This document shows positions 1-64,000 of a DNA stretch of 64,000 nucleotides, piece by piece. The translations under genes were made by a program, and so were the position numbers. The first letter of the stretch is position 1. Every line of letters begins with the position of its first letter. This stretch comes from Longimicrobiales bacterium (GTDB lineage: Bacteria; Gemmatimonadota; Gemmatimonadetes; Longimicrobiales; Gaopeijiaceae), in assembly GCA_951828585.1 (NCBI GenBank), contig OX639991.1, positions 3,380,576 through 3,444,575 on the forward strand. Reading direction: 5' to 3'. Under the pieces are notes generated by a model, which was given only the letters and a program-made list of their open reading frames with translations, had not been told where the DNA came from and searched no databases.

Positions 1-267
1 CCGTCCCACCTGGAGGCCATGCTGGACGAGGTTCTCGCGGGCGATCCGACGGCGCTGGCGGTCTTCCTCGCCGAGGGTCTCAAGGCGGAGGAAACCGGCA
101 AGGGCACCTCGTCGGCGGAGATGTCGAGCACCGGGGTATGGGGTGTTCGCGATCCCGCCGAGGCCCCCGCCGAACGCGGCCGGACAATGACCGAGGCTTT
201 CGTCGGCGCGGCAGTCGCCTTCATTGAGCGCTGGAACCGGCTTCGCCCCCCGAAAACGGGTGACTGA
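1..267 (+). CDS. Creatininase-family amidohydrolase, C-terminal fragment
   Basis: The reading frame is open from base 1 and ends at the TGA at 265-267, so only the last 88 residues are visible. They include STGVWG, then DPAEAPAERGR and a helix ending IERWNRLRP, which resembles the end of creatininase-family metal-dependent amidohydrolases. The catalytic metal-binding part lies upstream of the window, so activity and substrate cannot be judged. The family assignment is from memory of the C-terminal pattern only. Confidence 0.55.
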   Translation, partial: PSHLEAMLDEVLAGDPTALAVFLAEGLKAEETGKGTSSAEMSSTGVWGVRDPAEAPAERGRTMTEAFVGAAVAFIERWNRLRPPKTGD

Positions 268-298
268 ACGCGCACCATTTTTCGGTGCGCGCCCGTTT
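254..298 (+). terminator. Two-tier hairpin at the creatininase stop codon
   Basis: An 8-bp inner stem (CGCGCACC 269-276 with GGTGCGCG 284-291, 7-base T-rich loop) sits inside an outer stem of AAACGGG 254-260 and CCCGTTT 292-298. The TGA stop lies in the one-sided bulge between the two stems. Only three T follow, so it is a plausible but weak intrinsic terminator that separates this gene from the next. Confidence 0.45.
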
Positions 299-419
299 GG
301 CCCCCGGCAGGCTGGCCCAGCCCCGACCCGACACTTTCACCCGGGCGGCCGAGGAGGCACTTTTTGGGCCGTCGGTCCCCACGATTCCGTATCACGCCAC
401 TCCTACCGGAGGAAAGTCC

Positions 420-1304
420 GTGAAGGTCTCCCGATTCGTTCGTCTCTGCTTCCTCGTCTTCCTCGTCTTCCTCGCCGCCACCCCCCTCACCGCCCAGCAG
501 GTCGGCCCCGCGAACGGCACCCTGATCGTCGCCGGCGGCTCCCTCTCCGACCCCGCGGTCTTCGCCCGGTTCGTCGAACTCGCGGGTGGCCCTGCCGCAC
601 CCATCGTCATCATTCCGACGGCTGGCGGGGGGGACAGCTACGATCAGTTCTTCGGCGGCCGCCGCCCCTTCGAGCGCGCAGGCGCCCGCGACATTTCCAT
701 CCTGCACACCAACGACCCCGAAGTCGCCAACACCGACGCCTTCGTCGCGCCCCTGCTCGAGGCCCGGGGCGTGTGGTTCACCGGCGGGCGCCAGTGGCGG
801 CTGGCCGACGCCTACCTGGACACCAAGGTCCACGACGCGCTCTGGGGGGTGCTGGAACGGGGCGGCGTCATCGGCGGGTCGTCCGCTGGCGCCTCGATCC
901 AGGGCTCGTACCTGGTGCGGGGAGACACCCGTACCAACACCGTCATGATGGGGGACCACGAGGTGGGACTCGGCTTCCTGAAGGGAGTCGGGATTGACCA
1001 GCACCTGCTCCGGCGCAACCGCCACTTCGACATGGTCGAGGTGATTCGCGCGAAACCCGAGCTTCTGGGGATCGGCCTTGACGAGAACACCGCGATCATC
1101 GTGCGGGGCGATCGCTTCGAAGTCGTCGGCCAGAGCTACGCCGTCATCTACGACCACAACGCCACGCTGGACGGGGGCGGACTGTTCTACTTTCTGGCGC
1201 CCGGGGACCGGTATGATATGGCGGCGCGGCAGGCGTTCCGGCCAGCCCGGGACGAGCGACCGCTGGGACGGGTGACGAGCACGCCGTGGCCGCCGGGGGG
1301 CTAG
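420..1304 (+). CDS. Secreted cyanophycinase-like serine peptidase (S51)
   Basis: A 294-residue protein starting at GTG 420, chosen because GGAGGAAAG lies just upstream and because it begins a signal peptide (basic start, hydrophobic LCFLVFLVFLAA, then TAQQ). Frames further upstream lack a ribosome site. The mature part has GGRQWRL and GGSSAGAS, the latter holding the family S51 nucleophile serine. Cyanophycinases release beta-Asp-Arg dipeptides from cyanophycin. Here the enzyme would be exported and could scavenge external polymer. A related isoaspartyl dipeptidase activity is the main alternative. No cyanophycin synthetase gene is in the window. Confidence 0.75.
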   Translation: MKVSRFVRLCFLVFLVFLAATPLTAQQVGPANGTLIVAGGSLSDPAVFARFVELAGGPAAPIVIIPTAGGGDSYDQFFGGRRPFERAGARDISILHTNDPEVANTDAFVAPLLEARGVWFTGGRQWRLADAYLDTKVHDALWGVLERGGVIGGSSAGASIQGSYLVRGDTRTNTVMMGDHEVGLGFLKGVGIDQHLLRRNRHFDMVEVIRAKPELLGIGLDENTAIIVRGDRFEVVGQSYAVIYDHNATLDGGGLFYFLAPGDRYDMAARQAFRPARDERPLGRVTSTPWPPGG

Positions 1305-1469
1305 CGGCTCGTGGAAACCGCCCGTGCCCCAGGGCCCGTGCGGACTTACCCGCGGACCGCCAGCCGCTACTCATGAGATCCCCGTTGTTGTACCGCGGGG
1401 ATTCCCCCCGCTTGAGGTACAAACTGGCGTACTCCCACCCCGCCGCCGATACGGGTTAGCTTTCGCGCC
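1305..1469 (+). other. Leader region of thrS with an inverted repeat
   Basis: This gene-free stretch holds ATCCCCG (1378-1384) and CGGGGAT (1396-1402), a 7-bp stem with an 11-base loop, followed by a C-rich run. It could be a leader hairpin or a weak terminator. I saw no T-box features. Confidence 0.3.
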
Positions 1470-3401
1470 ATGCAAAACGACACCGTCCACATCACCCTCC
1501 CCGACGGCCGCGCCCTGACACTACCCCACGGCGCGACCGCCGCCACCCTCGCCGCACAGATCGGCCCAGGCCTCGCCCGCGCCGCCCTGGCCGCGGTCGT
1601 GGACGGCGAGATCGTCGACCTGAACCACCCACTCGCCGACGGCGCTTCCGTACGCCTCCTCACCGACCGCGACCCGGAATCCCTCGGCGTACTCCGCCAC
1701 TCCGCCGCCCACGTCCTCGCCACCGCGGTGCGCGAACTGGTCCCCGGCGCCGGCATCGGCTTCGGCCCCGCCATCGACGACGGTTTCTACTACGATTTCG
1801 ACGTTCCCGAGCCCTTCACACCGGACCTGATCGAGGCCATCGAGAAGCTCATGGCCCAAGTCGTGCAGTCCGACTACTCCTTCGAGCGCCAGGTCGTCAC
1901 CCGGGACCAGGCCCGCGAACTCTTCGCCGACGACCCCCTCAAGCTCGAACGCCTGGACGAGTTCGACGAAGACGAAGTCATCACCGTGTACCGCGACGGC
2001 CCCTTCCTCGACCTCTGCCGCGGCCCCCACATCCCCAGCACCGGCAGGCTGAAGCACTTCAAGCTGTTGAGTGCTGCGGGCGCCTACTGGCGTGGCGACG
2101 AACGCCGCCAGATGCTCCAGCGCATTTACGGCACCGCCTTCTTCCGGGGGAAGGACCTACGCACCCACCTGCACCGCCTGGAAGAGGCGAAGAAGCGCGA
2201 CCACCGCGTACTCGGCAAGCGTCTCGACCTCTTCTCCATCCAGGAAGAGGTTGGCCCCGGCTTCGTGCTGTGGCACCCGAACGGCGGCCGCGTCCGGCGC
2301 ATCATCGAGGACTTCCTTCGGGAAACTCTCGTCGAGCACGGCTACGAAATCGTCTACACGCCGCACGTGGCCAGCGAAGAGCTCTACCGCATCTCGGGCC
2401 ACCTGGACGTCTTCGCCGACGACATGTTCCCCGCCATGGACGACGACGGGACGCGGTTCCGCATGAAGCCGATGAACTGCCCCCACCACTTCATGATCTA
2501 TCGGTCCCAGGTCCGTTCCTACCGCGACCTGCCGCTCCGCTTCGCCGAGCTGGGGACCTGCTACCGCTACGAACGCTCCGGGACGCTGCACGGCATGCTG
2601 CGGGTCCGCTCCTTCACGCAGGACGACGCGCACATCTTCATCCGCGAGGACCAGATCGCCGACGAGTACAACCGGCTCCTGGACCTGGGCGACTACCTGC
2701 TCAAGGTGTTCGGCTACGAATACCGCGCCGCCCTCTCCACCCGGCCCGAGAAGCCGATCGGCGACCCGGCGGTGTACGACGCGGCCTCCGACCGGCTGGT
2801 CGGCGTGCTGCGCGACCGCGGGCTTGACTACGAGCTCGACGACGGCGGCGGCGCCTTCTACGGCCCCAAGGTCGATATCCTGGTCACCGACGCGCTGGGC
2901 CGCGAGTGGCAGGGCGGGACCTTCCAGCTCGACTTTCTGATGCCGGAACGCTTCGGGCTCGAGTATGTGGGCGCCGACAACCAGCGCCACCGGGCCGTCG
3001 TGATCCACCGGACGCTGCTCGGCTCCATGGAGCGTTTCATCGGCGGCCTGATCGAGCACTACGGAGGGGCGTTCCCGCTCTGGCTCGCTCCCGTGCAGGT
3101 CCGCATTCTGCCGGTCTCGGAACAGTGGGCGCCGTCGGCGAGGGAGCTGGCCGCGCAGTTGCAGGAAGCGGGCATCCGCGTGGAAACGGAGGAGCGCGAC
3201 ACGCTCGGGTACCGGATCCGTGCCGCCGAGACGCAGAAGGTCCCCTACATGGGCATCGTCGGGGAGCGCGAGGCGGAGGCGGGAACGGTCTCGGTGCGGA
3301 TGCGAGGGGCGGGGCGGAAGCAGCTGACCATGGATCGGGGTGACTTCGTGCGGCGCCTCAGGGAAGAGATCGCGAGCCGCGCGCTGAATGCTCGCAAATA
3401 G
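1470..3401 (+). CDS. thrS: Threonine-tRNA ligase
   Basis: This cytoplasmic class II synthetase charges tRNA-Thr with threonine. At 643 residues it is full length. An N-terminal TGS domain (about 1-65) is followed by the editing domain, with HSAAHVLA near residue 77. The catalytic core has the zinc-ligand context MKPMNCPHH, motif 2 (RFAELGTCYRYERSG) and a motif 3 region near IHRTLLGSMER. The C-terminal anticodon-binding domain starts near WLAPVQVRILPV. All expected landmarks are present. The gene stands alone, with an IS110-family transposase 240 bp downstream on the same strand. Confidence 0.97.
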   Translation: MQNDTVHITLPDGRALTLPHGATAATLAAQIGPGLARAALAAVVDGEIVDLNHPLADGASVRLLTDRDPESLGVLRHSAAHVLATAVRELVPGAGIGFGPAIDDGFYYDFDVPEPFTPDLIEAIEKLMAQVVQSDYSFERQVVTRDQARELFADDPLKLERLDEFDEDEVITVYRDGPFLDLCRGPHIPSTGRLKHFKLLSAAGAYWRGDERRQMLQRIYGTAFFRGKDLRTHLHRLEEAKKRDHRVLGKRLDLFSIQEEVGPGFVLWHPNGGRVRRIIEDFLRETLVEHGYEIVYTPHVASEELYRISGHLDVFADDMFPAMDDDGTRFRMKPMNCPHHFMIYRSQVRSYRDLPLRFAELGTCYRYERSGTLHGMLRVRSFTQDDAHIFIREDQIADEYNRLLDLGDYLLKVFGYEYRAALSTRPEKPIGDPAVYDAASDRLVGVLRDRGLDYELDDGGGAFYGPKVDILVTDALGREWQGGTFQLDFLMPERFGLEYVGADNQRHRAVVIHRTLLGSMERFIGGLIEHYGGAFPLWLAPVQVRILPVSEQWAPSARELAAQLQEAGIRVETEERDTLGYRIRAAETQKVPYMGIVGEREAEAGTVSVRMRGAGRKQLTMDRGDFVRRLREEIASRALNARK

Positions 3402-3477
3402 GCGGTCGCCGGAAGGGCTCGCCCCGGACTTCAGGCTTGTCTGTTAGTCTCAGACCCGGGTGGCAGGGAAAACCCGG

Positions 3478-3507
3478 CCCTTCGGCGCCCCGCGGGGCGC
3501 CGAAGGG
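3478..3507. repeat. Perfect 30-bp palindrome
   Basis: CCCTTCGGCGCCCCG is followed immediately by its exact reverse complement, centred between 3492 and 3493. There is no T tract, so it is not a standard terminator. It lies between thrS and the IS110 transposase, in the part where a bridge RNA would be encoded, and may fold as one of its stems or be an independent repeat. Confidence 0.6.
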
Positions 3508-3641
3508 GGGCGGTGGTCGGACCGTTTCAGGCTTGGCCGTGAGGGGCCGCAAATGAGTTTGGTCGCCACCGTCCTTCCCAACGTCCTGAATGGATACATG
3601 AGCATCAAGGCTCGCATGACAAGCACAGGAGAAAAGGGAAG

Positions 3642-4589
3642 ATGACCCACTCTACCGTCGGGATCGACCTGTCGAAAGCCTGGCTCGACGCCTGCGCCGC
3701 GCCCGAGGGGAGGGCCGCCCGGTTCTCGAACGACATGGCCGGGTTCCGGAAGCTGATCGCCTGGATCGGCCCCGAGGCCGGCCGGGTCGCCTACGAACCC
3801 ACCGGGCCCTGGCATCGCGACTTCGAGGAGGCGCTGCTGAAGGCCGGGCTTCCTCTCTACGCGATCAACCCGTACCAGGTCCGGTGCTTTGCCCGATCGC
3901 AGGGACAGCGCGCCAAGACCGACGCGATCGACGCGCGCACGCTGGCGCGGATGGCCGCCGTAATCGACGATCTCCGCCCGGCCAAGGCAGCGTCCGAGGA
4001 CGAGCGCGACCTCGCCGAACTGAGGTTGGTGCGCGATGCGCTGGTGGCGGACCGGACTCGTACGCTCAACCGCGGCAGCCACTTGCGCCACCCCTTGGCT
4101 AAGCGGGTCAACAAGGAGCGTCTGGCGCAAATCGAGCGCCAGCTGAAACGCATCGACGCCGAGATCGCGAAGCTTCTCCAGAGTGACGAGACCCTCAGGC
4201 GCCGGTCTGAGATCCTGACCTCGATTCCGGGCATCTCCAGCGTGACGGCGGCGGGACTCATCGTCCACATGCCCGAACTGGGCACCATGACCGGTCCCCA
4301 GGCCGCCAGCCTCGCCGGGCTGGCTCCGGTGACCCGGGAGTCCGGTACCTGGAGGGGGCGCAGCTTCATCCAGGGCGGTAGGGACAAGGCTCGCCGGATG
4401 CTCTACATGCCTGCGCTGGCCGCCATCCGCGCCAATCCTCCCCTCGGACGGAAGTATGCGGCACTCGTCAACGCCGGGAAGCCACCCAAGGTCGCCATCA
4501 CGGCCGTCATGAGAAAGCTCGTCGTCCTCGCCAACGCCCTCGTGCAGCAGGATCGCCTGTGGACGCCGGAACCGCCCGCCACCGCCTGA
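3642..4589 (+). CDS. IS110-family transposase (DEDD recombinase)
   Basis: A 315-residue protein with the IS110 layout. The N-terminal RuvC-like DEDD domain has VGIDLSKAWLD, VAYEPTG and KTDAIDARTLARMA. A helical linker follows (about 110-190), and then the C-terminal transposase-20 domain with SIPGISSVTAAGLI, SLAGLAPVTRESG and ARRMLYMPALAA. It catalyses bridge-RNA-guided integration and excision of the element. The ATG follows AGGAGAAAAGG. The frame is intact with all DEDD blocks visible, so the element may still be active. Confidence 0.92.
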   Translation: MTHSTVGIDLSKAWLDACAAPEGRAARFSNDMAGFRKLIAWIGPEAGRVAYEPTGPWHRDFEEALLKAGLPLYAINPYQVRCFARSQGQRAKTDAIDARTLARMAAVIDDLRPAKAASEDERDLAELRLVRDALVADRTRTLNRGSHLRHPLAKRVNKERLAQIERQLKRIDAEIAKLLQSDETLRRRSEILTSIPGISSVTAAGLIVHMPELGTMTGPQAASLAGLAPVTRESGTWRGRSFIQGGRDKARRMLYMPALAAIRANPPLGRKYAALVNAGKPPKVAITAVMRKLVVLANALVQQDRLWTPEPPATA

Positions 4590-4728
4590 TGGCTACTTCA
4601 TACCTCTGCCCCGGACCCGCTCGCACTGGAGCCGCGACTCGCCCCGCCTGCTTGCGACATGGATACTCATCTCCCGCTGGAAACCGGAATCCCGTTCAGG
4701 CTTGTTTGCCGTTGGGCAAGACTAGTTG
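4590..4728 (+). other. Spacer between transposase and rRNA promoter, with a relict IS end
   Basis: At about 4663-4699, CCCGCTGGAAACCGG with its flanks resembles the right-end subterminal repeat of the DDE insertion sequence at 46022-47550, which has CCCGTTGGAAACCGG at 47507-47521. A scar or unrelated end of that IS family seems likely. Nothing coding is seen here. Confidence 0.35.
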
Positions 4729-4756
4729 TTGACTTCCCCGGGAACCTCGCTACCTT
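4729..4756 (+). promoter_or_regulatory. Putative rRNA promoter
   Basis: TTGACT at 4729-4734 and TACCTT at 4751-4756, spaced 16 bp, lie about 300 bp before the 23S rRNA. This is the best sigma-70-type match in the spacer. It would allow 23S-5S transcription without an upstream 16S gene. No clear boxA was found in the 300-base leader. Confidence 0.45.
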
Positions 4757-5056
4757 TCATAGCTGTTCGCTTCCCGCCGATCCCACCCCAGTTCCCTCCG
4801 CGGAACCGTCAGGTGCGGACCCCGGCAGAGCGAACACATTGCTTCTTGAAAACCAGGGTAGAAGGAAGGAAAGTGCCTTAGGTCGCTCCAGCCGACCACG
4901 ACGGCAGGTGACCCCTCACGGGGCCCGGCCTGCGGTGGACCCGGCGGAGCGTACGTGTTGGAAAGGCGAGACGGTGATGGACCGGTCTGAACGAATCTGC
5001 GCCGGGCACGGATGGAAGCATCATGACCATCCACGTCCGGCCGAGGGATGACGGCT

Positions 5057-8021
<2,965 letters not shown>

Positions 8022-8085
8022 AGCCATCCTCATCCGCATTTCCAGCACGAGAATGAGGCACGTTCCTTCCTTCGCCCTGTAGTTC

Positions 8086-8205
<120 letters not shown>

Positions 8206-8214
8206 ATTCTGATG

Positions 8215-8258
8215 ACGCCCCGCCCGGTATCTCGAATGCCGGGCGGGGCGTTTTGTTT
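8215..8258 (+). terminator. Strong intrinsic terminator of the rRNA unit
   Basis: ACGCCCCGCCCGG (8215-8227) pairs perfectly with CCGGGCGGGGCGT (8239-8251). Three further inner pairs close a 5-base loop, and TTTTGTTTT follows. This ends the 23S-5S transcript and separates it from thiE on the other strand. Confidence 0.93.
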
Positions 8259-8385
8259 TGGAGGAGTGGACGAACGCGGTGGCGTCCCGCTGCGGGCCCG
8301 AGCGCGCAGTGGGCGTCGTGCCCTGGAAACGGGCCAACCTGTGGTCCCCGCTTCCGGCGCGCGCAGGGACTTGTACTGGGATTTG

Positions 8386-9042
8386 CTAAGGCTCGGCGGC
8401 GGCCCGCAGGAGTCCGCGTACCATGAGACCGGGATCGGGGGCCGCCATCACCGCGCGTACCACCGCGCAGCCGGCGGCGCCTGCACGGGAGACCCCTCTG
8501 GCCCGCGCCGCAGTGATTCCGCCGATCGCGACCACCGGCACTTCGACGGCCTCCACCACCGAGGTCAAGCCTTCCAGTCCCACTGCCTGACCCGCGTCGC
8601 TCTTGGTGCTCGTCGAGAAAACGGCACCGCAACCGATGTAGTCGGCGCCGTCGGCGATCGCGGCGCGGGCCACGTCAGGATCGTTGGCCGAGTAGCCGAT
8701 CAGGAAACCGGGCGGCGCGATCCGGCGGGCGGCGGCCACCGGCAGGTCGGCGGGGCCGAGATGGACGCCATCCGCGTGGACCGCCAGAGCGAGATCAACC
8801 CGGTCGTTCACGAAGAAGAGGGCGCCGGCGGCCTCAGTGTCCGCGCGCAAGCGGCGTGCCAGGGGAAGCGCGTCCCGCGGCGGGAGGGCCTTCTCGCGCA
8901 GCTGCACGGCCGGGGCTCCGGCGCGGAGCGCGGCCACGACAACTTCGGTGACCTCCCGGGGACGTGCGAGATCTCGGTCGGTGATGACGATCAGGCGAAG
9001 ACGGGCGGCCAGTTCGGCGCTCGTTTGACTGGCCGTGTTCAT
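8386..9042 (-). CDS. thiE: Thiamine-phosphate synthase
   Basis: ThiE joins the pyrimidine and thiazole phosphates to make thiamine phosphate, a precursor of the cofactor used by the 2-oxoacid dehydrogenase E1 encoded at 32056-34102. The 218-residue TIM-barrel protein shows [46 protein letters not shown] and VVAIGGI, all expected motifs. It follows mltG on the same strand by 25 bp, so it is probably the last gene of a ruvX-mltG-thiE operon. No other thi gene is nearby. Confidence 0.93.
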
Positions 9043-9067
9043 GGGTGTCCGAACACTGGAACCCCGA

Positions 9068-10150
9068 CTACCCGCCGTTGGAGGCGGCGCGGATGCTGCG
9101 AATCGCGGCGTTGTGCTCCTCGAGCGAGCGGGAGAAGACGTGTTGGTTGCCTCCTCCCGCGACGAAGTACAGGTAGTCGGTGTCGGCAGGGTTCAGGGCC
9201 GCATCCAGGGCGTGGGCGCCGGGCGCGCAGATCGGACCGGGGGGAAGCCCCGCGTGGGTATAGGTGTTGTAGGGGTGGTCGGCCACGGAGTCCATGGCGG
9301 CGTAGAGCAGACGTGGGCGATAGCCGGGGGGAAGCGCGTAGTGGATGGTCGGGTCGGCCTCCAGGCGCATGCCGATGCGGAGCCGGTTGTGGAAGACGCT
9401 GGAGATCGTGCGCATTTCGGCGACATTCCCGGCTTCGGCCTGGATGATTGAGGCGAGCGTGACCGCCTTCCGCTCCGACATGCCCGTCTCCGCCAGGCGT
9501 TCGCGGCGCTCGGGCGTCCAGTGGTTGTGATACCGGGCGATCATGGCCGAAACGACCCGCTCCGTGCCCACCCCCCGCGCGAAGCGGTAGGTGTCGGGGA
9601 AGAGGTAGCCCTCGAGCCCCGGGCCGGGGACCTCCCAGCGGAGGTGAAGGTCTTCGCCGTCGAGGAAGCTGGCCACGGAGGCGGAGTCGGACCCCGCCGC
9701 GTCCGCGATCCGCCTGACCATCCTTCTGATCGTGAGGCCTTCCGGAAACAGTACCGGGAAGGTCGCCACCCGGCCCTCCGCCAACACGGTGTGGACTTCT
9801 CCGAAGCGGGCCCCTCGTGGCAGGCGATAGGTTCCCGCCTTCACGGTCCGGTCCAGCCCCCGGACGCGCCCATAGATCCTGAAGAGGAAGGACCGGGTTA
9901 TGACCTCGCGCTCGGCCAGGGTATCCACGACGGCCTGAAACGAGGTGCCCGGGGGGATTTCAAGCGTGACCTCGCCGGCGGGCGGAGTGGGGGCGCGTCC
10001 ATGGACGGCGACGACGACGAGCGCGGCGGTGAGAATGCCGAGCCCGGTGCCGACGGCTTGTCTACTGTTCGCCGTCGCCCAGAGTCTCCGGCGCGTCCAG
10101 GGAACGGGCGTCGAGCCAGTCCTGGAGGATGATTGCGGCTGCTCCGGCAT
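9068..10150 (-). CDS. mltG: Endolytic murein transglycosylase
   Basis: This 360-residue inner-membrane enzyme cleaves nascent peptidoglycan glycan strands and sets their length. A short cytoplasmic N-terminus precedes one transmembrane segment (about 32-50, GILTAALVVVAV). The YceG catalytic domain shows IPPGTSFQAVVDTLA, ASIIQAEAG, HNRLRIGMRLEADPTIHYAL, YNTYTHAGLPPGPICAPG and the terminal YFVAGGGNQHVFS, with the catalytic glutamate in QAEAG. The ATG lies 89 bp inside the end of ruvX. No ATG or GTG lies between the ruvX stop and the membrane segment, so the long overlap appears real. Confidence 0.93.
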   Translation of the reverse strand: MPEQPQSSSRTGSTPVPWTRRRLWATANSRQAVGTGLGILTAALVVVAVHGRAPTPPAGEVTLEIPPGTSFQAVVDTLAEREVITRSFLFRIYGRVRGLDRTVKAGTYRLPRGARFGEVHTVLAEGRVATFPVLFPEGLTIRRMVRRIADAAGSDSASVASFLDGEDLHLRWEVPGPGLEGYLFPDTYRFARGVGTERVVSAMIARYHNHWTPERRERLAETGMSERKAVTLASIIQAEAGNVAEMRTISSVFHNRLRIGMRLEADPTIHYALPPGYRPRLLYAAMDSVADHPYNTYTHAGLPPGPICAPGAHALDAALNPADTDYLYFVAGGGNQHVFSRSLEEHNAAIRSIRAASNGG

Positions 10151-10532
10151 CGATCCTCGCCTTGTCTTCCTTCTTCTTCCTGGTCAAACCAATGGAACGA
10201 ATCCTCGCCTCGGCCTCCGCCGACGAGTAGCTCTCGTCGATGAAGTGAACGGGCAGGCCGCTCCGGTCACCCAGTCGCCCGCCAAAATCCCGAACTTCGG
10301 CGGTCCATGAATTTTCGCGTCCCTGGGCATCGAGTGGAAGTCCCACGACAAGGCACCCCGCGCGGTGATCGGCGGCGATTTCGAGGATCCGGGCGATAGG
10401 GGGGCGCTTGCCGGCGCGCCGGGTGAGGGTAGTCAGGGGCGTGGCAAGGGTGCCAGAGGCGTCGCTCAGGGCGAGGCCGATGCGGCGGGTGCCGTAGTCG
10501 ACGGCGAGGACGCGGTGGGGGGATGGAGGCAT
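10062..10532 (-). CDS. ruvX: Putative pre-16S rRNA nuclease / Holliday-junction resolvase-like protein
   Basis: A 156-residue YqgF/RuvX-family RNase H-fold protein. Start chosen at ATG 10532 because VLAVDYGTRRIGLALSD follows after a few residues, as in the family; the frame stays open upstream. Other landmarks are CLVVGLPLDAQG, FIDESYSS and KKKEDKARIDAGAAAIILQDWL. Conserved acidic residues (D in VDYG, E in DESY, D in RIDA) are present. RuvX is essential in many bacteria and is implicated in 16S 5'-end maturation. Its last 89 bp overlap mltG in another frame. Confidence 0.92.
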   Translation of the reverse strand: MPPSPHRVLAVDYGTRRIGLALSDASGTLATPLTTLTRRAGKRPPIARILEIAADHRAGCLVVGLPLDAQGRENSWTAEVRDFGGRLGDRSGLPVHFIDESYSSAEAEARIRSIGLTRKKKEDKARIDAGAAAIILQDWLDARSLDAPETLGDGEQ

Positions 10533-10685
10533 GGTCGATGGATCGAGTGCGGGGTGACGGCCGGCATCCGGCGCTACCTTCATTATGATTCCTGCCGACA
10601 GCATGGCAACCGCGTCTTGAAGGTCGCCCATCGCTGATAGCTTTCGATCCGCAGCCCATCCCCGATCCCCCAACCCCACCACCCC

Positions 10686-11069
10686 ATGCAACTCGGCGCC
10701 TTCTCCATCAGCCTCGCCGTCAAGGATCTCGACGCTTCCCGGTCGTTCTACGAGAAGCTCGGCTTCACCGTGACCGGCGGCGACGGCGAGAAGTACCTCA
10801 TCATGATCAACGGGACCACGATCATCGGTCTCTTCCAGGGACTGTTCGACAAGAACATCCTGACCTTCAATCCGGGCCTGGCGCAGGACACTTCACGGGT
10901 CGAGGACTTCACCGATGTGAGGGATATCCGCGCGTCGCTGGTCGCCGATGGCTTGGAGATGTCCACCGATACGGATCCTGACGGCACGGGTCCCGCGAGT
11001 ATCATGCTCGTGGATCCGGACGGGAACCCGGTCCTGGTGGACCAGTTCTTCCCGCGGCCGGGCAGTTAG
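10686..11069 (+). CDS. VOC-family (glyoxalase-like) protein
   Basis: A 127-residue protein with the betaalphabeta fold signature of vicinal-oxygen-chelate proteins: [22 protein letters not shown] at the start and [17 protein letters not shown] at the end. Such proteins are often dioxygenases, glyoxalases or antibiotic-binding proteins, and the sequence does not say which. The metal-ligand pattern is not the full H/E set, so catalysis is uncertain. It is divergent from ruvX across 153 bp and its end overlaps the plug-domain gene by four bases. Confidence 0.8.
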
Positions 11070-11557
11070 GATCCTTCGCCGGAGTCCTTCTTCTTTCCCG
11101 TTTTCGTCGTGACCAGGATTACCCCGCGTTCCTTGGCCTCCGTACCGAACTCGAGCGCCTTGTCGCCCTTGATCACATCGATCTTGGCGATGTCCTCCGG
11201 AGTCAATTCGTCAAGACTGGGCTGCCGTTCTTCCCCTGGATGCAGTCGAAGGGGGGGGTTGACACGCACCCCGTCGATGTACACGACAGGGGACAGGTCA
11301 AGCGACGATCCGACGATCGGGACGCTCTTCGTGGCCGCGGGGGTTGTCCGTATCACCTGCACCTGCGTCCTTCCACGATCCGCCCGGGCCTCCTGGACGT
11401 GCACCAAATGATACCGCAGAACGGCATGGTCACCTCCGTAGGATAGGCCATGCGGCCCCTGCGCGGCGTCGATGATGAGCCCGGTGGCAACCAGCCCCGC
11501 GGCTCCAGCGGCACCGATAATGGCGAGAAGCTTGATGTCGTGGCGTCCGATCCTCAT
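11066..11557 (-). CDS. Small exported protein with a TonB-receptor plug-like domain
   Basis: A 163-residue protein with one N-terminal hydrophobic segment (about 9-30) that serves as anchor or signal. The C-terminal half contains [26 protein letters not shown] and GVILVTTK, the sequence style of the plug domain of TonB-dependent receptors. There is no beta-barrel. Similar plug-like tails occur on signalling proteins and on small periplasmic proteins. The function is unknown. The gene is convergent with the VOC gene and is followed upstream on the same strand by the Fic gene. Confidence 0.6.
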
Positions 11558-11635
11558 GTCGTCCCTCTTTCGCGGTGGGTTCTGTCCGGGTGGTGGTCCG
11601 GCAGGCGCGACGCGCGCGGGCCGACCGGACTACTA

Positions 11636-12793
11636 CTATATCGTATCCGTCGGCGCCGTGCCCGCGCAAACCGGCCTGAGCAGCCCCACATTCGCCGAAA
11701 ACGCCTCCTCCGACCCCGTCAGCAGCCCCGTCCCCACCAGGAACCGCAGGTCGCGCCGCAGCGTCCGCCGCGACAGTCCCCCGTAGCGCTGGGCGGTCTC
11801 GGCGTCGAGAAGCGCCACCTCGTCGATGTCCAACGACCCCTCCACCGGCATCGCCAGCATGAGTTCGGTGCGGCGCTCCAGGACCGAGCGCTTGCGGAGA
11901 TCGAGGTCCGCCAGGCGGGCCCGCGCGAAGTTGCGCCACGCGACGGCGAAGTTGGCCTCGCCCACGGCGCCGTGGAGACGCTCGAGGCCGTCGCGCAGCC
12001 CCTCCACCGCATATGCGATGAACGAGGTCAGCGAGCGGTCGCGCGACGATTGTTCGAGGTGGCGGAAGTACTCGCGCCGGGTCTCGTTGTAGAAGTCGGT
12101 GAGGAGGTGCGAGGCGATTGCGGGGGTGCCGGCGGCGGCGAGGATGTACCCTTCGAGCAGCCTCGCGGTGCGCCCGTTGCCGTCGCCGAAGGGGCGGATC
12201 CAGAGGACGTACACGTGCGTGACCAGGGCGCGGACGACCGCCTGGCCGAGCTCTCCGTCCGGACCCGAGCGGGGGAACTCGCGGTCGAACCACTCGAAGA
12301 CGCCGCCGATCAGTTCGGGGACGTCGTCGGCGCGCGGGGCGGTGTAGCGTCCGGTCTGTGCTCCGGTGCGGAAGTGGCCGGGCTCGGCGTCCAGGCGGTC
12401 GCCCAGATCCGCGCCGATCAGGCCGTGGATGTGCAGTAGGAGGTCGGGGGTGACGGGGGTGGTGGTTCCGGCGGCGAGTTCGTTGAGGAGGGTGCGCGTG
12501 GCGGCCACCACGTTCATGACTTCGGTGGCCTGGGGGTCGCGGCTGGGGGGAAGGCGGCGGCCCGCCATGAGGGCGCCGACTTCGGTTTCGTCCAGGGGGC
12601 CGCCTTCGATGGCGGTGGTGGCCACGGCGGCCTTCGCCAGGGCCGCGTCCAGGAAGCGGCGGTGGTCGTCGGGGTGGACGGGCGTGGTGCGGATCGCCGA
12701 GACCAGGGCGTCGCACTGGCCGAGCTGGAAGCGCGTGCGGGGAGAGATCCCCCAGTGGCGCCTGTATTGTTGCCGGGTCGGCTGAGATTCCAC
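11636..12793 (-). CDS. Fic-family protein with C-terminal winged helix, catalytic His replaced
   Basis: 385 residues from the GTG at 12793; the frame is open further upstream, but that part is Pro/Arg-rich and unlike the family. Residues 59-64 (TTAIEG) fit the inhibitory motif [ST]xxxE[GN] of class II Fic proteins, placed N-terminal to the core. The Fic motif at about 200-211 reads [12 protein letters not shown], whereas the consensus begins HPF. The codon is CGC (His would be CAC), so the general-base histidine for AMP transfer is lost. The rest of the nucleotide-binding loop is intact. The C-terminus ([21 protein letters not shown]) looks like a winged helix. The protein may act as a DNA-binding regulator rather than an AMPylator. 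Confidence 0.88.
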
Positions 12794-12820
12794 GTGTCGC
12801 AGGCCTTGTTGGGGGGTCCG

Positions 12821-12953
12821 TGACAGATTCCGTGACAGATTCAAGGTAGTATCTGTCCGCAGTCTTGTCACCGGGGGGGCTCCGTGTGTTGGGTGGAAGC
12901 CTGTAAACCGCGTCAGTGACAGATTCTGGGGAGTATCTGTCCGGGAATCTGTC
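12821..12953. promoter_or_regulatory. Operator-like array upstream of the Fic gene
   Basis: Two copies of the same inverted repeat, GACAGAT-N10-ATCTGTC, lie at 12834-12857 and 12918-12941, 84 bp apart. An extra half-site GACAGATTC is at 12822-12830 and its complement GAATCTGTC at 12945-12953. The array starts 28 bp upstream of the Fic start codon and lies before icd on the other strand. The symmetry suggests a dimeric regulator, possibly the Fic protein's own winged helix. Confidence 0.55.
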
Positions 12954-13178
12954 GGTGGCGGCCGGCAGGAGGTGGTTGGGGGGCTCTCGTATCGACTGGC
13001 CCGCGAAGACGGGGGGGCGGCCGGCGCCGGCGAGATTGGCGGTTGCGGATGGCGATGTGGCAAGTCGGTGGTTCAGCACATCGGCAGGCACGCGCCCGCC
13101 CCCCTTCTAATACGTCCCGCCACGCGTCAGATTAGCGGGTACCCCTCTGGTTCCCCCCACAAATCCGGAGCCCCGCGC
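12954..13178 (+). other. Rest of the Fic-icd divergent spacer
   Basis: This stretch holds no gene I can support. Open frames through it are upstream extensions of Fic and icd with no homology. The icd promoter is probably here but no clear -35/-10 pair was identified. Confidence 0.4.
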
Positions 13179-14414
13179 GTGTCCGCCTATCAGTACGCCT
13201 CCGTCCCCGCCGACGGCGAGAAGATCACCGGCGATACCGGCCAGCCCGTTGTCCCCGACCGGCCGATCGCCCCCTTCATCGAGGGAGACGGGATCGGTCC
13301 CGACATCTGGGCGGCCACGCGGCACGTGGTGGACGCGGCCGTGGCGAAGTCCTTCAACGGCGCGCGCGGGATCGCATGGATGGAGGTCTACGCGGGGGAG
13401 AAGGCCAGCGAGGTCGTGGGCGAGTGGCTGCCGCGCGAGACTCTCGACGCCCTGACCGAGTTCAAGGTTGCGATCAAGGGGCCGCTGACGACGCCGGTCG
13501 GGGGCGGCATCCGTTCGCTCAACGTGACGCTGCGGCAGGTTCTGGATCTGTATTCGTGCATCCGTCCGGTGCGGTGGATCCCCGGCGTGCCCTCGCCGGT
13601 GAAGGAGCCGCACAAGGTGGACATGGTCGTCTTCCGCGAGAACACCGAAGATGTCTACGCGGGGATCGAATGGGCGTCGGGCACCCCCGAGGCCGAGAAG
13701 GTGCGAGACTTCCTGATGGGCGAGATGGGCGCCTCGATCCGGGAGGCCAGCGGCATCGGGATCAAGCCGATCAGCCCGTTCGGCACGAAGCGCCACGTCG
13801 CGGCCGCCATCCGCCATGCGCTGGCGCGCGGGCGCGATTCGGTGACGCTGATGCACAAGGGCAATATCATGAAGTTCACCGAGGGGTCGTTCCGCGACTG
13901 GGGATATGAGGTCGCGGCCGAGCAGTTCGCCGATTCCACCGTGCCCGAGTCGCGCCTGTGGGAGGGCGAGGAGGCGAACGGCCGCGTGGTGATCAAGGAC
14001 CGGATCGCGGACTCGATGTTCCAGCAGGTGCTGCTGCGTCCCGCCGAGTACTCGGTGGTGGCCACGCCGAATCTGAACGGGGACTACCTCTCGGATGCCT
14101 GCGCGGCCCAGGTCGGCGGACTGGGAATGGCGCCTGGCGCCAATGTGGGCGACTCGGTGGCCCTCTTCGAGGCGACCCACGGAACCGCGCCCAAGTACGC
14201 GGGGCTGAACCGCGTGAACCCCGGGTCGCTGATCCTGTCCGCCGCGATGATGCTCGAGCATCTCGGCTGGGACGAGGCGGCCCGCGCGATCGACCGGGGG
14301 CTGGAGGGGGCGGTGGCGGCGGGACGAGTCACCTACGACCTGGAACGGCAGATGGAGGGCGCCACCCGGGTGTCCACCTTCGAGTTCGCGGAGACGATCG
14401 TCGAGCACATGTAG
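13179..14414 (+). CDS. icd: NADP-dependent isocitrate dehydrogenase
   Basis: The enzyme oxidises isocitrate to 2-oxoglutarate with NADP+. This 411-residue protein aligns end to end with the E. coli type: [43 protein letters not shown] (substrate serine in RSLN), [44 protein letters not shown] and [17 protein letters not shown]. The Lys-Tyr of APKYAG and the Tyr...Arg of VTYDLER are the NADP-specificity residues. The start is GTG 13179, where similarity begins; the frame is open further upstream. Confidence 0.96.
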
Positions 14415-14453
14415 CGGTCCGTGGATAGGGCCCGCCCGCAAAGCGTGAGGAAG

Positions 14454-16034
14454 ATGCGACTGGAAGTCAGCACGACAGCGCCGGAGGAGGTCGCGACGCC
14501 CCTGATGGTGGTGGGGGTGGCGTCGAACCGGGCGTTCGAGGAGCTGGACGGACTGGACCATGCGGTGGGAGGCGTGTTGTCGCGGGCTGCTGCGGTGGGG
14601 GACTTCCGGGGGCGCAAGAGTGACAGGGTGATGGGGTACGGGGTGGCGGGCGGTGACGGGCCGCAGCGGGTGGTGTTTCTGGGCGTGGGGGCTTCGGAGT
14701 CGGCCTCCGCAGAGGATCTTCGCAGGGTGGGGGGCAGGGCGGTGCGGGCTGCGGAGCGCCACCGGGTGGAGTCGCTGGCGCTCTATCTGGGGCATCTGGG
14801 CGGAAACGTCGAGGAACGGTGGGTGCAGGCTGCCGCCGAGGGACTGGTGCTGGCGTCCTGGCGGTTCGAGGAGCCCGGGGGTGGCCCCGCCGACGATGTC
14901 GGCGCGGGGGGGCGGCGCGTTCAGAGGGAGTCGGGGACCCTGGTCGGTGAATCGGCGACCGCGATTGGCGAGTCCGCGGGCGATCAGCGGAAGGTTCAGG
15001 TAGCGTCGGCGACTCTGGTCGGCGCGTCCGCGCGGGAGTGGGAAGAGCCGGTTTGCATCGGGCACGCTTTCGCCGAGGGCGAGAACCTTGCCCGCACGCT
15101 GCAGGCCAGGCCCGGCAATGTGGCGACGCCCTCGCACCTGGCCGCAGAGGCGGCGCGGATCGCCGAAGAGGCGGAACTCGAGTGCGAGATCCTCGGCCCC
15201 GCCGAGATGGAGGCCGAGGGAATGGACGCGCTGCTCTCGGTGGCGCGGGGATCGCAGGAAGAGCCGCGGCTGATCGTGCTGCGCCACCATGGCGGCGAGG
15301 ACGGGGCCGCGCCGCTGGTGCTGGTGGGCAAGGGGCTCACCTTCGACGCCGGTGGGATCTCGCTCAAGCCCGCGCGGGGGATGGAGAAGATGAAGTACGA
15401 CATGTCCGGGGGCGCCGCCGTCCTGGGGGCCATGCTGGCGATCGGGCGCCTGGGGGTGCCCGTGAACGTCACGGGGGTCGTGCCCAGCTCCGAGAACCTG
15501 CCGAGCGGGACGGCGACGAAGCCGGGTGACGTGATCTCCAGCCGGGCCGGCACGTCGATCGAGGTGATCAACACCGACGCCGAGGGCCGCCTGATCCTGG
15601 CCGACGCGCTGCACTACGCGTCGGAGTGGGGTCCCGCCGCGATCGTCGACTGCGCCACCCTTACCGGCGCCTGCGTCGTCGCGCTGGGACGCCACCGCTC
15701 GGCGCTGCTGGGCAACGACGAGGAACTGCTGGGCGAGCTGCGTGCGGCGGGCGACCACGCCGGCGAACCCTGCTGGCCGCTCCCGCTCGACGCCGAGTAC
15801 CGCAGACAACTCAGGAGCGACTTCGCCGATCTCAAGAACGTCGGCGGGCGACCGGCCGGCACGATCACGGCCGCCTGCTTCCTCTCGGAATTCGTCGAAG
15901 GCGCACCGTGGGCCCACCTGGACATCGCCGGAACCGCGTACGGCAAGACGCGGAAACCGTACCTGCGAGACGGGCCGGCGGGGATCCCCTGCCGGCTGCT
16001 GCTCGAGTGGGTGCGTGCGAGAGCGGGCGTCTGA
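14454..16034 (+). CDS. pepA: Leucyl aminopeptidase (cytosol aminopeptidase, M17)
   Basis: A two-zinc aminopeptidase of 526 residues that removes N-terminal residues from peptides. The M17 catalytic domain shows VGKGLTFDAGGISLKP, MKYDMSGGAAV, INTDAEGRLILADAL (family signature NTDAEGRL) and DIAGTAYG. The N-terminal domain is divergent, and at about 165-195 has a linker with repeated TLVGxSA units (TLVGESAT, TLVGASAR). ATG 14454 follows GAGGAAG; a GTG at 14421 is also in frame. It lies 40 bp after icd and two bases before the outer-membrane protein gene, so coexpression is likely. Confidence 0.93.
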   Translation: MRLEVSTTAPEEVATPLMVVGVASNRAFEELDGLDHAVGGVLSRAAAVGDFRGRKSDRVMGYGVAGGDGPQRVVFLGVGASESASAEDLRRVGGRAVRAAERHRVESLALYLGHLGGNVEERWVQAAAEGLVLASWRFEEPGGGPADDVGAGGRRVQRESGTLVGESATAIGESAGDQRKVQVASATLVGASAREWEEPVCIGHAFAEGENLARTLQARPGNVATPSHLAAEAARIAEEAELECEILGPAEMEAEGMDALLSVARGSQEEPRLIVLRHHGGEDGAAPLVLVGKGLTFDAGGISLKPARGMEKMKYDMSGGAAVLGAMLAIGRLGVPVNVTGVVPSSENLPSGTATKPGDVISSRAGTSIEVINTDAEGRLILADALHYASEWGPAAIVDCATLTGACVVALGRHRSALLGNDEELLGELRAAGDHAGEPCWPLPLDAEYRRQLRSDFADLKNVGGRPAGTITAACFLSEFVEGAPWAHLDIAGTAYGKTRKPYLRDGPAGIPCRLLLEWVRARAGV

Positions 16035-16036
16035 GC

Positions 16037-17992
16037 GTGCGGGTCGCCGGGGTCGTGAGGTGGCGGCCGCATGGCTGCCTTTCCGGGCTGCTCGCGGCCA
16101 CGGCCCTCGTGGTGCTGCTCCCTCTCCAGGCGACCGCCCAGGACCCACCGGACAGCCTGCAGGAGGTTCCGGACTCCCTTCAGGACTCGACGATGGTCGG
16201 GGACAGCCTCCCGGCGGATTCAGTTTCCGCCGACAGCGTCGCAGCGGATAGCGTGCCTCCCCCACCGATGTTCCCCACCCTCCCCGACCCCGCGCCCGCC
16301 CTTGAAGTCAATGCAGTCCGCGAGTGGGACCGCACCGGGTTGATGGCGGCACGCGGACAGAACCTGTGGGAACTACTGGCGGATATTCCCGGCCTGCTCG
16401 GCATTCGGAGCGGGGACTTCGGGTCGGCGGCCACGGTCTTTCCGACCGGCTACTCGGGGGGAGGTCTGCGCCTGTATTACGACGGCATCGAGCATCTCCC
16501 GCTGGAGGGGTCGGTGCCGGATCTGACGCGCATCCCCCTCTCGGGGCTGGAGCGGGTGCGCGTGATCCAGCGCCCTGGAGGCGTCGAAGTGCGTCTCTTC
16601 CGTCTGGCGCACGCCGACAAGCGCCCCTCGTCGCTGGTCGAGGCGGGCACCGGCGACCAGAACACCAACATGCTGCGGGGGACCGTCTCCCTGCCCAGGA
16701 TGTTCGGGGGAAAGGGGGCGCTGGCAATCGAACGGCTGGACACCAGGGGACGCGACAACCCCGGCGCGGTCACGGGCGGATGGTTCCGCTACAGCCTCCA
16801 CAGGGGCGACCGCGCGGGGGTCCGCTACGAGATAAGGCGGATGGGGACGGAGCGGACCGTGATCAACGATGCGCCCGCGTCGGTGAGCAGAACGGACTGG
16901 AGCCTGCAGGGAAGATGGGGGCCGGCCGAGGGTCTGCTTGCCGAAGGCTGGGCAGCCGGCGCGTCGGTGTCGACCGGGGACACGACTCAGGTCTTCCCCT
17001 TTTCGGCCGAGTCGCGCAGACAGTACGGGGTGGGCCTTTCGGGCAGCCGGGGCCCGGTATGGGGGCGTGCGACGGCGCGCTTCAACCGCGGGGACGGCGT
17101 CGCGGACCGTGAGCTCGCGGCCGAGTTTTCGGCCCTTGCCGGCCGGTGGGGCGGCGTGAGCGGGCGCACCTGGAAGGAGACCTGGGATGAACAGGAGGGC
17201 TCGGGGTACGACATCCGGGTCTGGGCCACGCCGGTCCCCTACGCGGCCTTCTTCGCGGAGCGCGGAAACGGCAGCCGCTCGGTGCCCTACCTGAATCCGC
17301 TGCCGCCCGAGGAGCCCGCCGACACGACCGATACCATGGAGGATCCGGACACCATGGAGGTGGACCCGGGACCCACCAGCCGCTTCACCACCCGCGCCGG
17401 CACTCGTCTCGGGGCACGCGCGAGCTGGCGGCTGCACGAGGTTTCGGTGGCACGGCTCGCGGTCGAGGCGGACTCGGTGTGGCCGACGCAGCTCCTCTTC
17501 GACCGGGGCGGCGTCGTGCTTCCCCAGCCCCTCAGACAGGGATGGGAGGTGACCGGGAGGATCCCGATTCGCCCGCAGGGGCTCTTTCTGACGGCCGAGG
17601 TGCAGCTCTGGGAGGAAGCCGACTCGGCGACGCTCTACTTCCCGGATCACACCTATCGCGCCAGCTTCTCCTTCCACAGGGTCTTCCGCGCCACCGGGAA
17701 CTTCGAGATGTGGGCGGATCTCGGGGTGCACGGACGCTCCGAAATGTACGTGCCGCAGCCGGACGAGGCCGCGATGGTGCCGGTGGAAGACGACGAGGAG
17801 GAGATACGGGTGCCGTCGACGGTGCCGTTCTATCAGAACTGGTACTTCCGCCTGCAGTTGCGCTTCCTGACCCTCAACATCTTCGCCACGGTCGAGAACG
17901 TGTCGTTCAGAGACAACAACCAGGACGTGCCGGGGGTGCTGTTGCCCGTCACCCGGGGCGTGTACGGGGTCCGGTGGACATTCTGGAACTGA
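16037..17992 (+). CDS. Outer-membrane beta-barrel protein with plug domain
   Basis: A 651-residue exported protein. The signal peptide (about 1-33) ends LQATAQD. A Ser/Asp/Pro-rich spacer contains repeated DS units (PADSVSADSVAADSV). Then comes a plug-like domain (NLWELLADIPGLLGIRSGD, LRLYYDGIEHLP, GLERVRVIQRPGGVEVRLF). The remainder alternates amphipathic strands and ends VYGVRWTFWN, an aromatic terminus typical of outer-membrane barrels. It is shorter than usual TonB-dependent receptors and has no obvious TonB box. GTG 16037 starts two bases after the pepA stop. It may pass peptides or their products; the substrate is unknown. Confidence 0.75.
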   Translation: MRVAGVVRWRPHGCLSGLLAATALVVLLPLQATAQDPPDSLQEVPDSLQDSTMVGDSLPADSVSADSVAADSVPPPPMFPTLPDPAPALEVNAVREWDRTGLMAARGQNLWELLADIPGLLGIRSGDFGSAATVFPTGYSGGGLRLYYDGIEHLPLEGSVPDLTRIPLSGLERVRVIQRPGGVEVRLFRLAHADKRPSSLVEAGTGDQNTNMLRGTVSLPRMFGGKGALAIERLDTRGRDNPGAVTGGWFRYSLHRGDRAGVRYEIRRMGTERTVINDAPASVSRTDWSLQGRWGPAEGLLAEGWAAGASVSTGDTTQVFPFSAESRRQYGVGLSGSRGPVWGRATARFNRGDGVADRELAAEFSALAGRWGGVSGRTWKETWDEQEGSGYDIRVWATPVPYAAFFAERGNGSRSVPYLNPLPPEEPADTTDTMEDPDTMEVDPGPTSRFTTRAGTRLGARASWRLHEVSVARLAVEADSVWPTQLLFDRGGVVLPQPLRQGWEVTGRIPIRPQGLFLTAEVQLWEEADSATLYFPDHTYRASFSFHRVFRATGNFEMWADLGVHGRSEMYVPQPDEAAMVPVEDDEEEIRVPSTVPFYQNWYFRLQLRFLTLNIFATVENVSFRDNNQDVPGVLLPVTRGVYGVRWTFWN

Positions 17993-18038
17993 CGGCGGCG
18001 TGGGCGCGGCGGGGTCCCACCGGCGGGCGGGAGCCGAC

Positions 18039-18929
18039 ATGATTCGCAGCATGACGGGATACGGGGCCGGCGAGAGCGAGCTGCCGGACGGCCGGGTCCT
18101 GAGGGCCGAGGTGCGGACCGTCAACCACAGGCACCTGAGCACCAGCGTGCGGTTGCCGCGGGGCTGGGAGGGGCTGGAGCGGGGCGTGTTGGAGCGGGTC
18201 CGCGCGGCGTTGTCGCGGGGCAGCGTGTCGCTCGCCGTGCGGTGCGAGAGCCCTGGCCGCGATGAGGACGGCGTGCCGGCGCTGGATCTGGAGCGCGCGC
18301 GCAAGTACGTGGACCTGCTGTACGAGGCCGGGTTGGAGTTGAGTCTGGAGGGGCATCTAGACATCGAGGCGCTGACGCGCTTGCCGGGCGTGCTGCGCAT
18401 GGAAGGTCCGCCGGCCGCGGAGCCCGACGAGGAGGCGCTGGGGGTGTGCGTGGAGGGCGCCCTCCGCGAGGTGGTCGCGATGCGCGAGGCGGAGGGGCGG
18501 CGGCTCGAGGTGGAGTTGCGGGCCGGTCTCGGGCGGATTCTGGCGGAGGTGGAGGTGATCGAGGGGGCCGCGCCCGCGCGGCTGCTTCGGGAACGGGGCC
18601 GGTTGCGCGAGCGGGTGGCGACGCTCTCCGAGGGGGTCGAGGTGGATGAGGACCGCTTGGCGCGGGAGATCGCCTACCTGGCCGAACGGTGGGACATCGC
18701 GGAGGAGATCGTGCGGCTACGGTCGCACGTGACGCTCTTCGAGGAGGGGTTGGGGGGCGGGGGGGCCGGGGGCAAGGCCGGGAAGCGGCTCGGGTTCGTC
18801 GTCCAGGAGATGCACCGGGAGGCGAATACCGTGGGCTCGAAGGCCAACGACGCCGCGATCTCGGCGTCCGCGATCGGGATCAAGGAGGAGCTGGAACGGA
18901 TCAGGGAGCAGCTGGAGAACGTCGAGTGA
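18039..18929 (+). CDS. yicC: YicC-family endoribonuclease
   Basis: A 296-residue protein with the family start MIRSMTGYGAGE, the VRTVNHRHLSTSVRLP block and the C-terminal DUF1732 region (RLGFVVQEMHREANTVGSKAND). YicC-type proteins are RNA endonucleases linked to small-RNA decay. The start at ATG 18039 matches the invariant MIRSMTG start. The stop overlaps gmk by GTGA. The order yicC-gmk-rpoZ-coaBC is a widely conserved operon. Confidence 0.93.
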   Translation: MIRSMTGYGAGESELPDGRVLRAEVRTVNHRHLSTSVRLPRGWEGLERGVLERVRAALSRGSVSLAVRCESPGRDEDGVPALDLERARKYVDLLYEAGLELSLEGHLDIEALTRLPGVLRMEGPPAAEPDEEALGVCVEGALREVVAMREAEGRRLEVELRAGLGRILAEVEVIEGAAPARLLRERGRLRERVATLSEGVEVDEDRLAREIAYLAERWDIAEEIVRLRSHVTLFEEGLGGGGAGGKAGKRLGFVVQEMHREANTVGSKANDAAISASAIGIKEELERIREQLENVE

Positions 18930-19594
18930 ACGCGCCGCGCCGGCCGCTGGTCCTGGTGGGGCCGTCGGGGGTGGGGAAGACCACGATCGCGGACCGCCTG
19001 GTGCGGATGCGTCCGGACCTCTTCGCGCTCTCCGTGTCCGCGACCACGCGCCGGCCAAGGGCGGGTGAGCGGCGCGGTCACGAATATGTCTTCGTGTCGC
19101 GCCCCGTCTTCGAGCAGATGATTGCCGACGGGCGGCTGGCCGAATGGGCCGAGGTCCACGGAGAGTATTACGGGACGCCGGCCGGGAACCTGGAGGGCCT
19201 GTCCGAAGACGGACCGGTCCCGGTGCTGGACATCGACGTGCAGGGTGCCGGGCAGATCATGAAGCGCGGGACAGGTGCCTTCGTTATCTTCATTCTCCCT
19301 CCCGGCCCGGCGGAGTGGATCGATCGCCTGGCCGGACGGGGTACGGAGTCGCCGCGGGCGATCGCGCGCCGCCTCGATACGGCGCTCGACGAGCTGCGCA
19401 CGGCTCCGTCATTCGAACATTTTGTCGTGAACACGGATCTGGACCGGACGGTACGCCGGGTTCTGGCCGCTGCGGCGGGACAGCCGGAGTGCCTCAAGGG
19501 GGCGCCGGAGGTTGCCGCGCTGTGCAGCGGGCTGGAGGCCCGAGCGCGGTCGGTGATCCGGCGCCTCAAGGGCGCCCGCAAGGAGAAAACATGA
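18926..19594 (+). CDS. gmk: Guanylate kinase
   Basis: It phosphorylates GMP to GDP with ATP. The 222-residue protein has the P-loop GPSGVGKTT near residue 11, SVSATTRRPRAGE (GMP-binding), FAEW-type segment AEWAEVHGEYYGTP and the LDIDVQGAGQI block. The lid arginines appear near RGTESPRAIARRL. It starts with GTG overlapping the yicC stop codon. About 30 residues beyond the usual end are Arg/Ala-rich. Translational coupling within the yicC-rpoZ operon is likely. Confidence 0.95.
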   Translation: MNAPRRPLVLVGPSGVGKTTIADRLVRMRPDLFALSVSATTRRPRAGERRGHEYVFVSRPVFEQMIADGRLAEWAEVHGEYYGTPAGNLEGLSEDGPVPVLDIDVQGAGQIMKRGTGAFVIFILPPGPAEWIDRLAGRGTESPRAIARRLDTALDELRTAPSFEHFVVNTDLDRTVRRVLAAAAGQPECLKGAPEVAALCSGLEARARSVIRRLKGARKEKT

Positions 19595-19806
19595 GGGTCT
19601 TCACACCCGGCGAGATCGCCGAGCACAACGAGAGCAAGTACCAGGGGGTGCTGGTGGCCGCCAAGTATGCGCGGGAGCTCAACGTGCTCCCCCACGACAC
19701 CCAGCTGGCGGACCAGAAGAAGCTCTCGACCCGCGCCCTGGAGGCGATCACCTCGGGGCAGGTCGACTACCGCCTGGTGAAGCGGCGCCGGCCGGAGGTG
19801 GAATAG
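19591..19806 (+). CDS. rpoZ: RNA polymerase omega subunit
   Basis: A 71-residue protein starting at an ATG that overlaps the gmk stop (ATGA). It has the omega pattern SKYQGVLVAAKYARELN, followed by KKLSTRALEAITSGQVDYRL. Omega helps fold and assemble the beta-prime subunit of RNA polymerase. Size and position directly after gmk support the call. Confidence 0.88.
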   Translation: MRVFTPGEIAEHNESKYQGVLVAAKYARELNVLPHDTQLADQKKLSTRALEAITSGQVDYRLVKRRRPEVE

Positions 19807-19812
19807 CCGGCC

Positions 19813-21075
19813 ATGTCGTCGGGCGGCCCCGTGCGTGACGCCCGGGAGCCGTGCGCCCCCTGGAAGGGCGGCCGCGTCGTACTGGGCGTCTGCGGTGGGA
19901 TCGCGGCGTACAAGTCGGTCCAACTCGCCCGCGATCTCACGCTCCTCGGCGCCACGGTCGATGTCGTGCTTACCGGGGCGGCCCGGAACTTCGTCGCGCC
20001 ACTGTCCTTTGAAGGGGTCACCGGACGAGGAGCCTTGACCGAACTTTTTTCGGTCGAGGGAGCCGCGCTGCACGTCAGTCTGGGCAGGGAGGCGGACTGT
20101 GTCTGCATCGCGCCCGCCACCGCCGACTTCATCGCAAGAGCCGCCTCCGGGCGTGCCAGCGATCTTCTCACAACGGCGGTCGTCGCGAGCGGGGCCCCGG
20201 TGGTGGTGGCGCCCGCCATGAACGATGCGATGTTCGCGCATCCGCGTACGCAGGCGAACCTGGCCCGCCTCGATGCCGCGCCGCGTTACCACCGGGTGGG
20301 GCCCGCCACGGGATATCTGGCGGCGGGCGAGGGAAGCGGGCCGGGCCGGATGACCGAACCTTGCGAGATCGTCGACGCGGTGGGCAGGGTGCTGGGGGGT
20401 GGGGGCGAGTTGTCGGGCGCCAGGGTAGTGGTGACCGGTGGCCCGACACGGGAGCCGATCGATGCCGTGCGCTATCTGGGCAACCGTTCTTCCGGGAAGA
20501 TAGGGGTGGCGCTGGCCCGCGCGGCCTGGCTCCGCGGTGCTGACGTCACGCTGGTCACCGGGCCGACCACGGTTCCTGCACCGGACGGTGTGGAGGTCGT
20601 GCGCGTCGAGACCGCCTGCCAGATGCGGGATGCGGTCCTTGCGGTGGCCCGAGAGGCCGACGCGGCCGTCTTTGCGGCGGCGGTTTCCGACTATCGTCCC
20701 CGCGAGGTGAAGTCCGGCAAGATCAAGCGCAGGGAGGCCGGGAACTCGCTGACGGTGGGGCTTACGGCCAACCCGGACATCGCGGCCGGGGCGGTCGCGC
20801 GGATGAAGGCGGGAAGCGTGTCGGTGGGATTTGCGCTCGAGACTTCCGACCTCGTGGCCCGCGCGGAGGCGAAGCTGGCCGCGAAGGGACTCGATTGGAT
20901 CGTGGGGAACCGGGCGGGGGAAGACGGCGCCGGATTCGAGACCGACACCAACCGCGTGACCATTCTGGGGCGTGGTGTGGCGCCGCGGGAGCTGCCGTTG
21001 ATGAGCAAGTTCGGTGTCGCGTGGAAGATCATGGACATCATCGAGGAGCGGCTGGGGGAGGGGGTGGAGGGGTGA
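19813..21075 (+). CDS. coaBC: Bifunctional phosphopantothenoylcysteine synthetase/decarboxylase
   Basis: It carries out two steps of coenzyme A synthesis. The CoaC flavoprotein half (about 20-200) has GVCGGIAAYKSVQLAR, the active-site histidine in ALHVSLGREAD, APATADFIAR and APAMNDAMF. The CoaB half (about 205-420) has VVVTGGPTREPIDAVRYLGN followed by RSSGKIG, AAVSDYRP and the substrate-binding KIKR. Length is usual at 420 residues. It lies 6 bp after rpoZ. Confidence 0.95.
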   Translation: MSSGGPVRDAREPCAPWKGGRVVLGVCGGIAAYKSVQLARDLTLLGATVDVVLTGAARNFVAPLSFEGVTGRGALTELFSVEGAALHVSLGREADCVCIAPATADFIARAASGRASDLLTTAVVASGAPVVVAPAMNDAMFAHPRTQANLARLDAAPRYHRVGPATGYLAAGEGSGPGRMTEPCEIVDAVGRVLGGGGELSGARVVVTGGPTREPIDAVRYLGNRSSGKIGVALARAAWLRGADVTLVTGPTTVPAPDGVEVVRVETACQMRDAVLAVAREADAAVFAAAVSDYRPREVKSGKIKRREAGNSLTVGLTANPDIAAGAVARMKAGSVSVGFALETSDLVARAEAKLAAKGLDWIVGNRAGEDGAGFETDTNRVTILGRGVAPRELPLMSKFGVAWKIMDIIEERLGEGVEG

Positions 21076-21103
21076 CCGTATTCGAGCTGCCAGGGTATCC
21101 GGA

Positions 21104-21895
21104 ATGAGCGAGCGAGGCACCCGGCTGGCGGCCTACCTGGACCAGCGGCGGCGCCTGGGGGAGCCGGGGATCGTGCCGGGCGGACTGGCGCCGGGCGAAT
21201 TGCTGGGGCTCCTTGCGACGGAGGCGGAGAGGAAAACTGGGGCGAAGAAGAAGGCCGAGGTGGGTGTAAGGGCGGTGGTGCGGGCCGCGACTCGGTCGCG
21301 TGCGGGATCGGAAGCGAAGCCGGTCCCTCCCCAACTTGGCACCGCCGACTACGAGGAACTGCGCGAGATAGCGCTGGCGTGCACGCGCTGCCGTCTCGCG
21401 GAGGGCCGCAAGACCGTCGTCTTCTCCGACGGCAACCCGGCCGGCCGCCTCATGGTGGTGGGGGAGGCGCCGGGGGCGGATGAGGATGCCACCGGTATTC
21501 CCTTCGTCGGCCAGGCCGGCAAGCTCCTGGACCTCATGCTGGCTTCCGTGGAGCTGTCGAGGCAGGAGTCGGTGTACGTCTGCAACGTGCTCAAGTGCCG
21601 TCCCCCGGGGAACCGCAATCCGCGGCCCGACGAGATCGAGGCCTGCGCTCCTCTGCTCAAGCGTCAGATCGAGCTGGTGGCTCCGGAGGTCCTGCTGGCA
21701 GTAGGTTTGTTCGCAGCGCAGTGGCTCACCGGATCCACCAAGGCGCTGGGCAAGCTCCGGGGCGAGGTGTACAGTTACCAGGGCGTCCCGCTGGTCGTCA
21801 CCTACCACCCCGCCGCGCTCCTGCGGAACCCGGGGTGGAGCCGCCTGGCTTGGGAGGATCTTCAGCTTATGTGTCAGATCATGGATAGTAAATGA
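21104..21895 (+). CDS. Uracil-DNA glycosylase, family 4 (Fe-S)
   Basis: A 263-residue enzyme that removes uracil from DNA. The catalytic domain starts near residue 80 with cluster cysteines in CTRCRLAEGR, then GEAPGADEDATGIPFVGQAG, KCRPPGNRNPRPDEIEAC (the remaining two cysteines) and the C-terminal TYHPAALLRNP. The first 75 residues are Lys/Arg/Ala-rich and variable, as often seen in this family. ATG 21104 lies 28 bp after coaBC. Confidence 0.92.
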   Translation: MSERGTRLAAYLDQRRRLGEPGIVPGGLAPGELLGLLATEAERKTGAKKKAEVGVRAVVRAATRSRAGSEAKPVPPQLGTADYEELREIALACTRCRLAEGRKTVVFSDGNPAGRLMVVGEAPGADEDATGIPFVGQAGKLLDLMLASVELSRQESVYVCNVLKCRPPGNRNPRPDEIEACAPLLKRQIELVAPEVLLAVGLFAAQWLTGSTKALGKLRGEVYSYQGVPLVVTYHPAALLRNPGWSRLAWEDLQLMCQIMDSK

Positions 21896-21971
21896 TTACA
21901 ATACAATATCTTGAAGGGTTGATGCGAAAGCACCTTATGAGGCGTGAGATTCGTGCCGGGCGGGCGGTCCA
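21896..21971 (+). other. AT-rich spacer before dnaB
   Basis: A sharply AT-rich tract (TGATTACAATACAATATCTTG from 21893) stands out in this GC-rich DNA and contains TACAAT, a good -10 hexamer. No matching -35 is clear. It may hold the dnaB promoter. Confidence 0.3.
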
Positions 21972-23375
21972 TTGAGCGAGCCCATTCCCATCCAGGTGCC
22001 GGTGGAGGGGGCGGAGTACGATCGTCAGCCGCCGTTCTCGCCGGAGGCGGAAGCTTCGGTGCTGGGAGGCATGCTCATCGACGGAAGCGCGGTCGCGATC
22101 GTCGTGGAGTTCGTGGACGACACCATGTTCTACCGGGAGGCGCACCGGCGCATCTTCCGGGCCATGGTGCGGCTCTTCGAACGCGGCAGCGTGCTGGACG
22201 TGGTCACCGTATCGGAGGCGCTCAAGGAGGGGGCCGAGCTCGAGAACGCGGGAGGGCTGGAGTATCTCGCTTCGCTCCTGGATGCCGTCCCCACCGCCGC
22301 CAACATCGAGTACCACGCACGTATCGTTCACGACAAGGCGATGCTGCGCCGGCTCATCGACGCGGCCCAGGCGATCGTGCGCGACGTCTACGAGCCCGGG
22401 AGCCGTCCCGTTGACGAGGTGCTTGACCAGGCCGAGCAGATCGTCTTTCGCGTCTCGGAATCGCGTAACCGCGAGGGGTTCGTCTGGATCAAGGAGGTGC
22501 TCTGGCCGACCTTCGAGCACATCGAGAAGCTGCAGGAGTCACAGGGGGGCATCTCCGGTGTTGCGACGGGATTCGCGGACCTGGATCGCATGACGACGGG
22601 CCTGCAGGCCGGAGATCTGGTGATCGTGGCGGGACGTCCGTCGATGGGGAAGACCTCGTTGGCCCTCAACGTGGCCCAGAACGCCGCGATCGAACACGGG
22701 GTGCCGGTTGCCATCTTCAGCCTCGAGATGTCGAAGGAACAGCTGGTGCAGCGTTTCCTTTGCGCCGAGGGACGCGTGGATGCCCTGAAGCTGCGCCGGG
22801 GTAGACTGGCGGCGGACGAATACCAGCGTCTTGCCCGCGCGGCCGCCCACCTGAATTCCGCCCCAATCTGGATCGACGACTCCGCGACCGGGAATGTGCT
22901 CGAGATGAAGGCCAAATCCCGGCGCCTCAAGGCCGACGCGAACTTGGGGCTGATCGTTGTCGACTACATCCAGCTCATGTCCGGATCCACCCGCACGGAC
23001 AGCCGCGTGCAGGAGGTCTCCGAGATCTCCAGGGGACTGAAGGCGCTGGCGCGGGAGTTGGAGGTGCCGGTGATCGCACTGAGCCAGCTCAGCCGGGCGC
23101 CCGAGCAGCGTCCCGACCGGCGGCCCCAGCTCTCGGACCTGAGGGAGAGCGGGGCGATCGAACAAGACGCCGACCTGGTCATGTTCCTCTACCGGCCGGA
23201 GTACTACTACGGACCCACCGACAAGGACGGCAAGTCGCTGGAGGGTGCGGCGGAGCTGCTGGTGGCCAAGCAGAGGAACGGTCCCACGGGCAAGCTCGAC
23301 CTGTACTTCCACAAGGTCTATACCCGCTTCGACTCGGTCGCGCGGGACCCGGAGCCGTCCGAAGCGGCGGTGTGA
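21972..23375 (+). CDS. dnaB: Replicative DNA helicase DnaB
   Basis: The hexameric helicase that unwinds DNA at the replication fork, 467 residues. The N-terminal primase-interacting domain (PPFSPEAEASVLGGML) is followed by a RecA-like ATPase core with Walker A GRPSMGKTS near residue 220, FSLEMSKEQL, Walker B LGLIVVDYIQLM, and SQLSRAPEQR with SDLRESGAIEQDADLV. No intein is present. Similarity begins near the TTG at 21972, which I take as start; no ATG is closer. Confidence 0.95.
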   Translation: MSEPIPIQVPVEGAEYDRQPPFSPEAEASVLGGMLIDGSAVAIVVEFVDDTMFYREAHRRIFRAMVRLFERGSVLDVVTVSEALKEGAELENAGGLEYLASLLDAVPTAANIEYHARIVHDKAMLRRLIDAAQAIVRDVYEPGSRPVDEVLDQAEQIVFRVSESRNREGFVWIKEVLWPTFEHIEKLQESQGGISGVATGFADLDRMTTGLQAGDLVIVAGRPSMGKTSLALNVAQNAAIEHGVPVAIFSLEMSKEQLVQRFLCAEGRVDALKLRRGRLAADEYQRLARAAAHLNSAPIWIDDSATGNVLEMKAKSRRLKADANLGLIVVDYIQLMSGSTRTDSRVQEVSEISRGLKALARELEVPVIALSQLSRAPEQRPDRRPQLSDLRESGAIEQDADLVMFLYRPEYYYGPTDKDGKSLEGAAELLVAKQRNGPTGKLDLYFHKVYTRFDSVARDPEPSEAAV

Positions 23376-23438
23376 GCGGGGAGGGTCCTCGGCAATGTGT
23401 ACCGCGTGGCCCGCGCTCCGGGAAGCCGGGGTGTGAGC

Positions 23439-24107
23439 ATGAAGGTCGCGGTGCTCGTGCCGGCGGCGGGAGTCGGGCGGCGCATGGGGGGAGTGCGCAA
23501 ACCCTTCGTCGAGGTGGCGGGACGATCGATCCTGGATTGGGCCCTTTCGCGCTTTCTCGACCGGGACGATGTGGTCGAGGTGGTGGTGGCGCTGGGGGGT
23601 GGTGACGCGGGAGGCATCGCGGGCGAGGATCCGCGCATTCGCGTGGTCGAGGGCGGCGACAGCCGTTTCGGTTCGGTGGCAAGCGCCTTCGACCGGGTGG
23701 AGTCGCCGGCCACGGTGATCGCGGTGCACGACGGCGCCCGCCCGTTCCCCCCGGCGGCCGTGATCGACGCGTGCATCCGGCTGGCCGCGTCCGGATGGGG
23801 GGCGGTGGCGGGGATCGGGGCCGTGGATACCGTCAAGCGGACCGATAACGCGGGAAGAATCGTGGCGACGCCGCCGCGTGACGTCCTCTGGTGCGCGCAG
23901 ACCCCGCAGGTCTTCCCGCGGGACGTCTTCGCGCGCGCCGTCGCGCACTGTCGCGCTGCCGGGATCGAGCCCACCGACGACGCCGCCATGGTGGAGAAAC
24001 TGGGCGAAGAAGTCCGGATGGTGCCCTCGTCCGCGACCAACCTGAAGATCACGCGCCCCGAAGACCTCGTCGTGGCCGAGACGTATCTCGCGCAGGGACT
24101 TGTGTGA
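23439..24107 (+). CDS. ispD: 2-C-methyl-D-erythritol 4-phosphate cytidylyltransferase
   Basis: The third enzyme of the non-mevalonate isoprenoid pathway, making CDP-ME from MEP and CTP. The 222-residue protein shows VPAAGVGRRMGGVRKPF (nucleotide loop), VHDGARPF, DTVKR, QTPQVFPRDVF and TDDAAMVEKLG. ATG 23439 suits the MKVAVLVPAAG start; a GTG six bases earlier is possible. Its stop overlaps tsaC (GTGA). Confidence 0.94.
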   Translation: MKVAVLVPAAGVGRRMGGVRKPFVEVAGRSILDWALSRFLDRDDVVEVVVALGGGDAGGIAGEDPRIRVVEGGDSRFGSVASAFDRVESPATVIAVHDGARPFPPAAVIDACIRLAASGWGAVAGIGAVDTVKRTDNAGRIVATPPRDVLWCAQTPQVFPRDVFARAVAHCRAAGIEPTDDAAMVEKLGEEVRMVPSSATNLKITRPEDLVVAETYLAQGLV

Positions 24108-24760
24108 CTTCGTACGAGGGGCCGCTGCGTGAGGCGCGCCGGCATCTGGAGGCAGGTGAACTCGTCATTCACCCGACCGAGGCGGTGTACGGACTCGGCG
24201 GATTCGTGGAAGACGGCCCGCTGGCGCGGCTGCGCGGCCTGAAGAATCGGCCGGCCGGCGGGTTCGTCGTGCTGATCCCCTCGGCGCGGAACGTCGCGGA
24301 CCTCCTCGATTCGGAGGGGAGTGCCCTCGCGCGTGCTTTCTGGCCCGGTCCCCTCACCCTGGTTCTCGACGATCCCGGGGACCGCTTTCATCCGGGCGCG
24401 AAGGCCCCCGATGGATCCGTCGCGGTGCGTGTTCCCGGACACCCTCTCACCCTGCGGCTGCTGCGCGATACGGGGCGTCCCATGACCTCCACCTCGGCGA
24501 ACCGGCCGGGGGCGCCTCCGGCCGTGACCGCACGGGGTGCCCGTGAGGCAGCGGTCTCGCTCGGAACGGAGCCGTTCGCGCTCGACGCGGGACCCCTTCC
24601 GGGGGGCGCCGCATCCACTCTGGTACGTCTGGGTGAAAGTTGTCCCATTTTGATACGTCAGGGCCCGCTCGACCTGCTAGAATTGAACGAAGTCCTGCGC
24701 CTGCCGCTCTCCGTGCCGCCCGGCGGCGGAAGGGGTCGCGAGGGCGGTGAGGGCAACTAG
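24104..24760 (+). CDS. tsaC: L-threonylcarbamoyladenylate synthase (Sua5/YrdC family)
   Basis: It makes threonylcarbamoyl-AMP from threonine, bicarbonate and ATP for the t6A37 tRNA modification. The 218-residue protein has HPTEAVYGLGG, RLRGLKNRPAGGFVVLI (the family KxR motif appears as KNR), FWPGPLTLVL, VAVRVPGHPL and TSTSANRPGAPP. It lacks the long C-terminal domain of Sua5, so it is the short type. Start GTG 24104 overlaps the ispD stop. Confidence 0.9.
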   Translation: MTSYEGPLREARRHLEAGELVIHPTEAVYGLGGFVEDGPLARLRGLKNRPAGGFVVLIPSARNVADLLDSEGSALARAFWPGPLTLVLDDPGDRFHPGAKAPDGSVAVRVPGHPLTLRLLRDTGRPMTSTSANRPGAPPAVTARGAREAAVSLGTEPFALDAGPLPGGAASTLVRLGESCPILIRQGPLDLLELNEVLRLPLSVPPGGGRGREGGEGN

Positions 24761-24822
24761 CGGTCCCCGTCGCGAGCACCGGGAGCACGCGCCGGGGTCG
24801 GCAAACCGATTCGAGAGGCCTC

Positions 24823-25278
24823 TTGCACATCCTGTTCGTATGCACGGGCAACACCTGCCGTTCGCCGATGGCCGAGGTGATCGCGGGGCGGACCATCGCC
24901 GAACGCGCGATCACGGGAGTGACCGTGGGCTCGGCGGGGGCGGCCGCGCACGACGGGGCGCCCGCCAGCACGGGCGCGCGAAGGGTGGCGGCCGAGGCGG
25001 GGTTGGACCTTGAGCCGCACCGGAGCACGATGCTTGCGGAAGCGGTCGTGGCCACCGCCGACCTGGTCCTCTGCATGGACGAATTCCACCTGTGGCGGGC
25101 ATTGGAGCTCGGGGGTGGCGACAGTTGCCGCCTCCTGACCGAGATGGCGGGTGAGAGCGGCGGAGTCGCGGACCCCTTCGGGGGCTCGGACGATGTCTAT
25201 CGGGAGACCTTCAACGAGCTGAGGCGGCTGGTCGAGGCGGTGGTGGAACGAGCCGTCGCGGGGGAGCAAGAGGGATGA
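24823..25278 (+). CDS. Low-molecular-weight protein tyrosine/arginine phosphatase
   Basis: A 151-residue protein with the CX5R phosphatase loop VCTGNTCRSPMAE at the N-terminus and the aspartate general acid in VADPFGGSDDVYRET. This suits LMW-PTP or the McsB-opposing arginine phosphatase (YwlE) type; the Thr in the loop (CTGNTCR) is the feature associated with arginine phosphatases. It starts at TTG 24823. YwlE-like genes often follow Sua5 genes, as here. Confidence 0.87.
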   Translation: MHILFVCTGNTCRSPMAEVIAGRTIAERAITGVTVGSAGAAAHDGAPASTGARRVAAEAGLDLEPHRSTMLAEAVVATADLVLCMDEFHLWRALELGGGDSCRLLTEMAGESGGVADPFGGSDDVYRETFNELRRLVEAVVERAVAGEQEG

Positions 25279-25333
25279 AGACGGGCCTAAACAGAGTGCG
25301 AAGACGGGTAAGACGGTCATCTTACGCCCAAGC

Positions 25334-26164
25334 GTGCGCGCTGTGACCGCGCGCGGACCGAACCGTCCCGCGATGTACGCGGTCCTGGGCGATCCGGTGG
25401 CACAAAGCCTGTCGCCCGCAATCCACAACGCGGTGTTCCGGGCCACGGGCCGGGATGCGTCCTACATCGCCCGCCGGGTGACCGCCGGGGAGTGCGGGAC
25501 GGTGCTTCGCAGCCTGGCGCTGAACGGGGGGGGAGGCAACGTCACCGTGCCGTACAAGGAGCACGTTCTGCCTTTCCTGGATCGCCGCGCGCATGCCGTC
25601 GAGGCGACCGGAGCGTGCAACACCTTCTGGGCCCGGGACGGAGAGGTCTGGGGAGACAACACGGACGTGGAGGGATTCCTGGGGGTGTGGGAGGGGATGG
25701 TGGCGGAGCTCGGGGAAGGCCTGAGCGTATTGGTGCTAGGCGCGGGAGGGGCGGCGAGGGCGGTGTTGTTTGCCTTGCCGGGTGCGCCGGAGGTGGCCCG
25801 CGTGCGGTTGTGGAACCGAAGTGGAGACAGGGCGCGGAACCTGGTGGGGCGGTTCGGAGATTCGCGCCTCTCGCGGATCGAAGATTGGCGCGGGGAGTCG
25901 CCCGATGTGGTGGTCAACGCCACCTCCGTCGGGCTCAACGGGGGCGCTGCCCCCATCGATTTGCGCGGACTGGCCGCCCTTCCGCGAGGTGTGATCGACC
26001 TGGTGTACGGAAAGGAGCCAACGCCGCTCTGCCGTCAGGCGGCCGAACTGGACATTCCGGCCCGCGACGGGCGTGAGATGCTGGTGCTGCAGGCGGAGGC
26101 GTCCCATGCGCGATGGTTCGGGAGGGCGCCGCCGCGGGGGGTGATGGCAGGAGCACTCGAATGA
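25334..26164 (+). CDS. aroE: Shikimate dehydrogenase
   Basis: It reduces 3-dehydroshikimate to shikimate with NADPH. The protein shows YAVLGDPVAQSLSPAIHN (shikimate-binding serines), NVTVPYKEHVLPFLD (catalytic lysine), GACNTFW, DNTDVEGFL, the dinucleotide loop LVLGAGGAARAVLFAL, WNRSGDRA (phosphate-binding NRS), NATSVGL and DLVYGKEPTPL. At 276 residues it is normal. GTG 25334 gives the longest form; ATG 25373 is the more homology-like start. It overlaps comF by ATGA. Confidence 0.93.
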   Translation: MRAVTARGPNRPAMYAVLGDPVAQSLSPAIHNAVFRATGRDASYIARRVTAGECGTVLRSLALNGGGGNVTVPYKEHVLPFLDRRAHAVEATGACNTFWARDGEVWGDNTDVEGFLGVWEGMVAELGEGLSVLVLGAGGAARAVLFALPGAPEVARVRLWNRSGDRARNLVGRFGDSRLSRIEDWRGESPDVVVNATSVGLNGGAAPIDLRGLAALPRGVIDLVYGKEPTPLCRQAAELDIPARDGREMLVLQAEASHARWFGRAPPRGVMAGALE

Positions 26165-26934
26165 CTGCGGCGGGGCGTTTCGGTACGAGGTGGGGTGGGG
26201 TGGTGGCGGGGTGGGTGAACTTCCTGCTCCCGCCGGCGTGCGCCGGCTGCGGCGGGTCGGCCGGCGAGGAGGTTCGGGCCGGCGAAGGGCCGGTGTGCCG
26301 CAACTGCCGCCTGAGGCTGCCGCGCGTGCCGCTTCCGGTGTGTACCCGTTGCGGGGCGCCGCTGGGGACCGGCATGGCTCCGTCCTGTCTGGAATGCGAG
26401 GACTGGCCCGAACTGCTGGCCAGCGCCTATGCGGCCAGCCTCCTGGAGTCTCCGGCGCGGGAGCTGGTGCACGCGCTCAAGTACCAGGGTTGGCGGGGCG
26501 CCGGCGGCTTCATGGGGACGGAGATGGCGCGCCGGGCCGGGGATCAGGTCCTGAAGGCGCACTGCGTCGTCCCGGTTCCCACCTCCCGGCACAACCTTCG
26601 CCGCCGCGGCTACAACCAGGCCGAGGTGATTGCCGCCGCCCTGGCCGCAGAGTTGGGCAAGCCGCTCCTGGACTGTCTGGAGCGGCTCACCCAGAAGGGC
26701 ACCCAAACCGCCTTGAATCCCATGCAGCGGCGGGCTAACGTCAGTGGCGCGTTCGCGGTGGTGGAGGGGTTCGCGGACAGGCTGGCGGGTCGCCGGCTGC
26801 TCCTGGTGGACGATGTGATCACCACGGGCGCCACGATCGTGGCAGCGGCCCGGGCCCTCGGCTCCGGCAGTCCGCAGTCCGTCACCGCGTACGCATTTTC
26901 ACGCACAGTCCCGATTTCCCTCGATTCCACCTGA
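26161..26934 (+). CDS. comF: ComF-family phosphoribosyltransferase-like protein
   Basis: 257 residues. The N-terminal double zinc ribbon has CAGCGG...CRNC and CTRCGAPL...CLEC. The C-terminal phosphoribosyltransferase domain has [20 protein letters not shown] and the PRPP loop [13 protein letters not shown]. ComF proteins take part in DNA uptake and single-strand handling in competent bacteria, but many are orphan. The ATG overlaps the aroE stop. Confidence 0.87.
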
Positions 26935-26969
26935 AGCGGCGCGGACGCGCTGCGGGAGTTCCACCCCAC

Positions 26970-27983
26970 ATGTCCATCAGAGTCGCGATCAACGGCTTCG
27001 GCCGCATCGGCAGGAACGTCCTGAGATCCGCGAAGGAGTCGGGGAAGAGCAGTCTCGACTTCGTTGCCGTCAACGACCTCACGGACAGCAGGACGCTCGC
27101 CCACCTGCTGAAGTATGACTCCGTCCACGGGTCCTACCCGGGTACGGTGGAAGTTTCCGAGGGCGGGCTGGTTGTCGACGGAGACGAAATCCTGGTTCTC
27201 TCGGAGCACGACCCGGCCAGACTTCCCTGGAAGGAGCTGGGGGTCGACGTGGTGGTCGAATCCACAGGGATCTTCAGGAGCCGGGAACTGGCCTCGAAGC
27301 ACCTGGAAGCAGGGGCCCGCAAGGTGGTCATTTCGGCGCCGGCCAAGGACGAGGACATCACCGTGGTGCTGGGGGTCAACCACGAACTCTACGACCCCGA
27401 AAATCATCACCTGATCTCGAACGCCAGTTGCACGACGAATTGCCTGGCGCCGGTGGCCAAGGTGCTGTTGGAGGAGTTCGGCATCGTGCGCGGCCTCATG
27501 ACCACGATCCACGCCTACACGGCGGGACAGGCGGTGCTGGACGGGCCTCACAAGGACCTCCGCCGGGCCCGCGCGGCCGCGGTCAGCATGATTCCCACCA
27601 CCACGGGAGCGGCCCGGGCGATTTCCCTGGTCCTGCCCGAACTGGAGGGCAAACTGGACGGCATGGCCATCCGGGTGCCGACCCCCGACGTGTCGCTTGT
27701 GGACCTGGTCGCGGAACTCGAGGAGGATGTGAGCGAAAAGGAGGTCAACGACGCTCTGCGCGCCGCGGCCTCCACCCATCTGGCGGGCATCCTCAGGGTC
27801 GAGGAGGCGCCACTGGTCTCGGTGGACTTCACCGGCGAGTCCGCCAGCTCGGTGGTGGACGCGCCCAGCACCGCGGTCATGGGCCGGCGCCTGGTGAAGG
27901 TGCTTGCGTGGTACGACAACGAGTGGGGATATTCATCCAGGGTGGTCGACCTCGTCGAGTACGTGGGCGAACGACTGGGGTGA
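26970..27983 (+). CDS. gap: Glyceraldehyde-3-phosphate dehydrogenase
   Basis: The glycolytic enzyme that forms 1,3-bisphosphoglycerate, 337 residues. It has [11 protein letters not shown] (NAD loop), the catalytic [42 protein letters not shown], and the C-terminal [15 protein letters not shown]. All catalytic residues (Cys of SCTTN, His of the IHAYT block) are present. The residue after the cofactor loop, VAVND, suits NAD preference. pgk and tpiA follow after two intervening genes. Confidence 0.97.
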
Positions 27984-28015
27984 CGGGCCCGGTGCCCGCC
28001 GGGGCAGGTTGGCCT

Positions 28016-28041
28016 TGTAAGCCGCTCACGGCGGCAACGTA
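28016..28041 (+). promoter_or_regulatory. Possible ECF-type promoter
   Basis: TGTAAG at 28016-28021 and CGTA at 28038-28041 are separated by 16 bp, the layout of ECF sigma promoters (compare TGAAAC-N16-CGTA of SigW-type factors). It lies immediately before the ECF sigma gene, so autoregulation is plausible. The predicted start would leave a leader of only a few bases. Confidence 0.35.
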
Positions 28042-28053
28042 TTGGGGATAACG

Positions 28054-28668
28054 ATGATGAGCCCTGCAGAGACGAGCACTCAGCGACGGTCCGACCGCCC
28101 TCGGCCCCGGTCCCGCGAACGTGAAACGGTCGCCCGGCCGGCGGATCTCCCTCCCGATTTCGAAGCCTGGTTCCGGGACTACCGCGAGTCGGTCTATCGA
28201 TACGTGCGCTTCCGGGTCCCCACCCGCGAAGTCGCCGAAGACGTCACCTCCGAGGTCTTTCTTAAGGCGTTGCGCGCGCTCGGGCGGTACGACCCCAAGC
28301 GATCCGCGCCCCGTACCTGGCTGCTCCGGATCGCACGCAACGCGGTTACCGACTACCTCCGCTCGCTGCGACGCAAAGGTTCCCTTCACATCTCCCTGGA
28401 CCGGGTACCCGACCTGGTCTCGCGGGGGCCGTCCCAGGAAGAACGGCTTCTCCGGGAGGAACAGTTGCGAAGGCTCTTCAACGCGGCCGCGACCTTGCGG
28501 CCCGCCGACCAGGAAATCCTGTCGCTCCGCTACGGGGTCGGGCTGGGCAACACGGAGATCGCCGAGGCGTTGAAGATCACCTCCAACGCGGTAGCGGTGC
28601 GAATTCACCGCGCGGTCACCAGGCTGAAGGCGGCCGTCGCCGAAGACGGTGCCGGGGGCGGCCGATGA
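28054..28668 (+). CDS. ECF RNA polymerase sigma factor
   Basis: A 204-residue sigma-70-family protein with only regions 2 and 4. Region 2 (about 45-115) has FRDYRESVYRYVRFRVPTRE, VAEDVTSEVFLKALRAL and RTWLLRIARNAVTDYLR. Region 4 (about 145-200) has LRPADQEILSLRYGVGLGNT and EIAEALKITSNAVAVRIHRA. A basic 35-residue N-terminus precedes them. ATG 28054 or 28057 starts the gene. It overlaps the next gene by ATGA, the usual layout with a cognate anti-sigma factor. It lies inside a glycolytic cluster between gap and pgk. Confidence 0.93.
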   Translation: MMSPAETSTQRRSDRPRPRSRERETVARPADLPPDFEAWFRDYRESVYRYVRFRVPTREVAEDVTSEVFLKALRALGRYDPKRSAPRTWLLRIARNAVTDYLRSLRRKGSLHISLDRVPDLVSRGPSQEERLLREEQLRRLFNAAATLRPADQEILSLRYGVGLGNTEIAEALKITSNAVAVRIHRAVTRLKAAVAEDGAGGGR

Positions 28669-29498
28669 AGCGCCGTCGTGACGACACCCGAAGTGGCGTG
28701 GAATCGCCGAAATCCGGACAGGCGCCTTCGGCCGATCTGGCGGGGCTGGATCGTGACCTCCGAGCCCTGTCGATCGAGGAGCGGTCCTCGTTCGAGCCCG
28801 AGTTGCGGGCCGAGCTGGCAGCCGAGTACGCGCGCATGCAGTCCGCCGGCCCGTCACGCTCCAGAGGCGCCCGCAGGGGGTTTCTCGCGGCTGCCGCCGT
28901 GGTTGTGCTGATGGTTGGCGCATGGCTGGTCCCGCCGGCCCGGGCTTCCCTTGCGCGGTTGCTCCAATCGTCGCCGGAAGTCGAGCCCGCTTCCGTCGAA
29001 CCCCTGCCCGAGGTATTGCCGCCGGTACCGACGGCGATGCCGGTGGTTGAGGAGTTGCCCGTACTGGAAGATCTGCGCCTGGACCCTGAACCGGAGCCCC
29101 TGCCGCTGCCCCGGATCGATTTCGCGCTGGACAGCGCCCCACCCCCACTCCCCCCGACGCTGCCATCCCTTGTGGACCGCAACCTTGCTCGTCGCATCGT
29201 GACCGACGAGTACCCGGTGGGGTTGCAGGAGAGGGGTATCGGAGGCGTGGTGCGCGTGCTGCTCTGGGTGCGTCCCGACGGACTTCCGGAGACGCCCGCG
29301 GTGCGGGTTTCGTCCGGCAGACCCGAACTCGATTCGGCTGCGCTGAGGGCGACCCTCTCCTTCCGGTTCCTGGCGGCGACCCGTGCGGGACAGAAAGTCG
29401 GGACCTGGGTCGAGTTTTCGATCCGGTTCGAGCCTGATTCGGAGGGGTCCCAACCCGATCCCGTGTATCAGGCCGTTGAGATCTCCCTGGGCAACTAA
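28665..29498 (+). CDS. Membrane protein fusing an anti-sigma-like N-terminus to a TonB C-terminal domain
   Basis: 277 residues. The cytoplasmic part (1-70) is charged and helical without the HxxxCxxC zinc motif. One transmembrane helix follows (73-90, GFLAAAAVVVLMVGAWLVP). A Pro/Glu/Val-rich periplasmic linker (about 103-165) leads to a TonB-type domain (about 175-265: GGVVRVLLWVRPDGLPETPAV, LDSAALRATLSFRFLAA). The ATGA overlap with the sigma gene suggests it holds the sigma factor at the membrane. Whether the TonB domain contacts outer-membrane receptors, and so relays a signal, is inference. Confidence 0.75.
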   Translation: MKRRRDDTRSGVESPKSGQAPSADLAGLDRDLRALSIEERSSFEPELRAELAAEYARMQSAGPSRSRGARRGFLAAAAVVVLMVGAWLVPPARASLARLLQSSPEVEPASVEPLPEVLPPVPTAMPVVEELPVLEDLRLDPEPEPLPLPRIDFALDSAPPPLPPTLPSLVDRNLARRIVTDEYPVGLQERGIGGVVRVLLWVRPDGLPETPAVRVSSGRPELDSAALRATLSFRFLAATRAGQKVGTWVEFSIRFEPDSEGSQPDPVYQAVEISLGN

Positions 29499-29521
29499 CC
29501 CCGCACACTGCGAGGCCGCGC

Positions 29522-30778
29522 ATCCCCCGTAACCTCGACGACCTGGAAGACCGGCTGGTTGAGGGTGCGGTCGTCGCTCTGAGGGCCGATTTCAACGTCC
29601 CGCTGAACCACTCCGGCACCGGCGAAGCCCGCGGGGAAAATGGGTTGGCTCAGGTGACGGATGCTTCCCGGATCGAGCGCACCGTGCCCACCATCGACCG
29701 ACTCGCCGCCACGGGTGCGAAGGTCGTCATCCTCTCGCATCTGGGTCGGCCGGGAGGGCGTCGCGACGGGGCGTTCACACTGGCGCCGGTGGCCCGCTGC
29801 CTGGAGGACCGGCTTGCCGCGCCGACCGGATTCGTGCCGCACACGGCGGGCCCGCAGGTCATGGATGCGGTGGTGGCTGCGGAGCCGGGGTCGGTCACGC
29901 TGCTCGAGAACACCCGTTTTCTGCCGGGGGAGACGGCCAACGACCTGGCGCTGGCAAATGACTGGGCGACATGGGCGGACCATTTCGTGCTGGACGCCTT
30001 CGGGACCGCGCACCGCGCGCACGCTTCCACCGACGGGCTGCCCCGTGCAGTGCGGACGAAGGGGGGGATGGCGGTGGCGGGCGGGCTGGTGGAACGGGAG
30101 CTTGCGGCGTTCGCGAAGGCCCTCGAAGAACCGCGCCGCCCCTTCGTGGCGGTGCTTGGAGGTGCCAAGATCTCTGGCAAGATCGACGTCATCGAGGCGC
30201 TGCTGCCGCGGGTGGATGCGCTGTTGGTGGGGGGCGCCATGGCCAACACCTTCTTTCGCGCCATGGGAATGGAAACGGGGACATCGCTGGCCGAAGCGGG
30301 TAAGACGGGAGTCGCGTCGCGGGTGCTGGAGGCCGCCGCCTCCCGTCTGGTGCTCCCGGTGGACTGTGTCACCGCACCGGCGATCAGGGCCGGAGCCCCC
30401 ACCCGGATTGTCGATCGCGCGGAAATCCCCGCGGACGAAGCGGTGGGCGATATCGGTCCTGTCACGGTTCGTCTCTTTGGCGAATACCTGGCAGAAGCGG
30501 CGACGGTCGTGTGGAACGGGCCGATGGGGGTGTTCGAAATCGATGATTTCGCGCGCGGCACCGTCGGGGTTGCCCGCATGGCGGCCGATGTCGCGGACCG
30601 GGGCGCCACGGTGATCGTCGGGGGCGGGGATTCGGCCGCGGCCGCCCGCGCGGCTGGCGTAGCGTCGCGGATCGGTCACATTTCTACGGGTGGCGGCGCG
30701 TCGCTCGACATGCTCGCCGGCAAGGAACTGCCCGGAGTGGCGGCGCTTTCGGGCCGGCGCACCTCCGGGGACGCCTGA
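29522..30778 (+). CDS. pgk: Phosphoglycerate kinase with no standard start codon
   Basis: Makes ATP from 1,3-bisphosphoglycerate. Family motifs run through the frame: RADFNVPL, LSHLGRPGG, LLENTRF, FGTAHRAHAS, LGGAKISGK, LLVGGAMANTFF, VWNGPMGVFE, GGGDSAAAA and STGGGASLDMLAGKELPG. The family N-terminus (NLDDLEDRLVEGAVVALRADF) is coded from 29531 on, but between the upstream in-frame stop (29477) and TTG 29645 there is no ATG, GTG or TTG. ATC at 29522 lies six bases after GAGG (29512-29515) and is the best candidate, giving 418 residues. A start at TTG 29645 would delete the RxDxN substrate residues. A sequencing error is an alternative. Confidence 0.85.
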   Translation: MPRNLDDLEDRLVEGAVVALRADFNVPLNHSGTGEARGENGLAQVTDASRIERTVPTIDRLAATGAKVVILSHLGRPGGRRDGAFTLAPVARCLEDRLAAPTGFVPHTAGPQVMDAVVAAEPGSVTLLENTRFLPGETANDLALANDWATWADHFVLDAFGTAHRAHASTDGLPRAVRTKGGMAVAGGLVERELAAFAKALEEPRRPFVAVLGGAKISGKIDVIEALLPRVDALLVGGAMANTFFRAMGMETGTSLAEAGKTGVASRVLEAAASRLVLPVDCVTAPAIRAGAPTRIVDRAEIPADEAVGDIGPVTVRLFGEYLAEAATVVWNGPMGVFEIDDFARGTVGVARMAADVADRGATVIVGGGDSAAAARAAGVASRIGHISTGGGASLDMLAGKELPGVAALSGRRTSGDA

Positions 30779-30818
30779 AAGCCCGGGGACCGGTGTCTCC
30801 CGGTGAACTCTGGAGGAC

Positions 30819-31559
30819 ATGAAGATGGTCAAGGTGGTGGCCGGCAACTGGAAGATGCATCACGGACCCGACGCGGCCAGGCGGTTCTTTTCCCGCTTCC
30901 GCCCCAAAGTGGAAAACGGTTCGGTTAGGCTCGTCTTCTTCCCCCCCGACCTGTCGCTCGAGGCCGCCATCGGGAGCACGCGGGTTCCGGCGGACTTCGG
31001 CGTCCAGAACATCCACTGGGAGGCCGCGGGAGCCCGGACCGGAGAGACCTCGGCCGAGATGGCGAGGGAAGCCGGGGCCACTCTGGCGCTGATCGGCCAC
31101 TCCGAGCGGCGGCACATCTTCGGTGAGACCGATGCCGAAGTGGACCGGAAGGTGGGCGCGGCGGCCCGGGCCGGTCTGGTCCCGGTCGTGTGCGTGGGCG
31201 AGCTCCTGGAGGAGCGCAGGGCGGGCCGGCTCGAAGAGGTGCTGCGCAGACAGGTCGGCGCCTTCGCGGGATCGCTTGCGGGCGTCGCCGAGTTCATGGT
31301 CGCCTATGAGCCGGTCTGGGCGATCGGGACCGGAGAGACGGCCACGCCTGACGATGCGGCCGAGGCTCACGGTATCGTGCGGGATGCGCTGGGCACGCTG
31401 GGGCGGGCTCCCGTGCTTTACGGAGGCAGCGTCAAGCCCGGCAACGCGGCCGCGCTGGTGTCCGCGCCCGATGTGGATGGGGTGCTGGTGGGTGGGGCGA
31501 GCCTCGATCCGGATGTCTTCGCGCGGATTGCTGAGGCCTGTGGAGGCGCCGGGAGTTGA
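30819..31559 (+). CDS. tpiA: Triosephosphate isomerase
   Basis: Interconverts dihydroxyacetone phosphate and glyceraldehyde 3-phosphate. The 246-residue barrel has VVAGNWKMH (catalytic Lys), ALIGHSERRHIFGE (catalytic His), AYEPVWAIGTGE (catalytic Glu), LYGGSVKPGNA and DGVLVGGASLD. GGAGGAC precedes the ATG. It follows pgk by 40 bp, and secG follows after 60 bp, a frequent order. Confidence 0.96.
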   Translation: MKMVKVVAGNWKMHHGPDAARRFFSRFRPKVENGSVRLVFFPPDLSLEAAIGSTRVPADFGVQNIHWEAAGARTGETSAEMAREAGATLALIGHSERRHIFGETDAEVDRKVGAAARAGLVPVVCVGELLEERRAGRLEEVLRRQVGAFAGSLAGVAEFMVAYEPVWAIGTGETATPDDAAEAHGIVRDALGTLGRAPVLYGGSVKPGNAAALVSAPDVDGVLVGGASLDPDVFARIAEACGGAGS

Positions 31560-31619
31560 CACCGGACACCTCCCGGGGCAGCTTCCGGGGCGCAACAGAC
31601 TCATAGGCAACACGGTGAC

Positions 31620-32042
31620 ATGTACGGATTTCTTCTGACTCTTCTGGTTCTCGACGGTCTGGTTCTGGGTGTGGTCATCCTGCTTCAGGCGGGGAAGGGG
31701 GGCGGGCTGGCCGCGATGGGTGGCGGGGCCGCCGCGACCGAGGTGCTGGGTGGCCGCCAGGCGACTTCCTTTCTGACGCGCACGACCTGGATCGCCGGGT
31801 CCGCGTTCATGGGCCTGTCCCTGATCCTGGCCATCATGTCCTCCCGCGCGACGGGGCCCACATCGGTTCTCCAGGGACTGGACGCGCCAAGCGCGCCGAC
31901 GCCGTTGCTGGACCAGGACGATGCTTCGCCGATTCTGATACCGGGCGTCGAGGAGGCCCCCCCCGACGCGGAGGAGACGACCGGCGAAGTGGTTCCGCCT
32001 CCCCCTGACGGGAACGAGCCCTCCGGCCTTCCCGACAAGTAG
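31620..32042 (+). CDS. secG: Protein-export membrane protein SecG
   Basis: A 140-residue accessory subunit of the SecYEG translocon. Two membrane helices are visible (about 4-22 and 55-73), joined by the conserved cytoplasmic loop LLQAGKGGGLAAMGGGAAA with the ATEVLGGRQATSFLTRTTW segment. The C-terminal 65 residues are an acidic, proline-rich tail longer than in typical SecG. Confidence 0.9.
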   Translation: MYGFLLTLLVLDGLVLGVVILLQAGKGGGLAAMGGGAAATEVLGGRQATSFLTRTTWIAGSAFMGLSLILAIMSSRATGPTSVLQGLDAPSAPTPLLDQDDASPILIPGVEEAPPDAEETTGEVVPPPPDGNEPSGLPDK

Positions 32043-32055
32043 GGAATCCGGCCTC

Positions 32056-33090
32056 TTGACCCCCGAGCCGGCGGGTCACGCGCCCACCACCGATCCGGCT
32101 TCCCTTGGGGCGGAGGTTGCCGGCGACCTGCTGTACTTGGGGTTTCAGGCGCGTTTTCTCGCGGAGAGCGTACGGGACCTGGCCCGCTCCGAAGGGCTCC
32201 ACCCCGGTTTGGCCGGTTTCCGCATGGACCCGCGGTCCACCGTCATTGCACGGGCCATGCGTTGTGCGACGGACGGCAAGGGCGACCTGTGCCACCCGGG
32301 TCCCTTGGCTCCCGGGCCCGCGCTGGCCTTCGGCGCCACGCCCCTGGAATTCCTGCGTCACCTCGCGGCGAAGGGGACCAGTCCGGCCTCGGCGCGGGAG
32401 GGTGGGCTGAGCTGGACGGACCTGCGGCGGGGGATGATCGGCTGGGGAGGGCCTCTGGGCGGCACCGCGACGCAGGTGCTGGCAGGCGCGGCGCTCGCTT
32501 TCGGGCAAAGGGGAGAGGACCGGGCTGCCCTGGTCTTCGAACGCCACTCGGCGCTCCAATCCGGTGGCTGGCACGAGGGGATGAACCTTGCGGGTGCGGT
32601 GCGCGCGCCGCTGATCGTGGTGATCGCGGCACCGAAACGCGCAGACCGGGCCGGCCATTCCGATATCGGTGCCGCGGCGGTCAGCTACGGAGTCGTTTTC
32701 GCGAGGGTGGGGACGGAGCCGCCCGAGCACCTGTTTCAAACGGTCGCCGCGGCAAGGCGGCGTGGCGTGCGAGGAGAGGGACCGACCCTGATCGAACTAC
32801 TCCACCTCGGCGACGAAGACCGGTGGGCGCCTCACGACGCTTTCGCGGCGCGTGCGATGGCTGCCGAGGGGCTCTCGGAACATGATCTGGATGCGATCCA
32901 GAGGGCCGCCGCCGTGGGTGTGGCGCACGCGGTGGCGCGGCTGGAGAAGGAGCCCGGACCCGCCGCGCGCGATGCCCTGGCCCCAGTATGCACCGACGGC
33001 CCGCCGCCACCCCCCTGGACGCGACGGGACCCCCCCGGCCCCGACACCCCCGCCCCGGACGACCTGACGGAACAGTCCCATGCCGAATGA
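32056..33090 (+). CDS. 2-oxoacid dehydrogenase E1 alpha-like protein lacking the ThDP motif
   Basis: 344 residues from TTG 32056, upstream of E1beta and E2. Overall architecture follows E1alpha: GFQARFLAESVRDLARSEGL, GWGGPLGG, FHE-type block GWHEGMNLAGAVRAPLIVVI, then AAAVSYGV. The ThDP/Mg motif (GDG with about 25 residues to NN) is absent: the aligned positions read ERH (162-164) and AAP (191-193). The last 40 residues are proline-rich. It overlaps E1beta by 11 bp. By position it would pair with that subunit, but ThDP binding looks impossible as written. It may be a structural partner or a non-catalytic paralogue. Confidence 0.7.
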   Translation: MTPEPAGHAPTTDPASLGAEVAGDLLYLGFQARFLAESVRDLARSEGLHPGLAGFRMDPRSTVIARAMRCATDGKGDLCHPGPLAPGPALAFGATPLEFLRHLAAKGTSPASAREGGLSWTDLRRGMIGWGGPLGGTATQVLAGAALAFGQRGEDRAALVFERHSALQSGGWHEGMNLAGAVRAPLIVVIAAPKRADRAGHSDIGAAAVSYGVVFARVGTEPPEHLFQTVAAARRRGVRGEGPTLIELLHLGDEDRWAPHDAFAARAMAAEGLSEHDLDAIQRAAAVGVAHAVARLEKEPGPAARDALAPVCTDGPPPPPWTRRDPPGPDTPAPDDLTEQSHAE

Positions 33091-34102
33091 AGCACCCGCG
33101 CACGTCGCCCGGACGCGTTCCGGCGAACCGGCCACCTTCCTCGAAGCCATCAGCGAAGCGCTCTGGGAGGAGATGGAGCGGGACGAGCGCGTGTTCCTTA
33201 TGGGCGAGGACATCGGCGCCTACGGAGGAGCCTTCAAGGTCACCCGGGGGTTTCTGGAGCGCTTCGGCCCCTCCCGCGTCATCGACACGCCCATCTCCGA
33301 GGGGGGCTTCACCGGAGCGGCGGCCGGGGCCGCGCACATGGGCCTTCGCCCCGTGGTGGAGATGCAGTTCATGGACTTCATCTCGCCCGCCTACGATGTG
33401 CTGACGAACTACATCGCCACATCGCTCTACCGGGGCGCGGGGCCGATGCCGCTGGTGGTGCGCGGACCTGTCGGTGGGGGCAACCGGGGTGGACCGTTCC
33501 ACTCCCAGAACGTGGAGATGGCCTTCTTCCACACCCCCGGCCTGAAGATCGTCTACCCGTCCAATCCCCGGGACGCGAAGGGGCTGCTGAAGAGCGCGAT
33601 CCGCGACGACAACCCGGTGATCTTCGAGGAGCACAAGGGACTGTACCGCGCCCCGCACTGCCGCGAGGTGCTCCCGGCCGAGGACTACGTGATCCCGCTG
33701 GGCAGCGCGCGCACTGCACTGGAGGGCGAGGACCTCACGATCGTCACCTATGGACTGATGGTGCATCGCAGCCTGGAGGCGGCCGCCGAACTGGCCCGGG
33801 ACGGGATCCGCGCCGACGTCATCGACCTGAGGACGCTGCTGCCCCTCGATGAGGAGGCGATCGCGGACTCGCTGAAGAAGACCGGCAAGCTTCTGATCGT
33901 GCACGAAGACACGCGCACGGGAGGGATCGCTGGCGAGATCGCGATCCGCATGAACGAGCGGTCTTTCGAATGGCTGGACGGGCCGATTCTCCGGGTCACC
34001 GCCATCGACTCGCCGGTGCCCTTCAGCGGTGAGTTGGAAGACTATTTCCTTCCCGGTGTCCGCGATGTGGTGACTGCGGCACGTTATCTTGTACAATACT
34101 GA
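33080..34102 (+). CDS. 2-oxoacid dehydrogenase E1 component, beta subunit
   Basis: 340 residues of the transketolase-like pyrimidine-binding half of E1. Key blocks are MGEDIGAYGGAFKVTRGF, IDTPISEGGFTGAAAGAA (the ThDP-activating glutamate), MQFMDFISPAYD, GGNRGGPFHSQ, PSNPRDAKGLLKSAI and VHEDTRTGGIAGEIA. The pattern suits pyruvate or branched-chain 2-oxoacid dehydrogenase; substrate cannot be set. It is translationally coupled to the alpha-like gene, and E2 follows. Confidence 0.92.
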   Translation: MPNEAPAHVARTRSGEPATFLEAISEALWEEMERDERVFLMGEDIGAYGGAFKVTRGFLERFGPSRVIDTPISEGGFTGAAAGAAHMGLRPVVEMQFMDFISPAYDVLTNYIATSLYRGAGPMPLVVRGPVGGGNRGGPFHSQNVEMAFFHTPGLKIVYPSNPRDAKGLLKSAIRDDNPVIFEEHKGLYRAPHCREVLPAEDYVIPLGSARTALEGEDLTIVTYGLMVHRSLEAAAELARDGIRADVIDLRTLLPLDEEAIADSLKKTGKLLIVHEDTRTGGIAGEIAIRMNERSFEWLDGPILRVTAIDSPVPFSGELEDYFLPGVRDVVTAARYLVQY

Positions 34103-34123
34103 CGATCTTGTACAATACTGACG
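34086..34123 (+). repeat. Exact 19-bp tandem duplication at the E1beta stop
   Basis: ATCTTGTACAATACTGACG occurs twice in direct succession (34086-34104, 34105-34123). The first copy holds the E1beta stop codon. Each copy carries the palindrome TTGTACAA and the -10-like hexamer TACAAT. It is AT-rich against its surroundings. Confidence 0.85.
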
Positions 34124-34193
34124 GTCGGGGTGATCTGCGACTCTCTTGCCACGCTGCCCGCCCGGCCCCCCAACCCGCGCATGGAGAGTGCCC

Positions 34194-35639
34194 GTGTCCC
34201 GAATCGAAGTGCCGATGCCCCAGATGGGCGAGTCGATCGCCGAGGGCACGGTGTCCAAGTGGCTGAAGGAGGTCGGCGACGCCGTCGAGCGCGACGAGCC
34301 GATCCTGGAGATCTCCACCGACAAGGTGGATGCCGAGATTCCGTCGCCGTCGGCGGGAGCCCTGACCGAGATCCTGGTGGCCGAGGGTGAGACCGTCGAG
34401 GTCGGCACCGTCGTGGCCTATATCGACCCGAACGGGGCGGGTGGGGCCAAGGCAGCTCCCGCCGCGCCATCCGAACAGGTGCCTTCGGCGGAAACGCCGA
34501 TCGTCACGCCGCCCCCGCCCGCTCCCGCCACGCCGTCCCCACCCCCCGCCTCCCCCGACCCCGAAGACGTCACCTGCACCGCCACCAGCGAGGAGCGACT
34601 CCGCACCCGGTCGACCCCCGTCGTGCGCCGGATCGCCGCGGAAGCCGGCGTGGTTATCTCGCGGGTGACCGGCACCGGCCACCAGGGACGCGTGACCAAG
34701 CAGGACATTCTGGCGTACATCGAGAGCGGCCAGGATGCGGCTGCGGCTCCCACCGCCGCCCCGGCCACGCCCGCACCGGCCCCTCCCACCCCCGCCGTGG
34801 CTCCGCCCTCTCCGGAACCCACACCCCCCGAACCCCGCCCTGCCCCCGCCCGCCGCCCGGCCGCCGCCCCTTCCGGCGACGACCTCTGGCGGCGCTTTGC
34901 ACGCGAGGTGGACCACCCGGTCTTCCCGGCACGCGAAGAGGACCGGGTCGAGACCATGGACAAGATGCGCCGCCTCACCGCGGAGCACATGGTGCTGTCC
35001 AAGCGGATCCACTCCCACGTGCATTCGATCATCGAGATCGACTTCAGCGCCGTGGACCGGATCAGGCGGCGGAACAAGGCACGGTGGGCCAAGCGTGGCG
35101 CGCGGGTCTCCTACACCGCCTTCGTGGCATGGGCATGTTCCCGCATCCTGAGGGACTTCCCGTCGGTCAACGGCGTCCTTTCGGGAAACAACATCATCTA
35201 CCGGGGTGCGGTCAACCTGGGGATGGCGGTGGACCTCAACCCCGGCCTGATCGTTCCGGTCATTCACGACGCGGACGACCTGAGCCTGGTGGGTACCGCC
35301 AGGAAGATCATCGACCTTGCCACCCGCGCGAAGGCCAGGCAGCTGTCGCCCTCGGAGATTCAGGGGGCCACCTTCACCATCACCAACCCCGGCGTTCTTG
35401 GCACCGTGGTGGGCATGCCCATTATCCCCAAGGGGACTTCGGCGATCCTGGGAACCGGTTCGATCGAGAAGCGGGTGGTGGTGCTGACCGATTCCGAGTC
35501 CGGCCAGGACTCCATGGGCATCCGCAAGCGGTCCTACTTCTCCCTCGGGTACGACCACCGGCTGGTCGATGGGGCCGACTCGGCGCGCTTCCTGTTCGCG
35601 CTCAGGGAGCTGCTCCAGGATTTCCCCGAGGACGCCTGA
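34194..35639 (+). CDS. 2-oxoacid dehydrogenase E2 (dihydrolipoamide acyltransferase)
   Basis: 481 residues. The N-terminal lipoyl domain (1-80) has the lipoylated lysine in EISTDKVDAEIPSP. A Pro/Ala linker leads to the E3-binding domain (about 135-175: TPVVRRIAAEAGVVISRVTG, GRVTKQDIL), a second Pro/Ala linker, and the catalytic domain (about 255-481) ending in the active-site block SLGYDHRLVDGADSARFL (HxxxD). GTG 34194 follows GGAGAG. lipB, which supplies the octanoyl group for lipoate, is 41 bp downstream. No lpd (E3) is in the window. Confidence 0.93.
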   Translation: MSRIEVPMPQMGESIAEGTVSKWLKEVGDAVERDEPILEISTDKVDAEIPSPSAGALTEILVAEGETVEVGTVVAYIDPNGAGGAKAAPAAPSEQVPSAETPIVTPPPPAPATPSPPPASPDPEDVTCTATSEERLRTRSTPVVRRIAAEAGVVISRVTGTGHQGRVTKQDILAYIESGQDAAAAPTAAPATPAPAPPTPAVAPPSPEPTPPEPRPAPARRPAAAPSGDDLWRRFAREVDHPVFPAREEDRVETMDKMRRLTAEHMVLSKRIHSHVHSIIEIDFSAVDRIRRRNKARWAKRGARVSYTAFVAWACSRILRDFPSVNGVLSGNNIIYRGAVNLGMAVDLNPGLIVPVIHDADDLSLVGTARKIIDLATRAKARQLSPSEIQGATFTITNPGVLGTVVGMPIIPKGTSAILGTGSIEKRVVVLTDSESGQDSMGIRKRSYFSLGYDHRLVDGADSARFLFALRELLQDFPEDA

Positions 35640-35680
35640 CGCCAGACGGTTCCGGAGCGCACACGCGGGAGGAGGTTGTC

Positions 35681-36421
35681 GTGGCAACGAAGCGGGCCGC
35701 GCAGCAAGCGGCGACAGGCCGATCCCGCCCGCCGTCGCGCGCTCCGTGGAAAGACCGCGCCCTCGCGGTACGACACCTGCCCCGGACCGGCTACCCGGAA
35801 GCGCTGGAGCTTCAGGCCTCCCTCGTCGAGCGGCGAAGAAGGGGGGAGATCCCCGACACCCTGCTCCTCCTCGAGCACCCCCACGTCATCACGCTGGGGT
35901 CCGCCGGAGGCCGCGACCACCTCCTTCTGTCGCCCGGCGAGCTCGCCACCCGGGGCGTCGAGGTCCACGAAGCGGGCCGCGGCGGCGACGTGACCTATCA
36001 CGGACCGGGACAGCTGGTCGGCTACCCCATTCTGGACCTCAAACCGGACCGCCAGGACCTCCACGCGTACCTGCGCAGCCTGGAAGCGGTGCTCATCGGG
36101 GCGCTCCGCACCTTCGGGCTCGAGGGCGAGCGCGACGAGAGCGCGACCGGGGTGTGGGTGCGGGGCGCCAAGGTCGCGGCCATCGGGATCCGCGTGTCGT
36201 CGGGGTGGATCACCTCACACGGCCTCGCCGTCAACGCGAATACCGACCTGTCATACTTCGATGGCATCGTGCCGTGCGGTCTGCACGGCCGCCCCGTCAC
36301 GAGCCTCACCCGCCTGCTGCGGCGCGAAGTCACCCCCGCAACCGTTGCGCCGGCCGTGGTTGCGGCAATGGTGGGCGAGTTCGGCTATGGCTCCACCCGG
36401 GACACGTCGGCGAGCTGCTAG
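35681..36421 (+). CDS. lipB: Octanoyl-[acyl carrier protein]:protein octanoyltransferase
   Basis: LipB moves octanoate from ACP to lipoyl domains, the first step of lipoate synthesis. The 246-residue protein has LLLEHPHVITLGSAGG, the signature GRGGDVTYHGPGQLVGYPIL, GVWVRGAKVAAIGIRVSSGW (catalytic lysine) and the catalytic cysteine in DGIVPCGL. GTG 35681 follows GGGAGGAGG. Its placement after E2 matches its role. Confidence 0.93.
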   Translation: MATKRAAQQAATGRSRPPSRAPWKDRALAVRHLPRTGYPEALELQASLVERRRRGEIPDTLLLLEHPHVITLGSAGGRDHLLLSPGELATRGVEVHEAGRGGDVTYHGPGQLVGYPILDLKPDRQDLHAYLRSLEAVLIGALRTFGLEGERDESATGVWVRGAKVAAIGIRVSSGWITSHGLAVNANTDLSYFDGIVPCGLHGRPVTSLTRLLRREVTPATVAPAVVAAMVGEFGYGSTRDTSASC

Positions 36422-36436
36422 CACTTTCTGCTAGCA
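36416..36436. terminator. Hairpin between convergent lipB and rnhA
   Basis: TGCTAGCA (36416-36423) and the same octamer at 36429-36436 surround CTTTC; since the octamer is self-complementary, the two copies form a perfect 8-bp hairpin. The lipB stop TAG lies inside. There is no T run, so termination is only a possibility. Confidence 0.4.
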
Positions 36437-36467
36437 CACTGTCCCCGGGCCCTTGTGCTTGGTCCCC

Positions 36468-37049
36468 CTATCCCTCCTCCGGCGGCGGCGCGAACTCGAA
36501 GTAGTCGAGATAGCGCTCCTTCTCGTCGCGCTGCTCCTCGAGCCAGTCACCGAAGCCTGAAGCCACCGGTTCAGGCGCGGCGGACAGTTCGCGGGCCGCC
36601 TGCTGCGCCAGATCGTTCACGTATTCGTTCCTGGGGTCACCCGCGTGCCCGCGTATCCACTCCCAGGCCACCTCGTGGCGCGCCGCGACCCGGTCCAGCC
36701 GCCGCCACAGGTCCAGGTTCTCGATGGGGCCGCCCTTGCGCTTCCACCCCTTGCGCTTCCACACGGGCATCCACTCCGAAGCGCCCTTGACCAGGTACTG
36801 GGAATCGGAGACGAACCGGACCCGGCAGGGACCCCTCAAAGCCCCGAGGGCCAGGATGGCGCTCGTGATGGCCATGCGATTGTTGGTGGTGGACGGATCG
36901 GAGGTCCACAGGTCGCGGCGCTCCCACGCCCCGTCCTTCCAGTGTTCCAGGAGAACGGCCGCCGCCCCGGGGCGGTCGCGGCCCCTGAACTGGTTGCCCA
37001 GACACGACTCGTCGGCGTGGACATGGACCATCGGCGCGGTTGTCGCCAT
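36468..37049 (-). CDS. rnhA: RNase HI-family protein with altered catalytic residues
   Basis: 193 residues with the RNase HI fold: HADESCLGN (D13, equal to D10 of E. coli), STTNNRMAITSAILAL, FVSDSQYLVKG (D82, equal to D70), WEWIRGHAGDPRNEYVNDLAQQ. Two of the four carboxylates differ: the E48 position is A60, and the D134 position is N145 (followed by D146). The C-terminal 40 residues are Glu/Pro-rich. The enzyme would remove RNA from RNA-DNA hybrids if active. A variant lineage with a shifted active site, or lost activity, are both possible. Confidence 0.85.
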   Translation of the reverse strand: MATTAPMVHVHADESCLGNQFRGRDRPGAAAVLLEHWKDGAWERRDLWTSDPSTTNNRMAITSAILALGALRGPCRVRFVSDSQYLVKGASEWMPVWKRKGWKRKGGPIENLDLWRRLDRVAARHEVAWEWIRGHAGDPRNEYVNDLAQQAARELSAAPEPVASGFGDWLEEQRDEKERYLDYFEFAPPPEEG

Positions 37050-37175
37050 GCGCTCCCTCCGGTTCCCACAGGGGTTCGGCGCGACACCGGCAGGGCGCCG
37101 CGTCCCTTATCGGGAAGATAGCGAGTCCCGGAGTCGGCCGTTGACGTCCGAACGCCCCCTTCTAGATTGAGCACG

Positions 37176-38327
37176 ATGACCCCGAACAACCCATCCGCCA
37201 GCCTCCTCCTGGAGGACGGCCGCCGCTTCGACGGACTTCCCCTCGGCGCCGGTGGCGTCGCACTCGGCGAGGTTGTCTTCAACACCTCGATGACCGGCTA
37301 CCAGGAGGTGCTCACCGACCCCTCCTACGCGGGCCAGCTGGTCACCATGACCTATCCCCTGATCGGCAACTACGGCACCAACGCCGAAGATGTGGAGTCG
37401 CTCCGGCCCCAGGTCGCCGGATTCATCGTGCGGGAGGCGGCGCGCGCGCCCAGTTCCTGGCGGAGCCGGGACACGCTGGAAGGCTACCTGCGGCTTCACG
37501 GGGTGGTGGGGATCCGGGACGTGGACACCCGCGCGCTCACCCGTCACATCCGCGACGAGGGCGCCATGCGCGCCGCGATCGCACCGGGTGACGTGCCGGA
37601 GGAGGAGCTCCTCGAACGTGTGCTCGCCCACCCGAAGATGGAGGGCCTGGAGCTGGCGTGCGGTGTCTCCACGGATCGTCGCTACGTTGTTCCCGCGGTG
37701 GGACGGGAGGAGTACCACGTGGCCGCCTTCGACTTCGGGGTCAAGGCGAGTTCGCCGCGGCTGCTTTCCGAGCGCGGCTGTCGCGTCACCGTGCTGCCGT
37801 CGGAAGCGGATACGGCAGACGTGCTCGCGCTGGAACCGGACGGCCTCTTCCTCTCCAACGGCCCGGGCGACCCGGCCGCGGTGGAACGGGTCGCCGAGAC
37901 GATCCTCGAGGTGGCTGGCAAGGGGATCCCCGTCTTCGGGATCTGCTTGGGACACCAACTCATCGCCAGAGCCTTCGGGGCGGAGACCTTCAAGCTGCCC
38001 TTCGGCCACCACGGCGGGAACCACCCGGTCATGAACCACGACCTCAGAACCGTGGAGATCACCTCCCAGAATCACGGCTTTGCGGTGAGGGGCGGGGAAG
38101 CGGATGAAGTGCCCGGCGCGCCCGGTCTCAGGGTCACGCACAGCAACCTCTACGACGGCACAGTGGCGGGCATCTCCCACGCGAAGCTCCCCGTCATGGC
38201 GGTCCAATACCATCCGGAAGCGGCGCCCGGACCCCACGATAGCCGCTATCTTTTCAACGATTTTGTCGCCTTGATGGCGGCGCGCGTCCGTGACCCCGCC
38301 GAAAGGAGTGATGCTTGTCCGACTTGA
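37176..38327 (+). CDS. carA: Carbamoyl-phosphate synthase small (glutaminase) subunit
   Basis: CarA releases ammonia from glutamine for carbamoyl phosphate synthesis. It shows GEVVFNTSMTGYQEVLTDPS, YPLIGNYG, IRDVDTRALTRHIRD, the glutaminase nucleophile in GICLGHQL, SQNHGFAV and the catalytic His/Glu of QYHPEAAPGPHD. Length of 383 residues is normal. ATG 37176 is used; TTG 37167 is in frame nine bases earlier. No carB is adjacent. Confidence 0.95.
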   Translation: MTPNNPSASLLLEDGRRFDGLPLGAGGVALGEVVFNTSMTGYQEVLTDPSYAGQLVTMTYPLIGNYGTNAEDVESLRPQVAGFIVREAARAPSSWRSRDTLEGYLRLHGVVGIRDVDTRALTRHIRDEGAMRAAIAPGDVPEEELLERVLAHPKMEGLELACGVSTDRRYVVPAVGREEYHVAAFDFGVKASSPRLLSERGCRVTVLPSEADTADVLALEPDGLFLSNGPGDPAAVERVAETILEVAGKGIPVFGICLGHQLIARAFGAETFKLPFGHHGGNHPVMNHDLRTVEITSQNHGFAVRGGEADEVPGAPGLRVTHSNLYDGTVAGISHAKLPVMAVQYHPEAAPGPHDSRYLFNDFVALMAARVRDPAERSDACPT

Positions 38328-38501
38328 CGCTAGATACTCGATTCTGTTACTTACCGACCGAACACAACAGCCAGCTCGTTCCAGCTAGTGTTGTGTCCCA
38401 GAAGTTCGTGTGCTCGAATAGCCAAGAAATTTCCGGGACACGACGCTCGAGGGGCGGAGCAGCCAACATGGGCGCCTGGGCGCCGGCTCGGAGGAGGGGC
38501 A
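38328..38501 (+). other. Leader of the HU gene with an inverted repeat
   Basis: ACACAACA (38362-38369) and TGTTGTGT (38389-38396) form an 8-bp stem; AGCT and AGCT inside it can add four more pairs. TTGACG at 38324-38329 is a fair -35, but no good -10 follows at 16-18 bp. The hairpin may act on carA read-through or on HU expression. Confidence 0.4.
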
Positions 38502-38819
38502 ATGACGAAAGCGGATCTCGTTGAGCAGGTAGCCGAGGCGATCGGCCCGGGTCTCACCAAGAAGGAATGCGCCTTGGTGGTCGATGGATTCCTGAATGCG
38601 GTCAAGCAGGCGCTTGCCCAGGGCAACGGAATCGAAATACGTGGCTTCGGCACCTTCAAGGTGCGTCACCGCAAGGCGCGCGTAGCGAGAAATCCCAGAA
38701 CGGGGGAGCCGGTACAAGTCCCCGCCCGCGTATCACCGGTTTTCAAGCCATCCAAACACCTCCGCTCCCGGGTCGCGCGCCTGGTGGTGTCCGATGGGCG
38801 GTCGGCCGGGGCCGACTAG
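38502..38819 (+). CDS. HU/IHF-family DNA-binding protein
   Basis: A 105-residue nucleoid protein. It has the HU pattern MTKADLVEQVAEAIGPGLTK, VVDGFLNAVKQAL, IEIRGFGTFKVRHRKARVAR followed by NPRTGEPVQVPAR (the DNA-intercalating arm) and VFKPSKHLR. ATG 38502 follows GAGGAGGGG. Length and the RGFGTF block suit HU better than IHF, but the two cannot be split safely. Confidence 0.93.
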   Translation: MTKADLVEQVAEAIGPGLTKKECALVVDGFLNAVKQALAQGNGIEIRGFGTFKVRHRKARVARNPRTGEPVQVPARVSPVFKPSKHLRSRVARLVVSDGRSAGAD

Positions 38820-38845
38820 GGCTCCGAATCCCCGCGGTTCCCTCG

Positions 38846-39091
38846 GTGGAGGTCACGATCCTTCTCTTTGCCGCTCACCGGGAGCGGGTTGGTACCGCGA
38901 ATGCCGTCGTCTCCTTGCCGGATCGCGCCACCGTAGGCACACTTCTTTCTGAGTTGCGGGCCCGTGGCGGTGGCTGGGCCGACCTTCCGTCCGCCCCCGC
39001 CGTCGCGGTCAATCGCAGCTACGCCAACGTCGACAGCAAATTGTCCGACGGAGACGAAGTGGCCCTGATTCCCCCCGTTGCCGGGGGGTGA
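38846..39091 (+). CDS. moaD: Molybdopterin synthase sulfur carrier subunit
   Basis: An 81-residue beta-grasp protein ending in VALIPPVAGG, whose C-terminal Gly-Gly is thiocarboxylated to donate sulfur. ILLFAAHRERVG at the start and DEVALIPPVAGG at the end mark MoaD. It starts at GTG 38846, 26 bp after HU, and precedes moaE and moaA. The first part lies in a different frame from HU, and no ATG is available. Confidence 0.88.
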   Translation: MEVTILLFAAHRERVGTANAVVSLPDRATVGTLLSELRARGGGWADLPSAPAVAVNRSYANVDSKLSDGDEVALIPPVAGG

Positions 39092-39110
39092 GATGTCTTA
39101 GCGCCGAAAA

Positions 39111-39611
39111 ATGACCTGTAGCCACATAACCACAGACCCCATCGACCCTTCCACCGTTGTGAAACGGGTCGGCGTGCCGGAGGACGGAGCCGTGGCGCTC
39201 TTCCTGGGCACCGTCCGCAACTGCAACGAGGGGCGTCCGGTCGGCGGGATGGAATACGAGGGATACGCCGAGATGGCGCGGGAGCAGCTGGCGGCGATCG
39301 TGGCCGAAGCCTCGACACGGGCCGGGACTGACCGCATCGTCGCGGTACACCGGTTGGGGGAGCTGGCGGTTGGCGAGGTCAGCGTGGCCATCGCGGTTTC
39401 GACGCCCCACAGGGCAGAGGCTTTCGACGCTGCGCGGTACGTGATCGAAGAGATCAAGAAGCGGCTGCCGGTCTGGAAGCGCGAACGGTACCTGGACGGC
39501 GAGGCCGAGTGGCTGGAGGGGCAGGCGCCCGTGGCAGCGGTTGGCGGTGCTGCAGGCCGCGGAGGGAACGCCGATGCCGGTCTGGTACCTCCAGGGGCGC
39601 TCGGCAGATGA
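39111..39611 (+). CDS. moaE: Molybdopterin synthase catalytic subunit
   Basis: MoaE binds precursor Z and adds the two sulfurs from MoaD. The 166-residue protein has GAVALFLGTVRNCNEGRPVG, MEYEGYAEMA, VHRLGELAVGEVSVAIAVST, HRAEAFDA and the active-site lysines KKRLPVWKRE. The C-terminal 30 residues are Gly/Ala-rich. It overlaps moaA by ATGA. Confidence 0.93.
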   Translation: MTCSHITTDPIDPSTVVKRVGVPEDGAVALFLGTVRNCNEGRPVGGMEYEGYAEMAREQLAAIVAEASTRAGTDRIVAVHRLGELAVGEVSVAIAVSTPHRAEAFDAARYVIEEIKKRLPVWKRERYLDGEAEWLEGQAPVAAVGGAAGRGGNADAGLVPPGALGR

Positions 39612-40633
39612 GCTACGCGATGCCCCGGGTCCGACCGTCCTCGAACGGGACGATGGTGGACGGTTTCGGGCGCCGAATCGAGTATCTGCGCATCTCGGTC
39701 ACGGACAAGTGCAATCTGCGTTGCGTCTACTGTATGCCGGAAGATGGCCTCCCCTGGCTGCGCCGCAGTGAGATCCTTACCTACGAGGAGATTGCCGAGA
39801 TCGTCAGGGTCATGGCCGATATGGGGCTCAGACGCCTCCGCCTCACCGGAGGAGAGCCGCTGGCGCGGAAGGACCTGCCGCGGCTGGTGGACCTGCTCGC
39901 GGCGGTCCCCGGGATCGAGGACATCGCGCTTTCCACGAACGCGGTGTTGCTTGCGCCCGTTGCGAAACGGCTCCGGGATGCCGGCGTCAGCCGGGTGAAC
40001 ATCTCGCTGGACTCGCTGTGTGCCGACCGTGCCGACGCCATCGCGCGCCGTCCGGGGACGCTGGCTCGGGTCATGGAAGGTCTCGACGCGGCGCACGCGG
40101 TCGGCTTCGACCCCATCAAGATCAACGTGGTGCTGATGCGCGGGCACAACGACGACGAGGTCCCTGACTTCGCCGAGCTCTCCCGTGATCGTCCGCTCCA
40201 TGTGCGGTTCATCGAAGTCATGCCGACGGAGTCGAATCTGGAGTTGAGCGCGACCAACTTCCTCTCGTGCGACGAGGCTCTCTCTCGCGTCGCCGTGGTG
40301 GACGCCCTTGAACCCGTCCCTGGTCCCGCCGGCAACGGCCCGGCGACGTACTTCAGCTTCCCCGGCGCCCAGGGCACCATCGGGGTCATCACGCCGATGA
40401 GCCACAACTTCTGCAGCCGCTGCAACCGCATGCGCCTCACGGCCGACGGACAGCTGCGGCCCTGCCTCTTCGGTACCATCCAGACTCCGCTCCGGGACGC
40501 CCTGAGGCATGGAGAGGCACTGGAGCCCCTCATCAACGAAACGCTTCGCATCAAGCCCGAAAAGCACCTGCTGGTGCAGGGCTCCGCGGAGGGTTCGGGT
40601 GGCCTGATCGCCCTTTCGCAGACGGGCGGATGA
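39608..40633 (+). CDS. moaA: GTP 3',8-cyclase (radical SAM)
   Basis: MoaA starts molybdenum cofactor synthesis by rearranging GTP. The 341-residue protein has the radical SAM motif CNLRCVYC, LTGGEPLARKDLP, NISLDSL, the second cluster cysteines FCSRCNRMRLTADGQLRPCL and a C-terminal Gly-Gly (QTGG), needed for activity in this family. The partner moaC is not in the window. Confidence 0.94.
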   Translation: MSYAMPRVRPSSNGTMVDGFGRRIEYLRISVTDKCNLRCVYCMPEDGLPWLRRSEILTYEEIAEIVRVMADMGLRRLRLTGGEPLARKDLPRLVDLLAAVPGIEDIALSTNAVLLAPVAKRLRDAGVSRVNISLDSLCADRADAIARRPGTLARVMEGLDAAHAVGFDPIKINVVLMRGHNDDEVPDFAELSRDRPLHVRFIEVMPTESNLELSATNFLSCDEALSRVAVVDALEPVPGPAGNGPATYFSFPGAQGTIGVITPMSHNFCSRCNRMRLTADGQLRPCLFGTIQTPLRDALRHGEALEPLINETLRIKPEKHLLVQGSAEGSGGLIALSQTGG

Positions 40634-40714
40634 AGAGCACCCGGCCGACAATCGACGCCGGGTTCCCTCGCGAACCGTGTTTCGCCGCTTCCAACTCGAT
40701 GGAGAAACCGTTAC

Positions 40715-41609
<895 letters not shown>

Positions 41610-41638
<29 letters not shown>

Positions 41639-43514
41639 CAAGCCGGGCGGCCACCGAAGTCCGGGCTTCTCCCCGGCCTTCGCCCTCGCGGTCACCGCCT
41701 CATGGGTGGTGGCCTGCGAGAATCCCCAGCCGCCGCTGTCCTGCGCTGTGATCCCCGCGCAGACCATCTTCGCGGGTGAGGCGGTCTCAGTGGAGATGTG
41801 CTTCGACGATCCGAACGGTGATGCGCTGGTCCATTTGGCGGCGAGTTCAGATCCCGGTGTGGCCACGGCCAGGGTCGCGGGCACGACAGTCACGGTCAAT
41901 GGCATGGCGCCGGGGACCGCATACGTGACGGTTACCGCCACCGACGAGGGTGGGCTCGAAGCGGAGGTGCGCTTTCAAGTTGTGGTGCCCAACCGGGTTC
42001 CGGCGGCGGTGGGCGTGATCCCGTCGCTCGAACTTGCGGTTGGGGACTCGACCACGGTGGAGCTGTCGGGCTACTTCAATGATCCCGACGGGCCGGGACT
42101 GACCTACGGGTCCGCCGTCTCGGACACGGGGGTCGCGGGGGTGTCGGTGGCGAGCAGCGTGTTGACTGTCGCCGCGGGCGCCAAGGGGGTGGCGACGGTT
42201 ACCGTGACGGCCACGGATCCGGGGGGGCTGACTGCGACGCAGAGCTTTGCCGTGACCGTGCCCAACCGGACGCCCGAGCCGGTTGGCTCGATCCCGGGGG
42301 AAACCGTGGCGGTGGGGGAGACAGTAACGCTGGGTTTGGCCCCGTACTTCCACGATCCCGATGAGGACCCGCTCGTGTACTCGGCCGCCGCTCTGGACGC
42401 GATTGTGGCCGTTGCCGCGGTCTCCAGCGATGCCGTATCGGTGACCGCGCTCGCCAGGGGTGGGACCACCGTGACAGTGACGGCCACCGACACGGAAGGG
42501 GTCACGGCCGCGCAGGTGTTCGGCGTATTGGTTCCCAACCGGGCGCCGCTGGCCGTCGGCACGGTGCCGTCCGACACCGTTGCGGTGGGGGAGACCGGGA
42601 CTCTGCACCCGTCGGGCTACTTCAGCGATCCCGACGGGGACCCGCTCGCCTATGCGGCCACATCGTCGGACACCTCGGTGATCGGCGTCTCGGTCGACGA
42701 CGCCGTCACGTTCACCGCGATCACGAAGGGCGAGGCGACCGTAACGATCTCGGCCACCGACACCGAAGGCCTGGCGGCCACGCAGGCGTTCAACGTGACC
42801 GTCCCCTGGCCGCCGACGACGGAACTGCGCTACGAACTCAAGCGCACCCTGCCGCACGACCTGGGAGCCTACACGCAGGGACTCCTCATCCACGACGCGA
42901 TCTTCTTCGAGAGCACGGGGCGGTACGGCAAGTCGGAGGTCCGACAGGTGGAAGTCGCTTCCGGCCGGGTACTGCTCAGCCACCCTCTCTCGGACGAGCA
43001 CTTCGGCGAGGGTCTGGCGCGGGTCGGCGACCGGCTGATCCAGCTCACCTGGAAGGCCGGGCTGGCTTTCGTCTACGACGCAGCGACAATCGAGCCGCTG
43101 GATACCCTCGAATACGAGGGGGAGGGCTGGGGGCTCTGTCACGACGGCGAATCCCTCTTCATGTCCGACGGGAGCGAAACCCTGCAGCGCCGTGACCCGG
43201 ACACCTTCGACCTCCTCGAAGAGATCCACGTCACGCGCAACGACTCCTCGGTGCGCAACCTTAACGAACTCGAGTGCGTCGGAGACAACATCTACGCCAA
43301 CATCTTCAGGTCGAACGAGATTGTGCGCATTGACAGGGTGACCGGTGTGGTAACCGGTGCACTGGACGCGGAAGCCCTGGCGCTGGCGAGCGGGCGGCCG
43401 GAGCACGGGGGGGCCGTGTTCAACGGGATTGCACACGACGGGCGAACCGGCACCTTCTACGTCACCGGCAAGCTGTGGCCGGTGATGTTCGAGATAGAGC
43501 TCAAGGAGAGGTAG
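41610..43514 (+). CDS. Lipoprotein with Ig-like repeats and a glutaminyl-peptide cyclotransferase domain
   Basis: 634 residues. The signal peptide ends in the lipobox VVAC with Cys36. Four tandem Ig-like repeats of about 87 residues follow, each with a VPNR boundary, AVGxxxTV and a [14 protein letters not shown] block. Residues from about 405 form a glutaminyl cyclase of the beta-propeller type (plant/bacterial QC): [35 protein letters not shown] and [13 protein letters not shown]. QCs cyclise N-terminal Gln to pyroglutamate on exported proteins. The Ig repeats may space the enzyme from the membrane. ATG 41610 is chosen for signal-peptide fit; the overlap with mdh is unusual. Confidence 0.82.
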
Positions 43515-43623
43515 GTCTCTGGTTGACGAAGGGGATCGAACCGGGTGTGCCTCCAGGCGCCCGCAGCCGAGGAGGGTCCAGTACGACGTGGGGACTGTTG
43601 TGTAAGAGTCCTGGTCATCCTGA

Positions 43624-43864
43624 GTGCGGGGTGGATTCACGGGCTGCAAGGACAGGGCGTCGTACCGATACTTCGGCGTCTTCCAGATTCTGGCAGTCAC
43701 TGTTGCCGCCGTGTGGATTGCAGGCTGCGAGAATCCGCGACTTCCGACCCCGGCGTGGCCACGGCCGCGGCTGCCGACAACACCGTCACGGTCGACGCCG
43801 TGGCGCCGGGGACGGCATTCGTGACTGTCACCGCCACCGATGCGGGCGGCCTCGCCGGGTTCGG
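43624..43864 (+). pseudogene. Remnant of a paralogue of the Ig-repeat lipoprotein
   Basis: The frame from GTG 43624 gives a signal peptide with lipobox WIAGCENPR, like WVVACENPQ of the upstream gene. The frame then shifts, and another frame gives SDPGVATA...NTVTVDAVAPGTAF, VTVTATDAGGLAG, which matches the first Ig repeat of that gene. Homology ends at the neighbouring minus-strand gene. One truncated repeat and no cyclase domain remain, so this is a degenerate fragment. Confidence 0.75.
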
Positions 43865-44662
43865 CTACGGCCCCTTGAACATCGCCGGATCCACTTCCGG
43901 GTTCAGCACGAAGTCGCTGGTCACCAGCACCTTCCAGATCCTGCCGTCGGCGTTGACGTGCACCCGCCGTCCCGTGAAGACATAGCCGTCCACCTCGCGG
44001 ATATCTTCCCAGTACGTGCGGCTGATGTTCTCGCGGCCCTCCTCCCGGTAGCCGATCGACACCGGCATCGCGCGCCCCTCCTCGAAGGTGTAGAACCAGG
44101 TGTCGCTGTGGTCGCCGACCCCCTCGCTGAAGGTAACGCGCACCAGGTAGCGGTCCTGGTCGTCCAGGCCGTCGTAGTGCAGGAATACGCCGGGGTCTTT
44201 GAGCTTGAAGGGCAGCCCCATCCAGTAGAAGACGTCACCCGACACGTAGCGCGCCTCATCGTAGTCCTTGTCGCCCGGGCCGAGGGTCTCGCCGTTCATC
44301 ACGGCCCACTCGCCGATCCCGTCGAACCCGTGCCGGATGAAGTCATTGCCCTCCCAGCGTTCGATGCGGGCCGCCTCGCCGGTCTCCAGGCGGGCGATGG
44401 TGACGTAACGGGGGCGGGCGCGTCGCAGGCGGCCGCTCTCCGGGTCCCACATTTCGGTAGTCAGCGTGTACGATGCGCTCCGCAGCTTCCCGTACGTCTC
44501 CATGCCGCCGAGCGCCTCGATCCAGCCGCCGACGAGGGTCCGCGCCATGTCGTTGCCGGGCTCCTGCTCCGGGACCCCAGTGTCTGGAGGGTGGGCCGGT
44601 GCCGTCCATGCGGCCGCGACCAGGACGACCGTGACCGCCGTGATACCCAGTCGTTGATGCAT
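43865..44662 (-). CDS. Secreted protein of unknown function (DUF6503-like)
   Basis: A 265-residue protein with a signal peptide (about 1-24, ITAVTVVLVAAAW) and a soluble part rich in Trp, Tyr and Asp/Glu, predicted mainly beta. Patterns such as SASYTLTTEMWDPESG, RYLVRVTFSEG and VDGYVFTGRRVHVNADGRIW recall LolA-like lipid-carrier folds and the DUF6503 family, but I do not recognise a specific function. It lies between two decaying genes, all inside a low-density region. Confidence 0.65.
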   Translation of the reverse strand: MHQRLGITAVTVVLVAAAWTAPAHPPDTGVPEQEPGNDMARTLVGGWIEALGGMETYGKLRSASYTLTTEMWDPESGRLRRARPRYVTIARLETGEAARIERWEGNDFIRHGFDGIGEWAVMNGETLGPGDKDYDEARYVSGDVFYWMGLPFKLKDPGVFLHYDGLDDQDRYLVRVTFSEGVGDHSDTWFYTFEEGRAMPVSIGYREEGRENISRTYWEDIREVDGYVFTGRRVHVNADGRIWKVLVTSDFVLNPEVDPAMFKGP

Positions 44663-44837
44663 CTTCCGTGCTCCTCCATTGAGTGCTGGTCCGTCCGGCT
44701 CGATGACACGGGTGGCTCGACCCTTCCGGTTCCACTACCGCGCGACAGTCTTCGTCACCATGATACGATCTCGCGCGCACTTACGCTTGTCCCGGCCGTT
44801 CCACCCCGAAGGCCCTGTCACGGGTTCCTACGCCGTC

Positions 44838-45185
44838 CGCTCCCCTTCGACCCGGATCGCTCGCTGATCGATCCGGTCTCCGCCGAGAACCCCGCAACCC
44901 TCTGGGACTGGGATCGGTCGCTGCACCTGGCGAACGGTGCCGCCCTGGAGGCGGCCGGAGCCGACTGCGACTGGCCCGGCGTGGAGTGCCGCGACGGCGA
45001 GACTGGTACACCTCGAATCCGCTGGTGGGCATGTACGCCGGCGTGACGCGCCAGACCCCGGACGGACTGCCCGCCGGAGGGCTGGTTCCCCGAGGAGAGG
45101 ATCAGGGGGCGGATCGTGCACGACCTGATCGGGGGGTCCTCAGCCACCGGTGGACTGGCGTTCGTAGACGGCGACCCGGCACGCC
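44838..45185 (+). pseudogene. Amidohydrolase (YtcJ/family 3) pseudogene fragments
   Basis: Pieces in different frames resemble the YtcJ-type amidohydrolase family: ENPATLWDWDRSLHLANGAALEAAGA near 44880-44965 (NSxALExAGI block), then DWYTSNPLVGMYAGVTRQTP and DGLPAGG near 45003-45080 (the C-terminal family block), then WFPEERI after another one-base shift. About 300 residues between the first two blocks are missing. No intact copy is in the window. The rest up to dcd has no recognisable content. Confidence 0.6.
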
Positions 45186-45194
45186 CAATCCCGC

Positions 45195-45749
45195 CTACAA
45201 CTTCGGCAGCGTCACCCCCACCTGGCCCTGGTACTTCCCCTTCCGGTCCGCGTAGGCCACCTCGGGCGGCTCGTCTCCCTGAAAGAAGACCAGCTGGGCG
45301 ATCCCCTCACCCCCGTAGATTCTGGCCGGCAGGGGAGTAGTGTTGGAGATCTCGAGGGTCAGGAAGCCCTCCCAGGTGGGCTCCAGCGGGGTCACGTTGA
45401 CGATGATCCCGCAGCGCGCGTAGGTGCTCTTGCCCACGCACAGCACGAGCACGTCGCGCGGGACCCGGAAGTGCTCCACCGTGCGAGCCAGCGCGAAGGA
45501 GTTGGGCGGGATGATGCACTCGGGGCCCTTCACATCGACGAACGAGCGTTCGTCGAACGCCTTGGGGTCCACGACCAGGTTGTGGACGTTGGTGAAGACC
45601 TTGAACTCCAGCGCCACCCGGATGTCGTAGCCGAAGGAAGAGAGTCCATAAGAGATGCTGCCGCTTCTGACCTGGCCGCTCTCGAAGGGCTCGATCATCC
45701 CGTGTTCGAGGGCCATCCTGCGGATCCAGCGGTCGCTCTTGACGGGCAT
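45195..45749 (-). CDS. dcd: dCTP deaminase
   Basis: Deaminates dCTP to dUTP for thymidylate synthesis. The 184-residue protein starts [13 protein letters not shown] and has [66 protein letters not shown] (catalytic glutamate in WEGFLTLE) and [11 protein letters not shown]. Only ATG 45749 suits; the upstream frame is low-complexity. It fits DCD or bifunctional DCD-DUT; the sequence alone does not settle which. Confidence 0.93.
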
Positions 45750-46021
45750 GGGGAGTTGGCTTTGGGGTGGAAGGGACGATGGCCGTTCGATGCCGGGAGC
45801 GTTGTGGCCAGGCGAGGTCGGTGTGCCGGAAGATAGGGACGGGCGGGCGAAGCGCCAAGCGGAGGCGACAGCCAGACTCCGGATAGCGGACGTCACCGGC
45901 GCCATCGCAACGGTTGCAGATCCCGTTCCACGCTCCGGACAGCCACCGTCGGCACCCGTGGACGGCCGGGCAGGAGAGCGTTTCTCCACTCTGCATCCGG
46001 CAGATTCGGTGCTCAAACAAC
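45750..46021 (-). other. Upstream region of dcd to the IS left end
   Basis: No gene is supported here. It should hold the dcd promoter; none was clear. It ends with ACAAC (46017-46021), the left copy of the insertion sequence's target duplication. Confidence 0.5.
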
Positions 46022-46151
46022 AGTGTTTTCCAACCCGGACATGATCATGAACGAGCCGGGGGGGAGGGGCCGAGGTTGGGGGGTGTGATGGTGAGGGGTG
46101 GATGGAGGTTGGGATGGTGGGGTGGGGGAGGGGGCGGCGCAAGGGCCGCCA

Positions 46152-46182
46152 GCCCCGAGGCGAGCGGAGCGAGCCGAGGGGC
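46152..46182. repeat. GC-rich hairpin with tandem G-A mismatches
   Basis: GCCCC-GA-GGC-GA-GC-GGA-GC-GA-GCC-GA-GGGGC reads so that each GC block pairs with its mirror while GA faces GA. Tandem sheared G-A pairs are stable, so it could fold as a single-strand hairpin. It lies in the non-coding left end of the insertion sequence, just past the transposase stop. Confidence 0.5.
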
Positions 46183-46194
46183 GGGCGGGGCCGG

Positions 46195-47460
46195 TCATGC
46201 TGCGGGGTTCAGCGCCTTGGCGATGAGGTGGAAGAGCGCCTTGCGGGCCCGCTGGACCTCCTGGCCCGCCTTGAGGCTGTCCACGGCGTGCGCCGCGGCG
46301 TCAATCTGCTCGAAGGTGATGCCGGGCTTCAGAAAGCCGTCGGCCCCGGGCAGCGATCCGAGCTTTTCGTACGGGGTCATGACCAGCTCCTGGGGGTACT
46401 TCCTGCGGCGGTGCCCGTTCGCATCCTCGACCTCGACCGCGAAGAGGCAGGTGCGGTGATGGTTGAGAAAGGGCGAGAGATGGTCGCGCAGGAACGCGTC
46501 GGCATCCGGTGCCAGAGACTCCGGGATGTGGCTGCGCCCCAGCCACCGGCGTACGACGTTGCCGTTCTTGGACTCGACCAGCGCGTTGTCGTTCGAGCGC
46601 CGGGGCCGCGACTTCGTGAACTCTTCGACGTGCAGCTTGTTCAGCATCTCCGCGACCCGGTGGTTGATGTACTCCGACCCGTTGTCGGAATGGAAGGCCA
46701 GGACGCGGAAGGGGAACGCGCCGACGAGCTCCTCGAGCACGGGGACCATGAACTGCTCGGTGATCCGCCGAACCGACGCAAGTTGTTGGTACTGCGTCAC
46801 TTCGTCGACCATGTTGATCACGTAGGCCCCCTTCTCGCCGTCGCGGTCGCCGCTGTGCACGGTGTCGACCCGCACGAAGCCCGGGCGGCCCTCCGGCCGG
46901 GGCCTGCGCCGCTGCCCGATCGGCGACGACGAGCCCCGCGTCGCGCGGTACGTGGTCCGGGCACGCCGGTACGCCCGGCGGGCACGCAGGTTGTAGATGT
47001 GGCCGTTCGAAATCCCCGCCAGGCGCTCGAAGCGCTTGTCGCCGAAGACATGGTACATGCGCCACAGGATCCTCTTCGTCGCCGGTCCCGAGAGCTGGCC
47101 GAAGGCCTCGTCCACCTCCGCCAGCAGTATCGCGTCAGCGGTCGTGTAGACCGTGGCGAAGGGACGCGAAGGAGGGCGCAGCCGGTGGTCGCGGATGCGG
47201 CCCGTGCGGCGCTGCTGCCTGATCAGCCGCGTCAGCTGGGCGTCCGAGTAGCCGGTGACCTTGGCGGCGTACTTCCTGACCAGGCCCTTCCCGGCCCTCG
47301 ACAGGCCGAAGTGGTAGCGGAACCGGACCAGCGTCCGCTCAATGAACGCGTACGCCGCCTCACGGTCGTGGGGGGCGATGTCCGCCCCCTCGCTCCCGCC
47401 GAGGAAGGCGCGGATGTCGTCGACGGTGCGAATCCGTTCGGTGCTGAGTGTCACGATCAT
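46195..47460 (-). CDS. DDE transposase (integrase-core, IS481-like)
   Basis: 421 residues. An N-terminal helix-turn-helix region (about 55-95, [20 protein letters not shown]) is followed by the integrase core with catalytic triad D in [12 protein letters not shown] in [13 protein letters not shown] and E in [19 protein letters not shown] 47460 is used; a start at 47481 adds seven residues. The frame is intact and the element's ends are sharp, suggesting recent activity. The family could also be a related unclassified group. Confidence 0.85.
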
Positions 47461-47555
47461 GCTCCCATGATCTGCTCGCACCCCCGCTCATGCTCACTTC
47501 CCGTTGGAAACCGGCTCCCCGCTCATGATCATTTCTCATTGGACAACGCTACAAC

Positions 47556-47584
47556 TTGAATCCCCCGGACTCCCCCCGTATCTT
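47556..47584 (+). promoter_or_regulatory. Putative nuo promoter
   Basis: TTGAAT (47556-47561) and TATCTT (47579-47584) are separated by exactly 17 bp. The start point would be near 47591, giving a leader of about 125 bases before nuoA. It begins one base after the IS target duplication. Confidence 0.6.
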
Positions 47585-47599
47585 ACAGCCTTGATTCGA

Positions 47600-47625
47600 G
47601 AGTTCGTGAAAAATTTCACAAACTC
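47600..47625 (+). promoter_or_regulatory. Rex-like operator upstream of nuoA
   Basis: TCGTGAAAAATTTCACAA (47604-47621) matches the Rex consensus TTGTGAAWWWWTTCACAA at 17 of 18 positions; the flanks extend the symmetry to 26 bp (GAGTT...AACTC). It lies about +10 to +35 from the predicted transcription start, suited to repression. Rex senses NADH/NAD+ and controls respiratory operons, nuo included, in some bacteria. No rex gene is in the window. Confidence 0.7.
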
Positions 47626-47715
47626 GTGGGAGTCGGCGAACCCCCGTTGGCGGGTGCTCCGCGAGAGCGAAGACCGCCAGGGCGGGGAACCCAGCACGGA
47701 GGACCTTCAGTCAAC

Positions 47716-48072
47716 ATGGCGAAGTCCTACATACCGCTCCTGATCATCCTGGGCGTCACGGTGCTGAACGCCGTCGGGATGGCCGTCGCGTCCCACATCC
47801 TCAATCCCCGCCGCCCCACGCCCCAGAAGGCGATGCCCTACGAGTCGGGAATGATTCCGCTCGGCGACACCCGGCACCGCTTCTCGATCAAGTTCTACAT
47901 GGTGGCGATCAGCTTCATCGTCTTCGACCTGGAGACGATCTTCCTGGTCCCCTGGGCCGTGCGGGTGCGCGAGCTCGGATGGGGGCCGTTCGTGGCGGTG
48001 TTCTTCTTCGTGGTGGTCCTCGCCGTGGGACTGGTCTACGAGTGGAAGAAAGGTGGTCTGGAATGGGAATAG
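47716..48072 (+). CDS. nuoA: NADH-quinone oxidoreductase subunit A
   Basis: A 118-residue membrane subunit of complex I, in the proton-pumping arm base. Three helices are visible (about 5-24, 60-80, 87-107), with the conserved [20 protein letters not shown] loop and [14 protein letters not shown] 47716 is the only good start. It is the first gene of the nuo operon. Confidence 0.95.
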
Positions 48073-48716
48073 ACAAACCCGGCATCCTGGGCTCCGGATC
48101 GCCCACCTTCCTCACCACCAAGCTCGACTTCGTGGTGAACTGGGCGCGACGCAACTCGCTGTGGCCCATGCCGTTCGGGACCGCTTGCTGCGCCATCGAG
48201 ATGATGGCCTCCGCGGCGAGCAACTACGACCTGGCGCGGTTCGGCATGGAGCGCATGTCATTCAGCCCGCGCCAGGCCGACGTGCTGATCTGCGCGGGAC
48301 GGGTGCCGTACAAGCTGGCCCCGGTGCTGCGCCGCATATGGGACCAGATGATGCAGCCCAAGTGGTGCATCTCGATGGGGGCGTGCGCCTCTTCGGGGGG
48401 AGTCTTCGACGTGTACTCGATGGTGCAGGGGATCGACACGATCGTCCCGGTCGACGTCTACATCCCCGGGTGTCCGCCCCGTCCCGAGGGGTTGATCTAC
48501 GGTCTTATGATGGTGCAGGAGAAGATCCGTGGCGAAAGCCTGGCCTACCACGACGAGCTGCGGGCCGAGGATCCGCTTGCGGTGGGAAGGCCGCGGGCCG
48601 ATGACGAGGAAGTCGCCGACCTGACCGGGCCTTTCGGCAATTCGACCCACCAGAACCGGGTGAGCGGCCTCGTCGATACCGACGCCATCGGCCGGGCCGA
48701 GGACCGACTCCCCTGA
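48063..48716 (+). CDS. nuoB: NADH-quinone oxidoreductase subunit B
   Basis: This subunit holds the N2 [4Fe-4S] cluster near the quinone site. The adjacent cysteine pair GTACCAIEM, then [12 protein letters not shown] and [13 protein letters not shown] supply the four ligands. The 217-residue protein has an extra 50-residue Asp/Glu-rich tail. It overlaps nuoA by ten bases. Confidence 0.96.
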
Positions 48717-48762
48717 GGACTTTCGCTCGCCGGCCCCGGGACCTCCGCAAGGACCGCGTCAA

Positions 48763-49473
48763 GTGACGGGCGATCCGTCGTCCGGCGGCCCCTTTTCCGG
48801 CTTCGATCTCGTCGCGGCCGGCCCGGGCGTCTCACGGGATGACTCCGGCGAGGCGGCAGCGCGGGACAGGGTCGCGCCCGGCAACCCTTCGGTGACCGCA
48901 CTGCGCGATCAGTTCCCCGGTGCGGTGTTCCGCAACGAGATCTGCGCCGGCGACGAGGACGTCGTCTACGTGGACCCGGAGCGGATCACCGAGATGCTCG
49001 GCTGGCTGCACAACGACCCGGAGCAGCACTACGACCACTTGGCCGACATCACGGCGGTGGACTACGGCGGCGGGCGTCCCATCGAGGTCGTGTATCAGCT
49101 CTGGTCGATCCCGCACCGGGCCGCGCTGCGGGTCAAATGCGAGCTCTCCCTGGATGCGCTTGAGATCGAGAGCATCACGGGGATCTGGGTGGGGGCCGAC
49201 TGGCTGGAGCGCGAGGTGTACGACCTCTTCGGGATCACCTTCACGGGACACCCCGACCTGCGCCGCATCCTGATGCCCGAGAACTACGCCGAAGGGTACC
49301 CTCTGCGGAAGGACTTCCCGCTGCGGGGCCGCTTCTCGCGCGCCGAGCAGACCCGTCGCGCGCTGACGCAGGACCCGGAGGATTACTACGTCCCGGGCGA
49401 GATCGCGGAGCGCGTGCCGCAGGTGGTCGAGCCGGCCGCCGGCGAAGAGGGCGATGCGGAGGGAGTCGGCTGA
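48763..49473 (+). CDS. nuoC: NADH-quinone oxidoreductase subunit C
   Basis: A peripheral-arm subunit of 236 residues. The family core is DITAVDYGGGRPIEVVYQLW, DWLEREVYDLFGITFTGHPD and RRILMPENYAEGYPLRKDFP. About 45 N-terminal residues are disordered and not conserved. GTG 48763 is the start; nuoD overlaps by one base. C and D are separate genes here, not fused. Confidence 0.94.
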   Translation: MTGDPSSGGPFSGFDLVAAGPGVSRDDSGEAAARDRVAPGNPSVTALRDQFPGAVFRNEICAGDEDVVYVDPERITEMLGWLHNDPEQHYDHLADITAVDYGGGRPIEVVYQLWSIPHRAALRVKCELSLDALEIESITGIWVGADWLEREVYDLFGITFTGHPDLRRILMPENYAEGYPLRKDFPLRGRFSRAEQTRRALTQDPEDYYVPGEIAERVPQVVEPAAGEEGDAEGVG

Positions 49474-50750
49474 TGGCCTCCGGCACGACCGAGTACGCCG
49501 TCCGCCGCAACCCCGAGATGGGACCGGACGGGACCCTCGTCCCCAGTCCCACCGAGCCCTTCGACGCCCCCGAGCCCGAACTCGGTTCCGAGACGATGCT
49601 CGTCAACGTGGGACCCCAGCACCCGGCCACCCACGGGGTCCTCCGTCTGGTGGTCGAGCTCGACGGCGAGACGGTGGTCAGCGTGGTGCCGCGGCTGGGC
49701 TACCTGCATTCGTCCTTCGAGAAGCTCGGCGAATACCGCACCTGGAACCAGATCGTCACCCTCACCGACCGCATGGACTACCTGGCGCCGCTGATCTACA
49801 ACTGCGCCTACGTGATGGCGGTCGAGAAGCTGATGGGGATCGAGGTCACGGACCGCTGCCGCGTCGCGCGTGTGATCTGCATGGAGCTGGACCGCATCTT
49901 CTCCCACCTGCTGTGGCTGGGGACGTGGTCGATCGACGTGGGGGCCTTCACCCCGTTCCTGTACGCCTTCCAGCAGCGCGAGAAGGTCTACACGCTGCAC
50001 GAGGCGCTCACCGGGGCGCGCATCACGACCTCGGCCACGCGCATCGGCGGCATGATGGCCGACCTTCCCGACGGGTGGACCAAGGGTGTCCGGGAATTCG
50101 CCGACAACCTGCCCGCCACGCTGGACGAGATCGACGGCCTTCTGACCTGCAACGCGATCCACATCGGCCGCACCCAGGGCATCGGGGCGATTTCGGCGGA
50201 AGAGGCGGTGAACCACGGGCTGACGGGGGCCAACCTGCGCGCAAGCGGCGTCCCCTACGACGTGCGCAAGGACCGTCCCTACTACGACTACGAGAGCTAC
50301 GACTTCGAGGTCCCGATCGGCTGCCACGGCGACTGCTACGACCGCTACCTGGTGCGCATGGAGGAGATGCGCCAGAGCATCCGCATCCTGCACCAGGCGC
50401 TGGACCGGCTCCCCGGCGGGCCCATGGACATCGACGATCCCCGGATCAGTCTGCCGACCAAGACCGACTGCATGTCCGACATGGAGTCCATGATCCACCA
50501 CTTCAAGCTCATCACCGACGGGATCCCGGCGCCTGCCGAGGACTGCTGGTTCTCTGTGGAGGGGTCGAAGGGGGAGCTGGGGATGTACGTGGTGGGTGAC
50601 GGCGGGCCGAAGCCGGTGCGGTGGCGCATCCGGCCGCCGTCGTTCGTGAACCTGTCGGCGATCCCGAAGCTGTCCGAGGGACACCTCATGGCCGACCTGA
50701 TCATGATCAACGCGAGCCTGGATATCGTGCTCGGGGAGATCGACCGGTGA
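49473..50750 (+). CDS. nuoD: NADH-quinone oxidoreductase subunit D
   Basis: The 425-residue subunit that forms the quinone pocket with NuoB. It shows NVGPQHPATHGVLRLVVELD, GYLHSSFEKLGEYRTWNQ, TDRMDYLAP, FRVARVICMELDRI-type helix, GAHDVG-equivalent GTWSIDVGAFTPF and C-terminal DIVLGEIDR. The conserved quinone His/Tyr region (HPATHG) is intact. Confidence 0.96.
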   Translation: MASGTTEYAVRRNPEMGPDGTLVPSPTEPFDAPEPELGSETMLVNVGPQHPATHGVLRLVVELDGETVVSVVPRLGYLHSSFEKLGEYRTWNQIVTLTDRMDYLAPLIYNCAYVMAVEKLMGIEVTDRCRVARVICMELDRIFSHLLWLGTWSIDVGAFTPFLYAFQQREKVYTLHEALTGARITTSATRIGGMMADLPDGWTKGVREFADNLPATLDEIDGLLTCNAIHIGRTQGIGAISAEEAVNHGLTGANLRASGVPYDVRKDRPYYDYESYDFEVPIGCHGDCYDRYLVRMEEMRQSIRILHQALDRLPGGPMDIDDPRISLPTKTDCMSDMESMIHHFKLITDGIPAPAEDCWFSVEGSKGELGMYVVGDGGPKPVRWRIRPPSFVNLSAIPKLSEGHLMADLIMINASLDIVLGEIDR

Positions 50751-51409
50751 GCGAAGCCCGTTTCCAAAACCCCGGCTGGGCCGGCAACACCGGTGAGTTC
50801 GACCTGACCGAGGCGGACGTGCGCGGGAGCGACTTCGCGGGGGAGCCGCCGCTGGACGGGGGACACCCCAGCGTGGCGCCGAGCTTGCCGTTCATGTTGG
50901 TGAAGAAGGACCCGGACGCACCCCTTTTCGAGGGACCGTACCTGGAACGCTTCGAGAAGATCCGCGGCCGCTACCCGACCGCGCGCGCCGCGCTGCTGCC
51001 CGCTCTGAACCTGGCCCAGGAACTTCGCGGCCACGTGTCGCCCGAGACGATGGACGAGGTGGCCGGGCTGCTCGGGCTCAGCGACGCCTTCGTGCGGGGC
51101 GTCGCCACCTTCTACACCATGTACAACAAGCGTCCCGTGGGGCGCTTTCTCATACAGGTCTGCACCAACATCTCCTGCAACCTGTGTGGCGCCGACAAGG
51201 TCCTCGCGGCCTTCCTGGAGCACACGGGCACGGAGCTGGGACAGACCTCGAGCGACGGCAACTTCACGGTGGCGGAGGCCGAGTGCCTCGCGGCGTGCGG
51301 TTTTCCCACCTGCGTGCAGATCAATTCGCGCTACTTCGAGGACGTGTCTGTGGACGACGTGCCGGCCGTGCTGGAGAGGTTGAAGCGCGAAGTGAACGAC
51401 GGCTTCTAA
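50747..51409 (+). CDS. nuoE: NADH-quinone oxidoreductase subunit E
   Basis: The 220-residue subunit bearing the N1a [2Fe-2S] cluster, with ligands in CTNISCNLCG and AECLAACGFPTCVQI. About 55 N-terminal residues are an unusual extension rich in Gly and Pro. GTG 50747 overlaps the nuoD stop. Confidence 0.94.
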   Translation: MSEARFQNPGWAGNTGEFDLTEADVRGSDFAGEPPLDGGHPSVAPSLPFMLVKKDPDAPLFEGPYLERFEKIRGRYPTARAALLPALNLAQELRGHVSPETMDEVAGLLGLSDAFVRGVATFYTMYNKRPVGRFLIQVCTNISCNLCGADKVLAAFLEHTGTELGQTSSDGNFTVAEAECLAACGFPTCVQINSRYFEDVSVDDVPAVLERLKREVNDGF

Positions 51410-51428
51410 GACCCTGTAAGGAATAACC

Positions 51429-52721
51429 TTGGCCTATCCGTACCGACACGAGAAGGAGACCCGGATCCTGAGTGAGGGGTTCGGGGATCCGGCCGCGCGT
51501 ACAGTGGCCGGGTGGAAGGCGCTGGGGGGCTACCAGGGCATCGCGCGGGCGCTGGAGATCGGGCGTGAGGCGACGATCGACGAGGTGAAGGCGTCGGGGC
51601 TCAGGGGGCGGGGTGGGGCGGGCTTCCCGACCGGGCTCAAGTGGTCGTTCATGCCGAAGGATGCGCGGCGGCCCCACTACCTGCTCTGCAACGCCGACGA
51701 GTCGGAGCCGGGCACCTTCAAGGACCGCGAGATCATCCGCTGGACGCCCCACCAGCTCATCGAGGGGTGCCTGGTGGGGTCCTACGCGATCGGCGCCGCC
51801 CACTGCTACATCTACCTGCGGGGCGAGTTCTTCGAGAGTACGCTGGTGCTGGCGCGGGCCCTCGAGGAGGCGTATGAAGAGGGACTGGTCGGCAAGGACA
51901 TCATGGGTTCGGGCGTGGACATCGACATGACGCTCCACGTCGGCGCGGGCGCGTACATCTGCGGTGAGGAGACGGGCCTGATGAGCTCGCTCGAGGGGCG
52001 CCGCGGCGAACCCCGGGTCAAGCCGCCCTTCCCGGCGGCGGTGGGTGCCTTCGGGATGCCCTCGACGATCAACAACGTGGAGACGCTGGCCGCGACGCCC
52101 CACATCCTTCGCCACGGCGGCGAGTGGTACCGCCAGTGGGGCACGGAGAAAAGCCCGGGGACGAAGCTGTTCTGCGTTTCCGGCCATGTGAACAAGCCCG
52201 GCAACTACGAGTTCCCCCTCGGCTTCCCGATGATGGAGCTGATCGAGGACGTTTGCGGCGGGATTCGCGACGGGCGCGCCCTCAAGGCCGTGATCCCGGG
52301 GGGCAGTTCGGTGCCGATCATGAGCGCCGAGGACTGCCGGGAGTGCTCGCTCTGCTACGAGGGGGTCGAGGCCGCCGGGTCGATGCTCGGCTGCGCGTCG
52401 GTGATCGTGATGGACGACACGACCGACATTGTGAAGCAGGTAAGACGGATGGCTTACTTCTATGCGCACGAGTCGTGCGGACAGTGCACGCCCTGCCGCG
52501 AGGGCACCACCTGGGCCACCCGGATCCTGCAGCGCATCGAGGACGGGCGCGGCACCGAGGACGACCTGGACACGCTCATCGAGATCTCCGAGCAGATGAC
52601 GGGGACCACCATCTGTGTGCTGTCGGATTCGCTGGCCATGCCCATCATCTCGTCGATCGAGAAGTTCCGTGACGACTACCTGGCCCTCATTCGGCGGGGG
52701 GAAAGGGTGGGAGCGGCATGA
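51429..52721 (+). CDS. nuoF: NADH-quinone oxidoreductase subunit F
   Basis: The NADH- and FMN-binding subunit with the N3 cluster, 430 residues. It has the Gly-rich RGRGGAGFPTGLKWSFMPKD, NADESEPGTFKDREI, GAGAYICGEETGLMSSLEG and the cluster ligands SCGQCTPCREGT with a distal Cys in TGTTICVLSDS. It starts at TTG 51429, as no ATG suits. Confidence 0.96.
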   Translation: MAYPYRHEKETRILSEGFGDPAARTVAGWKALGGYQGIARALEIGREATIDEVKASGLRGRGGAGFPTGLKWSFMPKDARRPHYLLCNADESEPGTFKDREIIRWTPHQLIEGCLVGSYAIGAAHCYIYLRGEFFESTLVLARALEEAYEEGLVGKDIMGSGVDIDMTLHVGAGAYICGEETGLMSSLEGRRGEPRVKPPFPAAVGAFGMPSTINNVETLAATPHILRHGGEWYRQWGTEKSPGTKLFCVSGHVNKPGNYEFPLGFPMMELIEDVCGGIRDGRALKAVIPGGSSVPIMSAEDCRECSLCYEGVEAAGSMLGCASVIVMDDTTDIVKQVRRMAYFYAHESCGQCTPCREGTTWATRILQRIEDGRGTEDDLDTLIEISEQMTGTTICVLSDSLAMPIISSIEKFRDDYLALIRRGERVGAA

Positions 52722-52739
52722 TGCACGCGAGGAGTCCCC

Positions 52740-54350
52740 ATGCCGGATAGCGGTCGCAAAGCCAATACGGTCACCCTGACCATCGACGGCCAGGAGGTCA
52801 CCGTCCCCAAGGGGACTTCGCTGCTCCACGCCGCCGAGACGCTGGGGACCGAGGTGCCGCACTACTGCTACCACCCCGGGCTGACGGCGCCGGCGCAGTG
52901 CCGCATCTGCCTGGTCGAGGTGGAAGGGGCGCCCAAGCTGCAGCCGTCGTGCGTGACGATGGCCCAGGACGGGCAGGTCGTCCACACGGAGAGCCCCGCG
53001 GCCAAGCGGATGCGGCAGGGGGTCCTCGAGTTCTACCTGGTAAACCACCCGCTCGACTGTCCCATCTGCGACATGTCGGGCGAGTGCAAGCTGCAGGACT
53101 ACGTCTTCGACGAGGGACGGGAGAAGGGGCGCGGCCGCGAGCCCAAGCGCGTCTTCGGGCGCGACGACTTCGGCGGCGACGTGCTCTACTACGGGGACCG
53201 CTGCGTGATGTGCACCCGTTGCGTGCGCTTCATGGACGAGGTGGCGCGGGACTCGCGGCTCACCGTCGTGGATCGGGGGAGCCGCGCGGTGATCGACACC
53301 TTCTTCGACCGCGGGCTGGAGGGGGCGTCCTTCGCGGGCAACGTGGTGGACATCTGTCCGGTGGGCGCGCTGGTCTCCAAGGACTTTCTGCACAAGGCGC
53401 GCGCCTGGGATCTGGACCACACGCAGTCGGTGTGCCCGAACTGCAGCCAGGGGTGCAACATCGAGCTTCACACCCGGGATAACCTGGTGCAGCGGCTGAG
53501 GCCGCGCGAGAACCAGGAGGTCAACGGCCACTGGATGTGCGACTACGGGCGCGCCAACTACGAGTGGATGAACCGGCCGGGGCGACTCGAGGAGCCGGCG
53601 GCGGGGCGTGGGGCGAAGCGACGTGCGGTGGACTGGAAGCGGGTGCTGGAGCATCTGTTCGTGCAGTTGCGGGAAGGGTCGGGGGCGGAGGTGAAGGTGG
53701 TGGGCTCGGCGTCGGCGTCGAACGAGGCGCTGGCGGGGTTGGCGGCCGTGGGTGGGGCGGCGGGGGATGTGTCCTCTCGTGTCTTCCGCTCGCGGCGGGC
53801 CGCCGACGAGGTCCCGCTGCCGGGCTTCCCGTCTCTGGTTCGCCGCCGTGATCTTGCTCCGAATGTGGATGGGGCGGGGCTGTTGGGCTTCGAACGCACG
53901 GGGGACGATGGGGGCGGCGGGGGCCTGGAGGACTTGGCCGGGCACGATGGAGTGCTCGTAGTCCTCGGGGACGAGCTCGCGGACCAGGGCGAGGACTTTG
54001 GGGCCGGGGCCAGCCTGTACGTGTACCTGGGGACTTTCGACTCGCCGGCGGCGCGCAATGCCGACTTCGTGCTTCCGGTCACGACCTTTGCCGAGGAGGA
54101 GGGGTCGTTCGTGAACGCGCAGGGCAGGGTGCAGCGCTACTGGCAGGGCATGCAGGCGCCGGGGTCGGCGCGGCCCGCGTGGCTGGTGCTGGGTGCCCTG
54201 GCGGCGGTGTTGGGTGGGGATGGTACGCCGGCGAGTGCGGAAGATGTCTTCGCGGGGCTGGTTGCCGCGCATCCCGCCTTCGCGGGTCTGACGTACGACG
54301 CGCTTGGCGACCAGGGTGCCGCCCTGCAGAAGGAGGCCGCCCATGGGTGA
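52740..54350 (+). CDS. nuoG: NADH-quinone oxidoreductase subunit G (short form)
   Basis: 536 residues, short for NuoG (about 680-900). The N-terminal part is complete: N1b [2Fe-2S] (HYCYHPGL, CRICLVEV, PSCVT), the His-Cys3 cluster (DCPICDMSGECKLQD) and N4 (DRCVMCTRCVRF, ICPVGAL). The N7-type motif CX2CX3CX27C (CPNCSQGC...MC) is also present. The molybdopterin-oxidoreductase remnant is strongly reduced and low-complexity from residue 295 on, keeping only a short ARNADFVLPVTTFAEEEGSF block. It overlaps nuoH by eight bases. Confidence 0.9.
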   Translation: MPDSGRKANTVTLTIDGQEVTVPKGTSLLHAAETLGTEVPHYCYHPGLTAPAQCRICLVEVEGAPKLQPSCVTMAQDGQVVHTESPAAKRMRQGVLEFYLVNHPLDCPICDMSGECKLQDYVFDEGREKGRGREPKRVFGRDDFGGDVLYYGDRCVMCTRCVRFMDEVARDSRLTVVDRGSRAVIDTFFDRGLEGASFAGNVVDICPVGALVSKDFLHKARAWDLDHTQSVCPNCSQGCNIELHTRDNLVQRLRPRENQEVNGHWMCDYGRANYEWMNRPGRLEEPAAGRGAKRRAVDWKRVLEHLFVQLREGSGAEVKVVGSASASNEALAGLAAVGGAAGDVSSRVFRSRRAADEVPLPGFPSLVRRRDLAPNVDGAGLLGFERTGDDGGGGGLEDLAGHDGVLVVLGDELADQGEDFGAGASLYVYLGTFDSPAARNADFVLPVTTFAEEEGSFVNAQGRVQRYWQGMQAPGSARPAWLVLGALAAVLGGDGTPASAEDVFAGLVAAHPAFAGLTYDALGDQGAALQKEAAHG

Positions 54351-55641
54351 GATGCAGGAACTCTCAACCTTCTGGTTCGTGACCATCGGGGCGGTCAAGG
54401 TGTTGGCCGTCTTCACGGTGGTGATGGTGGTCGTCGCCTACATGACGCTTGCGGAACGCCGGGTTTCCGCCTTCATCCAGGACCGGCTCGGCCCGAACCG
54501 CGTGGGTCCCTTCGGCCTCCTGCAGCCCATCGCCGACGGACTCAAGAACATCATCAAGGAAGAGACGATGCCGGGCACGGCGGCGAAGTTCTACTTCGTG
54601 CTGGGACCCGCGCTGGCGATCATGCCGGCGGTGGTGACGATGGCCGTCATCCCGTTCGCGGCGCCGCTGCCCACACCGGTCGGCACCGTGGACATGGTGG
54701 TGGCGGATGTCCCCATCGGGATCCTGTACATCCTGGCGCTGTCTTCGCTGGCCGTGTACGGGATCGTGCTGTCGGGGTGGGCGTCGAACAACAAGTACGC
54801 GTTTCTGGGGGGTCTGCGCGCCTCGGCCCAGATGATCTCGTACGAGGTGGCGCTGGGGCTGAGCGTCATCGCGGTGCTGCTGCTGGTGGGGAACGTCACG
54901 CTTACCGAGACGGTCTGGCAGCAGCAGCAGCTGGGAATGTGGTTCGTCTTCCCGCTGTCGCTGGCCTTCATCTTCTTCCTGATCTCGGCGCTGGCGGAGA
55001 CCAACCGGCTCCCATTCGACATGCCCGAGGCCGAATCGGAGCTGATCACCGGGTACCACACCGAGTATTCCGCCATGAAGTTCTCGATGTTCTTCATCGC
55101 CGAGTACGCGCACGTGGTGACGGCCTCCGCGCTGCTGGCGACGCTCTTCTTCGGCGGGTGGGACATTCCCTTCTGGACCGGCGACGACATGTTCCGCCAC
55201 GAGTCCGGGTGGATCAAGGGCTTCGACGAGGCGGGCGCGCCCATCGCCGCGACACCAAGCGTGCTGATCACGCTGCTCACCCTGGGGGCGTTCTGTGCCA
55301 AGACGGGCTTCTTCCTGCTGCTGTACATCTGGATCCGCTGGACGCTGCCCCGCTTCCGCTACGACCAGGTCATGCACCTGGGGTGGAAGGTCATGCTGCC
55401 GGGCGCGCTCGGGTACATCATGCTGGTGGCGGGGACCATGCTGGTTCTGGAGCAGCTGGAAGTGCCCTTCGGGATGCTGTATGGAGGGGTGCTGACCGGG
55501 GTGAGCGGGATCACGACCCTCGCGTTCCTCTTTTTCGTGGATCGCGACCGGGTGATCTCGGGGGCGCACAGGAAACGCAACGTCGGCCGCCGCCGCGTCC
55601 CGGTGGCGCGTGAAGCCGGTGGCCCGGCCGCGTCGAACTGA
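54343..55641 (+). CDS. nuoH: NADH-quinone oxidoreductase subunit H
   Basis: The membrane subunit that links the quinone site to the pumping arm. It has [58 protein letters not shown] and [15 protein letters not shown]. About nine transmembrane helices are visible. At 432 residues it is longer than the E. coli protein because of periplasmic and C-terminal insertions. ATG 54343. Confidence 0.95.
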
Positions 55642-55657
55642 ACGGGAGCGGAGAACG

Positions 55658-56154
55658 ATGGCGATTTCAGTCAAGGTGATGAGGCGTCCCGAGGCGGGCC
55701 GCACATCGTACATGCGGGCCACGCTGAAGGGCATGAGCCTCACCTTCAAGCACATGGTGCGTCCCACCAAGGTCACGCTGGAGTACCCCGAGGAGCAGCC
55801 CGACCTGCACCCGCGCTGGCGCGGCACCCACCGCATGGAGGTGCACGCCGACGGCCGCCCGAAGTGCGTGGCCTGTGGGCTCTGCCCCACGGTGTGTCCC
55901 GCCAACTGCATCCGGCTGGTGGGCGGCGAGGACGACCAGGGGAACCGCTACCCGATCGTCTACGAGATCGACGAGTTCCGGTGCATCTTCTGCGGCATGT
56001 GCCAGGAGGTGTGCCCGGTGGAGGCGATCCACGTGGGCCGTCACTTTGAGAACGCGGAGTACACGCGCGACCGCTTCGTTTACGACCTGGACCGACTGAT
56101 GGAGCAGGATCACCCCACGACGCTCCTCTGGGATCCCTCGGATCCGCGCTCCGA

Positions 56155-56158
<4 letters not shown>
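55658..56158 (+). CDS. nuoI: NADH-quinone oxidoreductase subunit I
   Basis: A 166-residue ferredoxin-like subunit with two [4Fe-4S] clusters (N6a, N6b): CVACGLCPTVCPANCI and CIFCGMCQEVCPVEAI. It passes electrons from the peripheral arm to N2. GGAGCGGAGAACG precedes the ATG. It overlaps nuoJ by ATGA. Confidence 0.95.
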
Positions 56159-56697
<539 letters not shown>

Positions 56698-56698
56698 A

Positions 56699-56992
56699 GT
56701 GCTGACACCGGCCCTCCTGCTCAGCGCGGTGATCTTCGTGATCGGGACGCTGGGGGTGATCGTGCGGAAGAACGCGATCATCATCTTCCTCTGTATCGAG
56801 CTGCAGCTGAACGCGGTGAACCTGGCCTTCGTGGCGCTCTCCCGGTACACGGGCATCGAGGGGCAGCTCTACGTCTTCTTCGTGATGACGGTGGCGGCGG
56901 CCGAGGCCGCGGTGGGGCTGGCGATCATCATTTCGATCTTCCGTCACTACGAGACGGTAAACGTGGACAAGTTCAACCTGTTGAAGTGGTGA
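56699..56992 (+). CDS. nuoK: NADH-quinone oxidoreductase subunit K
   Basis: A 97-residue subunit with three helices and the conserved glutamates in [16 protein letters not shown] and [11 protein letters not shown], which carry proton movement. GTG 56699 follows GGAGGG. Confidence 0.94.
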
Positions 56993-59154
56993 CCGGGGTG
57001 AGTGCGGCTTCCCTCGCGAGCGCCGGCATGGCGGTTCAGGCCGCCGCCGAATGGCAGCCGATTCTCCCGGGACTGATCGTCCTGCTCCCGCTGCTCGGGT
57101 TCGTACTCAACGGCATCCTCGCGCTGCAGTCCGCCAGACACTCGTCCGCGGCGCTGCGGGAAGGCCGGGACTGGGACCCCTTCGCCGGTGCGAGGCCGCC
57201 CGCCACCCACAGGCTGCCGACGTGGATCGGCCCGGGCGTGATGGGCCTCGCCTTCGCCCTGGCGCTGCTCAACTTCCTCGGGATGCCAGCGGACCTGCAC
57301 GACCCCGTCGTCGTGCCCTACTGGGGCTGGATCGTCACCGGCGACCTGAGCATCGCGGCCGCCATCCAGCTCGACCAGCTCTCCATGGTCATGACCCTGG
57401 TGGTGACAGGCGTCGGCTTCCTCATCCACGTCTTCAGCGTCGGCTACATGGGCCGGGACCCGGGATACCCCCGTTACTTCGCCTACCTGAACCTCTTCGT
57501 CTTCTTCATGCTGGTGCTGGTGCTGGGCTCGGGCTTCGCCACCATGTTCGTGGGCTGGGAGGGCGTGGGGCTCTGCAGCTACCTGCTGATCGGCTACTGG
57601 TTCAGCGACCGCGAGAAGTCGGACGCGGGCAAGAAGGCCTTCATCGTCAACCGGATCGGCGATGTGGGTTTCCTGCTGGCCATGTTCCTCCTCTTCAACG
57701 GCTTCGGGACACTCGACTTCATCCCGATCTTCGCCGGGGCCGAAAACCACTTCGCGGCCGGCGGGGTCACGATCACGGCCATCACCCTGCTGCTGCTGCT
57801 CGGCGCGGCCGGGAAGAGCGCGCAGCTTCCGCTCCACATCTGGCTCCCCGACGCCATGGCGGGCCCCACCCCCGTCTCCGCCCTCATCCACGCGGCCACC
57901 ATGGTCACCGCGGGCGTCTACATGGTGGCTCGGTCTTCGGTGCTGTTCGCGCTCGCGCCGACCAGCCAGGCGGTCGTTGCCGGGGTTGGGGTGCTCACTG
58001 CCCTCGTCGCGGCCACCATCGCCATGCAGCAGTACGACATCAAGAAGGTGCTGGCCTACTCGACCGTCTCGCAGCTGGGTTTCATGTTCATGGCGGTCGG
58101 GGTGGGCGCCTTCACCGCGGGCATCTTCCACCTGGTCACGCACGCCTTCTTCAAGGCGCTGCTCTTCCTGGGCGCGGGCGCGGTCATCCACGCCATGCAC
58201 GACGCCGCGCACCACGGCGACGGACACCTGGACGAGCAGGACATGCGTAACATGGGAGGGTTGCGCAAGTACATGCCGGTCACATGCGCCGTCATGTGGA
58301 TCGCTACCCTGGCGATTGCGGGGATCTGGCCCTTCGCCGGGTTCTTCTCCAAGGACGAGATCATCTGGTACACGGCCGCCTGGGCGGGCGCCGAATCGAA
58401 TCCGTTCGGACAGCTGTACGCGGTGTACTGGGGGCTGGCGCTCCTGACCGCGCTCCTCACCGCCTTCTACATGACCCGCCTTATGGTCATGACCTTCCAT
58501 GGCGCCAACCGGACCGGCAAGGCCGCGAGCTCCCATCTGCACGAGGCCCCGAACGTGATGACGGTGCCGCTGATCGTGCTCGCGGTGCTGTCGGTGTTCG
58601 GGGGGTGGATCAATGTGCCGAATGCGCTGAGCGACTCCTTTGCCGGGCTGTGGGGCAGTCTGCCCATGACTGAATGGCTGCACCACTGGCTCGAGCCGGT
58701 GACGCATACGGCGGCCGAGATCCAGGTCGCGGGATTCGGCGAGGCGGCGCATGCCGCGCCGGCGGGGGGCGGGGAGGTGGCGTGGGCGCTGATTTCGACG
58801 GTGGCCGCCGCGGTGATCGTGGCCGCGGCCGTGATGTTCGTGGGCCGCCGGAAGTATGTCCCCGCCGCCCAGGATGCAGGTCCGCGGGGGGCGCTGCCCC
58901 GGTTCGTCTACAACAAGTGGTACTTCGACGAGCTCTACGATGCCGTCATCGTTCGGCCGGTGCTCGCTCTGTCCCGCTGGTGCTGGAAGGCGATCGACAC
59001 GGTGGTCATCGACGGGTTCGTGAACTTCACGGGCAACTTCGCCCGCCTGGCCGGATGGGCGACCAGCCTGTTCCAGACCGGCCAGGTGAACATGTACGCA
59101 TTCGTGCTGACCCTGGGCGTGCTGTTCGTCCTGGGCGCGGCGGTCTTCCTGTGA
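56986..59154 (+). CDS. nuoL: NADH-quinone oxidoreductase subunit L
   Basis: The distal antiporter-like pump, 722 residues with about 16 helices and the C-terminal lateral helix. Landmarks include [56 protein letters not shown], the key lysine helix [20 protein letters not shown] and [20 protein letters not shown]. The GTG at 56986 overlaps nuoK; later GTGs or the ATG at 57028 are possible starts. Confidence 0.95.
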
Positions 59155-59161
59155 TGACGCC

Positions 59162-60784
59162 ATGACCGGCCTTCTCGCTTCGATCCTGTACGAGGACTGG
59201 ATCCTCCACGCGCTGATCTGGCTGCCGCTGGTGGGAACGGCGCATGTGCTGCTGACGTCGGCCGAGAGGGCCAAGGACATCGCGTTCCGGTGGTCGGCGC
59301 TGGTCTTCGTGCTGAGCCTGGGACTGTGGTGGAGCTTCGATCCGGGCGACGGCGGCTTCACGATGGTGTCCACCGCGCCGTGGATCGAGTCCTGGGGCGT
59401 GAGCTATGCGCTGGGGATCGACGGCATCTCCGTCTTCATGGTCCTGCTCACGACCTTCACGAGCGCAATTGCGATCCTGGGGTCGTTCGAGTACGTGAAG
59501 AAGCGTCGCAAGGCCTTCTACGCCCTCATGCTGCTGCTGGAGATGGGGGTCGTCGGCTTCTTCCTGGCGACCGACATTTTCCTCTTCTACGTCTTCTTCG
59601 AGCTCACGCTGGTGCCCATGTACTTCATCGTGGGCATCTGGGGGGGACAGCGCCGGATCTACGCTGCGATCAAGTTCTTCCTGTACACGGCCGTGGGATC
59701 GCTGCTGATGCTGGTGGCCATCCTCTATGTGTACTTCAGCAGCGGGACGGGGTCATTCGGGTACGAAGCGTTCATGAACGCGGGACTGAGCCTGCGCGAG
59801 CAGTTATGGCTCTTCGCGGCCTTCGCTCTGGCCTTCGGCATCAAGGTGCCGATCTTCCCCTTCCACACCTGGCTGCCCGACGCCCACGTCGAGGCCCCCA
59901 CACCCGGATCGGTCATTCTGGCGTCGGTGCTCCTGAAGATGGGGACGTACGGCTTCCTGCGGTTCCTCCTGCCGTTCTTCCCCGAAGCGGCCCGGCACCC
60001 GGTGGTGGTCATGGTCATGCTGGTGCTGGGGGTCGTGGGGATCATCTACGCGGCGTGGGTCGCGGCGGTCCAGCCCGACGCCAAGAAGCTCGTCGCGTAC
60101 ACCTCCGTGGCCCACATGGGCTTCGTGGTGATCGGCGTCTTCGCGCTCACGCTGAACGGCCTCCAGGGCGGCATGGTGGTCATGATCAGCCACGGCATTT
60201 CGACGGGCGCTCTCTTCCTCCTGCTGGGCATGATGTACGAACGCAGACACAGCCGCCTCATCGAGGACTACGGCGGAATCGGCCGCGTGGCGCCCTGGTT
60301 CGCCACCGCCTTCGTGATCACCGCGCTGGCCTCCATCGGGCTGCCCGGCACGAGCGGATTCGTCGGCGAGTTCCTGGCGCTGCTCGGCACCTTCGAGACC
60401 CACATGGTGGTGGCCGCGATCGCCGCCACCGGGGTCGTCTTCGCGGCCTACTACATGCTGCCCATGGTGCAGCGGGTCCTCTTCAACAAGCTCGACAAGC
60501 CCGAGAACCGGACCTTCGCCGACCTCACCCGGCGCGAGATGGCGATCATGGCCCCCCTGGTCGCGCTGATGATCTGGATCGGCGTCCACCCCACGCCCTT
60601 CCTGGAGCGCATGGAGCCGAGCATCGAGGTGGTGCTGGAACGGGTGGAGGGGGCGCCGCGCGCGGCGGTGGAGACGATGGAAGGGGCCACCATGGTCGAG
60701 GCCACGGTCAATCCGGTCGAAGATCCCTCCGCCGACCCCGCCATCCTGCCGGCCCCCGCAAACGTGCCGGCCCGGGAGGACTGA
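59162..60784 (+). CDS. nuoM: NADH-quinone oxidoreductase subunit M
   Basis: A 540-residue antiporter-like subunit with LGIDGISVFMVLLTTF, EMGVVGFFLATDIFLFYVFF followed by ELTLVPMYFIVGIWGG, KVPIFPFHTWLPDAHVEAPT and YTSVAHMGFVVIG. The key Glu and Lys residues are present. The C-terminal 40 residues are Pro/Ala/Glu-rich and unconserved. Confidence 0.95.
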   Translation: MTGLLASILYEDWILHALIWLPLVGTAHVLLTSAERAKDIAFRWSALVFVLSLGLWWSFDPGDGGFTMVSTAPWIESWGVSYALGIDGISVFMVLLTTFTSAIAILGSFEYVKKRRKAFYALMLLLEMGVVGFFLATDIFLFYVFFELTLVPMYFIVGIWGGQRRIYAAIKFFLYTAVGSLLMLVAILYVYFSSGTGSFGYEAFMNAGLSLREQLWLFAAFALAFGIKVPIFPFHTWLPDAHVEAPTPGSVILASVLLKMGTYGFLRFLLPFFPEAARHPVVVMVMLVLGVVGIIYAAWVAAVQPDAKKLVAYTSVAHMGFVVIGVFALTLNGLQGGMVVMISHGISTGALFLLLGMMYERRHSRLIEDYGGIGRVAPWFATAFVITALASIGLPGTSGFVGEFLALLGTFETHMVVAAIAATGVVFAAYYMLPMVQRVLFNKLDKPENRTFADLTRREMAIMAPLVALMIWIGVHPTPFLERMEPSIEVVLERVEGAPRAAVETMEGATMVEATVNPVEDPSADPAILPAPANVPARED

Positions 60785-60788
60785 CTCC

Positions 60789-62285
60789 ATGCTCCTCGAC
60801 TACTCCTCCAGCTTCCACTACGTGATGGCCCTGCTCCCCGAGCTGGTCCTCACCGTGTGGGGCATGGTGGTGCTGATCGCAGGCGTGTCCCGCAAGCAGC
60901 GAGAGGGTCCGGGACAGGAGCTCGGCTGGCTCGCTCTCGCAGGACTCGCGCTGGCGGCGGTGACCAACGGGTGGCTCTATTCGGGCGTGAGCGAAGCGGG
61001 CACCGGCGCGATGATCGCCGTCGACCGCTTCCGCCTCTTCGCGAACTGGGTCTTCATCCTGGGCGCGGGCATGGCCATCGTGATCTCGCTGTCGTACGTG
61101 GCGCGGCAGAGGCTCCAGGCGGGCGAGTACTACTCACTCATCCTCTTCGCCGTTGTCGGGATGATGTTCATGGGCTCGGCCCGGGACCTGATGATGATCT
61201 TCCTGGGGCTGGAGCTCATGTCGATCGGGATCTACGCGCTGGCCGGATTCAACCGGCGCGACCGGCGGTCGGCGGAAGCGGGCCTCAAGTACTTCCTTCT
61301 GGGCGCCTTCGCCAGCGGCTTCCTCCTCTTCGGCATCGCGCTGGTGTACGGCGCGGCGGGGAGCACCAACATCACCGCCGTGGCTGCGGCCGTGCAGGAT
61401 GGAACGACGGTGGCCGGGCTCATGATTCCGGGAGTCGCGCTGCTGGCGACCGGCTTTGCCTTCAAGGTCTCGGCGGTGCCTTTCCACATGTGGGTGCCCG
61501 ACGTCTACGAGGGCGCCCCCACGCCGGTCACCGCGTTCATGGCCGCGTCGGTCAAGGCGGCGGCGTTCGTGGCGTTCCTGCGCGTCTTCATGGTGGGACT
61601 GGACGGGCTCTACGAGCAGTGGGCGAACATCCTGTGGTGGATCGCGGCCGTCACCATGGTGGCGGGGAACGTGATCGCGCTGGTCCAGTCGAGCGTGAAG
61701 CGCATGCTGGCGTACTCGTCGATCGCGCACGGGGGCTACCTGCTGGTTGCCATCGTCGCGGCCAACGACACGGCGGCGTCGGGTCTCCTCTTCTACCTGC
61801 TCGTGTACACGATCATGACCATCGGCGCCTTCGCGGTGGTGGTCACGGTGGGCAACCAGAGCGAAGCCAACGCGCGCATCGAGGACTACGGCGGGTTAGG
61901 GTGGCGGAAGCCGGTCCTGGGCGTGCTCATGACCGTGCTCCTGTTGTCGCTGGCGGGATTCCCGGGCACGGCCGGGTTCATCGCCAAGTATCACCTGCTC
62001 CTGGGGGCGGCCGAGTCGCGGCTCTGGTACCTGATCGTCATCCTCGTCCTGAGCACGGTCGTTTCGTACTGGTACTACCTGCGCGTGGCCTGGTACATGT
62101 GGATGAAGGAGGCCCCGCCGGGCGCCGATTCCGCCGATCCGGCGATCACCCCCTTCGCCACACGCATCGTGCTGGTGGTGAGCGTCGCGATCATCATCCT
62201 GGCGGGGATCTTCCCGGACGCCGTGCTGGAGCTGGCCGCGGGGTCGGCCGAGAGTCTGCGGGGGGTGGCGGGGGGGCGCCAGTAG
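60789..62285 (+). CDS. nuoN: NADH-quinone oxidoreductase subunit N
   Basis: The 498-residue third antiporter-like pump. It shows FLGLELMSIGIYALAGFNRR, SAEAGLKYFLLGAFASGFLL, FKVSAVPFHMWVPDVYEGAP, TPVTAFMAASVKAAAF and SSIAHGGYLLVA. It ends the nuo operon, which thus has all fourteen subunits in the standard order. Confidence 0.95.
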   Translation: MLLDYSSSFHYVMALLPELVLTVWGMVVLIAGVSRKQREGPGQELGWLALAGLALAAVTNGWLYSGVSEAGTGAMIAVDRFRLFANWVFILGAGMAIVISLSYVARQRLQAGEYYSLILFAVVGMMFMGSARDLMMIFLGLELMSIGIYALAGFNRRDRRSAEAGLKYFLLGAFASGFLLFGIALVYGAAGSTNITAVAAAVQDGTTVAGLMIPGVALLATGFAFKVSAVPFHMWVPDVYEGAPTPVTAFMAASVKAAAFVAFLRVFMVGLDGLYEQWANILWWIAAVTMVAGNVIALVQSSVKRMLAYSSIAHGGYLLVAIVAANDTAASGLLFYLLVYTIMTIGAFAVVVTVGNQSEANARIEDYGGLGWRKPVLGVLMTVLLLSLAGFPGTAGFIAKYHLLLGAAESRLWYLIVILVLSTVVSYWYYLRVAWYMWMKEAPPGADSADPAITPFATRIVLVVSVAIIILAGIFPDAVLELAAGSAESLRGVAGGRQ

Positions 62286-62295
62286 GAATCACGCC

Positions 62296-62949
62296 ATGAG
62301 AGCGATGTGTACTCTGCTGTCGGCCTGCCTCGCCCTGACGACGGCAGCGTGTGATCGAGCCGGGTTCGCGGCCGGGGAGCCCGCCGCGGGACAGTCCGAC
62401 GGCGCCGTGCGTCCCGATGGCGTGTATCCCGATCTGGTGGCCCTGACGGTTGCCGAACTCGTATCGGCGTTCGAGGCGTATGCCGGACCTCCGGCGTTCA
62501 CGCGGCCGTTCTTCATCGTCGAGGACGCCCTGCACGGCTTCCCGCCTCCGCCTCCGCTTCCCCCGCTCCCCCCGGGTAGACACCCCTGGAATCTCACGCT
62601 CGAGGAGCTTTCTCTCGCTCCTCCCGCACCACCCCGGAAGACCCATCTGGCCCTGCCCGCCCACCTTGACCAGGGGTTGCGGAATGCGGGAGAATGGACG
62701 CGCCGACACGAGTATGAAATCGGACACCCTGGGCGGCGGCGCTGGCCGAAGGACGTTGACCCGGGGCAGTTGTACCTGGTGCTGGCGGATGTCCGGGACT
62801 GCGATGATCGGAATTGCGAAATGGTGTGGTACCCGGGGGTTCCCGACCGACTCCGCGCAACGGGGATGACGAGTTGGAGGGTGACGGCCGTCGCCGTGCT
62901 GGGCGGGTGGACCTTGACGGAGCCCGTTGTCCTGGGAGCCATATCATGA
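62296..62949 (+). CDS. Putative lipoprotein of unknown function
   Basis: A 217-residue protein with a signal peptide and lipobox TAAC (cysteine 19). A proline run (FPPPPPLPPLPPG, about 82-94) splits it. The C-terminal half has VDPGQLYLVLADVRDCDD and RNCEMVWYPGVPDRLRATGM. I do not recognise a family. It lies 10 bp after nuoN and may be cotranscribed with it. Confidence 0.55.
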   Translation: MRAMCTLLSACLALTTAACDRAGFAAGEPAAGQSDGAVRPDGVYPDLVALTVAELVSAFEAYAGPPAFTRPFFIVEDALHGFPPPPPLPPLPPGRHPWNLTLEELSLAPPAPPRKTHLALPAHLDQGLRNAGEWTRRHEYEIGHPGRRRWPKDVDPGQLYLVLADVRDCDDRNCEMVWYPGVPDRLRATGMTSWRVTAVAVLGGWTLTEPVVLGAIS

Positions 62950-63071
62950 GCCGGTGCCGTCCCGGGGAATCGGGGGCACCATACCCGCGGTGATGGCTGA
63001 GCCGACCCGGCGCCTCGTCACTCGCGCTCCTCGCGCCGACCCGTCCACCGCTTCCTGAAGTCGGAGACCGC

Positions 63072-64000
63072 ATGCCGATACCCGAGCACATCTTTCGCGA
63101 GTACGACATCCGGGGCGTGGTCGACCGGGATCTGGATCGGCGGGTGGCCGAAGCGGTGGGGCGCGCCTACGGGTCGGAGCTGAGCGCGCGGCTGACGGGC
63201 GCGACTCCGCGCGTCGTGGTCGGCGAGGACAATCGCCCGTCGTCGCCGGCGTTGCGGGGCGGGCTCCTGCGCGGCCTGCGAGCGGCCGGGTGCGACGTTG
63301 TTTGGCTGGGAGTGGTCCCAACGCCCGTCACCTACTTCGGCGAATACGAATTCGGCGCCGACGGCGCGCTGCAGATAACGGGGTCCCACAACCCGCCCGA
63401 GTACAACGGCATCAAGATGACGATGGGGAAGGGGTCGGTGTACGGCGACGCCATCCGGGGTCTGCTGCGGCGGATCCGCGCGGGCGACGTGGCGGTGGGG
63501 GACGGGGGACTCGAAGTCATCGATCCGCTGCCCGCGTACGTGGCCGACGTGTCGGCGCGGTTTCGGCTCGCGCGCCCGGTGAGGGCGGTCGTGGACTGCG
63601 GTAACGGGACCGGGTCGGTGGTCGCGGTCGAGCTGCTGGAGGCGGTCGGCTTCGAGGTGATTCCGCTCTACTGCGAATCGGACGGGACCTTCCCCAACCA
63701 TCATCCCGATCCGACCGTGGACGAGTACGTGCGGGACATGATGGCGGAGGTGCGCGGCCGTGGCGCCGAGCTCGGGATCGGTTTCGACGGGGACGCGGAC
63801 CGCATCGGGGTGGTCGACGACCGGGGGCGGATCGTGCGGGGTGACATTCTGCTGCTGCTCTTCGGTCTCGATCTCCTGCGTCGGCGGGGACCGGGGGCGA
63901 CGCTGGTCTTCGACGTGAAGTGCTCGCAGGTGCTGGCCGACGAGTTCGAGCGCGCGGGCGGCGTGCCGCTGATGTGGAAGACGGGCCACTCCCTTATCAA
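63072..64000 (+). CDS. Phosphomannomutase/phosphoglucomutase, N-terminal part
   Basis: The frame from ATG 63072 stays open to the window end (309 residues seen). It has IFREYDIRGVV at the start, the catalytic serine loop QITGSHNPPEYNGIKM, VVDCGNGTGSVV, the metal-binding GFDGDADRIGVVDD and the start of the sugar-binding loop near KTGHSLI. This is the alpha-D-phosphohexomutase family (AlgC/ManB type), which interconverts hexose 1- and 6-phosphates for polysaccharide precursors. The C-terminal phosphate-binding domain is outside the window. Confidence 0.93.
   Translation, partial: MPIPEHIFREYDIRGVVDRDLDRRVAEAVGRAYGSELSARLTGATPRVVVGEDNRPSSPALRGGLLRGLRAAGCDVVWLGVVPTPVTYFGEYEFGADGALQITGSHNPPEYNGIKMTMGKGSVYGDAIRGLLRRIRAGDVAVGDGGLEVIDPLPAYVADVSARFRLARPVRAVVDCGNGTGSVVAVELLEAVGFEVIPLYCESDGTFPNHHPDPTVDEYVRDMMAEVRGRGAELGIGFDGDADRIGVVDDRGRIVRGDILLLLFGLDLLRRRGPGATLVFDVKCSQVLADEFERAGGVPLMWKTGHSLI

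Follow-up and report, generated by a model that had tools for sequence, protein, structure and literature searches.

Our analysis makes it likely that a Fic-fold protein of an uncultured Longimicrobiales lineage has given up AMPylation and works as a transcription regulator of its own promoter and of an enlarged regulon, with a build like that of CccR and CbFic2. The gene lies in a 64,000-nucleotide stretch of contig OX639991.1, here called the window. The loss of the catalytic histidine is conserved among orthologues, the protein is under purifying selection, and palindromes stand at the gene's promoter. The same palindromes have expanded through the genomes that hold the gene, co-occur with it, and are themselves conserved. 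We infer from these observations that the protein binds the sites as a dimer, represses, and is without AMPylation activity.

A Fic-fold protein without the catalytic histidine

The features of the gene are as follows.

11636..12793, minus strand: Fic-fold protein without the catalytic His and with a C-terminal winged helix (385 aa, GTG start)
11678..11827, minus strand: C-terminal winged helix, DeoR-like part, about residues 323-372 (predicted from the AlphaFold2 model and clade-wide conservation)
12161..12196, minus strand: FIC core motif, residues 200-211, with Arg200 where His is expected
12602..12619, minus strand: inhibitory-helix motif TTAIEG, residues 59-64, kept in this copy

The open reading frame starts with GTG at 12793, and the frame is open further 5' to a TTG at 13063. 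The protein matches PF02661 with an E value of 6e-13 (49.9 bits vs a curated cut-off of 24). Active Fic AMPylases carry the catalytic histidine of HPFx(D/E)GNGRxxR; here Arg200 takes its place, and its codon CGC (12194-12196) is a single transition away from CAC, exactly as the initial annotation had read it. The other motifs named there are present too: DGNGRTAR is whole, and TTAIEG provides the N-terminal (S/T)xxxE(G/N) inhibitory helix of a class II Fic protein.

The C-terminal winged helix of the same annotation is borne out by the AlphaFold2 model (18 sequences, pLDDT 82) together with the alignment. The model places helices at residues 323-326, 331-337 and 342-354 and strands at 358-361 and 364-367, and the alignment has a conserved LSxRTLRRDL in this region, as would be expected of a CccR-like Fic-HTH protein. 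A Pfam search of the C-terminus gave no HTH match even at E 1; the orthologue of one outgroup (L089) gave a sub-threshold HTH_DeoR match (E 0.027).

The 4.47-Mb genome holds 13 Fic/Doc genes by PF02661 search. Ten of the other twelve read HPF, one is Doc-type (HPFRDGNKR) and one is a weak match (RPFEEGNNR). The last (L042, G000:C1:1073422-1073595) lies in a different protein with a weak profile match and is another Fic-like motif without His, unrelated to that of the window protein.

Relation to known Fic proteins

In a search of the model against the PDB the top matches were all Fic proteins (4RGL, 8CIL, 7XUX, SoFic, FICD). The closest overall folds (Foldseek, VIA-align) are the Dde_2494 Fic protein (4RGL; Z 27.7, rmsd 6.4 over 310 residues) and SoFic (3EQX, 3ZCN), for which no regulator role is recorded in the structure-search results. 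CbFic2 of Coxiella burnetii (8CIL), the second best Foldseek match, is an AMPylase/deAMPylase acting on histone H3; like the window protein it is a class II Fic protein (N-terminal TSAIEG) with a DeoR-like C-terminal winged helix, which binds DNA, though no specific DNA sequence is known for it (PMC10628234). CccR of Yersinia pseudotuberculosis (7XUX), also a Foldseek match, has AMPylase activity (HPFGNGNGRTVR) and serves as a T6SS effector; it represses its own gene at a promoter palindrome (footprint AGATAATCAT-N26-ATGATAATCT), and its H192A mutant still represses, so that binding is independent of catalysis (PMC9755527). The window protein shares with CccR the order of a Fic domain and a C-terminal HTH and the palindrome in its own promoter. 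It differs in lacking the histidine and in a candidate site, TGACAGAT-N10-ATCTGTCA, that occurs at dozens of loci, and the two proteins are only about 18% identical.

Altered FIC motifs as such have precedents. Fic2 of C. fetus has a changed motif but keeps its histidine, which is required for toxicity (PMC5651007), and Doc clade D2 has His to Gln in the core motif (PMC4454073). No Fic regulator with a dead active site turned up in the literature that was searched, which is no proof of absence.

An old loss in a single clade

Orthologues with 42-88% identity were found in 17 of 22 genomes of the same genus, besides the window's own, and the same Arg gene adjoins icd in two other genera (L093, L096). 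Where the records carry names they are Gemmatimonadota/Longimicrobiales MAGs from uncultured bacteria. Wherever the contig extends far enough icd adjoins the orthologue in nearly all cases; it lies about 3 kb away in L060, and no icd was seen near the G011 gene, although the flank on the mltG side is similar.

In a maximum-likelihood tree the 20 orthologues form one clade (bootstrap 99). The residue at the histidine position is Arg in 17 of the 20, with Val, Ser and His once each, and so the arginine turned out to be conserved when the orthologues were aligned as the initial annotation had proposed. HPFxDGNGR and TTAIEG are intact in the outgroups L089, L090, L092 and L097, and L091 reads HPFGDGSGR. 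A single Arg clade beside outgroups with an intact histidine indicates that the change from H to R is old and no local accident. The arginine is found in independent assemblies, among them the complete chromosome OX638356.1, which led us to reject sequencing error; by the same series of orthologues a lone decayed allele among normal-His relatives, which would have overturned the earlier reading, is ruled out.

The one histidine of the clade belongs to L016 (G012; HPFGDSNGRTAR). This copy is nested among the Arg forms, its DGN has become DSN and its inhibitory Glu has become Gly, for which reasons its histidine is probably a reversal.

Selection keeps the protein and not the enzyme site

Pairwise comparisons gave dN/dS values of 0.18-0.40 for the Arg clade and of 0.13-0.29 for the family of intact HPF paralogues (L039, L043-L055) that is present in many of the same genomes. 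The inhibitory motif has a mean column entropy of 1.45 bits in members of the Arg clade vs 0.06 in the paralogues, and the FIC motif one of 0.53 vs 0.09, whereas the HTH values are alike (0.56 vs 0.52). Purifying selection keeps the protein but not its enzyme site.

The erosion is uneven. That the inhibitory motif is kept, as first annotated, holds only for the window's own sub-lineage; in most other members of the clade TTAIEG is eroded, and the Glu has repeatedly been lost or deleted. Such erosion is expected, since without activity there is nothing left to inhibit. Nearly all members retain GNGR. The active site is most damaged in L026, the G011 copy, which reads SPFRGGNRAAAA and has lost GNGR (GGNRAAAA).

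These patterns bear on whether the Arg form retains some catalysis, or a nucleotide sensing that controls DNA binding. This would be compatible with a regulator and is conceivable, if on the doubtful side. GNGR and the acidic metal ligand are still there in most members, pseudoenzymes can have other chemistry (e.g. SelO), and CbFic2 is stimulated by DNA binding (PMC10628234); against this, the inhibitory Glu was lost several times, and the genome of L026, whose motif is gone, has the most sites. Nucleotide sensing is therefore possible in the lineage of the window, which has an entire DGNGRTAR. It is unlikely as the function of the whole clade, which is probably independent of GNGR given that the member with the most sites has lost it. 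The suggestion that the protein was kept as a nucleotide-sensing transcription regulator thus fares differently in its two halves: the operator network argues strongly for the regulator, while sensing is unproven.

Palindromes at the gene's own promoter

Between the gene and its divergent neighbour lie two mirror-image arrays of the palindrome.

12822..12857, no strand assigned: proximal candidate operator array GACAGATtccgtGACAGATtcaaggtagtATCTGTC, 29-64 bp before the start codon
12918..12953, no strand assigned: distal candidate operator array GACAGATtctggggagtATCTGTCcgggaATCTGTC, mirror image of the proximal array, with the palindromes 84 bp apart
13128..14414, plus strand: icd (isocitrate dehydrogenase-type), sharing with the Fic gene the intergenic region that contains the palindromes

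The half-site of both arrays is GACAGAT. As in CccR, then, a palindromic site stands in the gene's own promoter region. Related arrays occur upstream of the orthologues of the Arg clade, most clearly within the genus and more weakly in L070 and L071 and in the two further genera. A scan of the Fic-icd intergenic region for sigma-70 promoters and terminators found nothing.

Repeats of this type, in variant form, also stand at the corresponding upstream place in the intact paralogues and in some outgroups; in the HPF paralogue family these are GGACAT direct repeats about 12 bp apart before the start. The paralogue repeats suggest that Fic-wHTH proteins of these genomes are autoregulated in general, and the shared placement that autoregulation is probably older than the loss of the histidine.

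Sites across the genomes

In a pattern search with up to 3 mismatches allowed, TGACAGAT-N10-ATCTGTCA occurs 29 times in the window's genome, and a reversed-pattern control 0 times. Genomes with the gene have 5-40 sites. The gene-less genomes G002, G009, G014 and G016, which have kept icd without the Fic gene and its palindromes, have 1, 1, 3 and 2. The difference between holders and gene-less genomes gives a Mann-Whitney p of 0.001 (1e-7 with the other genera included), with few gene-less genomes, three of which form one clade. A single-gene tree places this clade within the holders, though its support is modest (84). G017 looks like a counter-example: it lacks the gene but shows 9 matches, of which six have 3 mismatches. 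The icd region, however, is missing from its assembly (86% complete).

The outgroups G092 and G103, with an intact histidine, have one site each, at the gene's own promoter; a search for the site in its outgroup form (TGACATAT...) returned these two and, elsewhere, isolated matches. The site pattern of the intact paralogues occurs at 0-2 places per genome. The most sites, 40 with 22 of them perfect, are in G011. Rough gene calls put 17 of its 25 clusters no more than about 150 bp upstream of a gene start. Genes downstream include guaB, prs, transketolase, riboflavin synthase, ornithine carbamoyltransferase-type, pfkB, mutS-like and uvrD.

Could the palindromes be operators of some other, unlinked regulator, with the Fic gene one target among others and its protein doing something different? 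The binding of the protein to the sites is inferred, and the sites are spread over many unrelated genes, which would suit such a regulator. It is nevertheless unlikely: the sites co-occur with the Fic gene across the genus, the two outgroups that have the gene have the site at its own promoter only, autoregulation looks ancestral from the operator-like repeats of intact relatives, and the winged helix is what the clade conserves.

Site geometry and individual loci

Sites in G000, G007 and G013 are paired 84 bp or 93-95 bp apart, and rarely 73 or 50-51 bp. Many loci are common to G000 and G007, and a few are shared with G011. At nine loci common to G000 and G007 the half-sites are conserved at 309 of 322 positions (96%) and the rest of the arrays at 472 of 698 (68%), a contrast somewhat inflated by the choice of loci with sites in both genomes. 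Outside the half-sites the spacers are 64% and the centres 79% identical.

Some sites lie within genes (a PIG-L/NEW3 protein, an FAD oxidase), and others separate convergent genes; neither placement fits a simple repressor well. In the PIG-L/NEW3 protein (L112 2051-2169, orthologues L206-L212) the site is read as codons and forms an in-frame loop with DRFxxESVTE-like residues, found only in genomes that hold the Fic gene. At the argS-pfkB junction (L118, L184, L156) the two genes overlap by TGATG in gene-less genomes, while G000, G007 and G011 have an array there. The second site at this junction overlaps the ATG of the PfkB-family kinase (GGACAGATAGTATGGAGATTCTGTCC in G000), so that binding would cover the translation start.

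Since gene-less genomes lack the argS-pfkB and PIG-L/NEW3 segments, these loci leave room for a small palindromic element, mobile or REP-like, that was dispersed across the genomes and has no operator function, and the fixed geometry of the pairs (84 or 93-95 bp) would agree with a unit of this kind. We regard such an element as very unlikely to be the explanation, because spacers are dissimilar between loci (by eye), the half-sites are far better conserved at orthologous loci than the remainder (with some bias from the choice of loci), spacings differ by about one helical turn, and the sites of G011 are mostly single and largely intergenic. A decaying pseudogene or a lone damaged allele can be dismissed for practical purposes: the active-site residues do drift in the clade, but frames are long and open in 20 lineages, dN/dS is low, and position and promoter are conserved.

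Three further observations concern single loci. A DUF1552-ankyrin-repeat gene pair is present in three copies in G000 (L116, L117), each with a site between the genes. In G011 a second perfect site lies 1.7 kb from the fic promoter site (L178 5887), its flank nearly copied as if the fic promoter region had been duplicated. Also in G011 a second dispersed, AT-rich palindrome of the TGTAAAC...GTTTACA type is often close to GACAGAT sites (L157, L159, L161, L164, L169, L170, L174) and is perhaps another regulator's operator.

Discussion

The regulator that we favour would have arisen as follows. The ancestor would have been an ordinary class II Fic protein that attached to the promoter of its own gene by a C-terminal winged helix. 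The catalytic His would then have changed to Arg in one Longimicrobiales lineage, the constraints of the enzyme and of auto-inhibition would have relaxed, and the winged helix would have been retained. Dimers would bind TGACAGAT-N10-ATCTGTCA. The extra half-sites 12 bp outside, and the pairing of sites at distances of 84 or 93-95 bp, close to 8 or 9 helical turns, point to cooperative and possibly looped binding. Besides repressing its own promoter, the protein would act on about 10-40 other sites, many of which lie just upstream of housekeeping genes.

We lean, with some reserve, towards a further step: that the target set grew from one own-promoter site to 10-40 helically phased, possibly looping sites, some of them conserved inside genes, while the active site decayed, so that in the most decayed lineage the fold and the winged helix alone are left and the target set is largest.

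The candidate site is a concrete 26 bp and is directly testable. Fic proteins have mostly been studied as enzymes, and the Fic-HTH proteins found to bind DNA, CccR and CbFic2, are active. If our reading is true, the same architecture has here lost the enzyme and has kept and enlarged the regulator, which is a warning against labelling such proteins 'protein adenylyltransferase'. Since intermediates and intact outgroups survive, the order in which catalysis was lost, auto-inhibition was lost and the regulon grew can be tested.
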